Source: Natronoarchaeum philippinense
GTDB lineage: Archaea; Halobacteriota; Halobacteria; Halobacteriales; Natronoarchaeaceae
NCBI RefSeq assembly: GCF_900215575.1
Contig: NZ_OBEJ01000008.1
Span: 1 to 56,088, forward strand
Direction of reading: 5' to 3'
Length of the DNA stretch: 56,088 bases
In this document: piece by piece, positions 1-56,088 of the stretch
How the letters are laid out: the number at the start of each line of letters is the position of its first letter
How positions within the stretch are numbered: position 1 is the stretch's first letter
Notes under the pieces: generated by a model
The model's input: the letters and a program-made list of their open reading frames with translations, nothing else
Databases searched by the model: none
What the model was told of the DNA's origin: nothing
Made by a program: the position numbers and the translations under genes

Positions 1-137
1 CGCGAGCCTCTGGAAACACCGCCTCGCCGCCTCCCATTCATACTCTCGACCCTCACGAGCAGCGCGCTCGTGGGGGTCGGTTCATTTCGAACGCGCACTG
101 CTTGTGAGTGCCAACAGCAAAGCGCCGAAACGTAGCG

Positions 138-143
138 CTTAAG
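138..143 (+). promoter_or_regulatory. TATA-like box of the tRNA-Cys gene
   Basis: A CTTAAG hexamer lies about 27-32 bases before the first base of the tRNA, the usual distance for an archaeal TATA box. No start site can be mapped from sequence alone. Confidence 0.5.
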
Positions 144-169
144 CAGGTGACGGGGTTATCAATAACTGC

Positions 170-245
170 GCCAAGGTGGCAGAGTCCGGCCGAACGCAGC
201 GGCCTGCAGAGCCGCCCACCGCCGGTTCAAATCCGGCCCTTGGCT
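170..245 (+). tRNA. tRNA-Cys (anticodon GCA)
   Basis: The acceptor strands GCCAAGG (170-176) and CCTTGGC (238-244) pair fully. The anticodon arm has a GCGGC/GCCGC stem around the seven-base loop CTGCAGA, giving anticodon GCA for cysteine. The T-arm GCCGG-TTCAAAT-CCGGC is canonical. Base 245 is T, matching the U73 discriminator typical of tRNA-Cys. There is no intron, and no encoded CCA directly follows. The gene sits 140 bases before the M29 peptidase start. Confidence 0.97.
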
Positions 246-385
246 CTTCTACAGTTTCTTCACCGACAGTCCGCGGTCCGCAGCGTTGCAGTATGGCCAG
301 TGGCGACGCCGTGGTAAAGGTGATCGACGATCGCTCGCGTACTTGGGGTGGACGCCTTTTTGTCGTGACGCCGCTGTCCAGTAGT

Positions 386-1483
386 ATGGACCGACGAATC
401 CGTGAGCACGCTGAGGTGCTCGTCGACTGGAGCGCACAGATCGAGGCCAGTGACGATGTCGTCCTTGCAGTGGGTGAGGGAACGCACGACCTCGCCGTAG
501 CCACGGCAGAGCTCGTCGGCGAACGCGGCGCGAATCTCGTCGCGACGTACGCCGCCGACGAACTCCAGCGCGCGTACCTCAGAGGTCACGACGGCAATTT
601 CGATGCGAATCCGGCACACGAACTCGCACTCGTCGAGAACGCGGATGTCTACCTCGCACTCGGTGGCGGCCGCAACACGAGCGCGCTGGCCGATGTCGAC
701 GCCGAGCGCCGCACCGCGTACGCCCAAGCGACCGAGGCGATTCGTGAGGCGCGTCTCAGCACGGACTGGGTGAAGACGGTACATCCGACTCGGTCGCTGG
801 CCCAGCAGGCCGGCATGGCCTACGAGGAGTATCAGGACTTCGTCTACGATGCGACCCTCCGGGACTGGGAAGCGCTCGCTGCGGAGATGGAGCGGCTCAA
901 AGAGATTCTCGACGAAGGTAGCGAGGTCCGACTCGTTTCGGCGGACACCGATCTGACGATGTCGATCGAGGGTCGCACGGCGGTCAACAGCGCCGCGTCG
1001 GTCGCCTACGACTCCCACAATCTACCCAGCGGAGAGGTGTTTACTGCCCCCTACGACACCGAGGGCGAGGTTTGCTTCGACGTGCCGATGACGATCAGGG
1101 GCGAGCGCGTCAATAACGTCTCGCTGACCTTCGAGGACGGCGAGGTCGTCGATGTCTCGGCCGACCAGAACGCATCCGTCATCGAGGAGATCGTCGACAC
1201 CGACGACGGCGCCCGACGCCTCGGCGAGCTCGGCATCGGTATGAACCGCGGCATCGACCGGTTCACCGACAACATCCTCTTCGACGAAAAGATGGGAGAT
1301 ACTGTCCATCTCGCGCTAGGGAGGGCTTACGACGCGAACCTGCCAGCGGATGAGTCTGGCAACGACAGTGCCGTCCACGTGGACTTGATCACTGATGTCA
1401 GCGACGAGTCTCGACTGGTCGTCGACGGCGAGGTGGTACAGCGGAACGGCCGGTTCCGCTGGGAAGACGGGTTCGAGGAGTAG
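386..1483 (+). CDS. Aminopeptidase of the M29 (AmpS/thermophilic) family
   Basis: This 365-residue protein matches the M29 metallo-aminopeptidases, cytosolic dimeric enzymes that remove N-terminal residues from peptides with a two-metal centre. Visible family signatures are the N-terminus MDRRIREHAEVLVDW, the KTVHPTRSLAQQAGM stretch, the SIEGRTAVNSA segment, and the C-terminal half with NLPSGEVFTAP, GELGIGMNRGI and DNILFDEKMGDTVHLALGRAY, which carry the metal-binding Glu, His and Asp residues. The open frame extends upstream through the tRNA, so I chose ATG 386: it matches the family N-terminus and follows a CCTTTTTG stretch at about 353-360 that could serve as a TATA box for a leaderless mRNA. 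It likely works in general peptide turnover. Confidence 0.9.
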   Translation: MDRRIREHAEVLVDWSAQIEASDDVVLAVGEGTHDLAVATAELVGERGANLVATYAADELQRAYLRGHDGNFDANPAHELALVENADVYLALGGGRNTSALADVDAERRTAYAQATEAIREARLSTDWVKTVHPTRSLAQQAGMAYEEYQDFVYDATLRDWEALAAEMERLKEILDEGSEVRLVSADTDLTMSIEGRTAVNSAASVAYDSHNLPSGEVFTAPYDTEGEVCFDVPMTIRGERVNNVSLTFEDGEVVDVSADQNASVIEEIVDTDDGARRLGELGIGMNRGIDRFTDNILFDEKMGDTVHLALGRAYDANLPADESGNDSAVHVDLITDVSDESRLVVDGEVVQRNGRFRWEDGFEE

Positions 1484-1561
1484 CCTTCGGTTGTTGTCAC
1501 GAGCGCGAGCGTTGGGGGCGTGCCGTCGGAACTATACCGCTTCGGTCGCACGGTAGTTGGT

Positions 1562-2428
1562 ATGATTGCAGAGGGAACGGCGGCGCCCGATTTCACACTG
1601 CCGGCTGCGGTCGACGGTGACATTCAGACGCTGACGTTCAGCGAGTACGCAGACAGTCGCATCACCGTACTTGCGTTCTACCCTGCTGACTTCAGCCCTT
1701 CGTGTACTGACGAGCTGTGTTCGCTGCGCGATATCGATCTGTTCAATCTCCAGCGTGATGTCACGATTCTCGGCGTTTCGACCGATAGCGCGTTCAGCCA
1801 CCGGGAGTTCGCGCGTCAGAACGGACTCGAGTTTCCGCTCTGCAGTGACAACGACGGTCGCGTCGCACGGCGCTACGGCGTCCTCGGGGACGAGATTCGC
1901 GGTCACAGCCGACTCGCCCAGCGATCGGTGTTCGTCGTCGACGACCGCGGCACGGTTCGGTACGCTTGGACTGCTGAGGAGACAGCGCAGCTGCCCGATC
2001 TCGCTGCGGTCCGCGAAGCCGTCGACTCAATTCAGGACGATCGGAGCGCGATCGAGCGGTATCAGGAGGCTCACGATCACTTCAAGTACGGACAGTCGGA
2101 GCACGAGAGCGCGCTCACAGCCCTCGCAGACGAGGAGTGGCACGTCGCGGCCGAGGCGTTCGGCGAGGCCGAGTACTACTTCGAGGAAGCCGAAACCGGG
2201 TTCGATACGGCTCGGCGCTTCGCCGAGTCCGACAACATCTCGCGGGCTGGCGACCGGGCCAAGCAGAAAGCCAGCCACTACCGCCAGTCGGCCCGCTGGT
2301 ACATCGGCGCAGCGCGGCGGTACGGCGAGGGAGAGATGGCTGCTGCGCGCGACGCCGCCGATGACGCCGAGGCAGCGCTGGACCGGGCTCGTGGAATGGA
2401 GCCGATTCCGGATCTGTACTCCGTTTGA
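1562..2428 (+). CDS. Peroxiredoxin (PrxQ/AhpC-TSA type) with C-terminal helical extension
   Basis: Residues 1-150 are a thioredoxin-fold peroxiredoxin that should reduce hydrogen peroxide or organic peroxides. The active-site motif P41-x3-S45-x2-C48 marks the peroxidatic cysteine, and C53 five residues later is the resolving position typical of PrxQ/BCP enzymes. Residues from about 160 to 288 form an unusual extra region rich in Ala, Glu, Arg and Tyr that should be alpha-helical, with repeats like EEWHVAAEAFGEAEYYFEEAE and SHYRQSARWYIGAARRYGEG resembling TPR or four-helix packing. A normal PrxQ is about 150-160 residues, so this is roughly twice the usual length. ATG 1562 is preferred over upstream starts because it begins right at the conserved fold. 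Confidence 0.88.
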   Translation: MIAEGTAAPDFTLPAAVDGDIQTLTFSEYADSRITVLAFYPADFSPSCTDELCSLRDIDLFNLQRDVTILGVSTDSAFSHREFARQNGLEFPLCSDNDGRVARRYGVLGDEIRGHSRLAQRSVFVVDDRGTVRYAWTAEETAQLPDLAAVREAVDSIQDDRSAIERYQEAHDHFKYGQSEHESALTALADEEWHVAAEAFGEAEYYFEEAETGFDTARRFAESDNISRAGDRAKQKASHYRQSARWYIGAARRYGEGEMAAARDAADDAEAALDRARGMEPIPDLYSV

Positions 2429-2529
2429 GCGCCCGACCGTTGACATCGTTTCGTGATACCGCGCATCATATTACGCCCCTTAGTCTGGCAAAGGTCCTAG
2501 GACGCCTCGGAGGTTGTATATGGACAATG

Positions 2530-2540
2530 TTTATAATTAT
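2530..2540 (+). promoter_or_regulatory. TATA box of the DUF5789 gene
   Basis: TTTATAATTAT stands in an AT-rich patch and is centred about 26 bases before ATG 2561. This predicts transcription starting at or next to the start codon, so the mRNA should be leaderless. Confidence 0.65.
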
Positions 2541-2560
2541 CTATCATCCACTATCTGGTG

Positions 2561-2845
2561 ATGATGCGACGCACCCACGAACTGCTCACCGAGACGGAGT
2601 ATCCGATCACGACCGACGAACTGGTCGAGCGGTACGGCGATCAACAGATCGAACTCGCCGACGGTACCGAAACGGTCGGTGAGATTCTGGCGCGACTGGA
2701 CGGCGAGACCTACGAGCACAAGGAAGACGCCGAGTTTGCCATCTACTCGGCGGTCAGCGATCGAGCCATCGGCCGAAAGGGGTACAGCGATCGCGATCCG
2801 ACGCCGCTTGGCAGTCCGCACGGTCCGGATCAGGTCTCGTTCTGA
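2561..2845 (+). CDS. DUF5789 family small haloarchaeal protein
   Basis: This protein of about 94 residues belongs to a haloarchaea-specific family I recognise as DUF5789. The visible signatures are the N-terminal HELLTETEYPITTDELVERYG, which resembles a short helix-strand module, then ELADGTETVGEILARL, and the highly conserved C-terminal part AVSDRAIGRKGYSDRDPTPLG. The function of the family is unknown. Three in-frame starts are possible (GTG 2558, ATG 2561, ATG 2564). The TATA box at 2530-2540 supports initiation at the very 5' end of the transcript, so I chose the first ATG. It is monocistronic and convergent with the DUF5784 gene. Confidence 0.85.
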   Translation: MMRRTHELLTETEYPITTDELVERYGDQQIELADGTETVGEILARLDGETYEHKEDAEFAIYSAVSDRAIGRKGYSDRDPTPLGSPHGPDQVSF

Positions 2846-2911
2846 CGGGACCAACTGCTCTTTGGGTTCTTTTTGCTCGTCGAAGATCCCACAGCGACCG
2901 CTCCGGCCCGC

Positions 2912-3955
2912 TCAGACCAGTTCGATGCCGCCGCCGAGATCGAGAGGAACGTTCCCGCTCGCGTATCCTTCGATCCGTCCGGACGGCCTCGCTCGGAACA
3001 CGACCGCAGGTCGATGTGGAAGCGCGGGTCGCTCGCCCCGGACGGCCAGCCACTCGTCGTCCCGGAAGCTCGAACAGTCGACGAACAGCACGGCGTCGCC
3101 GTGTTCGCTGAGCTGGCCACTGGCCTTACTGTCTGCTGTCTCGCGCACGGCAGCCGACGGCGTGCTTGCAGTCCGTCGCGTCGGGGGTTGTGGGCGCGTC
3201 ACCTCGACGATCGCGCTCGACTCACCGTCGTCGCTGTCGATTCCGCCGTCGGCGGCGCGGGCCCCGGTGGGCGTCGCACGGAAATCGAGCGAGTGTCCCG
3301 TGCCGACGGCGATCTCTGGCGTGACGCCGTACCCCGCGTCGGACAGGAGTTTTGCGGCGTTGAACTCGCCCATCGCGGCGGTCATGCGAACGCGGTCGAA
3401 CATCTCGCTCGTGCCGAGCTTTCCGGCCATCGTTTCGCGCTCGTCGTCGAACACGCCGGTCGAGAGAAAGTCCTCGTAGAACGTCAGTGCCGCCTCACGG
3501 TCGGCGTCGGGAAAGCCGGCAGCGTGATCCCGAAAGAACGTCCTGGTCGTCGTCCGACCGTCTTTCGACATGAATACGGGGAGGAAAAACCACGCGAGGT
3601 GGTCGTACGGGTCGAGCCACGGCTCGGCGTCGTACAGCTCCGCCAGCAGCTCGCGCTGGCTGAACCGGGCGACGTGATAGGGTACTTCGGTCCAGCCGAA
3701 CTTGTCGGTGCGCCAGAGCGCCTTCGGCGTCTCGGTGTTGCCGAGCCAGTAGGCCTCGTCGTCGCGCCAGACGAACAGCGCGATGTCGCCGTTGTCGACA
3801 TCGAACCGCCGGACCGACCAACTGCCGCCGGGATCGATACGGGGTTCGACGGTGTCGGCCCCGAGATTGGCATCCAGCGGCGCCAAAAGTTCGCCCCGGA
3901 CGCGCTCTGGCGTCCAGCGCTCGGTCGATTTGCGGAAACGCAGGGGACTGGCCAC
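2912..3955 (-). CDS. DUF5784 family haloarchaeal protein
   Basis: This 347-residue soluble protein resembles the haloarchaeal family DUF5784, of unknown function. The first 60 residues match the family start (ASPLRFRKSTERWTPERVRGELLAPLDANLG), followed by the conserved RRFDVDNGDIALFVWRDDEAYWLGNTETPKALW segment. The centre holds a Phe/Trp-rich helical part (LAWFFLPVFMSKDGRTTTRTFFRDHAAGFP). The reading frame stays open 50 codons further upstream, but that stretch is Arg/Asn rich and unlike the family, so GTG 3955 is taken as the start. A Thr/Ser-rich linker (about residues 240-290) separates the conserved core from a short C-terminal part. I see no catalytic motif. Confidence 0.8.
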   Translation of the reverse strand: MASPLRFRKSTERWTPERVRGELLAPLDANLGADTVEPRIDPGGSWSVRRFDVDNGDIALFVWRDDEAYWLGNTETPKALWRTDKFGWTEVPYHVARFSQRELLAELYDAEPWLDPYDHLAWFFLPVFMSKDGRTTTRTFFRDHAAGFPDADREAALTFYEDFLSTGVFDDERETMAGKLGTSEMFDRVRMTAAMGEFNAAKLLSDAGYGVTPEIAVGTGHSLDFRATPTGARAADGGIDSDDGESSAIVEVTRPQPPTRRTASTPSAAVRETADSKASGQLSEHGDAVLFVDCSSFRDDEWLAVRGERPALPHRPAVVFRARPSGRIEGYASGNVPLDLGGGIELV

Positions 3956-4119
3956 ACCGCCCGTAGGATTTGTATCCGTATACCTGTTTTCCCAGCGTCT
4001 CGCGCCGGGCCGCCCTCGGTTCCGTTCGCGTGTCCCATAGGGACGCGTTTCGGACCGCCTGCTGTGTGAACAACCGTTACATTGATATGTGCCAGCGGCG
4101 TACAATGGTTGTAGTTACC

Positions 4120-4293
4120 ATGTCAATGGGTGCCTATGACGAAGACGAACACGAGCGCCGCGAACAGAAGACCAGCGAGGTCGACGCCGACTTCGACGGT
4201 GCTCGATCGGAGTACCGCGGCACCGTCGAGTACGACTCCGGCGATTCCGCCGAGGAACTGCTCGACGCGTTCGAGCAGATCAAGTCCGAGTGA
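4120..4293 (+). CDS. DUF5786 family small acidic protein
   Basis: This protein of about 57 residues is very acidic and starts MSMGAYDEDEHERREQ, the form I associate with DUF5786. It ends in a short amphipathic helix (DSAEELLDAFEQIKSE). The family is haloarchaeal and has no known function. ATG 4126 two codons later is an alternative start. Its last 14 bases overlap the 3' end of the convergent membrane-protein gene. The frame is open 50 codons upstream, but that part lacks haloarchaeal character. Confidence 0.75.
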   Translation: MSMGAYDEDEHERREQKTSEVDADFDGARSEYRGTVEYDSGDSAEELLDAFEQIKSE

Positions 4294-4999
4294 CCGTCTC
4301 TCCTTTCGACCGTAACAGCAGCACCGACAGCCCGGTCGCCAGCCCGACCGCCAGCACGTGTCCCACGAGTGCGACCACCAGCAGCGGCCGGTCGCGGACG
4401 AACGGGACGAGCGATAGCTGCACGACGGCAAACACGACGTTCCAAGCGTCCAGACGGCTGTACGCGCGGGCCTGTGTGGACGTGAACTCGCCTCGGTAGC
4501 GGTAGGACCGCCAGACCGCGACTACGCTCGCCCACCAGCCGGTCCCGATACGGTAGCACACGTCCCACCCGATCAGCAGGGCCAGATAGACGGCCGGAAG
4601 CGGCGGATCGACGCCGAACAGCGCCTCCACCAGCGGCTCGCCGGCCTGTCTGGGATCGTAGACGAACAGGTGCGTGACGAACACGAGAAACGCGAGCAGG
4701 CCGAGTACGACCTCGAACCGCGACCCGAACAGCAGTTGCCGGTAGGGGTCGGGCCCGCCCAACGCTCGCACGCGCTCGCTGACGTGTAACATCACCGCCG
4801 AGCCGGCGCCGGCGACCGCGACCGCGACGGTGCCCACGAGGGCTGTGTCCCAGAGGCCGTAGACGGCCGCAAGTACGAGGACGGCCACCTCGAACAGCAC
4901 CAACTGTAGCGCTACTGCACCGGCATTCGAGAGGTGGACACCCGGGATCGCTCCGACGATGCTCTCGTAGGTCCACGCGTCGCCGTAGTCGACGCCCAT
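4280..4999 (-). CDS. Multi-pass membrane protein, unknown function
   Basis: This 239-residue protein has about six hydrophobic segments, including VALQLVLFEVAVLVLAAVYG, ALVGTVAVAVAGAGSAVML, VVLGLLAFLVFVTHLFVY and LLVVALVGHVLAVGLATGL. The loop between the middle segments (YRQLLFGSRFEVV) and the region YRIGTGWWASVVAVWRSYRY look conserved-like, with clustered aromatic and basic residues. I do not recognise a transporter or enzyme signature. The start ATG at 4999 shares its A with the TGA stop of the upstream epimerase gene (TGATG), so the two are almost certainly co-transcribed and translationally coupled. Confidence 0.75.
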   Translation of the reverse strand: MGVDYGDAWTYESIVGAIPGVHLSNAGAVALQLVLFEVAVLVLAAVYGLWDTALVGTVAVAVAGAGSAVMLHVSERVRALGGPDPYRQLLFGSRFEVVLGLLAFLVFVTHLFVYDPRQAGEPLVEALFGVDPPLPAVYLALLIGWDVCYRIGTGWWASVVAVWRSYRYRGEFTSTQARAYSRLDAWNVVFAVVQLSLVPFVRDRPLLVVALVGHVLAVGLATGLSVLLLRSKGETVTRT

Positions 5000-5931
5000 C
5001 ACTCGTCCTCCCCCGCTCGCGCGGGCGCGGCGTCGATGTGCTCGTGTTCGATGGCGCGCTCCACGGCGGTCGAAAACGGTGTCAGATCAACGTCGACGTA
5101 GTCCCGGATACTGTCGTCCTCGACGACGACGGGCGTCTTCAGCCCGTCGATCAGCGGGTGGGCGACGCTTCGTGGCACGTCGGTCACGAGGTCGACCCAG
5201 TACGCCGACAGCCGCGGCGTCAACACCGGCACCGGGAGGACGAACAGGCGCCGACCAGCGACTTCGGCCGTCTCGACGAGCATCTCCTGATAGCTGAGCA
5301 CCTCCGGGCCGCCGATCTCGAAGCGCCCGCCGGCGGTCGCCGGCGCGTCCAGAACGCCGGTGAGATACGCCACCACGTCGTCGACCGCGATCGGCTGGCA
5401 CGGCGTTCGCACCCATCGGGGCGTCACCATCACCGGAAGTTTTCCGGTCAACTGGTCGATAATCTCGAAGCTCGTACTGCCCGGCCCGACGATGATCGCG
5501 GCCCGGAGCGTCGTCAGATCGAACGAGCCGCTGTCGAGAATCTCGGCCACCTCTTGGCGCGACTGGAGATGGCCCGATAGTTCCTCGCCGTCCGCGTGCT
5601 CGGCCCCCAGCCCGCCGAGGTAGACGACGCGCTCGACGCCGGCCTCGCTGGCCGCTTCGGTGAAGTTCCGTGCAGCGCGCCGATCGCGCTCGGCGAAGTC
5701 GCCGCTCGCCCCCATCGAGTGGACGAGGTAGTACGCCGCCTCGACGCCGTCCAGCGCGTCCTCGAAGCTCCCGGGCTCGAGTAAATCGCCTTCGGCGACA
5801 GTGACGCCGTCGGGTGGATCGTACCCCGAAGCATCCCTGACCAGCGCCGTGACCTGATGGCCCGCCTCGACGAGTGCCGGCCCGAGATGGCTCCCGACGA
5901 ACCCCGTCGCACCGGTGAGCAACACGCGCAT
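4999..5931 (-). CDS. NAD(P)-binding atypical SDR (NDUFA9/NmrA-like epimerase)
   Basis: This 310-residue Rossmann protein starts MRVLLTGATGFVGSHL, the TGxxGxxG dinucleotide motif of extended or atypical SDRs. Other marks are the AEGDLLEPGSFEDAL strand that binds the cofactor ring, VEAAYYLVHSMG, and the LRAAIIVGPGSTSFEIIDQL stretch of the complex-I NDUFA9-like subgroup. The canonical YxxxK pair is not evident, as is common in this subgroup. ATG 5931 is preferred because GGAGG sits eight bases upstream and the Rossmann strand begins immediately. An upstream in-frame extension of 12 codons is unlikely. It heads a two-gene operon with the membrane protein. The substrate is unknown; NDUFA9-like proteins often bind NADPH structurally. 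Confidence 0.85.
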   Translation of the reverse strand: MRVLLTGATGFVGSHLGPALVEAGHQVTALVRDASGYDPPDGVTVAEGDLLEPGSFEDALDGVEAAYYLVHSMGASGDFAERDRRAARNFTEAASEAGVERVVYLGGLGAEHADGEELSGHLQSRQEVAEILDSGSFDLTTLRAAIIVGPGSTSFEIIDQLTGKLPVMVTPRWVRTPCQPIAVDDVVAYLTGVLDAPATAGGRFEIGGPEVLSYQEMLVETAEVAGRRLFVLPVPVLTPRLSAYWVDLVTDVPRSVAHPLIDGLKTPVVVEDDSIRDYVDVDLTPFSTAVERAIEHEHIDAAPARAGEDE

Positions 5932-6003
5932 GATTCCTCCCAAGGACCAGATCGACTTAGTTACCACCCTACAGGGGTGTCTCGGACGTGCTGGCGTGCG
6001 CGT

Positions 6004-6076
6004 CTGGCGGTTGTGGTCTGTCTCAACTGGCCGTTTGTTGCGGTCTGTCCTTCTGGCCGTTCGTCGCGGTCAGTCC
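6004..6076. repeat. Three imperfect tandem repeats at the 3' end of the YkgJ gene
   Basis: Three units of 23-26 bases begin at 6004, 6027 and 6053, each starting CTGGCSGTT and ending in a GGTC(T/A)GTC-like core. Units two and three (6027-6050 and 6053-6076) differ at only three positions. The last unit runs over the stop codon of the YkgJ gene at 6070-6072. Confidence 0.7.
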
Positions 6077-6972
6077 CAGCCGGGCGTTTCGGGTGCTCCA
6101 CGATCTCCCTCGACGCGCTCGGCGACCGACGGCTCGGGCGTCGTCGACTCGCCGCGGACGGTTCGCTGTGGATCGGCGCCGTCGGCCACCTGCGCTTCGG
6201 CGTCGCTGCGCTCGGTCCACTCCGTGACCGCTGCACTGACCCACGAGTCGGCGTCGAGCGCGCGCTCGCGGGCCGCTTTGTAGCGCCGCTCGTCGATGCC
6301 GGTCGCGCCGGGGCTGGACGCCGCCGCGACGCCGACGAACTCCGCACGGTCTTTCGCGGTCGGTTCGCCGGTTGCGAGCCGATCGACGACGCCGTCCAGA
6401 CGGTCGGGCTCGGGGTGGACGAACAACTTCTCGCCGATTGCCTGCGGGCCGAGCAAGAGTCCGTCGGCGTCCTCGGGCTCGTCGTCGAGCAGCCGCTCGC
6501 CGCCGAACGCCGCTTCGACGCGCTCGCATTCAGTTTCTTGGTCGAGCGCCAGATTGTGGCCGGGGTAGCTCGAACACTGCTCGGGGTAGAGGTCGTCGTC
6601 GTGGATCCGGCACTGCAGCGTCTCGGGATCGAGAAAGACACACGCCGGGAGCCACTGAGAGTCGGCGTCGAACGGCGCGACCGGCTTCGGAACCTTGCGC
6701 AACCCGACGAAAAACACGGGCTTGCCGCCGACGCCGGCCAGTTCGCGGCCGTCGATCTCGACGCCGCCGTCGTCCAGCCAGAGCCGCGGCGTCAGCGCGT
6801 CGCCGTAGCCCGCGTCGAGAAACGCCCGCACCTCCCCTCGCCGGAGGGGAACGAGGTTGTACGTGTCGTCGAGCGGTCGGCGCGGGCCGCGTCGCTCGTG
6901 ATCGCTCGGAGACTCGGCCAGCGATCGCCAGTCGACACAACAGCCCGCACAGCCCTCACAGTCGACCTCCAT
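6070..6972 (-). CDS. YkgJ family cysteine-cluster protein
   Basis: This 300-residue protein begins with the cluster MEVDCEGCAGCCVDW, the N-terminal half of the YkgJ (zinc- or iron-chelating) domain. The second half follows near residues 110-145: ACVFLDPETLQCRIHDDDLYPEQCSSYPGHN. These cysteines probably bind an Fe-S cluster or zinc. The C-terminal 120 residues are acidic, low in motifs and likely partly disordered. The function of the family is poorly defined; members are often linked to flagellin methylation or metal handling, but nothing here points to either. The gene is divergent from the small zinc protein at 7057. Tandem repeats touch its 3' end. Confidence 0.85.
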   Translation of the reverse strand: MEVDCEGCAGCCVDWRSLAESPSDHERRGPRRPLDDTYNLVPLRRGEVRAFLDAGYGDALTPRLWLDDGGVEIDGRELAGVGGKPVFFVGLRKVPKPVAPFDADSQWLPACVFLDPETLQCRIHDDDLYPEQCSSYPGHNLALDQETECERVEAAFGGERLLDDEPEDADGLLLGPQAIGEKLFVHPEPDRLDGVVDRLATGEPTAKDRAEFVGVAAASSPGATGIDERRYKAARERALDADSWVSAAVTEWTERSDAEAQVADGADPQRTVRGESTTPEPSVAERVEGDRGAPETPGWD

Positions 6973-7056
6973 ACGTCCAATTCGATCGGAGCGCGCAAAA
7001 ACGCCCCTCCCGGTTCGGTCGTGAACGCTTTCCGGACGGCGCCCCTACCCCGCTCC

Positions 7057-7293
7057 ATGAGCACCGACCCCTGCGACGGCTGTGGCGCCGAGGTGCGGAT
7101 CGGCGGCGGGATCGGCGACTTCTGGACGCTCTCGCCCGGTACGACCGGCGGGATGACGCTGGAACTCGACGACGACACCGAGCACTTCCTCTGTTTCGAC
7201 TGCGTCGAGGAGCTACCCGACTACCCGTCTGCCGAGGACGTTGCGGCGCTGGATCGGCCTGTCGAGGCCGGCGACGAGAGCGACACCGAGTGA
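7057..7293 (+). CDS. Small zinc-finger-like haloarchaeal protein (DUF7561-like)
   Basis: This 78-residue protein carries two CxxC pairs, DPCDGCGAEV near residues 5-12 and HFLCFDCVEEL near 47-57, as expected for a single zinc ribbon. Between them lies a Gly-rich strand region (RIGGGIGDFWTLSPGTTGGM). The C-terminus is acidic. I associate it with the DUF7561-type haloarchaeal proteins, but from memory only. Such microproteins are common in haloarchaea and mostly uncharacterised. The reading frame continues 400 codons upstream as a GC-driven shadow of the YkgJ gene, so ATG 7057 is the only sensible start. Confidence 0.72.
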   Translation: MSTDPCDGCGAEVRIGGGIGDFWTLSPGTTGGMTLELDDDTEHFLCFDCVEELPDYPSAEDVAALDRPVEAGDESDTE

Positions 7294-7724
7294 GCGCGAC
7301 AGATCTGACCCCGTTTCTACAGCACACGACGACACAGCCTCCAAGCCATCGGCTCGTCCGGCCGTCGGTTCCGGTGGCGCGCGCTGTCGAGTCCTCGTGA
7401 CGAGACAGCGTCGTGCGAGGGACGAGCGAGCGATAGCGAGCGAGTCGGTTGGGGAGGACGAGGTTGCTGTTCGGGCGGGACTGAAAGGGGCCGCCGCGCT
7501 CGATCCGGTGAGACGAAGTAAGCACCGCAGCGACCGCAGGGAGCGAGGAGCACAGCGAGTCGCAACCGGTGGAGCGTGGCGGGGGCTTTCGTGGAGTTCG
7601 CGGTCGCAGCTACTGTTCGAGAGAGCACAGCGTGAGCGTTCAGAGCACTCTCGACACAAAACTACCAACCCGCAACTACCGAGCACCGGAGTCGCAGTCT
7701 TTACCATCGTACGCCGCGGCCCAC
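7294..7724. other. Intergenic region with REP-like GC-rich extragenic element
   Basis: No credible gene was found in these 431 bases. They contain repetitive GAGCGAGCGATAGCGAGCGAG-type sequence near 7425-7445 and the stretch GGGCGGGACTGAAAGGGG near 7474-7491. These are followed by CGCAGCGACCGCAGGGAGCG-like sequence to about 7565. From memory, similar GGGACTGAAAGGGG-containing blocks recur between genes in many haloarchaeal genomes. The ORFs that cross it are Arg/Ser-rich shadows. Confidence 0.5.
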
Positions 7725-9578
7725 ATGATAGTGGACGCCAGCCGCATCCTCGATGAGTTTCCCGCGCCCTCCTACCGCGGCAACCAACAGCAAGCCCTCG
7801 ACGATATCCGCGACGCGTTCGAGGCCGGCAACGACGTGGTGCTGGTGCGCGCGCCGACCGGCAGCGGCAAGTCCCTGCTGGCCCGCGCCATCGCGGGCTG
7901 TGCGCGCCGTGGCGACGGCGCCGCGCCGAGCGAGGCCACCAGCGCCTACTACACGACGCCGCAGGTCTCCCAACTGGACGACGTTGCCGGCGACGATCTG
8001 CTGGAGGATCTCAGCATCATCCGGGGCAAGAGCAACTACAACTGCATCCTCCCCGACGAGACCGACACGTCGGTCGATCAGGCCCCCTGCGCCCGCGAGC
8101 GCGGCTACGACTGTTCGGTCAAGCACCGCTGTCCGTACTTCTCCGACCGGGCGATCGCCTCGAATCGCCGGATCGCCGCGATGACGCTGGCCTACTTCAT
8201 GCAGACCGCCGGCTCGGACGTGTTCCGAAAGCGCGACGTTTGCGTGATCGACGAGGCCCACGGGCTCGCCGAGTGGGCCGAGATGTACGCGACGACCCAC
8301 CTCGGTCCGCGAACGGTGCCGATGTGGGAGGACCTCCGCGTGCCCGACCTCGACGGCCCCGATCAGGCCGTCGACTACGCAGACGCGCTGATCGACACCT
8401 GCACGAAGCGCAAGGACGACCTGCTCCAGAAGGGCGACCTCGAACCCGCCGAGGCCGCCGAACGCGACCGACTGCAGGAACTCATCTCCGAACTCAAGTG
8501 GTTCGTCGAGGACTACCGCGACCCCCAGAGCTCGACGATGTGGCTCGTCGACCAGAACGACCGGGAGGGGGGCAGTGAGCAAGGCGAAGGAGGACCGGTC
8601 ACGATCAAGCCGATGGATCCCGAGCGCTACCTGCAACACACCGTCTGGGATCGCGCGAACAAGTTCGCGCTGCTGTCGGCGACGATTCTCAGCAAGGACG
8701 CGTTCTGCCGGCAGGTCGGGCTCGACCCCGACGATGTCGCGCTGGTGGACGTGGGCCACACGTTCCCCGTCGAACATCGCCCGCTGTACGATGTCGCGCA
8801 GGGCAAGATGACCTACGAGCACCGCGACCAGACGATCCCGAAGGTGGCCCGTACGATCGTCCGAATCATGCGAAAACACGACGACGAGAAGGGGCTGATC
8901 CACTGCCACTCGTATGACATTCAGTCCCGGCTGAAGGAGCGCCTCGGCGACTTCGGCGTCGCCCAGCGCGTTCGCACCCACGACCGCGAGGACCGCGACG
9001 CCGCGCTGGAGGCGTGGAAAGACAGCGACCGCCCCGACGTGTTTCTCTCGGTGAAGATGGAGGAGGCCCTCGATCTGGAAGGCGACCTCGCGCGCTGGCA
9101 AGTGATCTGCAAGGCGCCGTACCCCAACACCGGCGACTCACGGGTCGCCCATCGATTGGAGGACGGCCAGTGGGGCTGGTACTATCGCACAGCCCTGCGG
9201 ACGGTGATTCAGGCCTGCGGGCGGGTCGTCCGCGCGCCCGAGGACCACGGCGCGACGTATCTTGCGGATTCGAGCCTGCTGGATCTGTTCGACCGGGCGA
9301 GCCACGACGTGCCCGACTGGTTCGACGAGCAGATCGTCCGGATGTCCGAGCCGGACCTGCCGGCGTTCGATCCGGACGGTGCGCTCGGCGAGGTTGGATC
9401 GGCGCCGAATCGGCGCCGCAGCGCCGCCGGCGGCTCGTCGGAGCGATCGGAGCCGACCGGCAACAGCGGCTCGACGCCGTCGTCGGGCAGTAGCTCCACG
9501 TCGGCATCGCGCAGCGGGCGCTCGTCGAACTCCTCGCAAAAGTCCCCGATCACGGATGTCTGGGAGACCGACGACTAG
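7725..9578 (+). CDS. Superfamily 2 helicase with Fe-S domain (XPD/DinG-like)
   Basis: This 617-residue ATP-dependent DNA helicase has the XPD/Rad3 layout. Walker A is APTGSGKS near residues 44-51. Four cysteines in the NCILP...APC...DCSVKHRC region (about residues 105-143) are spaced as in XPD/DinG 4Fe-4S domains. The DEAH box is VIDEAHG. HD2 holds the FALLSATILS, GLIHCHSYDIQSRL and QACGRVVRAPEDHGATYLAD motifs, the last being helicase motif VI. The last 70 residues are a Ser/Gly/Arg-rich tail that should be disordered. Expected roles are unwinding in repair of bulky lesions or recombination intermediates. ATG 7725 lies just before the fold; the upstream extension runs through repeat-like sequence. 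Confidence 0.92.
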   Translation: MIVDASRILDEFPAPSYRGNQQQALDDIRDAFEAGNDVVLVRAPTGSGKSLLARAIAGCARRGDGAAPSEATSAYYTTPQVSQLDDVAGDDLLEDLSIIRGKSNYNCILPDETDTSVDQAPCARERGYDCSVKHRCPYFSDRAIASNRRIAAMTLAYFMQTAGSDVFRKRDVCVIDEAHGLAEWAEMYATTHLGPRTVPMWEDLRVPDLDGPDQAVDYADALIDTCTKRKDDLLQKGDLEPAEAAERDRLQELISELKWFVEDYRDPQSSTMWLVDQNDREGGSEQGEGGPVTIKPMDPERYLQHTVWDRANKFALLSATILSKDAFCRQVGLDPDDVALVDVGHTFPVEHRPLYDVAQGKMTYEHRDQTIPKVARTIVRIMRKHDDEKGLIHCHSYDIQSRLKERLGDFGVAQRVRTHDREDRDAALEAWKDSDRPDVFLSVKMEEALDLEGDLARWQVICKAPYPNTGDSRVAHRLEDGQWGWYYRTALRTVIQACGRVVRAPEDHGATYLADSSLLDLFDRASHDVPDWFDEQIVRMSEPDLPAFDPDGALGEVGSAPNRRRSAAGGSSERSEPTGNSGSTPSSGSSSTSASRSGRSSNSSQKSPITDVWETDD

Positions 9579-9614
9579 TCGGGACGTGTCGGCTGGAAAA
9601 ACTGCGGGACGGAC

Positions 9615-9872
9615 TTAGTCCGCGAACGTCGGATCCGTCGCGGAATCGGTCGTCTGGTTGGAGGTTGGTTCGGGGGCCGGGACTCTGTTCGACGGCTCGG
9701 GCCACTCCGCCATCGACACGACCAGCTGTCGGTAGATCGCGGGGAAGACGACACCGACCGTCGCCAGCACGGCGATCTGGAGGAGGGGGCTGACGTAACT
9801 CTGGGCGGCGTACCAGAGCCCGACTGCGATAGCGACCGATGCGGTGGTCACCATAGTTTCGCTAGTGGGCAT
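9615..9872 (-). CDS. Small membrane protein, unknown function
   Basis: This 85-residue protein has two adjacent hydrophobic stretches (MVTTASVAIAVGLWYAA and PLLQIAVLATVGVVFPAIY) and a polar Pro/Thr/Asp-rich tail of about 30 residues. It resembles no family I know. ATG 9872 is supported by the TATA box at 9895-9903, about 27 bases upstream, so the mRNA is probably leaderless. It is convergent with the helicase gene, with 36 bases between the stops. Confidence 0.65.
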   Translation of the reverse strand: MPTSETMVTTASVAIAVGLWYAAQSYVSPLLQIAVLATVGVVFPAIYRQLVVSMAEWPEPSNRVPAPEPTSNQTTDSATDPTFAD

Positions 9873-9894
9873 GTTCAATAGAAGTACATTCGCG

Positions 9895-9903
9895 TAAATA
9901 TAC
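9895..9903 (-). promoter_or_regulatory. TATA box of the small membrane protein gene
   Basis: Read on the minus strand, GTATATTTA is centred 27 bases from ATG 9872, in an AT-rich patch within GC-rich DNA. Confidence 0.6.
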
Positions 9904-9977
9904 CTTTCTATCGGTTGACACCATGTGTGTGGTACGCACGGGCGAGACTTTTGTTCGCACGCGTCACCACTTACAGT

Positions 9978-10268
9978 ATGGACGCGACCCCGGCTGCGGT
10001 CCGCGAGCGCGCGCGAGTCGAGCACTACGAGCCGCCCGTCTACGGCATCGAGGAACCGCTCTGGCTCGCTACCGACGAGGAAACCGGCTGCACGGGCGCA
10101 GGCAAGATCGAAGCCGAGGCGGTCGGCAACTTGCTGTCGCTGGTCGCAACCCACGAGACGGCGGCCGTCGACGACGCCGAGTACATGAAATTCCCCGGCG
10201 AGGTTCACAAAAAGACGTGGACGGGCGACTCCGAGGGACTCCTCGGACGCGTGCTCGATCGGCTGTAG
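9978..10268 (+). CDS. Conserved-looking small haloarchaeal protein, unknown
   Basis: This 96-residue acidic, soluble protein is not recognised. It contains the stretch YGIEEPLWLATDEETGCTGAGKIEAEAVGNLLSL and ends FPGEVHKKTWTGDSEGLLGRVLDRL; the Gly/Lys/Trp-rich end looks constrained. There is one cysteine and no membrane segment. The coding frame has the usual haloarchaeal GC bias and codon pattern. ATG 9978 was chosen because the upstream extension to TTG 9915 runs into promoter-like sequence. Confidence 0.65.
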   Translation: MDATPAAVRERARVEHYEPPVYGIEEPLWLATDEETGCTGAGKIEAEAVGNLLSLVATHETAAVDDAEYMKFPGEVHKKTWTGDSEGLLGRVLDRL

Positions 10269-10302
10269 CCCGTTTTCGATCGGTTCGATGCCGTCGGTCC
10301 GA

Positions 10303-10386
10303 TTACAGCGCTGCGGCGGTCATCGCCACGAGCGACGAGACCATCAGGAACACGAAGAACAGCGCGATGATCTGGCTTCTGTCCAT
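10303..10386 (-). CDS. 27-residue single-pass membrane microprotein
   Basis: The frame encodes MDRSQIIALFFVFLMVSSLVAMTAAAL: a short polar start and one continuous hydrophobic helix. Its form matches the tiny membrane proteins beginning MDRSQ that I remember as annotated in several haloarchaea, but I cannot verify that. It lies alone between two larger genes, with AT content higher than its surroundings. Its size makes statistical support weak. Confidence 0.55.
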   Translation of the reverse strand: MDRSQIIALFFVFLMVSSLVAMTAAAL

Positions 10387-10498
10387 ACGCGACCGTTGCG
10401 CCCCGACCACCATAATTGGTGTGCTCCGTTCGGTGCTCGCAGGTGGCAGACGCCGCCCCCGACTCGGCGGCGCGAACACCGCTTCTGGCCACCACCAG

Positions 10499-12007
10499 TC
10501 AGGCCATCGACTGGATCGGCCGGCTCCCGTCCCGGTAGAACTGCCCGTGGAACCCGATGGGAAGCGCGTGGGGAAGCGGTGCTCGGGCGCGTACTGAGAG
10601 GTCAACGGCGTCCAAGACGACCAGCGCCGAACGCTCCTCGTCGGTGTCGAGGACGACCGAGAGGACGACGCCGTCGTCCTCGCCGTCGCGGCGTCCCGGC
10701 GGGGCTGGCACGAACACCGGCTCGCCGGGATGGACGCCTGCCTCCGACCACGTCCGCGCGTCGCCGGTCCCGACATCGACTTTGATTAACCGATTCAGGA
10801 ACGTCTCCGGCGGATCGTGGCGGTTTCCGGCGGCGTAGACGTACCGGTAAGATCGTCCGTTTCGCTCGACGTAATCGATCGCGGGGAACGCCACCGGCCC
10901 CTCGTGCAGCGTCGTCGGCGTCGGTTCGACCGGCGTCTCGGACGCCGTCGCCCGGGCCGCTTCCGGGGATGGCACGCTCGGCATCTCGTCCGAATCGGTC
11001 GGTCCCACCGGGAGCCGGTAGCGCCGCAGTTCGCCCGCGGGCAGGTCGGGCTCGGCAGAGCGGAGATTCGACAGTTCGAAGTCGGTGACGGCGCTCGCGT
11101 CGTCGAACGCGACCAGATCGACGACCAGCTCGCCGTCCGCCTCGAAGGCGTTGGCGTGGTGGAAGACGAAACACGGGTCGGCGCGGTAGGGTCCGGCGAC
11201 CGCGCCGATCGCGCGCTCGCAGACGAAAAATCGGGTGCCCTGCTCCGGCCGCCACTCGTGGGCGTCGAGAAACGTGTCGGCGGTCAGCAATCGGCGCGGC
11301 GACGTGACGAAGGGCGGTTCGGTGACGACGGCGTACCGGTCGGTCAGCGCGAAACTGTGGATGTAGGCGGGCTGATCGACTTCGATCGTCGCAACCGGCT
11401 CGCGCCGGGAACTCCCGTCCGGCCGTCGGTGGAGGACGTAGCCGCCGTTCCTGCCGTGGCGGGTGGCCAGCCCCCACGTCTCGCCCCGCCGCGGGTCGTA
11501 GTGGCGGTGAGCGGTCGAGCCGGTGGCGTCGACGCCGTCGTCGAAGCGCCGGGGTTCGAGCGTGCGCAGGCTGTCGGGGTCGAACGCCCACGCCCGCGGC
11601 GGCTCGGTGACGGCGACGAACTCGCCGCCGCGGTGGGTCACGGTGATCGAGGCGTTGTCCGTTAGCTCTCCGGAGATGAGTCGTCGCAGTCTACCCCTGA
11701 GACCGTCGTCGGGCCGGGTGCCGAACTCGTCGTGTCGGAGTGCACCCTCCGACCGCGCTCGCTCGTAGGCGTCGCTCCGGAGGAACCGGCTGGCGTACTC
11801 GACGCCGCCGTCGCGGATCGCAAACCGCCGGAGCAGCGCGAACCCGTCGAACCAGTGGTTCACGGTCTGATCGCCGACCGAAAACCGGCCGGGGCCGTTC
11901 CGAAGCAAAACGCCCGAGAGCCACTCGGGGAGGTCGCCCTCGACGGGCAAGTCGGTGGGTGGATGGCCCTCACCGTTGCGGAAGCCGAGTCTGTGGTCGG
12001 CGGCCAT
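10499..12007 (-). CDS. Carotenoid oxygenase (carotenoid cleavage dioxygenase) family protein
   Basis: This 502-residue protein has the seven-bladed propeller signature of carotenoid cleavage oxygenases, non-heme Fe(II) enzymes that cut conjugated double bonds of carotenoids or related polyenes with O2. The four expected iron-ligating histidines are present in order: STAHRHYD, YIHSFALT, CFVFHHANAF and GFHGQFY. The N-terminal LRNGPGRFSVGDQTVNHWFDG segment is the family hallmark. ATG 12007 is chosen; the frame stays open far upstream as a shadow of the taw2 gene. It could cleave C40 or C50 carotenoids to apocarotenals or retinal. It lies 20 kb from the carotenoid cluster, so its substrate is inference. 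Confidence 0.88.
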   Translation of the reverse strand: MAADHRLGFRNGEGHPPTDLPVEGDLPEWLSGVLLRNGPGRFSVGDQTVNHWFDGFALLRRFAIRDGGVEYASRFLRSDAYERARSEGALRHDEFGTRPDDGLRGRLRRLISGELTDNASITVTHRGGEFVAVTEPPRAWAFDPDSLRTLEPRRFDDGVDATGSTAHRHYDPRRGETWGLATRHGRNGGYVLHRRPDGSSRREPVATIEVDQPAYIHSFALTDRYAVVTEPPFVTSPRRLLTADTFLDAHEWRPEQGTRFFVCERAIGAVAGPYRADPCFVFHHANAFEADGELVVDLVAFDDASAVTDFELSNLRSAEPDLPAGELRRYRLPVGPTDSDEMPSVPSPEAARATASETPVEPTPTTLHEGPVAFPAIDYVERNGRSYRYVYAAGNRHDPPETFLNRLIKVDVGTGDARTWSEAGVHPGEPVFVPAPPGRRDGEDDGVVLSVVLDTDEERSALVVLDAVDLSVRARAPLPHALPIGFHGQFYRDGSRPIQSMA

Positions 12008-12057
12008 GCACGTCACGACGGGTGCCGGGGCCGTCAATGTACGCGTCCAGCCAGCGC

Positions 12058-13128
12058 TCAGACGATCCGCGCGTCGACGACGACGTGCCAGACGCCCTCG
12101 CTGTGGCTCTTGATTTTCCGCCGGCCTTCGATCTCGACGCCGCGGCCCGCCCGGTCGGCGGCGTCTTCGATCCGACCGACGGGGCGGTCCCACAGTTCGA
12201 CCTCCGGCGTCGCCTCGTGGACGTGGACGACGCCGCCGGACGCCACCGCCGAGACGGCCGTATCGAGGTACTCGTGGGCCTCGTAGTAGCCCATCACGAC
12301 CCGGTCGACGGCGTCGACCTCCACGTCCCGGCAGTCCGCGCGGTAGGCTTCGACCCGGTCCTGTACGTCGTTGAGGACGGCGTTCTCGATCAGGTAGCGG
12401 TACGACGCGGGGTTGATCTCCGCGGCAACAACGTCGGCGCCGGCCCGCGCCATCGGGAGCGTGAAGTAGCCGATTCCGGCGAACATGTCGAAGACGCGCT
12501 CGGGCGTCTCGGCATCCGTCCCGGCACTCCCACCGGTCTCGACGGCCGGCCCTACCTCGCCCGCGATCACGTCGGCCATCCGCGCGCGCTCGGCCTTGTT
12601 CCCCGGCGAGAACATCACCTCTCGGAGGTCGAGTGCGTAGCGCGTGCCGTGTTCGGTGTGGATCGTCTCCGTGGTCGGATCGCCGGCGATCACCCGGCTG
12701 TCGGGCTCGCGGCGCTCGCCGGAGACGCCCTCGTGAGCCAGCACGGTGTCGGCTTCGCCGTGCAGTTCGAGCAGGGCGTCGCCGAGCTCTGCTTCGCGCG
12801 GACAGTCCTCCAGCGTGACGAGCACGACGCTCCCGATCACGGCCCACGACCCCGGTGCGCGCTCGATTTCGGCGTCGCTCCAGCCTCGTTCGGCAAGCAA
12901 ATCGGGCAGTGTCGTCCCCCGGCGCTCCGGGTCCGTCTGGACGACGACCTCGCGCACGTCGGTCTCGGCGGGCGCCGCCGTCACCGGGAGCGCGACCGTC
13001 TCGGCGCCGTACTCGACGACCTTTCGAGCGTCGTCGTAGACGCCCTCGGCGCGCAACTGCTCGGTGGCGACCTCGGCGCGGGGCTTCTCGACGACCGCCG
13101 CGAGCGCCCGGCCGTCGGCGTCAGGCAT
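12058..13128 (-). CDS. taw2: Taw2-type tRNA wybutosine enzyme (SAM-binding, Trm5-related)
   Basis: This 356-residue Rossmann protein belongs to the Trm5/TYW2 superfamily. FDMFAGIGYFTLPMARAGA is the SAM-binding motif I. After it, RVVMGYYEAHEYLD replaces the NLP-type catalytic motif of Trm5 methyltransferases, and the C-terminus (RRKIKSHSEGVWHVVVDARIV) matches the archaeal Taw2 ending. Taw2 transfers the aminocarboxypropyl group of SAM to the tricyclic base at position 37 of tRNA-Phe in wyosine-derivative synthesis. The N-terminal part covers the D1/D2 RNA-binding region. An alternative is a Trm5-like m1G37 methyltransferase, but the motifs favour Taw2. Its 5' end overlaps the NMD3 stop by eight bases, so it follows NMD3 in one transcript. 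Confidence 0.8.
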   Translation of the reverse strand: MPDADGRALAAVVEKPRAEVATEQLRAEGVYDDARKVVEYGAETVALPVTAAPAETDVREVVVQTDPERRGTTLPDLLAERGWSDAEIERAPGSWAVIGSVVLVTLEDCPREAELGDALLELHGEADTVLAHEGVSGERREPDSRVIAGDPTTETIHTEHGTRYALDLREVMFSPGNKAERARMADVIAGEVGPAVETGGSAGTDAETPERVFDMFAGIGYFTLPMARAGADVVAAEINPASYRYLIENAVLNDVQDRVEAYRADCRDVEVDAVDRVVMGYYEAHEYLDTAVSAVASGGVVHVHEATPEVELWDRPVGRIEDAADRAGRGVEIEGRRKIKSHSEGVWHVVVDARIV

Positions 13129-14254
13129 CGTCGTTCCCGTCGCGGTCGGCCCGATCGTCTTCGGGGAGCACGTGCAAGCCCGCCCGGCTCTTGAGTACGG
13201 GGACGGTCTCGGCGTCGGCGTCGAGGTAGTCCGGTCGGGCGATCGTCTTTGCGCGGTAGGTCTCGGGATCGAGCACCTGCACGGCGCGGTCGTCCTCGAC
13301 AGTCACGAGGGTCGTCTCCTCGGCGTCGTCGATCGTGCCCAGCCGTTTGGCCTCGGGTGCGTCGCCCTCCTCGTAGGACGCCTCATAGCGCTCGCCGGTC
13401 GTCAGGCGGGTGCCCTTGAGATTTCCGCGGGCGCTGGTGACCAGCACGGGCCCGTCGTCGTCCTCGGGGTCGATCACTTCGCCCGGACGGTAGGGCGGCA
13501 GCCGGACGGCGAAGGTGACCCGGTAGACGCCGTTGCCGTCCTCGTCTTCGGAGACGAGCGTTTCGGAGTCGGAGTAGCTCCCGCCGAACTCCTCGACGAC
13601 CTTGCGGGCGACTTTCATCCCGATCTTGTTGGTCGAGAGCTTGATATTCAGTCCGGCGTCGACCTCGGTCGCGTCGGTGACGAAGGCGTTGCGGTCGCCG
13701 GTCGCTTCCATCTCCTCGACGACTTCGTTTGCGATCTCTCTGGTGCGCTCGACCTCCTCGTCGGTCGGCGTCCGGTCGCGGGCGCGCAACTGGAGGATGC
13801 TGGCGTAGTAGTCCCCGGAGATCCGACCGCAGCGATCGCAGGTCTGGCGGGTGATCTTCACCGGAACCGTCACCTGCTCCTCGACGGGCGTGCCGTTGAC
13901 CACTCCCGTAAAGAAACAGTGCATCCGGATGGTCGTCTGGTCGACCTGCTCGGGTTCGACGCTCCAAGCGACCTCTTCGGCGTCGAAGTGGACCGACAGC
14001 GACTCGCTGACCTCTTCGATCGCGACCTCGGTGTAGTCCTCGGCGCCAACGTCGACCCAGCGATTACCCCGATGGACCGCGCCGCAGGTCGCACAGACCC
14101 GCACCTGCACGCGGTCGGGCGCGTCGATCAACTCGAACTCCTCGAAGTAACACTCGTCGCACAGGGCGGGGTCGCCGCGGCGCTCCTCGCGGACCGATCG
14201 CGGCGTGTCGATGGCGTCGCCGCACCGGGGGCAGAACGCGCGCGTCTCGCTCAT
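13121..14254 (-). CDS. nmd3: NMD3-related ribosome-associated protein
   Basis: This 377-residue protein is an archaeal NMD3 homologue. In eukaryotes NMD3 is the 60S subunit export adaptor; archaeal versions lack the export part and probably act in large-subunit maturation. The N-terminal zinc ribbons are visible as CPRCGD (8-11), LCDECYFEEFELID, VRVCATCGAVHRGNRW and QTCDRCGRISGDYYASILQLRAR. The central EEMEATGDRNAFVTDATEVDAGLNIKLSTNKIGMKVARKV block is the most conserved part. The C-terminal OB-like domain has the PYRPGEVI and NLKGTRLTTGERYEASYEE regions. It leads a two-gene unit with taw2, pairing ribosome and tRNA maturation. Confidence 0.92.
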   Translation of the reverse strand: MSETRAFCPRCGDAIDTPRSVREERRGDPALCDECYFEEFELIDAPDRVQVRVCATCGAVHRGNRWVDVGAEDYTEVAIEEVSESLSVHFDAEEVAWSVEPEQVDQTTIRMHCFFTGVVNGTPVEEQVTVPVKITRQTCDRCGRISGDYYASILQLRARDRTPTDEEVERTREIANEVVEEMEATGDRNAFVTDATEVDAGLNIKLSTNKIGMKVARKVVEEFGGSYSDSETLVSEDEDGNGVYRVTFAVRLPPYRPGEVIDPEDDDGPVLVTSARGNLKGTRLTTGERYEASYEEGDAPEAKRLGTIDDAEETTLVTVEDDRAVQVLDPETYRAKTIARPDYLDADAETVPVLKSRAGLHVLPEDDRADRDGNDDA

Positions 14255-14793
14255 GAACGCGTGGTACGGGCCTGTGGCGTTTAAGGCGTCCGTTCTCCGC
14301 GCCGCTGCCGCCCCTACCGTGGTGTCACATCAACGTCGATCTCTCGACGCTCCGACCGTTCACGCGCCGGTACACTCGGGCTTACTGACGGGTCAACTCG
14401 CATAGCTCCCTATAACAAAGTGTCCCTCTCCCGACCGCTTTCCTGTGGCGCGGTGCCACGACCGGGGTCACGCGATGCTGCGCCCGCGCCACCGCCGGGC
14501 CGGCAGTCGGAGTCTCATGCTGGCGCCAACTGCCGCGCTCTCGGTGTTCGGGGGGTTGTTCCCCCACGTGTCTCCCGTTTTTCTGCTGTACATGGATACA
14601 GAGCCCAGATGCGTCCCGGGGTCGCGCTCTATAGTCGATCACACGCCGTTTTATTTTGACTCGATAATATCGAATATATTTCTTTTATTCTCGGTGTTGT
14701 TCGGCAAATACGCCTGTCTGAATAAATCGAAACGTCATGAATTGCCAATAGAATTAAGTCGTTACGAACTGCTACTTCGCTTGTGTTCGGCCC
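14255..14793. other. Intergenic region with hairpins and AT-rich tract
   Basis: No convincing gene was found in these 539 bases. On the plus strand there is a TATA-like TATAACA at 14411-14417, a GTGGC/GCCAC hairpin at 14445-14459, and a GGGGG-TTGTT-CCCCC hairpin at 14551-14565, with a GTTTTT run 12 bases later. From about 14645 the sequence becomes AT-rich and contains the inverted repeat TCGATA-A-TATCGA (14661-14673), probably the upstream region of the gene at 14794. A non-coding RNA at about 14440-14585 is possible. Confidence 0.4.
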
Positions 14794-15474
14794 GTGAGTA
14801 CACCACAGACCAGAACCGTCGGCGACGTACTCGCAGCGCTCCCCGACAACGGGAGCGTGCTGGTCTCTGGCGCGGGGCGTGAGACGCTCGGCCGACTTCC
14901 CTATCAGCTACTTCGGTCGTCCGTCGGCGTCGACGACGCCGCGGTCATCGTCACGACTGAGGACGCGGGCGACCGACTCGTCCGTCAGTTCACCAACTCC
15001 GGAGACAGCCCGGCCCGCTCTCGCGTCGGCGTCGTCGACGCTACCCCGTCGGGCCACCGGCAGGCGACGCCCGAGGACGGCATCTGGAGCGCGTCGTCGC
15101 CCGTCGATTTCAACGGCACTGGTGCCGGTATCGACCGCTGTCACGATCACCTCGATGGCGACGCCGTGCATCTGCTGTACGACACCCTCACGACGCCGCT
15201 TCTCTCCGCTGACTCGGAAACGGTCGCTCGCTACGCCCACCACGTCTCTCTGCGGGTCGACGACAGCCCCGGCATCGGCCTGTTTCCGATCCACACGAAC
15301 GTGACTTCCGAACGGGACGCTGCCCGACTCAAACATCTCTTCGACGCCCACGTCGAAGTCCGCAAGTGCGGTGGCGAGCGGCAGGTGCGGTGCTCAGGCG
15401 TCGACAACGATTGGTGTGGCTGGCAGGACCTGCAGGACGGCGACGCGACTACCGAATTTTCAGGAATCGTGTGA
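14794..15474 (+). CDS. RecA/KaiC-fold-like haloarchaeal regulator (DUF7504-like)
   Basis: This 226-residue protein starts with GTG (STPQTRTVGDVLAALPDNG). The strand-loop-strand pattern SVLVSGAGRETLGRLPYQLLRSS and AAVIVTTEDAGDRLVRQF suggests a degenerate RecA/KaiC-like fold without a Walker A lysine. VHLLYDTLTTPLLSADSETVARYAHH resembles the Walker B strand of haloarchaeal DUF7504/DUF835-like proteins, which accompany bacterio-opsin activator-type and HTR-like signalling genes. That family name is from memory. The C-terminus holds two Cys and a Trp-rich tail. It stands alone after a long AT-rich promoter region, which suggests regulated expression. No biochemical role is known to me. Confidence 0.6.
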   Translation: MSTPQTRTVGDVLAALPDNGSVLVSGAGRETLGRLPYQLLRSSVGVDDAAVIVTTEDAGDRLVRQFTNSGDSPARSRVGVVDATPSGHRQATPEDGIWSASSPVDFNGTGAGIDRCHDHLDGDAVHLLYDTLTTPLLSADSETVARYAHHVSLRVDDSPGIGLFPIHTNVTSERDAARLKHLFDAHVEVRKCGGERQVRCSGVDNDWCGWQDLQDGDATTEFSGIV

Positions 15475-15483
15475 TTTGGTAGT

Positions 15484-15528
15484 GACGCCGCCGAATGCCG
15501 GCGCTCAGTCCTCTTTCGCGCCGGGGTT
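15484..15528. repeat. Downstream copy of the ilvD 3' end
   Basis: These 45 bases match 15647-15691 with four mismatches, the last 28 being identical. The other copy includes the last codons of ilvD (ending Asn-Pro-Gly-Ala-Lys-Glu-Asp). Between the copies lies a GC-rich stretch containing GCGCTCGCTCACTTCGCTCG. Confidence 0.85.
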
Positions 15529-15646
15529 CAGTCCCACCTTTTTCCGCCTCGGGTGCGCTCGCTCACTTCGCTCGCGCACCACTCGACGCAAAAATCTGGG
15601 CCAAAAATCCGCTCGCTCCCGTGGTCGCTCGCGGTGAACCGGCGGC

Positions 15647-15691
15647 GATGCCGCCGGACGCCCGCGCTCAGTCCTCTTTCGCGCCGGGGTT
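15647..15691. repeat. Repeat partner covering the ilvD stop codon
   Basis: This is the second copy of the 45-base repeat also found at 15484-15528. It spans the ilvD stop codon at 15668-15670 and the last seven codons, so it is the presumed source copy. Confidence 0.85.
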
Positions 15692-17410
15692 GGTCACCGC
15701 GCCGTTTTCGGCCGAGCCGAACGACTGGCCGTACTTCGCCATCACGCCGCTGGTGTAGTTTGGCTCGGGCTCGTCGCGTTCTTCGAGGCGGCGCTCGATC
15801 TCCTCGTCGGTGAGGTCGACTTCGAGGGTGCGGTCGGCGATGTCGACGGTGATGACGTCGCCGTCTTCGAGCGCGCCGATCGGACCGCCCGTGTAGGCCT
15901 CGGGGGCGACGTGGCCGATCGAGAATCCACGGGTCGCGCCCGAGAAGCGGCCGTCGGTGATCAGCGCCACGTCCTCGGCGTGGTCCTGTCCGGCGACTGC
16001 GGCGGTGACGCCGAGCATCTCGCGCATGCCGGGGCCGCCCCGTGGGCCTTCGTTCCGGATTGCGATGACGTCGCCCGATTCGACGTTGCCCTCTTGGACG
16101 TACTTCATGGCGTCTTCCTCGCCCTCGAACACGCGGACAGGGCCCTCGTGGTGGAGGTCGTCGTCGCCCGTGACCTTGAGCACGGAGCCGCCCGGTGCGA
16201 GGTTGCCAGTCAGGATGCGGATGGCGCCTTCCTCGTTTTTGGGCTCGTCGACTGTGTAGAGGAAGTCGGCCTCGATCTCCTCGTCGTCGGGCAGTTCGCC
16301 CTGCGATTCGAGGTGTTCGAGCTCTTCGGCGATCGTCCGGCCGGTGATCGTGAGCTGGTCGCCGTGGAGCAGCCCGGCGTCGAGCAGGCGTCGGAGGACG
16401 ACGGGGACGCCGCCGATCTCGTAAAGATCGTTCATCACGCGCGTGCCGCCGGGCTGGAGGTCGGCGATCTTGGGCGTGCGCTGGCTGATCTCGTCGAACT
16501 CCTCGATCGAGAGGTCGACCCCGGCCTCGGCGGCCATCGCCAGCAGGTGGAGCACGGCGTTGGTCGACCCGCCGACGGCGACCTGCAGCGCGATCGCGTT
16601 CTCGAAGGACTTCTTCGTGAGGATGTCGCTGGGCTTGCGGTCGTTCTCGATCGCGTCGACGGCGAGCTCGCCGGCGCGCTCGGCGACCTCGTAGCGATCC
16701 TCGTGTTCGGCGGGCGGGCCGGCGGCGCCAAGCGGCGCCAGCCCGAGCGCCTCGGCGACCGACGCCATCGTGTTGGCGGTGAACATCCCGCCGCAGGAGC
16801 CGGCGCCGGGGCAGGCGTGCCGTTCCATCTCGTCGAGTTCGTCCTCGCTCATCTCGCCCTGCGCGACGGCGCCGACGCCCTCGAACACGTTCTGGACGGT
16901 GATCTCACGGCCCTCGTGTTCGCCGGGCATGATCGACCCGCCGTAGAGGAACACGGAGGGCAGGTCGGTGCGGATCATCGCCATCATCATGCCGGGCATG
17001 TTCTTGTCGCAGCCGCCGATCGTCACGAGCCCGTCCATGCGCTCGCCGAAGGAAACGAGCTCGACCGAGTCGGCGATGACCTCCCGGGAGGTCAGCGACG
17101 CCTTCATCCCCTCGGTCCCCATCGAGATGGCGTCGGAGATCGTGATCGTGCCGAACTCGATCGGCATTCCGTCGGCGGCATCGACTGCCTCGTAGGCGCT
17201 GTCTGCGACATCGTCTAGGTGGACGTTACACGGCGTGATGTCCGCCGCTGGGTTCGCCACGCCGACCATCGGCGCGGCCAAGTCCTCGTCGTCGTAGCCC
17301 ATCGCCCGGAACATCGCCCGGTGGGGCGCTTTCTCGACCCCTTGGGTGACCTCGGTGCTCCGGAGGTCGGGGTCTTTGTCGGCGTGGTGTGGCTCTTCCT
17401 GCTGGCTCAT
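15668..17410 (-). CDS. ilvD: Dihydroxy-acid dehydratase
   Basis: This 580-residue IlvD/Edd enzyme dehydrates 2,3-dihydroxy-3-methylvalerate and -isovalerate to the 2-keto acids, the third step of isoleucine and valine synthesis. The Fe-S ligand motifs GGCDKNMPG and HACPGAGSCGGMFTANTM are intact, as are DGRFSGATRGFSIGHVAPEA and the C-terminal region. An aconitate-type Fe-S cluster and Mg are expected. ATG 17410 is preferred to GTG 17434: a TTAAGG box around 17438 lies 26-30 bases upstream of it, giving a leaderless start. The gene stands alone, away from ilvBN/ilvC. It is divergent from the GHMP gene at 17592. Its 3' end is duplicated 163 bases downstream. Confidence 0.95.
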   Translation of the reverse strand: MSQQEEPHHADKDPDLRSTEVTQGVEKAPHRAMFRAMGYDDEDLAAPMVGVANPAADITPCNVHLDDVADSAYEAVDAADGMPIEFGTITISDAISMGTEGMKASLTSREVIADSVELVSFGERMDGLVTIGGCDKNMPGMMMAMIRTDLPSVFLYGGSIMPGEHEGREITVQNVFEGVGAVAQGEMSEDELDEMERHACPGAGSCGGMFTANTMASVAEALGLAPLGAAGPPAEHEDRYEVAERAGELAVDAIENDRKPSDILTKKSFENAIALQVAVGGSTNAVLHLLAMAAEAGVDLSIEEFDEISQRTPKIADLQPGGTRVMNDLYEIGGVPVVLRRLLDAGLLHGDQLTITGRTIAEELEHLESQGELPDDEEIEADFLYTVDEPKNEEGAIRILTGNLAPGGSVLKVTGDDDLHHEGPVRVFEGEEDAMKYVQEGNVESGDVIAIRNEGPRGGPGMREMLGVTAAVAGQDHAEDVALITDGRFSGATRGFSIGHVAPEAYTGGPIGALEDGDVITVDIADRTLEVDLTDEEIERRLEERDEPEPNYTSGVMAKYGQSFGSAENGAVTNPGAKED

Positions 17411-17591
17411 GTGCTGTAGGTTTTCCTCCGTCACCTTAAGTCACTTCACACGAACGTGTTTTCCCCTGTTCTGCCCGACGCCGACGGGCGCCGTCACCGC
17501 CGACGCGTCACGGCGCCGCCGGCCAGCGTCATCGCCGACGGACGTTGCCACCGTCGAAACCCCCTTTTCGCGCGACTGCCAACGCCTCGCC

Positions 17592-18587
17592 ATGACTGAC
17601 GCGCGAGTCGAGGCGACCGCTCGGCTCCACTTCGGCTTCCAGAACCTCTCGCTGGCCCACCAGCGACTCTACGGCGGCATCGGCGTCGCGCTCGACCGGC
17701 CGGCCTTCGTCGTGACCGCCGAGCGCGCCGAGGAGGTTTCCGTCCGCGACGACGCCGACGGCCCCGACGCGACCGCCGTCGCCAGCGAGCACGCCCGCAG
17801 AGCCGTCGATCTACTCGGCGTGCCCGGCGTCGCCGTCACGGTCCGCGAACGGTTTCCCAGACACGTCGGCCTCGGCAGCGGCACGCAGTTCGCGCTCGCG
17901 GTGTACGCCGCCGTCGCCGCGGCGCACGACCGGCCGGTCGACGTGCGCGCGGCGGCGCCGAAACTCGGTCGGGGCGGGCGCAGCGGCGTCGGCGTCGCCG
18001 GCTTCGAGCGCGGCGGCTTCGTCGTCGACGGCGGCCATCCCACCAGCCAGTTCACCACCGACCGGCCGGCCGACGGCGAGTGGACGGTACCCCCGGTCAC
18101 CGCGCGCCACGACCTGCCCGACGACTGGCGGTTCGTGCTCGTGCTGCCGGACGCCGATCCCGGGCGGAGCGGCGACGACGAGGACTCAAGCATGCGCTCG
18201 GTCGTCGAGGACGCCGATCCCGCGCTGGCCGACGAGATCAGCGCCGTCCTCACCCGTCGGCTCCTGCCCGCTGCCGCGGCCGGTCGACGCGAGGCGTTCG
18301 GCGCCGCGGTCGCCGAGATCGGGCGGCTCAACGGCGCGTGGTACACCGACGCGCAGGGCGGCGTGTTCCGCCCGCCGGTCGGCCGGATCGTCGAGGAACT
18401 GGGCGAACACCCTGTCGTCTCCGGCGTCGGCCAGTCCTCGTGGGGACCGATCGTCTACGGGCTGACCGACCGCGACTCGGTCGGACAGGCGAAAGCCGCG
18501 GCCCGGGACGCGCTCGACGCCGCGAGCGTCGACGGGCGGGTGCTCGCTGCGGGCGTTCGCAACGAGGGTGCAGTTACCGAGCGTTGA
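17592..18587 (+). CDS. Beta-ribofuranosylaminobenzene 5'-phosphate synthase family (GHMP fold)
   Basis: This 331-residue GHMP-superfamily protein begins RVEATARLHFGFQNLS, the N-terminal motif of the RFAP synthase family. The phosphate-binding loop is HVGLGSGTQFALAVYAAVAAA, and the C-terminal substrate region contains VSGVGQSSWGPIVYGL. In methanogens the homologue (MptG) condenses 4-hydroxybenzoate with PRPP at the first committed step of methanopterin synthesis. Haloarchaea are generally held to use folate, so here the enzyme may act in another arylamine or folate-related path; this is inference. ATG 17592 directly precedes the conserved start. It is divergent from ilvD. Confidence 0.82.
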   Translation: MTDARVEATARLHFGFQNLSLAHQRLYGGIGVALDRPAFVVTAERAEEVSVRDDADGPDATAVASEHARRAVDLLGVPGVAVTVRERFPRHVGLGSGTQFALAVYAAVAAAHDRPVDVRAAAPKLGRGGRSGVGVAGFERGGFVVDGGHPTSQFTTDRPADGEWTVPPVTARHDLPDDWRFVLVLPDADPGRSGDDEDSSMRSVVEDADPALADEISAVLTRRLLPAAAAGRREAFGAAVAEIGRLNGAWYTDAQGGVFRPPVGRIVEELGEHPVVSGVGQSSWGPIVYGLTDRDSVGQAKAAARDALDAASVDGRVLAAGVRNEGAVTER

Positions 18588-18662
18588 TACCGACGGCGCC
18601 GACCCGACGCCGTACAGCACTCTACGTACCGCTCGGTCGCGCTATTACTATCAACGTTGCAA

Positions 18663-18672
18663 AATTATAAAG
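18663..18672 (+). promoter_or_regulatory. TATA box of the transducer gene
   Basis: AATTATAAAG in a short AT-rich patch predicts a start near 18694, giving a leader of about ten bases before ATG 18705. Confidence 0.5.
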
Positions 18673-18704
18673 CATAAGGTAAGTATGCTACCGTCGTCGA
18701 CTCG

Positions 18705-21128
18705 ATGCTATCTCGGCTCCGGGGGCTCCTCCCCGATTCGGTACGGAACAGCTACCCGCTGAAGGTCGGCGCCGCGCTGGTCGCCGTCATCTTGCTCGTG
18801 AGCGCCGTCGGCGGCGTCGTCTACGCTCACACCGGCGACACCCTGCGCCAAGACACCCAGCAGGAGCTAGAGACAGCCGCGACCAGCGAGGCCGACCGGA
18901 TCGACCAGTGGCTGGAGGATACCCGGTTCCAGCAGTCGAAACTCGCCAGCTCGCACTCGCTGCGGATCGACGACGGCGACGAGATTCAGGCCCGGCTTGC
19001 GACTACCGTCGACCAGCACGACAGCGTCAGGGGTGCCTACCACGTGAACGTCACCTCCGGCGCGGTGCTCGACGTGTACGGCCACGGCCTAATCGCCACG
19101 GGCGGCTCGCTTCGTTCGGCCAGTCACGAGCGGGTGCGGGCGCTCAACGACCCGAGCACGACGGTCACGACGGCGACCGTCTCCCGTTCGGAACTGTTCC
19201 GCGCGGGACCGGACGGATCGGCCGTCTTCCTGTTCGTCAGCAACGTCGAGACCGACGAGCACCGCGCCGTGGTGTCGGTCATCGACGCCGCGACGCTCTC
19301 GGAGGCGACGCTCCAGCGGCGCAGCGACGGCGAGACGGTCGTCGTCAACGACTCGGGAACAGTTGTACTTGCGCTCGACGAGTCGCGGCTGCTCCAGTCG
19401 GCCGGCGTCGACGCGGGCGACCGGCCGGACGGCGGCGGCTTTTTCACCGCAATCGGCGACGACGGCGCCCAGCAGGCGGTCGGGTACGCTGGCCTGACCG
19501 AAGCCGACTGGACGACCACCGCCAGCGTGCCGACGGCGGCGGCCTACGCCCTGCAGTCGGACATCTCGCGGGGCATCCTTGCGATGGTGCTGGTCGCCAC
19601 CGGCGGCGCGCTGGCGATCGCGCTCACGATCGGGCGCAACACGGTGCGCTCGGTTCGGGACCTTTCGGACCGGGCGGCCGCCCTCGAAGCCGGCGACCTC
19701 GATGTCGACCTCGAAACGGAGCGCACCGACGAGTTCGGCCGGCTGTACGACGCCTTCGGAAGCATGCGTGACTCATTACGCGAACAGATACGCGCAGCAG
19801 AGAGTGCGCGCGAGGCGGCCGACCGCCAGCGTGCCGAGTCCGAACAGTTCGCCCGGAATCTCGAAACGACCGCCGACGAGTACGGCGCCGTCATGTCGGC
19901 GTGTGCCGACGGCGACCTCACCCGCCGGATCGACCCCGACGACGAGAGCGAGGCGATGGCGACGGTCGGTCGGGAGTTCAACGACATGCTCGACCAGTTA
20001 GAGGCGACCGTCGCCGGCGTCGCCCGGTTCGCCGAGGACGTCGCGGTCCGCAGCGAGCAGGTGACTGCGGGCGCCGCCGACGTGCGGGACGCCTCTGAAC
20101 GGGTCACCGACTCGATTCAGGAGATCTCCGAGGGCGCCGAGCGCCAGCACGCCCAGTACGAGACCGTCTCCGCGGAGATGCAGACGCTCGCGGCGTCGGT
20201 TCAGCAGGTCGCAACCTCGGCGGAGGAAGTCGCAGACATCGCCGAGCAGACCGCCGAGACCGGCCGTGAGGGGCGCGACGCCGCCGAGGACGCCATCGCG
20301 GAGATGGACGCCGTCGAGCACTCCTCGCGGGACGCCGTCGAAGCTATCGACGATCTCCAGTCCGAGATGGAGGAGATCGAGGACGTCGTCGAACTGATCA
20401 CCGAGCTGGCCGAGCAGACGAATCTGGTCGCGCTCAACGCCAGCATCGAGGCCGCTCGCACGGGTGACGGCGACCGCGAGGGTTTCGGCGTCGTCGCCGA
20501 CGAGGTGCGGTCGCTCGCCGACGAGACCAAGGCGGCCGCCACCGACATCGAGGAGCGGATCGAGTCGATCCGCGACCAGACCACCCGGACGGCGTCGGAA
20601 GTGCGGGCCGCAGCCGACGACATCCGCGACAGCGCGGCGACCGTCCGCGACGCCGCCGACGCGTTCGAGGGGATCGACGAGCACGCCGCGGCGACCAACC
20701 AGGGCGTCCAAGAGATCCGCGCGGCGACGAGCCAGCAGGCCGCCACCACCGAGGAGGTCGTCTCGATGGCCGACGAGGCAGCGACGGTCAGCGAGGCGAC
20801 GACCGCCGAGGCCGAGACGGTCGCGGCCGCCGCCGAAGAGCAGACCTCGACGATGGTCGAAGTCGCGGACAACGCCTCCGGACTCGCCGACCGCGCCGAT
20901 AGCCTGCGTGACGCGCTCGAGCGGTTCGAGACGCGCGCGTCGGTCGACGGCGGCGACTTCGACGATGACCGAACTCCGCCCCGGGACGACGATAGAACTC
21001 TGACGCGAAACGACGGCCCAGACCTCGGCGACGCCGGCGCGTCCGAAGCGACCGGCGCCGAGACGACGAACGCCGACCCCGATGACGGGGAGTCGCCGTC
21101 CCCGATTCCGGCGTCGACGACCGACTGA
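18705..21128 (+). CDS. Halobacterial transducer (methyl-accepting chemotaxis protein)
   Basis: This 807-residue membrane sensor has TM1 at about residues 20-42 (VGAALVAVILLVSAVGGVVYA), an extracellular domain of about 240 residues that should bind the stimulus, and TM2 at about 288-310 (ILAMVLVATGGALAIALTIG). A HAMP domain follows (RSVRDLSDRAAALEAGDLDVDLE), then a long coiled-coil signalling domain. The hairpin tip that binds CheA/CheW is ELAEQTNLVALNASIEAART near 566-585. Glu/Gln-rich heptads around 470-540 and 690-740 are likely methylation helices. The last 70 residues are an acidic, disordered tail. The extracellular domain resembles a dCACHE fold, so the ligand may be an amino acid or other small molecule; that is inference. 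Confidence 0.94.
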   Translation: MLSRLRGLLPDSVRNSYPLKVGAALVAVILLVSAVGGVVYAHTGDTLRQDTQQELETAATSEADRIDQWLEDTRFQQSKLASSHSLRIDDGDEIQARLATTVDQHDSVRGAYHVNVTSGAVLDVYGHGLIATGGSLRSASHERVRALNDPSTTVTTATVSRSELFRAGPDGSAVFLFVSNVETDEHRAVVSVIDAATLSEATLQRRSDGETVVVNDSGTVVLALDESRLLQSAGVDAGDRPDGGGFFTAIGDDGAQQAVGYAGLTEADWTTTASVPTAAAYALQSDISRGILAMVLVATGGALAIALTIGRNTVRSVRDLSDRAAALEAGDLDVDLETERTDEFGRLYDAFGSMRDSLREQIRAAESAREAADRQRAESEQFARNLETTADEYGAVMSACADGDLTRRIDPDDESEAMATVGREFNDMLDQLEATVAGVARFAEDVAVRSEQVTAGAADVRDASERVTDSIQEISEGAERQHAQYETVSAEMQTLAASVQQVATSAEEVADIAEQTAETGREGRDAAEDAIAEMDAVEHSSRDAVEAIDDLQSEMEEIEDVVELITELAEQTNLVALNASIEAARTGDGDREGFGVVADEVRSLADETKAAATDIEERIESIRDQTTRTASEVRAAADDIRDSAATVRDAADAFEGIDEHAAATNQGVQEIRAATSQQAATTEEVVSMADEAATVSEATTAEAETVAAAAEEQTSTMVEVADNASGLADRADSLRDALERFETRASVDGGDFDDDRTPPRDDDRTLTRNDGPDLGDAGASEATGAETTNADPDDGESPSPIPASTTD

Positions 21129-21189
21129 TTCGGCGCGGTCCGAGCGCCACACCCACAAGGTCTAACCTACCCCGGTCCAACGTCGGGGT

Positions 21190-22023
21190 ATGGCTCGCGT
21201 TCCGTTCGGCATCTCTCGGCTGGACTCGATGATCGGCGGTGGCGCACCGCCGGGGAGCGTCGTGCTGGTGGCCGGCGAGGTCGGCGCCGGCGCTCGGGAG
21301 TTCATCTACACCAGCGCGGTGATGAACGGACTCGCACACGCCGACGAGGAGCAGTTCGATCTCTACTACGGCGGCCTCCACGACCGAACCCGACTACCTG
21401 CTGGCGTTCGCTATCTCTCCTTTACGGCCAGCGAACCCGAACTGACCGAGGAGATGCGCTACGCGATGGAGACCGATCTCGTCGACGCCGCTACCGATCC
21501 GATCGACTTCGTCGATCTCTCCTCGGAGTACTTCCAGCTGAGTCAGGTGCCGACCGAGTGGTACTCCTCGATGACCCAGAGCATCACCTCGCTCGGCGCC
21601 GACCACGACCGCAAGGACGTACTCGACGCGCTCGGGGATTACCTCAACGACCACGCCGAGGACAGCCTCGTCGTCATCGACTCGATCACCGACCTGCTCA
21701 GCCTCGACGACCAGCTTCAGTGGGATGACGTGCCGATGCTGCTCAAGGGGCTCAAGCGGGCCTCGAACCGCTGGGGAGGGCTGATATTGCTTTTGGTCAC
21801 CGTCGACACGCTCACCGATACGCAACTCGGCCAACTGATGGCGGCGACCGACGGCGCCATGCTGTTCGAGTGGGCAAGCGGCGGCAGCGAGCGCGACCGG
21901 ACGATGGTCGTCAAGCAGTTCCGCGGCGTCCTCTCGCGATTGGAGGCCGAGAACATCATCCGCTTCGAGACCGAGATCAACGACGCCGGCTTCGACATCA
22001 GCGACGTGCGCAAGATACGCTGA
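21190..22023 (+). CDS. HTR-like protein, RecA/KaiC-superfamily ATPase homologue
   Basis: This 277-residue protein has a KaiC/RecA fold: VPFGISRLDSMIGGGAPPGSVVLVAGEVGAGAREFIYTS is the KaiC N-terminal arrangement, and SLVVIDSITDLLSLDD is a Walker B strand. The P-loop reads GEVGAGAREF, so the invariant Lys and Ser/Thr of Walker A are replaced by Ala and Arg, and ATP hydrolysis may be lost. These proteins are named HTR-like in haloarchaeal genomes and are often found beside transducers, as here, 61 bases downstream of one. A TATA-like GTCTAACC near 21160 suggests its own leaderless start at ATG 21190. A modulating role in taxis is inference. Confidence 0.85.
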   Translation: MARVPFGISRLDSMIGGGAPPGSVVLVAGEVGAGAREFIYTSAVMNGLAHADEEQFDLYYGGLHDRTRLPAGVRYLSFTASEPELTEEMRYAMETDLVDAATDPIDFVDLSSEYFQLSQVPTEWYSSMTQSITSLGADHDRKDVLDALGDYLNDHAEDSLVVIDSITDLLSLDDQLQWDDVPMLLKGLKRASNRWGGLILLLVTVDTLTDTQLGQLMAATDGAMLFEWASGGSERDRTMVVKQFRGVLSRLEAENIIRFETEINDAGFDISDVRKIR

Positions 22024-22134
22024 CTGCGGATGTCACTGATCCGACTGTTATCGGACGCGTTGGTAGGCTGTTCCTACCGGCAGGCGTGGTCCTGCACCTA
22101 ACCCTTAAGATGGTCGTGCTCCAATACGCGATGA

Positions 22135-23088
22135 ATGGCGAGCGACAAGTCGGGGTCCGAAGAGGTCTCGGTTGCGCTTCCCGCCGACGTACGCGACTGG
22201 CTCGGCGACAGGACCAGCAACGGCGAAACCCCCGACGATGTCGCACGGCGACTCCTCGCTGCCCACTACGAACTGGCAAACGGCGAGGGCCCCGATCCCG
22301 ACGAACTGGCACCCCGCGACGACGCCGTCGACGAGCGCGTCGACCAACTCGATGCCGAATTTCGCGATCTTCTGGACGACGTACGCAAGCGAGTCATCCA
22401 ACTCAAGCGCGAGACGGACCAGAAGGCCGACCGCGACCACGACCACCCCGAGGTCGCCGACCGCGTCGACGACCTCGAACAGCGCACCGCCGAGGCCGCG
22501 GATCGACTGGCCGAACTGGACGACGCCGTCGCTGCCGCCGAGGACAAACTCGCCACCGGCTTCGATAATTACGAGGACATTCTGGAGTACCTGACCGACG
22601 AAACCGGCGCGCTCCGCGAGCGGACCGACACGCTGGCTCGCGCGGTGATCGAACTCCGATCGGAGTTCGAACGCATCGCGGCCGACCGCGTGCGTCGGGA
22701 GCGCGTCCGCGAACTCAAGCACGCGGCCGCCCAGTACGGCGTCCGAACCGCCGAGTGTGACGCCTGCGAGGCCTCCGTCGACGTGGCGATGCTGACCGCG
22801 CCGGAGTGTCCCCACTGCGCTACTCGCTTCACCGACGTTCGTCCCGGCTCGCGTTTCCTCAAACCGAACGTGCTCGAAACGGGCGATCCGCCCGCGCTGG
22901 CCGGTAGCGACGATCAGAGCGACGATCTGAACGTCGACCTCGATTCGATCGTCGAGGAGGACCGAGACGTGCCCGACGGCATCGAATGGGCGACGACCGA
23001 CGGCGGCGAGAGAGCCAGTGACGGGGACGAGCTATCGTCCAGCGATGCACGTCAGGAAACAGAGCGAACTGACGGCGGTGAACCATGA
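22135..23088 (+). CDS. RHH-like, coiled-coil, zinc-ribbon protein, unknown
   Basis: This 317-residue protein is not recognised as a named family. Residues 10-50 (VSVALPADVRDWLGDRTSNG then TPDDVARRLLAAHYEL) resemble a ribbon-helix-helix module. Residues 65-185 form a long coiled coil rich in Asp, Glu, Arg and Leu. Two CxxC pairs near 203-225 (AECDACEASVD and ECPHCATRF) should form a zinc ribbon. The rest is acidic and disordered. The layout suggests a DNA-binding or scaffold protein. CTTAAG about 28 bases before ATG 22135 fits a leaderless start. The stop overlaps the next gene by four bases (ATGA), so the two are translationally coupled. Confidence 0.7.
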   Translation: MASDKSGSEEVSVALPADVRDWLGDRTSNGETPDDVARRLLAAHYELANGEGPDPDELAPRDDAVDERVDQLDAEFRDLLDDVRKRVIQLKRETDQKADRDHDHPEVADRVDDLEQRTAEAADRLAELDDAVAAAEDKLATGFDNYEDILEYLTDETGALRERTDTLARAVIELRSEFERIAADRVRRERVRELKHAAAQYGVRTAECDACEASVDVAMLTAPECPHCATRFTDVRPGSRFLKPNVLETGDPPALAGSDDQSDDLNVDLDSIVEEDRDVPDGIEWATTDGGERASDGDELSSSDARQETERTDGGEP

Positions 23089-23639
23089 GCGAGGAGTCCG
23101 AGGACGACCTCCCGGACGAGCCGCTCGCCGACCTCGCCGCGAGCGTCCGCGACGATGACGACGCCGACACCGAGACGACTGACGCCGACGGTGGGGCCAC
23201 TGACGATGTCTCCTCGGTCCCTGCCTCCGACGACGCGGACACCGATCTCCCGCCGCTGCCGGGTGAGACAGCTTCGGACCCGAGCCGCGAGGGACCGCTC
23301 GGCGATCTCGCGGCGGAGGTCGATCGGCGTCGCGGTGACGCCGACCCAGACGATCTCGACGACCTGTTCACCAGCGAGGATGTCGCTGATCTCGATGTCG
23401 ATGCGGTCTGGGACCACGTCGAGTCCGGTGGCATCGATGTCGACGTGACTGCCGACGCCGACGACGAGCAGGTCATCGAGAAGGCGAGTTTCTGCCAGCA
23501 GTGCGAGTTCTTCGCCGAACCGCCCGCCGTCGGTTGCGAGCACGACGGCACCGAAATCCTCGAACTGGTCGACACCGACAACTTCCGGGTGCGCAACTGT
23601 CCGAAAGTCGCCGAAGAAGAGCGACTCGGCGATCTGTAG
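23085..23639 (+). CDS. Acidic protein with C-terminal four-Cys metal site, unknown
   Basis: This 184-residue protein starts on the ATGA overlap with the preceding gene. The first 95 residues are extremely acidic and low in complexity, except for two similar repeats PLADLAASV and PLGDLAAEV. The C-terminal 60 residues hold FCQQCEFFAEPPAVGCEHDG and VRNCPK, four cysteines likely to bind zinc or an Fe-S cluster. The middle segment (LFTSEDVADLDVDAVWDHVE) may be a helical docking part. I know no functional assignment. It probably works with the coiled-coil protein encoded just upstream. Confidence 0.7.
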   Translation: MSEESEDDLPDEPLADLAASVRDDDDADTETTDADGGATDDVSSVPASDDADTDLPPLPGETASDPSREGPLGDLAAEVDRRRGDADPDDLDDLFTSEDVADLDVDAVWDHVESGGIDVDVTADADDEQVIEKASFCQQCEFFAEPPAVGCEHDGTEILELVDTDNFRVRNCPKVAEEERLGDL

Positions 23640-23724
23640 CGAGTGCGGACTCGGCAAGCACACTGCGGCATCCCGACACCATCGGAACGGGCCGTTTTTC
23701 ATCGTCAGTCCCGTAGCCGAACAC

Positions 23725-24054
23725 ATGCAGTTTTGCGACGCCTGCGGTTCGATGATGAAGTCAGTCGACGGCGAGATGGTCTGTACGAACGACGACTGTG
23801 GCGCCACCACCGAGCGCGACGACGATCTTGCCGAGTCGTTCGTCTCGACGGAGGCCCAGAGCGGCGACGAACTCATCGAAACCGAAGAGGGCGCCGAGTT
23901 CGAGGGCAAGCCGACCAGCGACGACGTTCACTGCGACGAGTGTGGCCACGGCGTCGCTTGGTACACGATCAAACAGACCGGCTCGGCCGACGAACCGCCC
24001 ACGCGCTTCTTCAAATGCAAAGAGTGTGGGCACCGCTGGCGGGAGTACAACTGA
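23725..24054 (+). CDS. tfs: Transcription elongation factor TFS (TFIIS-like cleavage factor)
   Basis: This 109-residue archaeal TFS enters the secondary channel of RNA polymerase and stimulates cleavage of backtracked RNA. The N-terminal zinc ribbon uses C4, C7, C20 and C25. The C-terminal ribbon (VHCDECGHGVAWYTIKQT then FFKCKECGHRW) carries the acidic Asp-Glu pair in GSADEPPTRFF, the catalytic hairpin. The linker between the ribbons is acidic, as in other haloarchaeal copies. The length is normal for the family. It stands 85 bases after the preceding operon. Confidence 0.96.
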   Translation: MQFCDACGSMMKSVDGEMVCTNDDCGATTERDDDLAESFVSTEAQSGDELIETEEGAEFEGKPTSDDVHCDECGHGVAWYTIKQTGSADEPPTRFFKCKECGHRWREYN

Positions 24055-24148
24055 GCGGGCTGTGCTCGACTGAGCCGACTGTGCTCGCCGGCACGGTCGG
24101 AAGTCGCCACCACTTTTTTCATTTTTGCGCCGAAAACCTGCGGGTGCA

Positions 24149-24340
24149 ATGTCCACCGAAACCAGTTCCAAGAGTGGCGACGACAGTTGGGCAACCGACG
24201 CCGTCGAGAGCGCCACCGACGACCTTCGTCACGAACTGGAGTCGGCGAGGCGTGACGCGACAGGCAAGAAAGCTCGGGCCATCGAGAAGGCCGAGAATCT
24301 GCTCGATCGCGCCGAGCAGGCCCTGAAGAAGCGAACGTAA
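24149..24340 (+). CDS. Small helical protein, unknown
   Basis: This 63-residue protein has a Ser/Thr/Asp-rich start and one long amphipathic helix (VESATDDLRHELESARRD then KKARAIEKAENLLDRAEQAL) ending in basic KKRT. It has no cysteines or membrane segment. The charge pattern suggests a short coiled coil, perhaps binding a partner or nucleic acid with its basic end. It stands after a TTTTTT-rich stretch that may hold the TFS terminator and its own promoter. I do not recognise a family. Confidence 0.6.
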   Translation: MSTETSSKSGDDSWATDAVESATDDLRHELESARRDATGKKARAIEKAENLLDRAEQALKKRT

Positions 24341-24486
24341 GCCGCTATTTGCGGTCGGTGGTCCGGCCCCGCGTCGATCGTTATTTTCGGTAGGCTCGTA
24401 CAGAGCACTCCGTCAGCGAACGGGTCGCTCGGGTGATCGTTGAACGGTGTCCCGGCTTTACGGTTCACTGTGTACGAGAGCGTCTA

Positions 24487-24729
24487 ATGGCTCGTTCCGA
24501 GCAACCCCCCATCGATGTCGCCATCACGCGCCGCCTCCTCGACGGCGTCGCCAGCACCGGCGGGGTGGAGATTTCCGATCTCACGCCCCTGTACTTCGCC
24601 GTCGATCCGGACGCCCTCACCAGCCTGTTACAGGAGTCAGACGCCGACGTGCGGGTCGACTTCGAGTACGAGGGCCGAACGGTGACGATCACCGATGGTC
24701 ATCGAGTGACGATTGCCGACGACTTCTGA
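24487..24729 (+). CDS. HalOD1 output-domain protein
   Basis: This 80-residue protein consists of a single HalOD1 domain, an output module seen in haloarchaeal signalling proteins. Marks are an N-terminal helix (ITRRLLDGVASTGGVEISDLTPL), the conserved YFAVDPDALTSLLQES, and two beta strands VRVDFEYEGRTVTITDGHRVTI. It has no receiver or DNA-binding domain of its own, so it probably acts by protein interaction. TTTACG about 30 bases upstream could be its TATA element. It precedes ppc but is transcribed separately, with a promoter for ppc in between. Confidence 0.85.
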   Translation: MARSEQPPIDVAITRRLLDGVASTGGVEISDLTPLYFAVDPDALTSLLQESDADVRVDFEYEGRTVTITDGHRVTIADDF

Positions 24730-24882
24730 ACGGTGTTGCGAGCGTCGAGTCCGGTGCAAGCAGGCGCTGGGAGCGGACGCGCTGGCGACTGCAAGCGAAT
24801 CTTCCACGATCGACCGCTATATCCGGCGCTTTCGGTAATACGTTCCGGAGCGTTTTAGCCCGAGGGGTTACATGCGGGAGAT

Positions 24883-27573
24883 ATGCGATTACACGACAGG
24901 GACGTCAGACAGGACGTGCGCGAACTCGGCGCGTTGCTCGGCGACGTACTCGAAGACCAGACCTCACGGTCGGCCTTCGAGACGGTCGAGACGCTGCGCA
25001 CGTCGGCGATCGACTATCGGGACGACGAACTCGACTCCCGACAGCCGCTCCACGACGAACTCAACGGGCTCACGCCCGATCGGGAGAGCATCGTCGCCCG
25101 CGCGTTCACGACCTACTTCGAGCTGATCAACCTCGCCGAAGAGCGCGAGCGGGTTCGCTCGATTCGGACGGGTTCCCAAGAGGGCACGCTCGAAGACAGC
25201 CTCGAGACCGCGTCCGAGGAGCTGTCCGAGATGGACGCCGACGAGGCCCAGCAGGTCCTCGACGACGTGCTCATCGAGCCGACCTTTACCGCCCACCCGA
25301 CCGAGGCGCGGCGCAAGACGGTCAAGGCGAAACTGCGTTCGGTCGCCAACCACCTCGAAACGCTGGACGAGCGACGCCTCACCAGTAAGGAACAGGGTCA
25401 GGTCGAGCGCGACATCGACGCCGAGGTCACGAGCCTCTGGCAGACGCCCCAGGTTCGCAACCGCCGTCCCGAGCCCGAAGACGAGGCCCGGAACGTCCAG
25501 TGGTACCTCGAAAACACGCTGTTCGACATCGTCGGCGAGGTGTACGACGAACTCGAAGACGCGCTCGACGACGAGTTCGACGAGGACCTCGACGTTCCCA
25601 AGCTGTTCGAGTTCCGATCGTGGGCCGGCAGCGACCGCGACGGCAACCCCTTCGTGACGCCGGAGGTCACCGAGAACACGCTCGAACGCCAGCGCGAGGT
25701 CGTCCTCGATCGATATCGCGGCCAACTCAAGCGCCTCTCTGGTGTCCTGAGCCAAGACGGCCACCGGATCGAAGTCGGCGAGCGCTTCGAGAAGTCGATC
25801 GCGGCCGACATCGAGCGCCTGCCCGGCGTCGCCGAGGAGATCGAGGAGCGCTACCCCGACGAGCCCTACCGCCAGAAGCTCAAGCTGATGCGCGAGCGGC
25901 TTCGCCGCGTCGGCGACGTTCGTCCCGGCGGCTACGAGGACGCCGACGAGATGGCCGACGACCTCGACGTGCTCGCCGAGAGCCTGCGCGCCAACGGCGC
26001 CGACTCGGTCGCCGAAGCCCACGTCGATCCGCTGGCCCGCCAGCTCAACACGTTCGGGTTCAACCTCGCCAGCCTCGACCTGCGCGACCACCAGAAGATG
26101 CACACGGCGGCCGTCTCCGAGGCGCTCGACCGCGAGGGCATCGACTACGAGGCGATGGACGAAGACGAGCGCGTCGAGACCCTCACGGACGCCATCCTAC
26201 AGGACGAGCGCGTGATCGACCTCGGCGATCAGGAGGAGCTTTCGGACGACGCCGCGCGCGTCCTCGAACGGTTCGATCGACTGGCCGACTGGCAGGAGGA
26301 GTACGGCATCGAGGCGATCGACACGTACGCCGTCTCGATGACCGACGAACCCAGCCACGTCATGGAGGTGCTGTTCCTCGCGGATCAGGCCGATGTCGTC
26401 GAACTCCCCGGCCACTGCGGGCTCGACATCGTCCCGCTGCTGGAAACCGAGCGCGCGCTCTCGGGCGCCCGCCGGATCATGGGCACGCTCTACGAGAACG
26501 AGGCCTACGAGATGGCCTTGGAAGCTCGGAACAACACCCAGGAGATCATGCTGGGCTACTCCGACTCCAACAAGGAGAACGGCTTCCTCGCCGCCAACTG
26601 GTCGCTGTACAAGAATCAGCGGCGTCTCGCCGAGATCTGCGACGACTTCGACGTGACGATGCGGCTGTTCCACGGCCGCGGCGGCTCGATCTCGCGTGGC
26701 GGCGGCCCGATGAACGACGCCTTGCTCTCCTTGCCCAACTCAACGGTCACCGGGCAGGTCAAGTTCACCGAACAGGGCGAAGCCATCGCCGAGAAGTACG
26801 GCAACCAGCGCATCGCCGAGCGCAACGTCGAGCAGATGCTCAACGCCCAGCTCCGGGCGCGCAAGAACTCGATGGAACAGCCCACCGAGGACGTGCCCGA
26901 GGAGTGGTTCGACGTCATGGATCAGATGGCCGACGCCGCTCGCGAGGAGTACCGCGATCTGCTCGAAACCGAGGGGTTCGTTCAGTACTTCGAGGAGGCG
27001 ACGCCGATCACCGTCATCGAGAACCTCAACATGGGCTCGCGCCCGGCCTCCCGCTCTGGCGAGCGCAACGTCGAGGACCTGCGCGCGATCCCGTGGGTGT
27101 TCTCGTGGACCCAGTCCCGGTGTATCCTGCCGGGCTGGTACGCGCTTGCGACCGGTATCGAGGCCTACCTCGACGACGGCGGCGACGTCGAGACGCTCCA
27201 GTCGATGTACGAGGAGTGGCCGTTCTTCCAGACGAAACTCGACAACGCCGCGATGGCGCTCGGGCGCACCGACATGGAGATCGCCGCCGAGTACGCCGAC
27301 CTCGCCACCGAGGATCTGCGCGAGCAGTTCTTCCCCCGCGTCACCGACGAGTACGAGCGCGCCATCGACCACGTCGTCGAGATCACTGGTCGGGACCACG
27401 CGATCGACCGCGACTGGCTGCGCGAGAGCCTCGACCGGCGCAACCCCTACGTCGACCCGCTGAACCTGCTCCAGACGCACCTGCTTAGCCAGACCCACCG
27501 GACGGATCTGGAAGAGCAGACGCTGCGCCTGACGGTCAAGGGCATCGCGGCCGGCATGAAAAACACCGGATAA
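24883..27573 (+). CDS. ppc: Phosphoenolpyruvate carboxylase
   Basis: This 896-residue bacterial-type PEPC makes oxaloacetate from PEP and bicarbonate, refilling the TCA cycle. The catalytic His is in FTAHPTEARRKT, the PEP-binding arginines are near FRSWAGSDRDGNPFVT, and the Gly-rich loop is FHGRGGSISRGGGP. The QEIMLGYSDSNKENG motif and the C-terminal NTG ending, needed for activity, are intact. Length is close to bacterial enzymes and unlike the short archaeal PpcA type. TTTTAG at 24853-24858 lies about 27 bases before ATG 24883, suggesting a leaderless transcript. A near-complete shadow frame on the opposite strand is an artefact of codon bias. Confidence 0.96.
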   Translation: MRLHDRDVRQDVRELGALLGDVLEDQTSRSAFETVETLRTSAIDYRDDELDSRQPLHDELNGLTPDRESIVARAFTTYFELINLAEERERVRSIRTGSQEGTLEDSLETASEELSEMDADEAQQVLDDVLIEPTFTAHPTEARRKTVKAKLRSVANHLETLDERRLTSKEQGQVERDIDAEVTSLWQTPQVRNRRPEPEDEARNVQWYLENTLFDIVGEVYDELEDALDDEFDEDLDVPKLFEFRSWAGSDRDGNPFVTPEVTENTLERQREVVLDRYRGQLKRLSGVLSQDGHRIEVGERFEKSIAADIERLPGVAEEIEERYPDEPYRQKLKLMRERLRRVGDVRPGGYEDADEMADDLDVLAESLRANGADSVAEAHVDPLARQLNTFGFNLASLDLRDHQKMHTAAVSEALDREGIDYEAMDEDERVETLTDAILQDERVIDLGDQEELSDDAARVLERFDRLADWQEEYGIEAIDTYAVSMTDEPSHVMEVLFLADQADVVELPGHCGLDIVPLLETERALSGARRIMGTLYENEAYEMALEARNNTQEIMLGYSDSNKENGFLAANWSLYKNQRRLAEICDDFDVTMRLFHGRGGSISRGGGPMNDALLSLPNSTVTGQVKFTEQGEAIAEKYGNQRIAERNVEQMLNAQLRARKNSMEQPTEDVPEEWFDVMDQMADAAREEYRDLLETEGFVQYFEEATPITVIENLNMGSRPASRSGERNVEDLRAIPWVFSWTQSRCILPGWYALATGIEAYLDDGGDVETLQSMYEEWPFFQTKLDNAAMALGRTDMEIAAEYADLATEDLREQFFPRVTDEYERAIDHVVEITGRDHAIDRDWLRESLDRRNPYVDPLNLLQTHLLSQTHRTDLEEQTLRLTVKGIAAGMKNTG

Positions 27574-27655
27574 TTTCGCAGCCCACGTTTTTGCGTCAGG
27601 ACGCCGACGTGGCCGCGGCGTCCGACTGCGCGCTGCTGTTTGCCCGTCGATTCCG

Positions 27656-27784
27656 TTAGCGACCGTAGAACCAGCACGTGCACGTGAGGAACGCGACGAT
27701 CGTCCCGACGGCCGTGCCGATATTGGTGCCAAACGGGACCGGCAGCGCCTGTTGCACCGCCGCGGCAATCGCCGAGGAGATTAT
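27656..27784 (-). other. Open frame with membrane-like C-terminus and no clear start
   Basis: In this 244-base gap one minus-strand frame reads IISSAIAAAVQQALPVPFG and TNIGTAVGTIVAFLTCTCW before its stop, which looks like a membrane hairpin. No ATG or GTG precedes it in a sensible place, because the frame runs back into the vapB promoter. It may be the 3' remnant of a lost membrane gene or chance. It was not called as a gene. Confidence 0.25.
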
Positions 27785-27805
27785 GCACAGCGAGTGTGTA
27801 CGTTT

Positions 27806-27817
27806 ACGTGTACACGT
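27806..27817. promoter_or_regulatory. Palindromic operator-like site before vapB
   Basis: ACGTGTACACGT is a perfect 12-base palindrome ending directly before the vapB ATG. Further TACGT/GTGTACG half-sites occur at about 27795-27803. VapBC complexes usually repress their own promoter through such sites, so this is the probable autoregulation target. Confidence 0.55.
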
Positions 27818-28057
27818 ATGCCGACGAAAACGCTGACCATCACAGAGGAGGCGTACGAGCGGTTGAAGGCACACAAACGCGAGGATGAGAGCTTCACGGA
27901 TACCGTCCTCCGGTTGACCGAGGCCGAGCAGGACGTGATGCGGGGGTTCGGTCTGCTCGCTGACGACGACGGGTTCGCAGAAGCCGCCGGCCGTACTCGT
28001 GACGACCTCGCGGACGGCTTCGAAGAGCGACGCGAACGGCGTGAAGAGCGGTTATGA
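27818..28057 (+). CDS. vapB: VapB-type antitoxin
   Basis: This 79-residue protein has an N-terminal strand-helix module (TKTLTITEEAYERLKAHK) like the archaeal antitoxin VapB (DUF217-type) family, followed by SFTDTVLRLTE and a charged C-terminal tail (ADGFEERRERREERL) that would wrap around the toxin. It should bind DNA as a dimer and neutralise the following VapC. A palindrome abuts its start codon. The last four bases overlap vapC (ATGA), the typical coupling of toxin-antitoxin pairs. Confidence 0.88.
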   Translation: MPTKTLTITEEAYERLKAHKREDESFTDTVLRLTEAEQDVMRGFGLLADDDGFAEAAGRTRDDLADGFEERRERREERL

Positions 28058-28440
28058 GCATGATTGCACTGGATTCGTCGTTTCTGATCGATTACCTTCG
28101 CGGCGTCGACGCCGCTCGGGAATTTCTGGAAACGCAGTCGGAGCCGGTTTACTACGTCCCGACCGTCGTTCTGTTCGAACTGTACCGGGACGCCGCGTGG
28201 TCCGATACCGACTCCGTCGGGGCGGTTGCAGATGCCCTCGGATGGGCTGAGCCCCTTCCGCTCGATGCCGACGCGACGCGAGAGGCGGCCGAGATCCACG
28301 CCGAGTTGCTCGAAGCCGGCGCGCCGATCAATGCGGCCGACGCGATGATCGCCGGCGTCTGCCGGCACCACGGCGCGGCGCTGGTCACCCGCGACGGCGA
28401 CTTTGGCGCTGTTGACGAGCTCGAGACCATCACGTACTGA
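28054..28440 (+). CDS. vapC: VapC-type PIN-domain toxin ribonuclease
   Basis: This 128-residue PIN-domain protein carries the acidic active-site residues expected for a Mg-dependent ribonuclease: Asp in MIALDSSFLIDYL, Glu in TVVLFELYRDA, Asp in INAADAMIAG, and Asp in ALVTRDGDFGAV. Length is normal. It overlaps vapB by four bases. Targets of VapC enzymes are often tRNA anticodon loops or rRNA; the target here is unknown. A second ATG two codons in (28060) could also initiate. Confidence 0.9.
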   Translation: MSMIALDSSFLIDYLRGVDAAREFLETQSEPVYYVPTVVLFELYRDAAWSDTDSVGAVADALGWAEPLPLDADATREAAEIHAELLEAGAPINAADAMIAGVCRHHGAALVTRDGDFGAVDELETITY

Positions 28441-28529
28441 TAGGTTCTATTGAATTTCTGGGGAAGGAGCGACGTGACGCTTTCAGCGAGTAGTACAGGG
28501 CAAGTAGTTAACGGAGCAGCTATCGATAT

Positions 28530-29045
28530 TCATAGGACTTTCTTATAAAATATCATAGTAAATCGGTCGTCGTCAAACTCTACGTCTTGTCTTTTAATTT
28601 CACGGAAATCCTTCTTTTCGTAGAGCCCTTGAGCCGCTTTCTGTCTATGCGTCGTATCCAAGATCAATGTCTCAAAACCGTCGTCCCGTGCTCGATGTTC
28701 AAGTTCATCGTAAATTTTCTCACCAAAACCTTGTCCTTGGCTTTCGGAAGCAACACGCATTCGGGTTATCTCAGCTGTTTTCTCGGGTAAATCACCAAGG
28801 AACTGTGTGAAATATTCGCTCGGTGGTTTGTACGCCCCCATCGCGGCGATTTGCCCGTTGATTTCTCCAACCAGAAAGTCACCACCTCTATCGAGATAAG
28901 CTAATTCGATATCTTCAAGATCAGCATCTAATTTGTCGTCGCCTTCCACAAACGCATCTACGTCATCCATTGGCTCAACATGAAGTTGTAGTACGTGCTT
29001 GTGATCAGCGGAGCGATACTGCCGAATAGACAGCTCATTTTCCAT
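28530..29045 (-). CDS. GNAT family N-acetyltransferase, low GC, probably acquired
   Basis: This 171-residue GNAT protein has the acetyl-CoA motif A (ITRMRVASESQGQGFGEKIYDEL) with the QxxGxG/A loop, followed by GFETLILDTTHRQKAAQGLYEKKDF, a strongly conserved motif B region. The substrate is unknown. Base composition differs sharply: three 60-base lines I counted inside it have 40-48% GC, while a neighbouring vapC line has 77%. A TATA box (CTATAAAAAGG, 29093-29103) sits 50-58 bases upstream, so the mRNA should have a leader, and AAAGGGG just before the ATG may act as a Shine-Dalgarno site. This suggests horizontal acquisition, with vapBC, in a small island. Confidence 0.9.
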   Translation of the reverse strand: MENELSIRQYRSADHKHVLQLHVEPMDDVDAFVEGDDKLDADLEDIELAYLDRGGDFLVGEINGQIAAMGAYKPPSEYFTQFLGDLPEKTAEITRMRVASESQGQGFGEKIYDELEHRARDDGFETLILDTTHRQKAAQGLYEKKDFREIKRQDVEFDDDRFTMIFYKKVL

Positions 29046-29092
29046 ATCAGCCCCTTTGAGAGGAAGAATCTAAATCTTGGTGTGAGATACGC

Positions 29093-29103
29093 CCTTTTTA
29101 TAG
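29093..29103 (-). promoter_or_regulatory. TATA box of the GNAT gene
   Basis: The minus strand reads CTATAAAAAGG, a strong match to the archaeal TATA consensus. Transcription should begin near 29072, leaving a leader of about 27 bases. Confidence 0.6.
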
Positions 29104-29229
29104 CACCCCTCCGTTCAGTTCGCACCTCTATGTGTCGGCTGACTCAAAGCCATCGCACCAAACGAAAAGAACGGCAGCCCGGCCGCAGCGGCCGGCAGAT
29201 CGGCAGACAGCGACCCGTCGTCGGTTCAG

Positions 29230-29460
29230 TTACGTCGTCAGGTAGTAGCGCCCGTCGGCGTCGACGAGCCCCTTCGATTCGAGCGTCCCGAGCGTCTCGA
29301 ACAGGACGAGTTTCCCGACATCGAGGCGCTTCCGGAGGTCGTCGACGGTCGCGGCGCCGTCGGTCGCAAGCGCGAGGTAGACCAACTTCGCCGTCGGCGA
29401 CTCGATCGTCTCGGGGAGGGCGTCGGAGCGCGTCTCGCCGACCGATTTTGCGAGGCTCAT
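29230..29460 (-). CDS. Small winged-helix (MarR/TrmB-like) transcription regulator
   Basis: This 76-residue protein consists of a winged helix-turn-helix: ESPTAKLVYLALATDGAATVDDLRKRLDVGKLVLFETLGTLESKGLVDADGRYYLTT, with the recognition helix near VGKLVLFETLGTL and the wing at DGRYYL. Its start codon overlaps the stop of the zinc-finger gene upstream (ATGA at 29457-29460). The earlier in-frame GTG only adds three residues. No effector domain is present, so the partner zinc protein may supply sensing; that is inference. Confidence 0.82.
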   Translation of the reverse strand: MSLAKSVGETRSDALPETIESPTAKLVYLALATDGAATVDDLRKRLDVGKLVLFETLGTLESKGLVDADGRYYLTT

Positions 29461-29639
29461 CCGGACCACTCACCGCCCATGTCGCCGCTGACGTTCGAGC
29501 GCCACTGGTCGAAGCCCGACTCGCAGTCGGGACTGTCGTGGATGTGGTCGATGAAGCCGGCGCCGGGGTCGGTCAGTTCGCCGTCGCAAAACGGGCAGGT
29601 CGAGGGGTCGGTCCAGTTCGTGGGTTGCGTGCCGTTCAT
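29457..29639 (-). CDS. 60-residue zinc-finger protein (DUF7501-like)
   Basis: This 60-residue protein has CPFCDGEL (residues 15-22) followed by FIDHIHDSPDCESGF, giving Cys, Cys, His, His and Cys ligands for a probable zinc site. It resembles the haloarchaeal DUF7501-type microproteins I remember, with a Trp-rich N-terminal NWTDPSTCPFC. It is first in a two-gene unit with the winged-helix regulator. The upstream region on the minus strand has TATA-like elements at about 29668-29676 and 29686-29696, and a perfect 12-base palindrome beyond them. Confidence 0.78.
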   Translation of the reverse strand: MNGTQPTNWTDPSTCPFCDGELTDPGAGFIDHIHDSPDCESGFDQWRSNVSGDMGGEWSG

Positions 29640-29700
29640 GGCTACCTGAAGATTCGGCGATTTCCCATATAAGCCTATCCGGGATATATTTAAAATGATT

Positions 29701-29712
29701 CTAGGGCCCTAG
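29701..29712. promoter_or_regulatory. CTAGGGCCCTAG palindrome between divergent promoters
   Basis: This perfect 12-base palindrome lies between the zinc-finger/winged-helix pair (minus) and the YkgJ gene (plus). It is next to two AT-rich TATA-like elements. It could be the operator of the winged-helix regulator or another factor. Confidence 0.4.
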
Positions 29713-29826
29713 TACGGCATACTATGGCAATCAAACTGTTTGGCAACATGTGACGGTATCGCTGCGCGAACTCGCCCCGCGGACGCGAGCGCGTCCCTTT
29801 TTGCTCGCGGCCCGCTATGGACGGTC

Positions 29827-30357
29827 GTGTCATCTGACGCCGAGGCCGGCGCGGGCGAGTCCTCCCGCGTCGAGGTCTACCCTGGCCGGGAGATCGTCGT
29901 CGACTTCGACCCCGATCTGACCTTCGAGTGTGTCGAGGACTGCACGTGGTGCTGTCAGCACGGCGTGTTGCTCTACGAGGAGGACTTTTACGAACTCGCG
30001 GAACGCGCTCCGTTAGACGAGACGACGACGCAGTTCCGCGGGCAGGACTTCGTCCGCAAGGAAGAGAAAGACCGCGAGGAACACGTCGGCGAGGACGGGC
30101 AGGCGTGTTACTTCCTGCGCGACGACGGCCTCTGTTCGCTCCACGCTGAACACGACTGGAAGCCGGCGCGTTGTTCGGTGTTTCCCCTCGCCGTCTCGGT
30201 CGAGGACGGTGAGATGCACGTCGGCATCCGCGACTCGGCCCACGAGCACTGCGAGGGGTTGGACGTCAGCGAGCGCCGGGTAATCGACAACCTCGACGCC
30301 TTTCTGCCGGAACTGCTCTGGGAACTGGACGATCCCGCGAGCGAGCGCGAACTGTAG
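29827..30357 (+). CDS. YkgJ family cysteine-cluster protein (second copy)
   Basis: This 176-residue protein has the core cluster FECVEDCTWCCQHG (near 30-43) and the second cluster YFLRDDGLCSLHAEHDWKPARCSVFPLAV, the complete YkgJ signature, probably binding an Fe-S cluster or zinc. It is more compact than the copy at 6070-6972 and shares only the cysteine pattern. The frame is open to TTG 29740, but that leader part lacks haloarchaeal protein character. GTG 29827 follows a CCTTTTTG element by 26-30 bases, and I chose it. Function unknown. Confidence 0.85.
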   Translation: MSSDAEAGAGESSRVEVYPGREIVVDFDPDLTFECVEDCTWCCQHGVLLYEEDFYELAERAPLDETTTQFRGQDFVRKEEKDREEHVGEDGQACYFLRDDGLCSLHAEHDWKPARCSVFPLAVSVEDGEMHVGIRDSAHEHCEGLDVSERRVIDNLDAFLPELLWELDDPASEREL

Positions 30358-30500
30358 CCGAGGGGGATTCACTCACGTGCCGACGCATTCGAGCGGGACG
30401 CCGTCGCTTCGGTCACGATGCTCGCCGTCGTTTCGGCCGTCGGGACTTTTCAAGCGAGCACGACTGCGGTTTATGCACAGGTTCGTGGTCTGTCCCGACA

Positions 30501-30516
30501 GGGCGGGAGACCGCCC
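30501..30516 (+). promoter_or_regulatory. GC-rich GNRA-loop hairpin at the 5' end of the PRC-barrel mRNA
   Basis: GGGCGG (30501-30506), GAGA loop, CCGCCC (30511-30516) forms a six-base-pair stem closed by a GNRA-type tetraloop. It lies ten bases before ATG 30526. A TTTATG box at 30470-30475 predicts transcription from about 30499, so the hairpin would fill most of the leader. Confidence 0.5.
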
Positions 30517-30525
30517 GGAGTTCCT

Positions 30526-30771
30526 ATGGCACGAACACACATCACCGACGACGACGAGGGAAAGCAGGTCGTAAACGACCGCGGCGACCAGATCGGCATC
30601 GTCAAAGAGGTACGCGCCGGCACGGCCCACATCGACCCCGATCCGGGGCTGACGGACTCGCTGAAGTCCAAACTCGGCTGGGGCGACACCGACGAGGACA
30701 CGTACCCGCTTCAGGAGAACATGATCGAGGACGTTACCGACAGCGAGGTCCACGTCCGCAGCGACATGTAG
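30526..30771 (+). CDS. PRC-barrel domain protein
   Basis: This 81-residue protein is a single PRC-barrel: VVNDRGDQIGIVKEVRAGTAHIDPDP, then TYPLQENMIEDVTDSEVHVRSDM. Archaeal single-domain PRC proteins are proposed RNA- or protein-binding adaptors. The SLKSKLGWGDTDEDTYPL insertion with one Trp is typical of haloarchaeal copies. An upstream in-frame extension would break the family start MARTHITDDDEGK. It is convergent with the SDR gene, 25 bases apart. Confidence 0.88.
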   Translation: MARTHITDDDEGKQVVNDRGDQIGIVKEVRAGTAHIDPDPGLTDSLKSKLGWGDTDEDTYPLQENMIEDVTDSEVHVRSDM

Positions 30772-30796
30772 GCCTCGTCAACGGGCTTTTTTGGCG

Positions 30797-31489
30797 TCAA
30801 CGCGTCGCCGTTTTCCACTCGCGCAGTCCCACGACCGCTCCATCGATATCTTCGGCCGGCGCGTCAACGGCGGCCCAGCGGAACATCGGTGCGACCGCCG
30901 GGGGATCGCGCCCGTCGTCGCCCGAGAGGCCGGTCGATACCTGCCCCGGATCGACGCAGCCGACCGTCTGCTCTAGGTCCGCCGCGAACCCGCGTGCGAT
31001 CGCTTCCGCTGCGGCCTTCGACACCGCGTAGGAGCCGATCCCGGGCGTCCCGTCGCGTGCAACCCGCCCTGTCGGCACCAGCACTCGGGCCTCTGGAGCG
31101 AGGTGTGGCGCTGCTTCGCGCAGCGTCGCAAACACCCCGCGGGCGTTGGTCCGGAGATGATCGTCGTACGCCGCGTACGCCTCGTCGTCGATCGGCGTCT
31201 CGCCGGGAGTGCCGTGGTAGACGCCGGCGCAGGCGACGACGATATCGATCTCCCCGCCAACTCGCACGGCCGTTCCCAGCAGGCGCTCGACGTCGTACTC
31301 GTCGCGTACGTCCGCACGGACGCCCGTCACAGTTCCGCCCTCGGCCTCGATATCCTCGACGAGCGCGTCTACGTCGTCGGCCTCGCGCGCACAGCAGACG
31401 ACGTGTGCGCCCGCCGCCGCGAACTCCTCGGCCACCGCTCGCCCGATCCCCCGCGTCGCTCCTGTCACGACAGCCGTGGCGTCGTCCAT
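30797..31489 (-). CDS. Short-chain dehydrogenase/reductase
   Basis: This 230-residue classical SDR starts AVVTGATRGIGRAVAEEFA, the TGxxxGIG dinucleotide motif. It then has GVRADVRDEYDVERL, IVVACAGVYHG in place of the NNAG motif, and the active-site pair in GIGSYAVSKAAAEA (YxxxK). The preceding Ser is replaced in LVPTGRVARDGTPG, where a Thr or Gly sits, so catalysis may be modified. NADP(H) or NAD(H) is the cofactor; substrate unknown. It is divergent from crtD, whose promoter is in the 109-base gap. Confidence 0.88.
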   Translation of the reverse strand: MDDATAVVTGATRGIGRAVAEEFAAAGAHVVCCAREADDVDALVEDIEAEGGTVTGVRADVRDEYDVERLLGTAVRVGGEIDIVVACAGVYHGTPGETPIDDEAYAAYDDHLRTNARGVFATLREAAPHLAPEARVLVPTGRVARDGTPGIGSYAVSKAAAEAIARGFAADLEQTVGCVDPGQVSTGLSGDDGRDPPAVAPMFRWAAVDAPAEDIDGAVVGLREWKTATR

Positions 31490-31598
31490 ACCGTTCCTAT
31501 GGTGTGATGACTCGTAAATCCGAACCCTGTCGGTCGGTGAACCGCCTGCCCTGCCGGGACTACTTGCATTTAACTTTCGTCCGCCCTACCGTCCGTTC

Positions 31599-33083
31599 AT
31601 GCAACCGCTGTCGGGCCGCTCCGTCGCCGTCGTCGGCGGCGGGTTCGGCGGACTATCGAGCGCCTGTCACCTCGCCGACGCCGGCGCCGACGTGATGTTG
31701 ATCGAGAAGAACGACCAGCTCGGCGGCCGGGCCAGCCGGCTCGAACGCGACGGGTTCCGGTTCGACATGGGCCCCTCGTGGTATCTGATGCCCGACGCCT
31801 TCGAGCGTTTCTTCGGTAACTTCGACCGGCATCCCGAGGAGTACTACGATCTCGAACGACTCGATCCCCACTACCGGATCTTCTTCAAAGACGGCGATCA
31901 GGTCGATCTGCTGCCCGACCTCGACGCCAACAAGGAGACGTTCGAGTCCTACGAAGACGGCGCTGGCGACGCGCTGGGGCGCTATCTCGACCAGTCCCGC
32001 GAGAACTACGAGGTCGGCATGGAACACTTCGTCTACACCGACCGGAGCCGGCCCCGCGACTGGCTCGACCGGAACGTAATCAAGAACGCCCGCGGGCTCT
32101 CGCTGATCGGCTCGATGCAGGACCACGTCGAGGACTACTTCAAGCACCCCAAACTCCAACAGATCGTCCAGTACACGCTCGTCTTCTTGGGCGGCTCGCC
32201 GACGAACACGCCCGCGCTGTACAACCTGATGAGCCACGTCGATTTCAACCTCGGCGTCTGGTACCCCGACGGCGGGATGGGCGCGGTCGTCGACGGCATC
32301 GTCGAGTTGGGCGACGAACTCGGCGTCGAGTACCGAACCGGCGAACCCGTCACCGAGATCAAAGGTCGGGAGAACGCCTTCCGTGTCGAGACCGAACGGG
32401 GCGCCCACGAGGTCGATCTCGTGGTCAGCGACGCCGACATGGCCCACACCGAACAGGAGCTGCTCCACCCGCAAAACCGGCAGTACGACGCCGACTACTG
32501 GGACGACAAGACGTTCGCGCCCTCGGCGTTCCTGCTGTATCTCGGCGTCGAGGGCGACGTGCCCGAACTCGCCCACCATACGCTGGTGCTGCCGACCGAC
32601 TGGCACCAGCACTTCGACGAGATTTTCGAGGAGCCGGAGTGGCCCGACGATCCGGCCTACTACCTCTGTGTCCCCTCGAAGACCGACGACTCGGTCGCTC
32701 CCGAGGGCCACAGCAACCTCTTTGCGCTCGTCCCGATCGCGCCCGGCCTCGACGACGACGAGGCCACCCGCGAGCGCTACCGAGACCTCGTCCTCGACGA
32801 CATCCGCGAGAACACGGGCACCGACCTGCGGGACCGGATCGTCGTCGAGGAGCAGTTCACCGTCTCGGATTTCGCTGACCGGTACAACAGCTACGACGGC
32901 ACCGCCCTCGGGATGGCCCACACGCTGACCCAGACCGCGCTATTCCGGCCGAATCACCGGTCGGACGCCGTCGACGGGCTGTACTTCGCCGGTTCCTACA
33001 CCAACCCCGGCATCGGCGTCCCGATGTGTCTGATCAGCGGCGAGCACGCTGCTGCCAAGGTCGTCGAGGACTACGGCGAGTAG
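31599..33083 (+). CDS. crtD: Carotenoid 3,4-desaturase (CrtD type, phytoene desaturase family)
   Basis: This 494-residue FAD enzyme of the CrtI family starts SVAVVGGGFGGLSSACHLADAG, the dinucleotide motif, and ends with GLYFAGSYTNPGIGVPMCLISGEHAA, the family C-terminal signature. In haloarchaea such a gene directly before lyeJ and cruF is the desaturase acting on dihydroisopentenyl-dehydrorhodopin intermediates in bacterioruberin synthesis; that order is known from Haloarcula japonica. A role as phytoene desaturase (crtI) cannot be excluded from sequence alone. The next gene follows four bases after its stop, so they are one operon. Confidence 0.9.
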   Translation: MQPLSGRSVAVVGGGFGGLSSACHLADAGADVMLIEKNDQLGGRASRLERDGFRFDMGPSWYLMPDAFERFFGNFDRHPEEYYDLERLDPHYRIFFKDGDQVDLLPDLDANKETFESYEDGAGDALGRYLDQSRENYEVGMEHFVYTDRSRPRDWLDRNVIKNARGLSLIGSMQDHVEDYFKHPKLQQIVQYTLVFLGGSPTNTPALYNLMSHVDFNLGVWYPDGGMGAVVDGIVELGDELGVEYRTGEPVTEIKGRENAFRVETERGAHEVDLVVSDADMAHTEQELLHPQNRQYDADYWDDKTFAPSAFLLYLGVEGDVPELAHHTLVLPTDWHQHFDEIFEEPEWPDDPAYYLCVPSKTDDSVAPEGHSNLFALVPIAPGLDDDEATRERYRDLVLDDIRENTGTDLRDRIVVEEQFTVSDFADRYNSYDGTALGMAHTLTQTALFRPNHRSDAVDGLYFAGSYTNPGIGVPMCLISGEHAAAKVVEDYGE

Positions 33084-33087
33084 CAAG

Positions 33088-34047
33088 ATGAGCCCGACTC
33101 CCGACGACGAGAACGGCGGCGCGAGCGACCGTGGCGTCGCAGACGCGTCCGACGGCGATGCCGACGACGACCCGGCCACTGGCCAGTACGCCACGCTCGG
33201 CGCGAAGCTTCGGCGCCTGTTCGTGCTCTCTCGGCCGCGCTTTTGGCTGTATCTCGCCGGACCGGTGCTCGTCGGGGCGGTCTACGGCGCCAGCGAACTC
33301 TCGGATCTGGCGTCGCCGCTCGTTCTCGCGCTCTTTGCGTACTTTCTCCTGCCGGCGAACGTGTTTCTGTACGGCATCAACGACGTGTACGACGCCGATA
33401 TCGACGCCGAAAATCCGAAAAAGGAGGCCGACGCCCGCGAAGCGCGCTTCGGCGGCGAGCCCTTCGTCGTCTACGCCGTGGCAGTCTGTGCGCTGGCGGC
33501 GGTCGCGCTGATCGCGCTGGTGCCCGATCCCGCTCAGTTCTGGCTCGTCGGGTTCGTGATCCTTGGTTCGCAGTACAGCGCGCCGCCGCTGCGGTTCAAG
33601 ACGACGCCGCTGCTGGACTCGGTCTCGAACGGGCTGTACATCCTCCCCGGCGCGGCGGCCTACGCCGCACTGGCCGGCGCGCAGCCGCCGACGCTTGCGA
33701 TCGCCGGCGGCTGGCTCTGGGCGATGGGGATGCACACGTTCTCGGCGATTCCGGATATCGAGCCCGACCGCCAAGCGGGCATCGAGACGACGGCGACGCG
33801 GCTCGGAGAACGCGCGACCTACGCCTACTGTGCGCTCACGTGGGCGCTGGCGGCCGCCGCGTTCGGCGCGGTCGATCTCCGCCTCGGCGTCGCGCTTTTG
33901 GTCTACCCGCTGTTGGCCGTCGGCGTCCCGCTCGGCGGCATCGCCGTCGATCGAGCGTACTGGTGGTTCCCCGCGATCAACACCGTCGTCGGCGCCGCGC
34001 TGACGATGGGCGGGCTGTGGGTGCTCGCGGGAGGGCTGGCCATATGA
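33088..34047 (+). CDS. lyeJ: Lycopene elongase/1,2-hydratase (UbiA prenyltransferase)
   Basis: This 319-residue membrane prenyltransferase adds C5 isoprene units to the ends of lycopene, with hydration, on the way to C50 bacterioruberin. The first Asp-rich motif is NDVYDADIDAENPKKEADA, the second DIEPDRQAGIETTATRLG; both bind prenyl diphosphate with Mg. About eight membrane segments follow a 50-residue acidic start. Its position between crtD and cruF matches the characterised Haloarcula cluster. The stop is about 80 bases before the cruF start, with no clear promoter between them. Confidence 0.9.
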   Translation: MSPTPDDENGGASDRGVADASDGDADDDPATGQYATLGAKLRRLFVLSRPRFWLYLAGPVLVGAVYGASELSDLASPLVLALFAYFLLPANVFLYGINDVYDADIDAENPKKEADAREARFGGEPFVVYAVAVCALAAVALIALVPDPAQFWLVGFVILGSQYSAPPLRFKTTPLLDSVSNGLYILPGAAAYAALAGAQPPTLAIAGGWLWAMGMHTFSAIPDIEPDRQAGIETTATRLGERATYAYCALTWALAAAAFGAVDLRLGVALLVYPLLAVGVPLGGIAVDRAYWWFPAINTVVGAALTMGGLWVLAGGLAI

Positions 34048-34128
34048 AGCCGAACCTCCGCTGGAACCGTCGCGTTGATATGTTCACCGTTCGGAGTGTC
34101 ACCCGATGAACGAGGGGTGCTGCTGCCG

Positions 34129-34968
34129 ATGAATCGGCAGGAGATCGAGCGCCGGCTGGACGCCCTCGTCCGGGACAACCGGGTGACGATCGCCATCACG
34201 TTCCCGCTGGTCGGCGTCGCCCTGCTGATCGCCGCTGCCGAGGGGGCCATTCCCCAGCGAATCGCGTTCAACCCGCTGTTGTTGCTCGGCGCGGTGCTGG
34301 TGATGCGCCTGCCGCTGATCGGCGGCTTGGCGCCGCTGGTCGATCGGCGCGCGCTGGTCGGTCTCGCAGTGCTCGCGGGCTTTACCTACGGCGTCGAACT
34401 GTTCGGCGTCCACACCGGCGTCCTCTACGGCGAGTTCGAGTACCTGATCGACCTCGGGCCGATGCTGCTGGGCGACGTTCCGCTCGCCCTTCCCGTGTTT
34501 TACTTCCCGATCCTGCTCAACAGCTACCTGCTCGTGGCCTTGCTTGCGGACGGCCGCCTCGACTGGTGGGCGCGCCTGCTCGCGGTCCTGTGTGTCGTCG
34601 TCGGGATGGACCTCGTCCTCGATCCCGGCGCCGTCGCGCTCGGCTTCTGGGGCTGGGAGACGCCCGGCGCGTACTACGGCGTCCCGGCGCAGAACTACGT
34701 CGGCTGGGTCGCCTCCGGCATCGTCGCGGTCGCCGTGCTCACGGTCTCGCTCGACCGCGACAAACTCGGGCGCCGTCTGGAGCGCTGCGAGTACGTCCTC
34801 GACGATCTGATCAGCTTCGGCGTCCTCTGGGGGCTGGTGAACCTCTATTTCGGCAACTACGTCCCGGTCGCGCTCGCGGTCGCGCTGCTTTTGGTGCTGG
34901 TCCGTGCCGATCGGTTCGACGTTGCCGGCCTGACGGGTGGTCAGGTCTCCGGCCCCGCAGACGACTGA
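34129..34968 (+). CDS. cruF: Bisanhydrobacterioruberin hydratase (CruF)
   Basis: This 279-residue multi-pass membrane protein of the DUF422/CruF family hydrates the terminal C=C bonds of bisanhydrobacterioruberin. Family marks are GFTYGVELFGVHTGVLYGEFEY, VPLALPVFYFPILLNSY and GFWGWETPGAYYGVPAQNYVGW, a His/Asp/Glu/Trp-rich core along the membrane. ATG 34129 is chosen because MNRQEIERRLDALVRDNR begins the conserved region; an 18-codon extension is possible. It ends 18 bases before the end of the opposed crtB gene. Confidence 0.9.
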   Translation: MNRQEIERRLDALVRDNRVTIAITFPLVGVALLIAAAEGAIPQRIAFNPLLLLGAVLVMRLPLIGGLAPLVDRRALVGLAVLAGFTYGVELFGVHTGVLYGEFEYLIDLGPMLLGDVPLALPVFYFPILLNSYLLVALLADGRLDWWARLLAVLCVVVGMDLVLDPGAVALGFWGWETPGAYYGVPAQNYVGWVASGIVAVAVLTVSLDRDKLGRRLERCEYVLDDLISFGVLWGLVNLYFGNYVPVALAVALLLVLVRADRFDVAGLTGGQVSGPADD

Positions 34969-34986
34969 TCGAAAACGAGTCCGCAA

Positions 34987-35943
34987 CTAGTCCGGCGTCA
35001 CGGCGGTGTCGACCGCTCCGCGGCCCGATCGGGGCGGGTCGGGAAACGACACCGCACTCGCGCGGCGAAACACCGCTTCGGGATCGCGGTTCCACTGCCA
35101 GTGCCAGCGCGTTCGGGCGGCGAGCCAGAGTTTGCGGGCCGTCGAGAGGCTCGGCTCGGTGTTGACCACGTCGTACTCACATCCCCGGATCAGCCGATGG
35201 TGGTCGGCGTACAACACGGCTGCCAGCAACACCGGGAACTGGCAGTCGTCGGGCAGATACTTGATGCCTGCGACGCCCTCTCGGTAGAGCCGTTCGGTCC
35301 GGCGAAGTTCGGCGCGAACGGCGTCGCCGACGCCCGGCGAGAACTCCAGCCGCCGGATCTGGTCGGGATCGACGCCGTGCTCGCGCAGGGTCGACTCGGG
35401 CAGGTAGACCCGATCACGGTCGACGACGTCCTCCCGAACGTCCCGGAGGAAGTTCGTCATCTGGAACGCCTCGCCGAGCGCGACGGCGTGGGGCAGGGCC
35501 GTCTCGCGGCGCTCGGGATCCATCACCTCGGTCATCATCACGCCCACGGCCGAGGCCGACCCGCGCATGTACGCTTCGAGGTCCTCGTAGGTCTCGTAGC
35601 GGTCGGTGTCGATGTCGGATTTCATCGCGTCGACGAACGTGTCGATCTCGGACTCGGAGATGTCGTGCTCGACCGCTAGCTCGCGGAACGCCGAAAGCAC
35701 AGGCCCTTCGGGTTCTTTCTCGCCGAGCGCTTGCGCCCGGAGCGATTCGAGTTCGGCGGCCTGCTCTTCGGGCGGAACGCCGTCGGCGTCGTCGACGATC
35801 TCGTCGGCGACCCGGAAGAACGCATAGAGTACGTACGTTGGGTAGCGAACGCGCTCGGGGAGAAACCGCGTTGCAACGTGGAACGTGCGACCCGTCTGCC
35901 GCTGGATCGCTTTCGACTGTGCGATCTGTCTGTCGTCTACCAT
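34987..35943 (-). CDS. crtB: Phytoene synthase
   Basis: This 318-residue trans-isoprenyl diphosphate synthase joins two geranylgeranyl diphosphates head to head to phytoene. The Mg-binding Asp-rich motifs are FFRVADEIVDDADG and LRDVREDVVDRDRVYLP, with the conserved AFQMTNFLRDV between them. Squalene synthase is less likely given the context. It faces the crtD-lyeJ-cruF operon tail to tail, so the four genes cover both ends of the bacterioruberin pathway. The start at 35943 follows a 230-base region with two AT-rich direct repeats (36023-36057). Confidence 0.92.
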   Translation of the reverse strand: MVDDRQIAQSKAIQRQTGRTFHVATRFLPERVRYPTYVLYAFFRVADEIVDDADGVPPEEQAAELESLRAQALGEKEPEGPVLSAFRELAVEHDISESEIDTFVDAMKSDIDTDRYETYEDLEAYMRGSASAVGVMMTEVMDPERRETALPHAVALGEAFQMTNFLRDVREDVVDRDRVYLPESTLREHGVDPDQIRRLEFSPGVGDAVRAELRRTERLYREGVAGIKYLPDDCQFPVLLAAVLYADHHRLIRGCEYDVVNTEPSLSTARKLWLAARTRWHWQWNRDPEAVFRRASAVSFPDPPRSGRGAVDTAVTPD

Positions 35944-36022
35944 ATCAGCCCCGGGCGGCGCGCGGCTGACAGGTGATCCCGTCCGGTGGACATGGTGTGT
36001 GACCGATCTAGGGAGGCTTCAA

Positions 36023-36057
36023 GTATAATAATTGGTGTGTCGGATACAATAATCCGG
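36023..36057. promoter_or_regulatory. Two AT-rich direct repeats upstream of crtB and usp
   Basis: GTATAATAATTGG (from 36023) and GATACAATAATCCGG (from 36043) share TAYAATAAT, with a spacing of 20 bases, about two helical turns. On the minus strand they give ATTATTATA/ATTATTGTA elements about 85-105 bases before the crtB start. They may be a TATA box plus an activator site. Confidence 0.45.
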
Positions 36058-36173
36058 GCCGGCGAGCGGTTTTCGGACACCAGTCCAGGGGCGTTCGCCG
36101 GAGTTGCCAGTCGGCGGCTGGCGATACTCGCGGCGACCCGTGCGTTTAGGATCTGTCGAGACCATCCGCCTGT

Positions 36174-36554
36174 ATGCGCTACCTTCTGGCGACCGATTCG
36201 GTACACACGACCGCAGCGGCCTGTGATTACCTACAGGGTCGTCTGGACGCCGACGACGCGGTACTCGCGGTCCACGTTCGGTCGCCGGCCGACGAGGACG
36301 CACGCGACGGTCGGGAAGCGCTGAACGTCGCAACCGTTCGGCTCGGCGCCGTTGCCGGGCTCGAGATCGACCAGCGCACTGGGTCGCCCGCCGAAGAACT
36401 GCTGGCGGCCGCCGACGAGTGGGACGCCGAGGAACTCGTCTTGGGCGCCCGCGGCGGCGCACCCGGCACCGAGAGCGCCGTCGGATCGACGACGCGAGCG
36501 GTGCTCGACGCCGCAACTCGGCCGGTCGTGATCGTGCCTCAAGAAGACCTGTAA
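36174..36554 (+). CDS. Universal stress protein (UspA family)
   Basis: This 126-residue UspA domain protein starts MRYLLATDSVHTTAAACDYL and has the ATP-binding G2xG9xGS/T motif in VLGARGGAPGTESAVGSTTRAVLD, followed by the last strand PVVIVP. The protein is slightly shorter than usual (about 140). GTTTAGG near 36141-36147 about 29 bases upstream fits a TATA element for a leaderless start. The role in stress or signalling is unknown. It is convergent with the next gene, seven bases apart. Confidence 0.9.
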   Translation: MRYLLATDSVHTTAAACDYLQGRLDADDAVLAVHVRSPADEDARDGREALNVATVRLGAVAGLEIDQRTGSPAEELLAAADEWDAEELVLGARGGAPGTESAVGSTTRAVLDAATRPVVIVPQEDL

Positions 36555-36561
36555 GTCCGAC

Positions 36562-37806
36562 TTACTCCGCGTCGGCGAGTTCGTCGGCCAGCATCGGCAG
36601 GAACGTCCCGATGTCCGAGACCATCCCGATCGCCTGCGCGCTGCCCCGGTCCATCAACTGCGTGACCGTCGAGGGGTTGATGTCGACGCAGACGAGCTTC
36701 GTCGTCGAGGGCAGGCAGTTGCCCACCGCGACCGAGTGAAGCAGCGTCGCGAGCATGATGACCAGATCGGCGTCGTGGGCCTGCTCGCGGATCGCGTTCT
36801 GGGCCTCGATCGAGTCGGTGATGGTGTCCGGCAGCGGGCCGTCGTCCCGGATCGACCCCGCCAGCACGTAGGGCACGTCGTTGGTGACACACTCGTACAT
36901 CACGCCGCTCTGGATGGCGCCGTTCTCGACGGCCTGCTCGATGCCGCCCTGTCGGCTGATCTCGCTGATCGTGTAGATGTGGTGCTTGTGGCCCTTGCGC
37001 GGGTGTTCTAAGGTTTCTACGTCCATCCCGAGCGAGGTGCCATAGAGGTCGCGCTCGATGTCGTGGACGGCGAAGCCGTTGCCCGCCGAAATGGCGTCGA
37101 CGTACCCCTCGCGCACGAGTTCCGCGAGGTGGCCGGCGCCGCCGGAGTGGACGACCGCCGGTCCACAGACCGCGAGCACGTTGCCCCCATCGGCTTTCGT
37201 CTCGGCGATGGCGTCGGCGATCTCGCCGATCAGCGACTCGGAGGGGCGCTCGCTGGAGACGCCGCCCTGCATGAAGCCGAACGTGTTCTCGCCGTCGCGG
37301 GGACGCTCGGGCGGGTCGACTCGAATTCCCGTGTCGCCGGTCACGATCAGATCGCCCTCTTCGACGGCGTTGAGCACCTTGGTGTACGCTCTTGGCGCGG
37401 CGTCGTCTCCCGAGTCGCCCGGCTCGACGACGAGCGCACAGTCCATCTCGACGTTCTCGACGGCGAGCCATTCGCCCTCGTACCGAACGGCCGTCGGGTG
37501 GTTCGTCGTCGAGTAGAAATCGACCGGGACGACGCCGTCCTCCGGTGCGCGTTCGAGCGTCGCATCGGCGGGGTCCGACAGCGTCGCGCCGATCTGGTGG
37601 AGTTCGTGGACGATCTCCCGTAGCTCGGGCTCGCTGTCGGCCGACACCGCCAACCGGCAGTACGACTCTTCGTGCTTGTGACGGCCGATCTCGAACTCCT
37701 CGACCTCGAAGGAGCCGCCCAGATCCATCACGAGGCTGAAACACCGACCCATCGTCCCCGAGTCGATGATGTGGCCTTCGAGTTCGACCGTGCGCGTGGG
37801 ACTCAT
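36562..37806 (-). CDS. Ornithine cyclodeaminase, nickel-pincer-nucleotide type (TIGR00300 / LOR-SDH-related)
   Basis: This 414-residue protein matches TIGR00300. The first 110 residues (VELEGHIIDSGTMGRCFSLVMDLGG and HKHEESYCRLAVSADS) are the LOR/SDH-type domain. The remaining Rossmann-like region contains AVCGPAVVHSGGAGHLAELV, ISAGNGFAVHDIERDLYGTSLGMD and VIMLATLLHSVAVGNCLPSTTKLVCVDINPSTVTQL. A methanogen homologue was reported to convert ornithine to proline with a nickel-pincer nucleotide; cyanobacterial ArgE/AgrE proteins share the C-terminal part. Here it may route arginine carbon to proline. Cofactor genes are not visible in this window. I assign the family with confidence and the reaction by homology. 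Confidence 0.85.
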   Translation of the reverse strand: MSPTRTVELEGHIIDSGTMGRCFSLVMDLGGSFEVEEFEIGRHKHEESYCRLAVSADSEPELREIVHELHQIGATLSDPADATLERAPEDGVVPVDFYSTTNHPTAVRYEGEWLAVENVEMDCALVVEPGDSGDDAAPRAYTKVLNAVEEGDLIVTGDTGIRVDPPERPRDGENTFGFMQGGVSSERPSESLIGEIADAIAETKADGGNVLAVCGPAVVHSGGAGHLAELVREGYVDAISAGNGFAVHDIERDLYGTSLGMDVETLEHPRKGHKHHIYTISEISRQGGIEQAVENGAIQSGVMYECVTNDVPYVLAGSIRDDGPLPDTITDSIEAQNAIREQAHDADLVIMLATLLHSVAVGNCLPSTTKLVCVDINPSTVTQLMDRGSAQAIGMVSDIGTFLPMLADELADAE

Positions 37807-37885
37807 CGGGTGTGTAGACGCGTGACGCCGGCAAGAGGATTGTGGGCCGGAGAGTCGGGATGGGTGTCCGCCCTCTCGTACCGTG

Positions 37886-38926
37886 CTACTCGAACCGCTC
37901 CCGAATCCGGTCGCCGGCTGCCAGTCCCGTGCCGAGCGCGGCGTGGGCTCGGGCTTCGCCGGCGACCCAGTCGCCCGCGAACCACAGCCCGTCCTCGGCG
38001 ACGGCGTCCAGCAGGTCCGTATCGACGCCGTCGTCGGGCAGCGCCAGCCCCCAGCGCTGGTGATCCGCCCATTCGGGATCGGCGAGTCGGTCGTCGAGCA
38101 GGTCGGCCACCAGCGGGAGGGCTTCCTCGATCACGGCCTCGCCGTCGGCGTCGTAGCGCTCGGCCGACCAGTCGGGCGCCATCTGGACGATCAGCAGGTC
38201 GCCGTCGGGAACGTGGCCCGGCTTGCACGCCTCTCTGGAGAGCCAGCCGATCTCGTGGTCGCCGTCCGTGTTGACCAGCGCGTAGTACGGCACGTCGAGG
38301 TCGAAGGTATAGGAGAGCGCGAGCGACCAGATCGTCCGGTAGGGAACGTCCCGGAGCGCCTCGACGAGCGCGCCGCTTTGCTCGTGATCCCAGTCGGCCG
38401 CCGCGAGCAGGTCGCCGGTCTGGGGCGCCGGCGGCGTCAAGACGACGCCGTCGAACGGGCCGAACTCGCGGCCGTCCGCGGTCGCCACGTGCCACTCGTC
38501 GGTTTCGCGCGCCAGCCCCACGACCTCCGCCCCAGTCTCGACGGCGGCGTCGCTCCGGTCGGCCAGACGCCCGGCCAGCGTCTCGATGCCGCTTTCAAAT
38601 GTCCACTTGGCGTCGTCGGCGTCACGCCCTTCCGAAATCTCGCCGTCGGCATCGAACGTCCAGACCGGTTCGTCGATGTCGACGAGCCCTTCGGAGACCT
38701 CGCTCGTGAGCAAGTCCGCGACGCGCTCGTCGTCGTTCTTGACGTAGTTCGCGCCGTAGTCGTAGACGGCGCCGTTTCGGGTCCGTGTGGCGGTACGGCC
38801 GCCGACCCGACCGGCGCGCTCGAACAGCGTCACCTCGACGGCCGTGTCTCGCAGCGTGGCTGCGACGCCGGTGCCCGAGACGCCTCCGCCGACGACGGCG
38901 ATCGCCGCGTCGCTCGCGTTGTCCAT
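37886..38926 (-). CDS. FAD-dependent amine oxidase/renalase-like oxidoreductase
   Basis: This 346-residue flavoprotein starts AIAVVGGGVSGTGVAATLRD, the FAD dinucleotide motif, followed by FERAGRVGGRTATRTRNGAVYDYGANYVK. This second GG doublet motif is typical of amine oxidase/renalase-like enzymes. The C-terminal DGLWFAGDWVAGEARAHAALGTGLAAGDRI places the isoalloxazine. Carotenoid desaturase-like function is possible given the neighbourhood, but the protein is much shorter than CrtI enzymes and lacks their C-terminal signature. The substrate is unknown. It probably forms its own unit. Confidence 0.85.
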   Translation of the reverse strand: MDNASDAAIAVVGGGVSGTGVAATLRDTAVEVTLFERAGRVGGRTATRTRNGAVYDYGANYVKNDDERVADLLTSEVSEGLVDIDEPVWTFDADGEISEGRDADDAKWTFESGIETLAGRLADRSDAAVETGAEVVGLARETDEWHVATADGREFGPFDGVVLTPPAPQTGDLLAAADWDHEQSGALVEALRDVPYRTIWSLALSYTFDLDVPYYALVNTDGDHEIGWLSREACKPGHVPDGDLLIVQMAPDWSAERYDADGEAVIEEALPLVADLLDDRLADPEWADHQRWGLALPDDGVDTDLLDAVAEDGLWFAGDWVAGEARAHAALGTGLAAGDRIRERFE

Positions 38927-38995
38927 CGTCCGAAGGTGGGGACCGACGCCGCAAAAAACCGTCCGTCCCCGGTCTCGTCTGCCGTCGGCACGTCG

Positions 38996-39529
38996 CTACT
39001 CGTCGGGGTCGGCCGCGAACAGTTCCTCGTGGCGTCCGGCCAGATCGGTGTACGCGCCCGACGCGAACTCCTCGTGGATGCGATCGACGTCGATGGTCGT
39101 CTCCGACAGCGGCGTCACCTGCGCCGGGACGCCGCGAGCGAACGAGTCGGCCGGGATCGAGTACCCCTGCGGGACGACGGTGCCCGAGGCGACGATCGAC
39201 CCCGTGCCGACGCTGACCTCGGAGTTCAGCGTCGCGTTGAACCCGATCAGCGCGCCGTCGTCGACGACGGCGTCGTTGCAGACGGCGCCGTGGCCGACCA
39301 TCACGTCCTCGCCGACCGACGAGGCGTGGAGGACGGCGGTGTCGCCGACGTGGGCCTGCCGGCCGATCCGAACCGGTCCCACGTCCCCGCGCAGGACGAC
39401 GCCCGGCCAGATGCTGGCGTCGGCCGCGACGGTCACGTCGCCCACGAGCGTCGCCTCGCGGCTCACGCGTGCGCTCTCGGCCACGTCGGGGCGGTCGCTC
39501 TCGAACGCGTAGGTTCTGGAGTCGTGCAT
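38996..39529 (-). CDS. Gamma carbonic anhydrase-like left-handed beta-helix protein
   Basis: This 177-residue protein is a hexapeptide-repeat (LbH) trimer of the gamma-CA/YrdA group: SREATLVGDVTVAADASIWPGVVLRGDVGPVRIG, then VGDTAVLHASSVGEDVMVGHGAVCNDAVVDDGALIGF. Gamma-CA uses three His ligands. Here the first (AVLH) and second (VGHG) are present, but the third, in the usual GHGAVLHGC-like segment, reads GHGAVCNDA, so Asn and Cys stand where His is expected. Carbonic anhydrase activity is therefore uncertain. ATG 39529 fits the typical start; the upstream frame is a shadow of the next gene. Confidence 0.82.
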   Translation of the reverse strand: MHDSRTYAFESDRPDVAESARVSREATLVGDVTVAADASIWPGVVLRGDVGPVRIGRQAHVGDTAVLHASSVGEDVMVGHGAVCNDAVVDDGALIGFNATLNSEVSVGTGSIVASGTVVPQGYSIPADSFARGVPAQVTPLSETTIDVDRIHEEFASGAYTDLAGRHEELFAADPDE

Positions 39530-39596
39530 GTGAACTGCTACCGCTGCACGAAAAGTAACTCTTGGCAGTTGTCGGGTTCCCGAGAGTCCGGCGCGT

Positions 39597-40352
39597 TCAG
39601 GCCGCTCGGGCCAGTCGACGGTCGGTCCCGGTGAGCAGTCCATCGACGTGCCGCCGCAGTTCGGCCAGCGCAGAGAGCACCGGATACGTCGTCTCGCAGT
39701 CGGCGTAGAGATACTCCCCGAGGTCGTCGATCCCGGCCGGCAACGAGCGTCGCTGGTCCTGCAGCGTCGCCTGCCGGTCCGCTGCGATCTCGTCACAGCG
39801 GTCCCGAACGGATCGAAGCCGCTCTCTGGTGAGCCGAAGGGCGTTGAACTCCAGCTCGTCCAATGGCTGTCCGACGAGCGCGTCGATGTCGGCGCTCAGA
39901 TCGTCGATGGTGTCGCTGACCGTTTCGATCGCTGCTCGCTCGGCGTCGACGATCCCGATCAGTTGTTCGCGGCTGTCGATCGCCTGTTGGGTCGCTTCGA
40001 GCAGTTTCTGTTTGAGATGCGGATGGAACTGCGCGCAGTTCGTGAGCGCCGCGGCGAGTTCCTCGCTCAACTCTCCGGCGACGCTGGCGGCGTAGGGCTG
40101 GTCGTACTCCTCTCTGTAGTGGGGGACGCTCATCACCGTCTCCTCGTAGGCGTCCCGGACGACTCGCAGACCGCTGGCGTCCCGGCGCGTCAGGGTTCGG
40201 TCGACGCCCGACTGCGGGCGGTCGGCGTCGAGGTTGCGCACCCGCTTGGCGAACTGCTCGAACGCCTGCTGTTCGTCGACGAGCCATCGCCGCTCGCGGC
40301 GGACGGACGCTTCGGCCGCTTCGAGTGGTTGGGTGTGGCGTTCGGATTCCAC
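39597..40352 (-). CDS. Haloarchaeal helical protein (DUF7260-like)
   Basis: This 251-residue all-helical acidic protein is rich in coiled coils. The N-terminal part (EAAEASVRRERRWLVDEQQAFEQFAKRV) resembles haloarchaeal DUF7260 proteins, from memory. The middle has DAYEETVMSVPHYREEYDQPYAASVAGELSEELA, a conserved-looking stretch with Tyr and Pro. The C-terminal helix contains YADCETTYPVLSALAELRRHVDGLL. GTG 40352 is preferred to ATG 40415, because the extra 21 codons cover an AT-rich promoter with TTTTAA about 30 bases upstream of GTG. Function unknown. Confidence 0.7.
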   Translation of the reverse strand: MESERHTQPLEAAEASVRRERRWLVDEQQAFEQFAKRVRNLDADRPQSGVDRTLTRRDASGLRVVRDAYEETVMSVPHYREEYDQPYAASVAGELSEELAAALTNCAQFHPHLKQKLLEATQQAIDSREQLIGIVDAERAAIETVSDTIDDLSADIDALVGQPLDELEFNALRLTRERLRSVRDRCDEIAADRQATLQDQRRSLPAGIDDLGEYLYADCETTYPVLSALAELRRHVDGLLTGTDRRLARAA

Positions 40353-40477
40353 GACGCCGGCTAGTCGTCGCCCATCCCGCTTAAAACTGTCTACAATATT
40401 ATATTTTGCACGCATGTCGTCTACTGATGGGTACGTTCGGGTACGTAGTCGCTGTCGCGTCGCGTTTTTGCACGAAT

Positions 40478-40495
40478 CTCTATACTACTATAGAG
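40478..40495. promoter_or_regulatory. CTCTATA-CTAC-TATAGAG inverted repeat upstream of phoU
   Basis: A perfect seven-base inverted repeat with a four-base spacer lies about 130 bases before the phoU ATG. It contains TATA-like sequence, so a bound regulator could compete with the basal machinery. Confidence 0.5.
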
Positions 40496-40626
40496 CTGCA
40501 CGTACCGGGACAACACCTCGCATACGTCTCATAGCAGGCTACTTACTGCATTGCCGTCTCCCTCCGGGTGATGTCACGGTTTCACTCGGGCGCCGCCGAT
40601 CTCGGGACGGAGGTGTCTCCCTGACG

Positions 40627-41295
40627 ATGCCACGCGAGGAGTACCGTCAGCAACTCGACGCGTTGCGGGAGAACGTCTGTGACCTGAGCGCGCTCGTGCT
40701 CGACCGACTCCGTCAGGCCCTGACCGCGCTCGACGGCGGCGACGGCGATCTCGCCCGCGAGGTCGTCGAGGGCGACGCCGAAATCAACCGGCGATATCTC
40801 GACCTCGAACGCGACTGCATCGACCTGCTGGCGCTCCAACAACCCGTCGCGGGCGACCTGCGCTTTATCGCGGCGTCGTTCAAGATCCTCACCGATCTCG
40901 AACGGATCGCCGACCTCGCCGCCAATCTCGCCGGCTACGCGCTCGATCTCGACCGCGAGACGTACCCCGACGTTGATCTCCAGCGCGTCGGCGCGCTGAC
41001 AGTCGAGATGGTCGAGGACGCCATGGCAGCCTACGCCGACGACGATGTCGAGGCGTGCCGGGCGATCGCGGAGCGAGACGACGAGGTCGACGCGCGCTGT
41101 GAGCGCGCTAGCCAGCGCATCGTCCGGGATCTCCTCGAACGCGAGTTCGACGCCGGCGACACCGACGATCTGCTCGGCGATGTCTCGGCGTTCTTGCTGA
41201 CGATCCGTGATCTCGAACGCGTCGGCGACCACGCCGTCAACGTCGCTGCACGAACGCTGTACGCAGTCGAAAACGACGACGAACTGATCTACTGA
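40627..41295 (+). CDS. phoU: PhoU phosphate-signalling protein
   Basis: This 222-residue PhoU protein has two three-helix bundles. Metal-binding E/DxxxD patterns occur in ASFKILTDLERIADLAANLA and SAFLLTIRDLERVGDHAVNVA, the hallmark of PhoU repeats. In bacteria PhoU links the Pst transporter to the phosphate regulon; in archaea the transporter genes are usually nearby but are not in this window. The gene is followed after 27 bases by a second PhoU-domain gene, so they likely form an operon. ATG 40627 precedes the first helix EEYRQQLDALRENV. Confidence 0.92.
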   Translation: MPREEYRQQLDALRENVCDLSALVLDRLRQALTALDGGDGDLAREVVEGDAEINRRYLDLERDCIDLLALQQPVAGDLRFIAASFKILTDLERIADLAANLAGYALDLDRETYPDVDLQRVGALTVEMVEDAMAAYADDDVEACRAIAERDDEVDARCERASQRIVRDLLEREFDAGDTDDLLGDVSAFLLTIRDLERVGDHAVNVAARTLYAVENDDELIY

Positions 41296-41322
41296 ACTCC
41301 GACAGATGACAGCTACTACGCC

Positions 41323-42375
41323 ATGACGACGAACGGAACCAACGAGCCGATCGAGCGAAAGGTCCAGCTCACCGGCGGTTCGACGTACACTATCTCCTTG
41401 CCGAAGGAGTGGGCGACCGACAACGGCGTCGAAACCGGGACACCGCTGGACATCTACGCGGCCGACGACCGGATCGTCGCCGCGCGAAAGTCCGGTGCGG
41501 AGGGCCGTACCGTCGAGATCGACGCGGGCGACTGTACGCCCGACGCGCTGGGCGATACGGTGTTGACGGCCTATGTCGCGGGCTACGACGAGATCGTTCT
41601 CACCAGCCCGATCGAGTTCGACGCCGAGCGTCGGCGTGCCGTCCGCGCTGCGGTGACCCGCCTCGTCGGCGTCGAGATCCAGTCCCAGACGCCGACTCGT
41701 ATCGAGATCCGGAGCCTGCTCGACGGCGCCGAGGTGTCGCTGCGCCAGACGGTCGTCCAGATGCGCCTGACCGCCCTGACGATGCACGAGGACGCCGTCC
41801 GCGCAGTCGTCGAGGGCGACGCCGATCTCGCCCGGCGCGTGATCGACCAAGACGACGACGTGGATCGGCTGTTCGGACTGGTGAGCCGCCAGTTCCACCG
41901 CGGGCTGGCCGACTTCCGGGCCGCGGTCGCGTTCGACGTCGATCGGCTCGACGCCTTCGCGTACTACCGTATCGCCCGCCAGCTAGAGCGCATCGCCGAC
42001 CACGCCGAGAAGATCGCTGGCGTCGCCGAGCGCCGGTCGGAGGCGCCCCCGGCGGATCTGGGCGACGAACTGACCGACCTCGGCGAGCGCGCCCGCGAGA
42101 TCGTCCGGACGGCGCTGGACGAACAACTCGACGACCCCTCGCTGTCGGGCCTGCAGGACGCCGACGCGCGCCGGGACGCCGTCCTCGACGACGCCTCGGG
42201 GATCGACCGGCGCCTCTACGACGGCGATGTCGAGGAGGCGCACCTGCTGGCGACGGTGCTCGACAGCGTTCGGCGGACCGCCGAGTACGGCGCCAACGTC
42301 GCCGAGATGGGACTCCAGTCCGCGCTACGCACCACCGACACCGAGGGCGCCGACGAGGACGCCCTGTCGAGTTGA
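41323..42375 (+). CDS. AbrB-PhoU fusion regulator
   Basis: This 350-residue protein starts with an AbrB/SpoVT swapped-hairpin domain (RKVQLTGGSTYTISLPKEWATDNGVETGTPLDIYA, residues 12-46), a DNA-binding fold. A linker follows, then two PhoU-type three-helix repeats with LRQTVVQMRLTALTMHEDAV, YYRIARQLERIADHAEKIAGVA and LATVLDSVRRTAEYGANVAEMG. The combination suggests a transcription factor sensing phosphate status, a form found in haloarchaea. It is the second gene of the phoU operon. Its 3' end is duplicated within 30 bases downstream. Confidence 0.88.
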   Translation: MTTNGTNEPIERKVQLTGGSTYTISLPKEWATDNGVETGTPLDIYAADDRIVAARKSGAEGRTVEIDAGDCTPDALGDTVLTAYVAGYDEIVLTSPIEFDAERRRAVRAAVTRLVGVEIQSQTPTRIEIRSLLDGAEVSLRQTVVQMRLTALTMHEDAVRAVVEGDADLARRVIDQDDDVDRLFGLVSRQFHRGLADFRAAVAFDVDRLDAFAYYRIARQLERIADHAEKIAGVAERRSEAPPADLGDELTDLGERAREIVRTALDEQLDDPSLSGLQDADARRDAVLDDASGIDRRLYDGDVEEAHLLATVLDSVRRTAEYGANVAEMGLQSALRTTDTEGADEDALSS

Positions 42376-42399
42376 GCGCCACCGAGGACGCCCTGTCGA
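42347..42399. repeat. 24-base tandem duplication across the AbrB-PhoU stop codon
   Basis: Bases 42347-42370 and 42376-42399 match with two mismatches; the first copy lies within the gene, the second after the stop. The offset of 29 bases is not a multiple of three. Confidence 0.8.
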
Positions 42400-42439
42400 C
42401 CGACACGCTCCCCGCTGTGCCCTCCCCACTGTCTTCTTC

Positions 42440-42874
42440 CTACTCCCCGATCGAGACCACCAGCACCGTCCGTTCGGCGTCCTCGACGACGCGCTCGGTG
42501 ACGCTGCCGAGGTTCTCTAACCGGTCCCGCCCGGTCCGGCCGTGGGTGCCGATGGCGATCAGATCGGCATCGTTCTCCTCGGCGTAGGACAGGATCTCCT
42601 TGTGGGGCGTCCCGTCGGCGATCGCCGTCGTGAACTCGACGCCGGCGTCGTCCAGTCGCTCCTCGACGCGCTCGATGGCGTCCTCGGCTTGCCCGCGTAG
42701 CGTGGCCATCACGTCGTCGCGCTCCTCGTCCTCGGCGGCGAGGTAGACCCGTCGGTCGATCACCGAGAGCGCGTGCAGCCGGGCGTCGTGATTGTCGGCG
42801 ATCTCGATGGCGTGGTCCAGCGTCTGTTCGGTCCCGTCGCTCCCGTCGGTCGGCACCAGAATGTCGTCGTACAT
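42440..42874 (-). CDS. Universal stress protein (UspA family)
   Basis: This 144-residue UspA protein starts MYDDILVPTDGSDGTEQTLDHAIEIAD and carries the ATP-binding motif IAIGTHGRTGRDRLENLGSVTERVV, followed by the final strand TVLVVSI. Length is typical. The Asp/Gly pattern suggests an ATP-binding type rather than the non-binding UspA type. It is divergent from the DgcN-like gene. Function in stress response is inferred only from the family. Confidence 0.94.
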   Translation of the reverse strand: MYDDILVPTDGSDGTEQTLDHAIEIADNHDARLHALSVIDRRVYLAAEDEERDDVMATLRGQAEDAIERVEERLDDAGVEFTTAIADGTPHKEILSYAEENDADLIAIGTHGRTGRDRLENLGSVTERVVEDAERTVLVVSIGE

Positions 42875-43022
42875 CGTCTCGCCCCGTATGGTTTGTCAGC
42901 CCGTGGCATAAACCCCATGCCGTCGCGGGGCACGGCGGCAGAGTGCCCCGACCACCGTCGGCGGGCGCTCGCCTCGCTCCTATGGACCAAGCAACTTTGT
43001 CCCCGGCCACGTACCCCACGCC

Positions 43023-44036
43023 ATGCGAGTCGCACTTCTGGCGCACGAGCGATTCCCCGACGACGCCAAGACCGCGCTCGGCATCCTCCGGTACGCCGAG
43101 CACGACGTGGCCGCGGTGCTGGATCGAGATACCGCCGGGACGCGGGTCAACGAGCACGTTCCAGACGTGCAGGACGCACCGATCGTCTCGGATATCGACG
43201 CCGTCGACGCGCCGATCGACGCGCTGATCGTCGGCGTCGCCCCGATCGGCGGCGGCTTCGAACCGTCGTGGCGTCCCGACGTAGTCGGCGCTCTCGAACG
43301 CGGCTGTGACGTAATCGCCGGCCTGCACTACTTCCTCGCCGAGGACGAGGAGTTCGCCCGACTGGCCGACGAGAACGACTGCGAACTCCGGGACGTGCGC
43401 AAACCGCCTGAGGATCTCACGGTCAGCGAGGGCCGGGCCGGCGAGGTCGACGCCGAAGTGATCCTCACCGTCGGCACCGACTGCAACACCGGCAAGATGA
43501 CGACGACGATGGAACTGGCCCGCGCCGCCGCCGAAGCCGGCCACGACGCCGCCGTCGTGCCGACGGGCCAGACCGGCATCATGATCGAGGGGTGGGGCGT
43601 CCCGATCGACCGGACGATCTCGGATTTCACCGCCGGCGCCGTCGAGCGAATGATCCTCGAAGCCGGCGACGACCACGACTACCTCTTCGTCGAGGGGCAG
43701 GGTAGCATCGTCCACCCGGCCTACTCGGCGGTGACCTGTGGCATCCTCCACGGCGCGATGGCCGACAGACTGGTGCTCTGTCACGAGGCCGGCCGCGAGG
43801 CGATCCACGGCTACGAGGACTTTCCCCTGCCGCCGATCGAGACCTACGTCGACCGGTACGAGAATCTCGCCGCGCCCGTCCACGAAACCGAAGTCGCCGC
43901 CGGCGCGCTCAACACCTCGGCGTACGACGAGCCGGCGGCGCTCGACGCCGTCGACGAGTTTGCCGACGCCATCGACGCGCCCGCCGCCGACCCGATCCGA
44001 CAGGGCGTCGACGACTTACTGGAGGTCCTGCTGTGA
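43023..44036 (+). CDS. dgcN: DgcN-like DUF1611 protein (P-loop domain)
   Basis: This 337-residue protein matches the DUF1611/DgcN family. Residues 1-135 form a Rossmann-like domain with APIGGGFEPSWRPDVVGALERGCDVIAGLHYFLAED. The C-terminal half begins with a P-loop TVGTDCNTGKMTTTMELARAA near residue 150 and continues with VPTGQTGIMIEGWGVPIDR and DYLFVEGQGSIVHPAYSAVT. A marine-bacterial homologue was shown to act as a D-glutamate N-acetyltransferase with DgcA. Here ATG 43023 begins MRVALLAHERFPDDAKT, and the last four bases overlap dgcA, so the pair is co-translated. The bacterial substrate may not apply. Confidence 0.82.
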   Translation: MRVALLAHERFPDDAKTALGILRYAEHDVAAVLDRDTAGTRVNEHVPDVQDAPIVSDIDAVDAPIDALIVGVAPIGGGFEPSWRPDVVGALERGCDVIAGLHYFLAEDEEFARLADENDCELRDVRKPPEDLTVSEGRAGEVDAEVILTVGTDCNTGKMTTTMELARAAAEAGHDAAVVPTGQTGIMIEGWGVPIDRTISDFTAGAVERMILEAGDDHDYLFVEGQGSIVHPAYSAVTCGILHGAMADRLVLCHEAGREAIHGYEDFPLPPIETYVDRYENLAAPVHETEVAAGALNTSAYDEPAALDAVDEFADAIDAPAADPIRQGVDDLLEVLL

Positions 44037-45073
44037 CGCTCGACGCCGACTTCGAGACGCTCTCGCTCGACACGGAACGTCCATTCACGATCGCCCGCGG
44101 GACGACCGAAACCGTCGAGTACCCGCTCGTCAGGATCAGCGACGGCGAGGGCAACGAGGGGATCGGCGGCGCGGCGCCGGCCCGCCACTACGGCGAGACC
44201 GCCGAGACGGTGGCGGCCGTCCTCCCCGATCTGCTCGACGCCGTCGCGGAAGTCGGCGATCCCCACGCGCTCGCCCGGATCGAGCGCAGGCTCGCCGAGG
44301 TCGTCCAGCGGAACCCCGCCGCCCGCGGCGCCGTCAGCGTCGCGCTCCACGATCTCGCGGCCAAGCGCGCCGGGCTCCCGTTGTACCGGCTGTGGGGACT
44401 CGACCCCGACCGGGCGCCCGAGACCTCCTACACCGTCGGCCTCGACGACGTGGAGACGATGGCCAACCACGCCCGCGAGGCGGTCGATCGGGGCTTCTCG
44501 ACGCTGAAAGTCAAACTCGGAACCGACCGGGACCGCGAGATCGTCCGAACGATCCGCTCGGCCGCGCCCGACGCCGCCCTGCGGGTCGACGCCAACGAGG
44601 CGTGGTCCCGCGCCGAGGCCGTTCGGATGGCCGAGTTTCTGGCGGACTTCGGCGTCGAACTGCTCGAACAGCCCGTCCCGGCCGACGAGCCCGACGCCCT
44701 GCGCCGGGTCTACGAGGCCTCGCCGCTCCCGATCGCGGCCGACGAGAGCTGTATTCGACTGCCGGACGTGCCCGCCGTCGCCGACCGCGCCGACGTGATC
44801 GTCATCAAGCTCTCGAAGTGCGCGAGCCTGCGCGAGGCACGGCGGATGATCCACGCCGCCGAGGCCAACGGGCTCGACGCCATGCTGGGCTGTATGGTCG
44901 AGGCCAACCCCTCGATCGCTGCGATGGCCCACCTCGCCCCGCTGGCGACGTACGCCGATCTCGACGGCTCGCTGCTCCTTGACGATGACCCCTTCGACGG
45001 CGTCCCGATGCCCGACGGCGAGATCGACCTCGCGGCTCTCGACAGTCCCGGCACCGGCGTCCGCGAGCGATGA
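44033..45073 (+). CDS. dgcA: Enolase-superfamily epimerase/racemase (DgcA / dipeptide epimerase type)
   Basis: This 346-residue protein starts with GTG on the GTGA overlap with the DgcN gene. It has the muconate-lactonizing enzyme subgroup active site: KxK in TLKVKLGTDRD near 157-161, Asp in LRVDANEAWS, Glu in LLEQPVP, Asp-Glu in AADESC, and Lys in VIVIKLSKC. These residues bind Mg and move the alpha proton of an acyl amino acid or dipeptide. With a DgcN partner, an N-acyl-glutamate racemase in D-amino acid use is the best guess. L-Ala-D/L-Glu epimerase is the alternative. Confidence 0.88.
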   Translation: MTLDADFETLSLDTERPFTIARGTTETVEYPLVRISDGEGNEGIGGAAPARHYGETAETVAAVLPDLLDAVAEVGDPHALARIERRLAEVVQRNPAARGAVSVALHDLAAKRAGLPLYRLWGLDPDRAPETSYTVGLDDVETMANHAREAVDRGFSTLKVKLGTDRDREIVRTIRSAAPDAALRVDANEAWSRAEAVRMAEFLADFGVELLEQPVPADEPDALRRVYEASPLPIAADESCIRLPDVPAVADRADVIVIKLSKCASLREARRMIHAAEANGLDAMLGCMVEANPSIAAMAHLAPLATYADLDGSLLLDDDPFDGVPMPDGEIDLAALDSPGTGVRER

Positions 45074-45159
45074 GCTGCCGCGGATCAGCCAGCCCTCAGC
45101 CCCGGCCGCGGCTGTCGCTACCCAAACCGTAACGGCGGTCCCGCCCGTCGAACCCGCGT

Positions 45160-46143
45160 ATGCAACGGCGACGACTCGGCGACACCGGCTGGAACGTGAC
45201 GGAGATCGGACTCGGAACGTGGAACGTCGGCTCGGACTGGGGCGACGTGTCCGAGGAGGAAGGCCGCGCCGCGATCCGCGCGGCGCTCGACGAGGGCGTC
45301 GACTTCGTCGACACGGCCGACGTGTACGGCGACGGCCGCAGCGAACGGCTCATCCGCGAGGTGCTGGCCGAGCACGACGCCGAGCCGACGGTCGCAACGA
45401 AGGCCGGACGCCGCCTCGATCCCCACGTCGCGGCGGACTACGACCGCGAGCACATCGAGCAGTTCGTCGACCGGAGCCGCGAGAACCTCGGCGTCGAGAC
45501 GCTGGATCTGCTGCAACTGCACTGCCCGCCGACCGACGCCTACTACCAGCCCGAGACGTTCGACGCGCTGGCCGACCTCGCCGACGCCGGCAAGATCGAC
45601 CAGTACGGCGTCAGCGTCGAGCGCGTCGAGGAGGCGCTCAAGGCCATCGAGTATCCGGGCGTCGAGACGATCCAGATCATCTTCAACCCGTTCCGCCAGC
45701 GCCCCGCGGAACTGTTCTTCGAGGAGGCCAAACGCCGCGACATCGGCGTCATCGTGCGCGTCCCGCTCGCCTCGGGCCTGCTGACGGGCAAACTCGACCG
45801 TGACACCGAGTTCGCCGAGGACGACCACCGCAACTACAACCGCGACGGCGACGCCTTCGACGTCGGCGAGACGTTCGCGGGCGTCCCCTACGATGTCGGC
45901 CTCGACGCCGTCGAGAAACTCCGCCCGCTCGTGCCCGAGGAGATGACGATGGCCCAGTTCACGCTCCGCTGGATTCTCGATCACGACGCCGTCTCGACTG
46001 TGATCCCCGGCTCGACCGATCCCGAACACGTCGCTCAGAACGTCGCGGCCGCCGGCTTCGACTCCCTGTCGCACGAAACTCACGGCGCGGTCCGCGACAT
46101 CTACGACGCCCACGTCCGCGAGCACGTCCACCAGCGCTGGTGA
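45160..46143 (+). CDS. Aldo/keto reductase
   Basis: This 327-residue AKR has the TIM-barrel pattern: MQRRRLGDTGWNVTEIGLGTWNVG start, FVDTADVYGDGRSE with the catalytic Asp and Tyr, TKAGRRLD with the catalytic Lys, and LLQLHCPPTDAYY with the His. The NADPH-binding end is VIPGSTDPEHVAQNVAA. An insertion of HRNYNRDGDAFDVGETFAGV follows strand 7, as in plant-potassium-channel-like AKRs. It follows dgcA by 86 bases and may be part of the same catabolic unit. The substrate is unknown. Confidence 0.94.
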   Translation: MQRRRLGDTGWNVTEIGLGTWNVGSDWGDVSEEEGRAAIRAALDEGVDFVDTADVYGDGRSERLIREVLAEHDAEPTVATKAGRRLDPHVAADYDREHIEQFVDRSRENLGVETLDLLQLHCPPTDAYYQPETFDALADLADAGKIDQYGVSVERVEEALKAIEYPGVETIQIIFNPFRQRPAELFFEEAKRRDIGVIVRVPLASGLLTGKLDRDTEFAEDDHRNYNRDGDAFDVGETFAGVPYDVGLDAVEKLRPLVPEEMTMAQFTLRWILDHDAVSTVIPGSTDPEHVAQNVAAAGFDSLSHETHGAVRDIYDAHVREHVHQRW

Positions 46144-46165
46144 GTCGTCCGTAATTTCTCCCTTG

Positions 46166-47866
46166 CTAGCGCCGGTCGACGCGTTCGGGCACCGGGCGTG
46201 CCGATGCCCGCCGGCCGCCGCTGTCCGCCAGCACTCGCTCGGCGAGCGCGCCGACCGACACTCGTTCCTCGCGCCCGGTTTCGAGCACCCTGACCGGGAG
46301 CGTCTCCCCACCTGCTTCGCGGTCCCCGGCGACAGCGACATAGGGCACCCGCTCCCGATCCGCGCGGTCGAGACGTTCGCCGACGGTCGCCTCCCGGGCG
46401 TCGATGTCAGCTCGCACGTCCGCCGATCGCAACTCGTCGGCGGCGTCCTCGCAGACGCCGACGTGGCGGTCGTCGATCGGCACCAGCCGAACCTGTGTCG
46501 GTGCCAACCAGACCGGCAGTCCGACGCGTTCGGACGCCGTCGCGCGGACCGCGAGCGCGGCGATCGTCCCCTCCACGTCACCGACCGGCGCGGCGTGGAC
46601 CAGCACCGGTGGCTCCTCATTCACCTCCGCTTCGATGCCAAAGCGCGTCGGCGTCGCGGTGTCGAGTTCGACGCTTCCGAACTGCCGATCACGGCCGTCC
46701 TCGCGCGCGGCGACGAACGACAGCCGCGCCGCCCAGTACCGGGCGTCGTCGGGAACCGTCTCGACGCGCACCTCGCCGTCGAGACCGGCGTCGAGTTGGT
46801 CGGCGAACTGGGGGTGCTCGCGCTCGAACGACTCGGTAAGCTGTAGCTCCCCCGAAGCGGTCGAATCGAGCGCAGCCGTCGCGTCTGCGGCGACGCCCGC
46901 GAGCGTCTGGAACGACTCGATCGCTCCCGCCTCGTCCGGGAACCGGCCGTGGTACTCCGGGCGAACTCGTTGGCCGAACGGCTCCGGTCCGACGTTGGCA
47001 GCCACCGCCGGTGACCAGCGGACGGTCTCGGAAAACTCGGATGGCCCACCGTCGGCATCCGCGAGGGACGACAGGACGCCGCCGTGGAGGCCCGGCCGGA
47101 GCAGTTGGTCGTCGTCTGCCGGGCCGACGATCGCATCGGTCACGGCGGCGTCGTCTTGTCGATCAGCAGCCGAAACGTCACCCCGCCGGTCGGCGGCCGC
47201 GTGGACGCCGATGTCGGGCGTCGACACAGTGGCGGCGCCGGCATCTGCGAGCACTTTGGCGGCGTGCCGTTCGATCGCCGTTCGGAGGAACTGTCCTCTG
47301 GGATGCCAGCGAACGACTCGTTCGTTGGTCGCGGGATCGGCTGTCGCCAGCCCGAGCGTCGAGAGCGCGTCGACCGTCTCGGCGTCGCCGTGGCGGCCCC
47401 GGCCATCTCCCCGCTGGGGCACTACGCGCCGAGATTGCTCGGCGAAGGGATGGCCCTTGCGCTTGCACTCGATTGCAAGCCGCCAGCCGACGGGCGCCCG
47501 AAGCAGCTCTCGGTCGCCGTCGAGCGCGCTTTCGACGGCCGCCAGCGCCGCCGCGGCGACCGCTGCCGGCGCGGGGTCGTCGAGTAGTCCCTCTTTCGGG
47601 AGCACCGCGATGGCGTCTGTGCCCAGTTTGTCGGCAATAGCATCAATCTCCGTGGCGGCCGCCTTCGCGGCGGCGTCGATGTCGGCCCGATCTTCCCGCT
47701 CGACGCCGACGAAGGCGACGACGCACTCACCCAGTTCGCCCGCCGTCGGCGCTGTGGCCGGGCTCTCGGCGTCCCCGAGGCCGGCCGGGTTTTCGGCGTT
47801 CCCGGGGCCGGCCGGCTGGACGGCCTCGTAGGCGACGCGATCGGCGTGGACGGCGAGCAATCGCAT
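46166..47866 (-). CDS. Degenerate threonyl-tRNA synthetase paralogue
   Basis: This 566-residue protein has the layout of archaeal ThrRS without its key signatures. Residues 1-155 match the archaeal N-terminal editing domain (MRLLAVHADRVAYEAVQ and VGWRLAIECKRKGHPFAEQS), but the usual YPYAHL segment is replaced by LPKEGL. RWHPRGQFLRTAIERHAAKVL aligns with the beginning of the class II core, but the motif 2 arginine region is absent and the core is Ala/Asp-rich. The C-terminus (VGLPVWLAPTQVRLVPIDDRHVGVCEDAADELR) is a good anticodon-binding domain. Typical length is about 640. It may be a non-catalytic regulator or tRNA-binding paralogue. Confidence 0.8.
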   Translation of the reverse strand: MRLLAVHADRVAYEAVQPAGPGNAENPAGLGDAESPATAPTAGELGECVVAFVGVEREDRADIDAAAKAAATEIDAIADKLGTDAIAVLPKEGLLDDPAPAAVAAAALAAVESALDGDRELLRAPVGWRLAIECKRKGHPFAEQSRRVVPQRGDGRGRHGDAETVDALSTLGLATADPATNERVVRWHPRGQFLRTAIERHAAKVLADAGAATVSTPDIGVHAAADRRGDVSAADRQDDAAVTDAIVGPADDDQLLRPGLHGGVLSSLADADGGPSEFSETVRWSPAVAANVGPEPFGQRVRPEYHGRFPDEAGAIESFQTLAGVAADATAALDSTASGELQLTESFEREHPQFADQLDAGLDGEVRVETVPDDARYWAARLSFVAAREDGRDRQFGSVELDTATPTRFGIEAEVNEEPPVLVHAAPVGDVEGTIAALAVRATASERVGLPVWLAPTQVRLVPIDDRHVGVCEDAADELRSADVRADIDAREATVGERLDRADRERVPYVAVAGDREAGGETLPVRVLETGREERVSVGALAERVLADSGGRRASARPVPERVDRR

Positions 47867-47936
47867 AGCTGGTCCTCTCGTCGGACGGCAAAAAATCGCA
47901 CGGAGCGGCGGCTTTCCGGGCTCGGGCTAGTGGAAC

Positions 47937-48788
47937 TCAGGAGCTCTGGTCGCGGTCCTTGAGGTCACTCAGCTCGGATTCGATCTCCTCGTCGGAGATG
48001 TCGGCGCCGCCCTCGCTTTCGGACAGTTCGGCCTCTAGATCGGTCGGTGCGTCCTCGACCTCGGGACCGCCATCGGTGCTGGATTCGGACTCCTTGTCCA
48101 TGTCGGCTTTCAGCGTCTCCAGTTCGGCGTCGACCTGCCCCTGCGTGGTGACGTCTTCGAGTTCGCGTTCGAGGTCGCTCTTATCCGAAAGCTGGTCTTC
48201 GAGGACGCCTTCCTCCTGCAGTTCGTCGAGTGCGGCCGAGCGGGCCTCCAGTTCCTCGGTGTTTTCCTCTGCGCGCTCGATTGCGCGATTGACGTCTTGG
48301 AACTGGTCGCCGGCGCCCGTCACGGCCTCGGAGACGCGCGCGCTGGCCTCGGCGGCCTCGTGGCGCGCCTTGATCGTCTCCTTTTTCGTCCGGAACTCCT
48401 CGATGCGCTGCTGGAGCGTCTCCTTTTGCTCCGCCAACTGGTCTTGGGTCTGCTGGAGTTCGGCGATCTGACCCTCCAACTCCTCGATCTGGGTCATCTT
48501 CGTCTTCTTTTTCTCCAGCGCCTGCCGGGCCAGATCCTCCCGATCCTGCGAGACGGCCTGCCGGGCCTGCTCGTTGTGTTTCTCGACGTTTTCTTCGAGC
48601 CGGCGCTTTTGCATCTCCAGACGCTTTTTCTGGGTCGTCAGGTCTGCGATCCCCTTTTTCACGTCCTGCAGCTCGTCGCGCAACTGCTCGTAGGAGTAAT
48701 CGAGCGTCTCAGAGGGGTCTTCGGCCCTGTTGAGAACTGCGTTGATCTTCGATCGGATGACGTACGAGGCGCGCGAGAGTACTCCCAT
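47937..48788 (-). CDS. pspA: PspA/IM30 family protein
   Basis: This 283-residue ESCRT-III-like PspA protein starts MGVLSRASYVIRSKINAVLNRAEDPSETL, the amphipathic membrane-binding helix, followed by four long coiled-coil helices with Lys/Gln/Glu heptads. The last 60 residues are acidic and disordered, a haloarchaeal extension. It stabilises membranes under stress by oligomerising on them. ATG 48788 is chosen over an upstream extension: TTTTTACT at 48811-48818 lies 26-30 bases upstream, so the transcript is leaderless. It is divergent from the hydrolase. Confidence 0.94.
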   Translation of the reverse strand: MGVLSRASYVIRSKINAVLNRAEDPSETLDYSYEQLRDELQDVKKGIADLTTQKKRLEMQKRRLEENVEKHNEQARQAVSQDREDLARQALEKKKTKMTQIEELEGQIAELQQTQDQLAEQKETLQQRIEEFRTKKETIKARHEAAEASARVSEAVTGAGDQFQDVNRAIERAEENTEELEARSAALDELQEEGVLEDQLSDKSDLERELEDVTTQGQVDAELETLKADMDKESESSTDGGPEVEDAPTDLEAELSESEGGADISDEEIESELSDLKDRDQSS

Positions 48789-48810
48789 ACAAACAGTTGA
48801 AGACCCGGCG

Positions 48811-48836
48811 AGTAAAAACACCACCGACAATATTGG
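48811..48836. promoter_or_regulatory. Back-to-back TATA elements for pspA and the hydrolase
   Basis: On the minus strand TTTTTACT (48811-48818) is 26-30 bases before pspA. On the plus strand ACAATATTGG (48827-48836) is about 26 bases before the hydrolase ATG. The whole divergent region is 68 bases, so the two promoters overlap. Confidence 0.5.
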
Positions 48837-48856
48837 CCGTTGTCACGATCTGCACG

Positions 48857-49483
48857 ATGTCACGACCAGTGCTCCTCCCCGGGACGCGAGACGCACGGGG
48901 TCGACTCGACGAGGCCGGCGGCGACGCCGCCGTGGTCGCGTGTCCGCCCCATCCACAACACGGCGGCAGCCGCGCCGATCCGCGGCTTCGAGCCGTCTCG
49001 GACGCCCTCGTCGAGCGCGGCATCGACTGCTTGCGCTTCGACTACGGCCCGTGGGACGAGGGCGTCGGCGAGCGCACCGACGCCAGCGCCGCCGTCGACT
49101 GGGCCGCCGACCGCTACGACGCCGTCGGCCTGTTCGGCTACAGCTTCGGCGCCGCCATCGCGCTGGCGACGGCCGCAGCCCCGAGTTCCGCCCCTGCCGA
49201 CGCCCCGCCTCACGACGGCGTCGACGCGCTCTCGGCGCTCGCCCCGCCGGCTTCACTCGGCGACGATCTCGACGCCGTCGCGGCGCTCGACCGCATCGAG
49301 TGTCCGGTCCAGATCGTCGCCGGCGAGCGCGACGACACCGTCGACTGGGCGCCGGTCGCTGCGCGTGCGGCCGAACTGGGTCACGCGGTCGACCGCCGGG
49401 CCGCCGATCACTTCTTCGTCGGCCGGTACGACGAGATCGCCCGCCGCGTCGCGGCGTTTCTGGCGCCGCGGCTCGACGCCTGA
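48857..49483 (+). CDS. Alpha/beta hydrolase
   Basis: This 208-residue hydrolase has an early VVACPPHPQHGGSRADPRLRAVSDAL motif, the conserved CPPHPQHGG region of this dienelactone-hydrolase-like group. The nucleophile elbow is GLFGYSFGAAIAL with Ser. The acid is Asp in IVAGERDDTVDW, and the His is in RRAADHFFVGRYDEIA. The substrate is unknown. ATG 48857 fits a leaderless start after ACAATATTGG; the frame extends 20 codons upstream into the pspA promoter. It is divergent from pspA and convergent with the kinases. Confidence 0.88.
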   Translation: MSRPVLLPGTRDARGRLDEAGGDAAVVACPPHPQHGGSRADPRLRAVSDALVERGIDCLRFDYGPWDEGVGERTDASAAVDWAADRYDAVGLFGYSFGAAIALATAAAPSSAPADAPPHDGVDALSALAPPASLGDDLDAVAALDRIECPVQIVAGERDDTVDWAPVAARAAELGHAVDRRAADHFFVGRYDEIARRVAAFLAPRLDA

Positions 49484-49484
49484 G

Positions 49485-50975
49485 TCAGGCGTCTGCGTCG
49501 GGATGGTCTTCGGCCGCGTGCTCGATCCCGGTCACCTCGATGCGTGTCCCCCCAGCATCACCCTCTCCGACCGAGACTGACCACCCGTGAGCGTCGGCGA
49601 TCTCCTCGACGATCGCCAGCCCGAACCCGGTGCCGTCCTCGCGTGTGGTGTAGGCCGGCTCGAAGACGTGCTCGCGCTCCCCGCACGGGATTCCGGGGCC
49701 GTCGTCGACCACTGCGAATCCGCCCGCCGAATTCGCCTGACGATCGCTGCCCGCGGCTTGCCCATCGAGTATCTCGACCGCGACTGCGGTGCCGTCGCCG
49801 CCGTGTTCCACTGCGTTCGAGAGCAGGCTCTCCAGTAGCTGTCGAAGCTGTGCCCTGTCAGCTCGGATGACGGCGTCGCCGTCCGGCCGTTCGAGCGTGG
49901 CTTCGGGCGTCCCGACGACTTCCCACGCCTGCTCGGCGAGCGCGGCCAGCGACACCGACTCGGGGTCGATCTCACCCCGCCCGTATCTGGAGAGCGCGAG
50001 TACGTCGTCGACGATGTCGCTCGCTCTCTCGATCGCGTCCGTGATCGCCGAGAGATGCTCGTCGACGGCCGCGCCGTCCGGGTCCTCCGCTTGCTCCAGC
50101 GAGCGCAGGTGATCGCGTGCGGCCGTCAGCGGCGTTCGGATATCGTGCGTCACGACATCGGCAAACTCCTCTAACCGTTCGGTCTTTCGGCGCAACTCTC
50201 GCTGGGTGCGTTTGCGCTCTGTGATCTCCCGCGTGACGCCGACCAGTCCCGTCACCTCGCCGCCGTCACGGAGTGGTACCTTCGAGGTGAGATTCCACTG
50301 TTCCAGCAACGGCAAGTGCTCCTCTTTGTCCAGCACCGACGCGCCGTTTTGTATCACCTGCAGGTCGTCTTCGTAGGCTTGTCTGGCGTGTTTATCGGCC
50401 ACTTCGTCGATCTCCAGATCCGTCTTGCCGACGTAGGCCTCGCTCCGGTCGAGATGTTCGCTCACCCGCTGGTGGACGGCGTCGCCGTCTTTGACGTACA
50501 GGTGGACCGGGATACGTTCGAAGATAGCGTCGAGCAGTGCGGCGTCGCGCTGGGCCTGTGCCACTGAGTCCGTCGCGGCGGTCGTCGACGCCGTCCCGTC
50601 CTCGGCGTCGATCCGCCGGTCGGTCACGTCGACGACGAACCCCTCCAGCACCGACGAGTCGTCTCGGCTCACGGTCATTCGGTCGCGGACGCGCCGGGAC
50701 GTGCCGTCCGTCCGGCGGATTCGGTAGGTCTCCTCGACGCATTCGCCGGGCGCTGCCCCCGCGACGGCGTCCCGAAGCGCGGCCCTGTCGTCGGGAGCGA
50801 CCGCGTCGAGCCAGCCCCGGTCGGCCAGCGTGTCGGCCGCACAGCCTGTCAGCGCCTCGACCTCGTCGCTGGCATCGAGAAGCGTCTGCTCGCCCGCCCG
50901 CTGTCGTCGGTAGGTGATGCCGTCGGTCGACTCGACGACCGAGTCGAGCACCGTCTCGACGGGGGCGTCGGTCAT
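49485..50975 (-). CDS. PAS-domain histidine kinase
   Basis: This 496-residue soluble kinase has two PAS domains: residues about 15-120 (TYRRQRAGEQTLLDASDEVEALTGC) and 150-260 (FERIPVHLYVKDGDAVHQRVSEHLDRSEAYVGKTD). The H-box is DVVTHDIRTPLTAARDHL and the ATPase has [19 protein letters not shown] and GTGFGLAIVEEIADAHG. No membrane segment is seen, so it senses an internal signal or redox state. It overlaps the upstream kinase by four bases (ATGA). The two are clear paralogues from tandem duplication. No response regulator is nearby. Confidence 0.93.
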   Translation of the reverse strand: MTDAPVETVLDSVVESTDGITYRRQRAGEQTLLDASDEVEALTGCAADTLADRGWLDAVAPDDRAALRDAVAGAAPGECVEETYRIRRTDGTSRRVRDRMTVSRDDSSVLEGFVVDVTDRRIDAEDGTASTTAATDSVAQAQRDAALLDAIFERIPVHLYVKDGDAVHQRVSEHLDRSEAYVGKTDLEIDEVADKHARQAYEDDLQVIQNGASVLDKEEHLPLLEQWNLTSKVPLRDGGEVTGLVGVTREITERKRTQRELRRKTERLEEFADVVTHDIRTPLTAARDHLRSLEQAEDPDGAAVDEHLSAITDAIERASDIVDDVLALSRYGRGEIDPESVSLAALAEQAWEVVGTPEATLERPDGDAVIRADRAQLRQLLESLLSNAVEHGGDGTAVAVEILDGQAAGSDRQANSAGGFAVVDDGPGIPCGEREHVFEPAYTTREDGTGFGLAIVEEIADAHGWSVSVGEGDAGGTRIEVTGIEHAAEDHPDADA

Positions 50976-52480
50976 TCTCGCTCCTCCGTTGCGGTTTGGT
51001 CAGTGGTATCTGTGTTTGGTTCTTCGACGCCGGTAATCTCGAACCGGGCGCCCCCGTACTCCTCGCTGCCGTCGCCGGGCTGGCCGCCGCCGACCGAGAT
51101 CGACCAGCCGTGAGCGTCGACCACTTCCTCGACGATGCCGAGCCCGAGTCCGGCGCCCGACTCGCTGGTCGTGTACGCGGTCTCGAAGATCTGCTCGCGT
51201 TTCTCGGCCGGGATGCCCGGGCCGTCGTCGACGACGGCGACTCCCGTCGGCAGCAACTCGACTGCGATCAACGGTCCGTCGTCGCGGGCCGGTGCCGATT
51301 TTCGGGCAGGAGGTTGTGAGCTCGACGCTGTCCCGTGCTCGACGGCGTTCTTGAACAGGTTCTCCAGCAGCCGCGAGAGCTGCGATCGGTCGGCAAGTAT
51401 TTCGCGATCCTCGTCCGGTAGCGACAGTGTCGCTGTCCCCGTCGCCACGCTTCGCCAAGCGCTCTGTGCGACGCCGCACATCGAGACTGGTTCGAGATCG
51501 AGCGCCAACTCTCGTCGGGAGAGTGCGAGCACGTCGTCGACGATGTCGTCGGCGCGTCCGAGTGCGTCGGCCACCTCGATGAGATACTCCTCGCGATCGT
51601 CGGCGTCGCGCGCGAGTTCGGCGTACCCCATGGCGACCGAGAGCGGGTTCTGGATGTCGTGGCTCACGATGTCGGCAAACTCCTCCAGCCGCTCGGTCTT
51701 TCGGTGTAGCTCCTGTTGAGCGCGCTTGCGTTCGGTAATCCGTCGCGTGACGCCGATCAGTCCCGTCACCTCGCCATCGGCGTCTCGAATCGGCACCTTC
51801 GAGGTGAGATTCCAGTGGTCGATCTTCGGGAGATACTCCTCTTCGTCGATGACCGGCTCGCCGGTCTCGATCACCTGCATATCGGTCTCGGTCGCCCGCC
51901 GTCCGTGCTCGTCGTCCACGAACTCGAGGTCGGCGTCGCGCTTGCCGATCAGTTCGTCCGAGCGCTCGAGAAAGTCGCTGACTTTCCGGTGGCGTCCCGC
52001 CGTATCTTTGACGTAGATGTGGACGGGGACCGCCTCGAGGATGTCTGCCAGCAGCTCGGCGTCGGCTCGGTCGTGGGCGATGCCCTCGGTCGCGTCGAGG
52101 ACGATTCCGTCGATCGTCGCCCCGTCGTCGGCGATCGTCAGCCGATCGGTTACCCAGCGCTCCTCGCCGCCCTCACATTGGATCCGGTAGGTCGCCTCGG
52201 CCTCTTCGCCCGGAGTCGCGTCCTCGATGGTCGCGCGAAGCCCCGCCCGGTCGTCAGGGTGAACGAGATCGAGCCACCCCCGCTCGTCGCCATCGAGCGC
52301 GTCGGCGCCGTAGCCCGTCAGCGACTCGATGCCGTCAGTCGCTGCCGCGATCGGCTGGTCGCCGTCGGCGTCCCGCCGGTACACCGTCCCCGGCATCGCG
52401 GCGACGGTCGACGCTAGTGCGTCCGAGAGCGGCCGATCCTCGCCGTGCTGATCGCCCGGGGCCCCGCGACGAGGCGTCAT
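50972..52480 (-). CDS. PAS-domain histidine kinase
   Basis: This 502-residue paralogue of the following kinase has the same order: PAS one ([32 protein letters not shown]), PAS two ([32 protein letters not shown]), H-box ([22 protein letters not shown]) and ATPase ([37 protein letters not shown]). The H-box reads HDIQNP rather than HDIRTP, as in many haloarchaeal kinases. It heads the two-kinase operon. A 22-base imperfect palindrome (52563-52584) lies upstream, between it and pyrG. No transmembrane segment is visible. Confidence 0.93.
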
Positions 52481-52562
52481 CGAACCGCCTCCCCCCGTGT
52501 TTTGTCCTCCGTTCTCCCCTCGACGGCCGCTCGGACGCGTACCATTGGTTCGTTACTACACG

Positions 52563-52584
52563 ACTACAGATAGCTATCCGTAGT
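52563..52584. promoter_or_regulatory. 22-base imperfect palindrome between the kinase pair and pyrG
   Basis: ACTAC-A-GATAG-CTATC-C-GTAGT is self-complementary but for one base pair. The core GATAGCTATC is a perfect ten-base palindrome. It lies 83 bases from the kinase start and 94 from the pyrG ATG, and contains TATA-like sequence on the minus strand. Confidence 0.5.
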
Positions 52585-52677
52585 AAATGTTCGGGCGCCC
52601 CCGACGTTCGATTGTCACCCTTTCACGCGCCGCGTACTCTCCGAAATCGTTTTGGCGGCCGCTCGCGGAAAGTCGGT

Positions 52678-54342
52678 ATGCCGACCGAATCGGACACCGA
52701 TTACGACCCGACCCTCGGGAACAAGTTCATTTTCGTCACCGGGGGCGTAATGTCAGGACTCGGCAAGGGGATCACGGCCGCCAGCACCGGCCGACTCCTG
52801 AAAAACGCCGGGTTCGACGTGACCGCAGTCAAGATCGACCCGTATCTGAACGTCGACGCCGGGACGATGAACCCCTACCAGCACGGGGAAGTGTACGTCC
52901 TGAAAGACGGCGGCGAGGTCGACCTCGACTTGGGGAACTACGAGCGGTTCCTCGACGAGGACATGACCTTCGACCACAACATCACGACGGGCAAGACCTA
53001 CCAGCACGTCATCGAGAAAGAGCGCGCCGGCGACTATCTGGGCAAGACCGTCCAGATCATCCCCCACATCACCAACGACATCAAGCGGCGCATCCGCGAG
53101 GCCGCCGAAGGCACCGACGTGTGTCTCATCGAAGTCGGGGGCACCGTCGGCGACATCGAGGGGATGCCCTACCTCGAAGCGCTCCGCCAGTTCGCCCACG
53201 AGGAGGACGAAGAGGACATTCTCTTTACTCACGTCACGCTCGTCCCCTACTCGAAAAACGGCGAACAGAAGACGAAACCCACCCAGCACAGCGTGAAGGA
53301 GCTGCGTTCGATCGGGCTCCAGCCCGACATTCTCGTCGGGCGCTGTGACGACCGCCTCGACCCCGAGGTCAAAGAGAAGATCGCGCTCTTCTGTGACGTA
53401 CCGACCGACGCCGTCTTCTCGAACCCCGACGTCGAGGACGTGTACCACGTCCCGCTGGTCGTCGAGGAGGAAGGCCTCGACGAGTACGTGATGGAACGCC
53501 TCGAGCTCGCCGACGACGCGCTGCCGAAAAGCGAGCGCGACAACGACTGGCGCGAGCTGGTCACTAAAGACCGCACCGGCGAAGTCGAGATCGCGCTGGT
53601 CGGCAAGTACGGCCTCGAAGACGCCTACATGTCGATCCACGAGTCGCTCAAGCACGCCGGGCTCGAAGCCGGCGTCGACGTCGAGACGACGTGGATCCAC
53701 TCCGAAGAACTGGCCGGCGGCCACGACGAGCAACTCGACGACGTCGACGGTATCGTCGTCCCCGGCGGGTTCGGTTCGCGTGGCACTGAGGGTAAGATCG
53801 AGGCCGTCCGGTACGCCCGCGAGAACGACGTGCCCTATCTCGGCCTCTGTCTCGGCTTCCAGATGGCCGTCGTCGAGTACGCCCGGAACGTGCTCGGTCT
53901 CGAGGGCGCTCATTCGGCCGAGATCGACGAGTCGACGCCCCACCCCGTCATCGACATCCTGCCCGAGCAGTACGAGGTCGAGGACATGGGCGGCACGATG
54001 CGACTGGGCGCTCACGAGACCGACATCGAACCCGGAACGCTGGCTCACGACGTATACGACGACACGTCCTGTACGGAACGCCATCGCCACCGCTACGAGG
54101 TCAACCCCGAGTACATCGACGAACTCGAAGACGCCGGCCTCGTCTTCTCTGGCAAGTCCAACAACCGGATGGAGATCGTCGAACTCGACGATCACCCCTA
54201 CTTCTTCGGGACGCAGTTCCACCCCGAGTTCCGATCGCGGCCAACCCGCGCGAGCCCGCCGTTCGTCGGCTTCCTCGACGCGGTGCTCGATCTGACTGAT
54301 GTCGATGGCGCCGCCGAGGATCACCAGGAGGTGGAGGCCTGA
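52678..54342 (+). CDS. pyrG: CTP synthase
   Basis: This 554-residue enzyme makes CTP from UTP, ATP and glutamine. The synthetase domain has [21 protein letters not shown] (P-loop), [21 protein letters not shown] and [21 protein letters not shown]. The glutaminase domain has the nucleophile Cys in [18 protein letters not shown], and the catalytic His and Glu in [12 protein letters not shown]. Length is normal. ATG 52678 follows a GTTTTGG element by about 26 bases. The stop overlaps the guaAb start by one base (TGATG), coupling the two synthetases. Confidence 0.96.
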
Positions 54343-55259
54343 TGGTCGACGTTGATTCCTTCATCGACGAGAAGATCGACGAGATCGCCGAGGAAGTCGG
54401 GGACGCCAACGCAGTCATCGGCCTTTCGGGTGGCGTCGACTCCTCGACGGCCGCCGCGCTGGCCTACGAGGCCATCGGCACCCAGCTGACCGCGGTGTAC
54501 GTCGACACCGGCCTGATGCGCAAGGGCGAGACCGCCGAGATCCGCGAGACGTTCGACTACATGGAGAGCCTGCGGATCGTCGACGCCAAAGACCGGTTCC
54601 TCGACGAACTGGAGGGCGTCACCGACCCCGAGGAGAAGCGCCACATCATCGGCGAGCAGTTCATCCGGGAGTTCGAGGAGGTCGCTCGGGAGGTCGACGC
54701 CGACTACCTCGTGCAGGGGACGATCTACCCCGACCGGATCGAGTCGGAGGGGACGATCAAATCCCACCACAACGTCGGCGGCCTGCCCGAGCGGATCGAC
54801 TTCGACGGCATCGTCGAGCCGATGCGCGACCTCTACAAGGACGAGGTCCGCGAGGTCGCCCGCGAACTCGACCTCGAAGAGATCATCGCCGAGCGGATGC
54901 CGTTCCCCGGTCCCGGTCTCGCGGTGCGGATCATCGGACCCGTCACCGAGGAGAAACTCGAAGTCGCCCGCGAGGCAAACCACGTCGTCGAGGAGGAACT
55001 CGAAGAGTACGAACCGTGGCAGGCCCTCGCAGCGGTCATCGGCAAGGCCACGGGCGTCAAGGGCGATAACCGCGTCCACGGCTGGGTCGTCTCCGTGCGC
55101 TCGGTCGAATCACGCGATGGCATGACCGCCCGCGCCCAAGAGATCGACTGGGAGACGCTCCAGCGCATCCAGTCCCGGATCACCGGCTCCCACGAGAACG
55201 TCGCGCGGGTCGTCTACGACGTCACGCACAAACCGCCCGCGACCATCGAGTACGAGTGA
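54342..55259 (+). CDS. guaAb: GMP synthase subunit B (ATP pyrophosphatase)
   Basis: This 305-residue protein adenylates XMP and accepts ammonia to make GMP. The PP-loop SGGVDS is at residues 29-34. The dimerisation domain carries [22 protein letters not shown] and the end [15 protein letters not shown]. In most archaea GMP synthase is split, with the glutaminase subunit (guaAa) elsewhere; it is not in this window. The start ATG shares a base with the pyrG stop, and its own stop shares a base with the next gene, so three genes are tightly coupled. Confidence 0.96.
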
Positions 55260-55582
55260 TGAAGGCAATCCTCGTCGGCCCCGACGCGGACGATCTGGCC
55301 GAGCATCTCGGCGACAACGGCGTCGACGTGGCGCCGATCGACGGCGTCGCCACGCGGCCGAAACTCGAAGAGGCGGGCGTCCACGACGCCGACCTGTTCG
55401 TGCTGACCGACGTCGGACAGGCGACCGCCATTCCGATCGTGAAGGATCTCAACGACGACGTTCGCGTGGTCGTCTACGATCGCAACTCCCTGCCGGAGTT
55501 CGTCTCCGGGCAGGCCGATCTGGCGGTCGATCCCGCACTGCTCGGTCCCGAGGCGGTCGCCGAAGAACTGGCCGCCGACTAG
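55259..55582 (+). CDS. Small Rossmann-like protein of the pyrG-guaAb operon (DUF7126-like)
   Basis: This 107-residue protein starts [61 protein letters not shown], a TrkA-N-like half Rossmann fold but without a clear Gly-rich loop. Homologues in haloarchaea, which I recall as DUF7126, have been labelled CTP synthetase in error because of their position. It probably binds a nucleotide or modulates GMP or CTP synthesis. It overlaps the guaAb stop by one base (TGATG). The 3' end overlaps the convergent small gene by four bases. Confidence 0.8.
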   Translation: MKAILVGPDADDLAEHLGDNGVDVAPIDGVATRPKLEEAGVHDADLFVLTDVGQATAIPIVKDLNDDVRVVVYDRNSLPEFVSGQADLAVDPALLGPEAVAEELAAD

Positions 55583-55719
55583 CCGTCGCTCTCGCCGTCT
55601 GGTTCCTCTTCCTCTCGCTCGCCGGGCCGTAACTGCTCCGGGTCGCGCTCGTAGGCCGGTCGTTCGAGGAACTGTTCGATGCGTTTTCGGTCGTCCTCCG
55701 AGAGCCCGGGCTCGCTCAT
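55579..55719 (-). CDS. 46-residue charged microprotein
   Basis: The frame starts MSEPGLSEDDRKRIEQFLER and continues with a PAYERDPEQL stretch, then an Arg/Glu-rich acidic tail and a TAG stop. The pattern of an amphipathic helix followed by a PAYxR motif seems constrained and resembles small haloarchaeal proteins I have seen beginning MS(D/E)P.LS. It is too short for strong coding evidence. It overlaps the 3' end of the operon gene by four bases, tail to tail. Confidence 0.6.
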   Translation of the reverse strand: MSEPGLSEDDRKRIEQFLERPAYERDPEQLRPGEREEEEPDGESDG

Positions 55720-55880
55720 CGGTGGCCTCCTCGTTCCGTCGGACGAAACTGTCCGTTTCTACCCCGAGCGATGGCGTCAGCGTACATCTGGCCCGGGGTA
55801 CGATACGGCCCCTGAAAACGTCGCGGCCTAACATTTTTGCCGTGAAAATCGGTACTGCGACCGAAGCGGGTGTACCGACG

Positions 55881-56088
55881 CTATCGCTCTGTGACGACCC
55901 CGCTGGCTCCGACTGCGATATCGGCGTCGCCGCGGGCGACCGCCTTCAGATTCGCGCCGGTCGGCGTGTCGACCAGCGACCAGTGGCCGTCGGAGCGCTC
56001 GAAGACGACGCCGCCACCGCCGACTGCGACGCCGTCGCCGCCCGACGTTTCGATGTCCAGAAGGTCGGCGTCACCGAGACTCTCGGGG
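55881..56088 (-). CDS. C-terminal part of a beta-propeller-like protein (cut by window edge)
   Basis: This partial frame encodes about 68 residues, with two similar strands patterns GVAVGGGGVVFERSDGHWSLV and DIAVGASGVVTER. The (A)VGAxGxV...R-type spacing resembles YCF48/BNR-type propeller blades, common in haloarchaeal proteins. The start and most of the protein are beyond base 56088. The stop is at 55881-55883. The function cannot be judged. Confidence 0.6.
   Translation of the reverse strand, partial: PESLGDADLLDIETSGGDGVAVGGGGVVFERSDGHWSLVDTPTGANLKAVARGDADIAVGASGVVTER

Follow-up and report, generated by a model that had tools for sequence, protein, structure and literature searches.

An eroded archaeal-type threonyl-tRNA synthetase, a putative pseudoenzyme, at the ancestral locus in Natronoarchaeum philippinense

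The locus and the eroded protein

The window (the whole stretch of DNA analysed, 56,088 nucleotides of N. philippinense contig NZ_OBEJ01000008.1) carries on its minus strand an open reading frame of 566 amino acids (46166..47866) that encodes an eroded archaeal-type threonyl-tRNA synthetase (ThrRS-R), a putative pseudoenzyme, and that starts with ATG at a conserved MRLL. Directly upstream on the same strand, across a 70-bp gap, lies a pspA/IM30-family gene (47937..48830; Pfam PF04012) whose start codon is uncertain. The conserved neighbourhood further includes pyrG, encoding CTP synthase (52678..54342, plus strand), as a marker of the ancestral locus and a DUF1611 gene (43023..44036, plus strand) as a marker of its other flank. 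Eroded and intact copies of the synthetase gene have pyrG, an alpha/beta hydrolase gene, pspA, family F4 and DUF1611 as common neighbours; within genus g16, eroded G176 and intact G147 have DUF1611, F33, F34 and F5 in common. Usp and F17 are found beside eroded G117 and G267 and intact G198. From these shared neighbours it follows that the gene is the displaced archaeal thrS, still in place, and an orthologue, not a duplicate. The first-pass annotation had called it a paralogue; it is instead the original archaeal-type ThrRS gene, displaced in its task by a bacterial-type enzyme. Beside the locus, at 49485-52480 on the minus strand, are two tandem ORFs of one family, the first of which resembles a PAS-type histidine kinase.

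Residues 1-147 (47426..47866, minus strand) form the archaeal ThrRS editing domain (tRNA-Thr_ED, DTD-like; Pfam PF08915, E 1.7e-19), which scores 70.7 bits here against 142-189 in most archaeal ThrRS. Residues 150-450 (46517..47419, minus strand) align as a remnant of the class II catalytic core that lacks the motif 2 Arg and the zinc Cys and has no Pfam match. The anticodon-binding domain at residues 458-546 (HGTP_anticodon, Pfam PF03129, E 2.3e-16; 46229..46495, minus strand) is intact, as had been noticed at first sight, and retains 19 of 22 canonical invariants. The protein falls below the cut-offs of both relevant NCBIfam models, matching archaeal ThrRS PRK03991 in three stretches (E 3e-71, 240.6 bits against 484) and Ser-tRNA(Thr) hydrolase PRK14938 at 95 bits against 362. 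Its descent from archaeal ThrRS is given by homology across both domains together with the ancestral locus. An AlphaFold model built from a two-row alignment reached pLDDT 31 and pTM 0.24, and a single-protein query against the genome contigs returned two weak relatives only.

When aligned with 50 intact archaeal ThrRS, 20 of them from haloarchaea and 30 from elsewhere, the protein bore out the first-pass proposal that synthetic and editing signatures are both eroded: the motif 2 Arg, the motif 3 Arg, the zinc Cys and the editing His and Lys are all gone, so that neither motifs 2 and 3 nor the editing His/Lys pair is intact. In the editing domain, VLPKEGL stands in place of LYPYAHL (47585..47605, minus strand), confirming the replacement of YPYAHL by LPKEGL that had been read by eye and placing Gly93 at the position of His83; GWRL stands in place of GWYK (47477..47488, minus strand), with Arg129 and Leu130 as the equivalents of Tyr120 and Lys121; and the editing Glu (Pab E134) is retained. 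In the core, the zinc-Cys segment reads PGLHGG against FAACFG in intact enzymes. The zinc site had been marked for checking at its Cys and His positions: the Cys ligand is absent, whereas the two His ligands align as present. The motif 2 block contains no Arg, again as first noted, and the motif 3 remnant VLVHAAPVGDVEG (canonical VLHCSPSGAIER; 46568..46606, minus strand) retains its His and has Gly433 in place of Arg (ER to EG). Both of these Arg residues are invariant in 50/50 intact ThrRS.

In a ThrRS, as a class II enzyme, aminoacylation should not survive loss of the motif 2 and motif 3 Arg together with the zinc Cys, and the 566-aa protein is accordingly predicted to be incapable of it. 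With Gly, Arg and Leu at the positions of His83, Tyr120 and Lys121, loss of editing is likely; it is not certain, because the DTD-like site relies on the tRNA 2'-OH for catalysis and can do without its Tyr and Glu (PMC4491819). In the Pyrococcus abyssi domain, Tyr120 and Glu134 are dispensable, loss of His83 kills or weakens editing, and K121M severely compromises it, though DTD naturally has Met at that position (PMC4491819). The earlier description of the protein as a double null thus stands for the charging residues and is probable for editing.

The charging enzyme and the distribution of both forms

The second ThrRS that the first-pass reading presupposed is present: a complete bacterial-type enzyme is encoded elsewhere in the genome (G000:C3:417648-419312, 666 bits), and the 566-aa protein therefore need not charge tRNA. 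In the bacterial-type enzyme MNCPGH, motif 2 and motif 3 are readable, and an N-terminal editing domain carries HTASH and LCKGPH; judged by these intact motifs, it should be able to charge. The 566-aa protein is the only PF08915 protein of the genome.

ThrRS-R and ThrRS-C are the homeoalleles of Andam and Gogarten; individual species usually carry one form, and among Halobacteriales ThrRS-R was reported in Halorhabdus utahensis only (PMC3191353). Across 391 haloarchaeal genomes we found PF08915 in 46, divided by score into 26 intact copies (151-177 bits) and 20 eroded ones (46-118 bits). In the other 345 no copy was detected, which makes the protein dispensable to haloarchaea as a group. More than one PF08915 protein per genome was found neither in the class-wide search nor in genus g16. 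A bacterial-type ThrRS (>600 bits) accompanies the eroded copy in 20/20 genomes; among the 26 genomes with an intact copy, 15 have the archaeal type only and 11 have both. Eroded copies thus number 0/15 among sole archaeal ThrRS (Fisher p 1.7e-5, indicative since the genomes are related). The eroded form occurs in 9/9 genomes of the window's family, and an archaeal-type copy, intact or eroded, is kept in 18/18 genomes of g16.

In two genomes the bacterial-type thrS adjoins the archaeal copy, intact in G070 (L104:3926-7907) and eroded in G388 (L091:4190-8784), which suggests that it was inserted at the archaeal thrS locus there. G337 holds (L053:4700-5101, minus strand) a truncated archaeal ThrRS remnant, an anticodon domain with an in-frame TAG, that shares 59% identity with the intact copy in G276, a member of the same genus, and adjoins a bacterial-type thrS. 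This remnant provides, for contrast, an example of real decay.

Selection and graded erosion

Purifying selection persists on the eroded copies with their catalytic residues gone. Pairwise codon models gave dN/dS of 0.081-0.256 for six eroded pairs (in a seventh, G053/G324, dS is saturated) and 0.034-0.093 for intact pairs; dN/dS is well below 1 in all seven eroded pairs, among which likelihood ratio tests (LRT) against dN/dS = 1 give values of 59.6-227. While dS is large in most pairs, G033/G141 is unsaturated and gives dN/dS 0.256 at dS 0.26 (LRT 59.6); for its dead core alone the value is 0.28 (LRT 21.4). The editing domain is likewise under purifying selection and, since constraint extends beyond the anticodon domain to the remainder of the protein, that domain may not be the sole seat of function. 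Sequences evolved neutrally in simulation down to 38% identity acquired a mean of 8.4 stops and a minimum of 4 (60 runs), and down to 62% identity the frame stayed open in 2.5% of runs. Most of the 20 eroded copies have one open frame spanning both domains, the exceptions being G327, with an in-frame TAA, and G162, split across two contig ends. The TAA of G327 (L058:6088-6090) is the single one in an otherwise collinear gene and represents a true truncation or an assembly error. Codon and acidic composition of the eroded copies are close to those of neighbouring genes or of intact ThrRS.

Retention is preferential for the anticodon domain: the eroded copies keep 85% of intact-enzyme invariants there, 57% in the editing domain and 34% in the linker and catalytic core, their catalytic residues being scattered or deleted. 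The editing Lys (Pab K121) is lost in 20/20 and the editing His in 12/20, the 566-aa protein included. In the anticodon domain, numbered by the methanogen-relative reference L069, R545, D549 and R551 are present in 20/20 and D547 in 19/20. Base-specific anticodon contacts could be checked for E. coli Glu600 only, whose equivalent is kept in 18/20 copies, again including the 566-aa protein; the E. coli R609/R611 positions are an uncertain match in that protein, and those of Arg583/Arg609 align ambiguously or already differ in intact haloarchaeal enzymes.

Genus g16 presents erosion as a graded series, which runs from intact copies (G273, G147, G520 and others) through first losses (G518, G172, G373) and loss of the editing Lys (G522) to copies whose synthetic site is gone (G519, G176, G517, G162, G024), the anticodon domain remaining recognisable throughout. 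In a joint tree the eroded copies all form a single clade within g16 at 100/100, with very uneven rates and long branches. A single origin of all eroded copies was nonetheless rejected: placed alone, the g48 pair G267/G117 moves to the intact f3 enzymes (support 100), with which it shares neighbours. The bacterial-type ThrRS tree places eroded G024 and G162 around intact G172/G373 with moderate support (86-90). From the lone placement and neighbours of G267/G117 and from the bacterial-type tree we conclude that erosion arose independently at least twice. An AU rejection of the g16 clade has the same long-branch problem as the joint tree and was not relied on. The bacterial-type enzymes form at least two clades, f1/f4 and f3/f7 having well-separated forms (L002, L110-L138), and these clades are perhaps separate acquisitions; the bacterial-type ThrRS of G161 is a further long branch.

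A possible role and its relation to known systems

On balance we favour, without great assurance, the view that the 566-aa protein is a displaced synthetase that has lost charging, and probably proofreading, and has been kept as a tRNA-binding pseudoenzyme. The lineage would have gained a bacterial-type ThrRS (ThrRS-C) and the ancestral ThrRS-R, made redundant, would have lost aminoacylation and probably proofreading. Its anticodon-binding domain most likely would still hold tRNA-Thr, or an anticodon-like mRNA loop, and the dead editing domain may serve to bind the acceptor end with no hydrolysis; the resulting protein would be a tRNA-Thr chaperone or buffer, or a translation regulator. Targets of both kinds are considered because the anticodon domain of E. 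coli ThrRS binds, besides tRNA, a loop of the ThrRS mRNA itself that resembles an anticodon (PMC6430810). We infer RNA binding from the conservation of the anticodon domain, and inactivity and the physiological role are inferred too. It is more doubtful that bacterial displacement repeatedly turned haloarchaeal ThrRS-R, in place, into a conserved non-enzymatic regulator that binds tRNA-Thr or mRNA. If true, this would mean that the anticodon domain of the archaeal enzyme served a further, non-catalytic purpose, which its bacterial replacement was unable to assume.

Three other explanations rank below a tRNA-Thr-binding pseudoenzyme. The protein could be a trans-editing factor like crenarchaeal ThrRS-ed/ThrRS-2, its core lost and its editing active, perhaps with altered specificity. 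The architecture of editing and anticodon domains matches ThrRS-ed (PRK14938, 95 of 362 bits), purifying selection acts on the editing domain, and the chemistry is permissive, with Tyr and Glu dispensable, catalysis via the tRNA 2'-OH and Met at the Lys position of DTD (PMC4491819). This is nevertheless unlikely, given that the Lys121-equivalent is lost in all 20 eroded copies when Lys to Met already severely compromises editing, that the His is lost in 12 of them, the 566-aa protein included, and that the bacterial-type partner has an editing domain of its own (HTASH, LCKGPH). Marginally less probable is a regulatory or stabilising heterodimer partner of the bacterial-type ThrRS or of another protein: the motif 1-2 region of the class II core, which contains the dimer interface, is partly deleted in many members, and the two ThrRS types are about 29% identical only (PMC3191353), even though the dead core is constrained too, the route is known for synthetase-like proteins such as SLIMP with SerRS and HisZ with HisG (PMC9437257), and the duplicated ThrRS of Anabaena have been shown to follow it (PMC4787780).

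A functionless relic in slow decay, already disfavoured, is by a small margin the least probable. It would fit fast evolution, loss of the copy from most haloarchaea, the in-frame stop of G327, the truncated G337 remnant with its TAG, and the graded series in g16. However, dN/dS of 0.08-0.26 with very large LRTs, a frame open in most copies despite deep divergence, the maintained haloarchaeal codon and acidic composition, and retention of the copy by 9/9 family members all argue against it.

As a tRNA-Thr-binding pseudoenzyme, the protein would invite comparison with several known systems. Archaeal-type ThrRS-R (PRK03991; Methanosarcina/Methanocaldococcus type) has the same domain order and full-length collinear homology, and its intact haloarchaeal copies occupy the same genomic locus; the protein described here differs in missing the zinc Cys, the motif 2 and 3 Arg and the editing His/Lys, and in residing in a genome that already has a bacterial-type ThrRS. 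Crenarchaeal ThrRS-ed/ThrRS-2 (PRK14938) likewise combines editing and anticodon domains, lacks a functional synthetic core and coexists with another ThrRS that does the charging, but keeps a working editing site, whereas the 566-aa protein is without its Lys and His and retains a remnant core of ~300 aa. LeuRS-I of Sulfolobaceae and LeuRS2 of haloarchaea are second synthetases in which charging is lost or weak and tRNA binding is kept, and in LeuRS-I editing is disrupted (PMC9437257), as is likely for the 566-aa protein. LeuRS-I, however, still makes leucyl-adenylate, and both belong to another synthetase and are not described as a displaced archaeal form kept in place. The two ThrRS of Anabaena, T1 and T2, show division of labour and one degenerate editing domain, but both are bacterial-type and both charge tRNA (PMC4787780). 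SLIMP, HisZ and other synthetase-like pseudoenzymes are catalytically dead class II descendants with regulatory roles, SLIMP and HisZ belonging to other lineages and other amino acids.

A literature search that covered few subscription papers found no earlier description of such a haloarchaeal ThrRS. Displacement of a synthetase by horizontal transfer is usually seen as a swap of one form for another. In this case the displaced enzyme stays, both of its catalytic sites have eroded independently at least twice, and selection continues. Whether archaeal ThrRS has a concealed non-catalytic role thereby becomes directly testable, with genus g16 supplying living intermediates from intact to dead.
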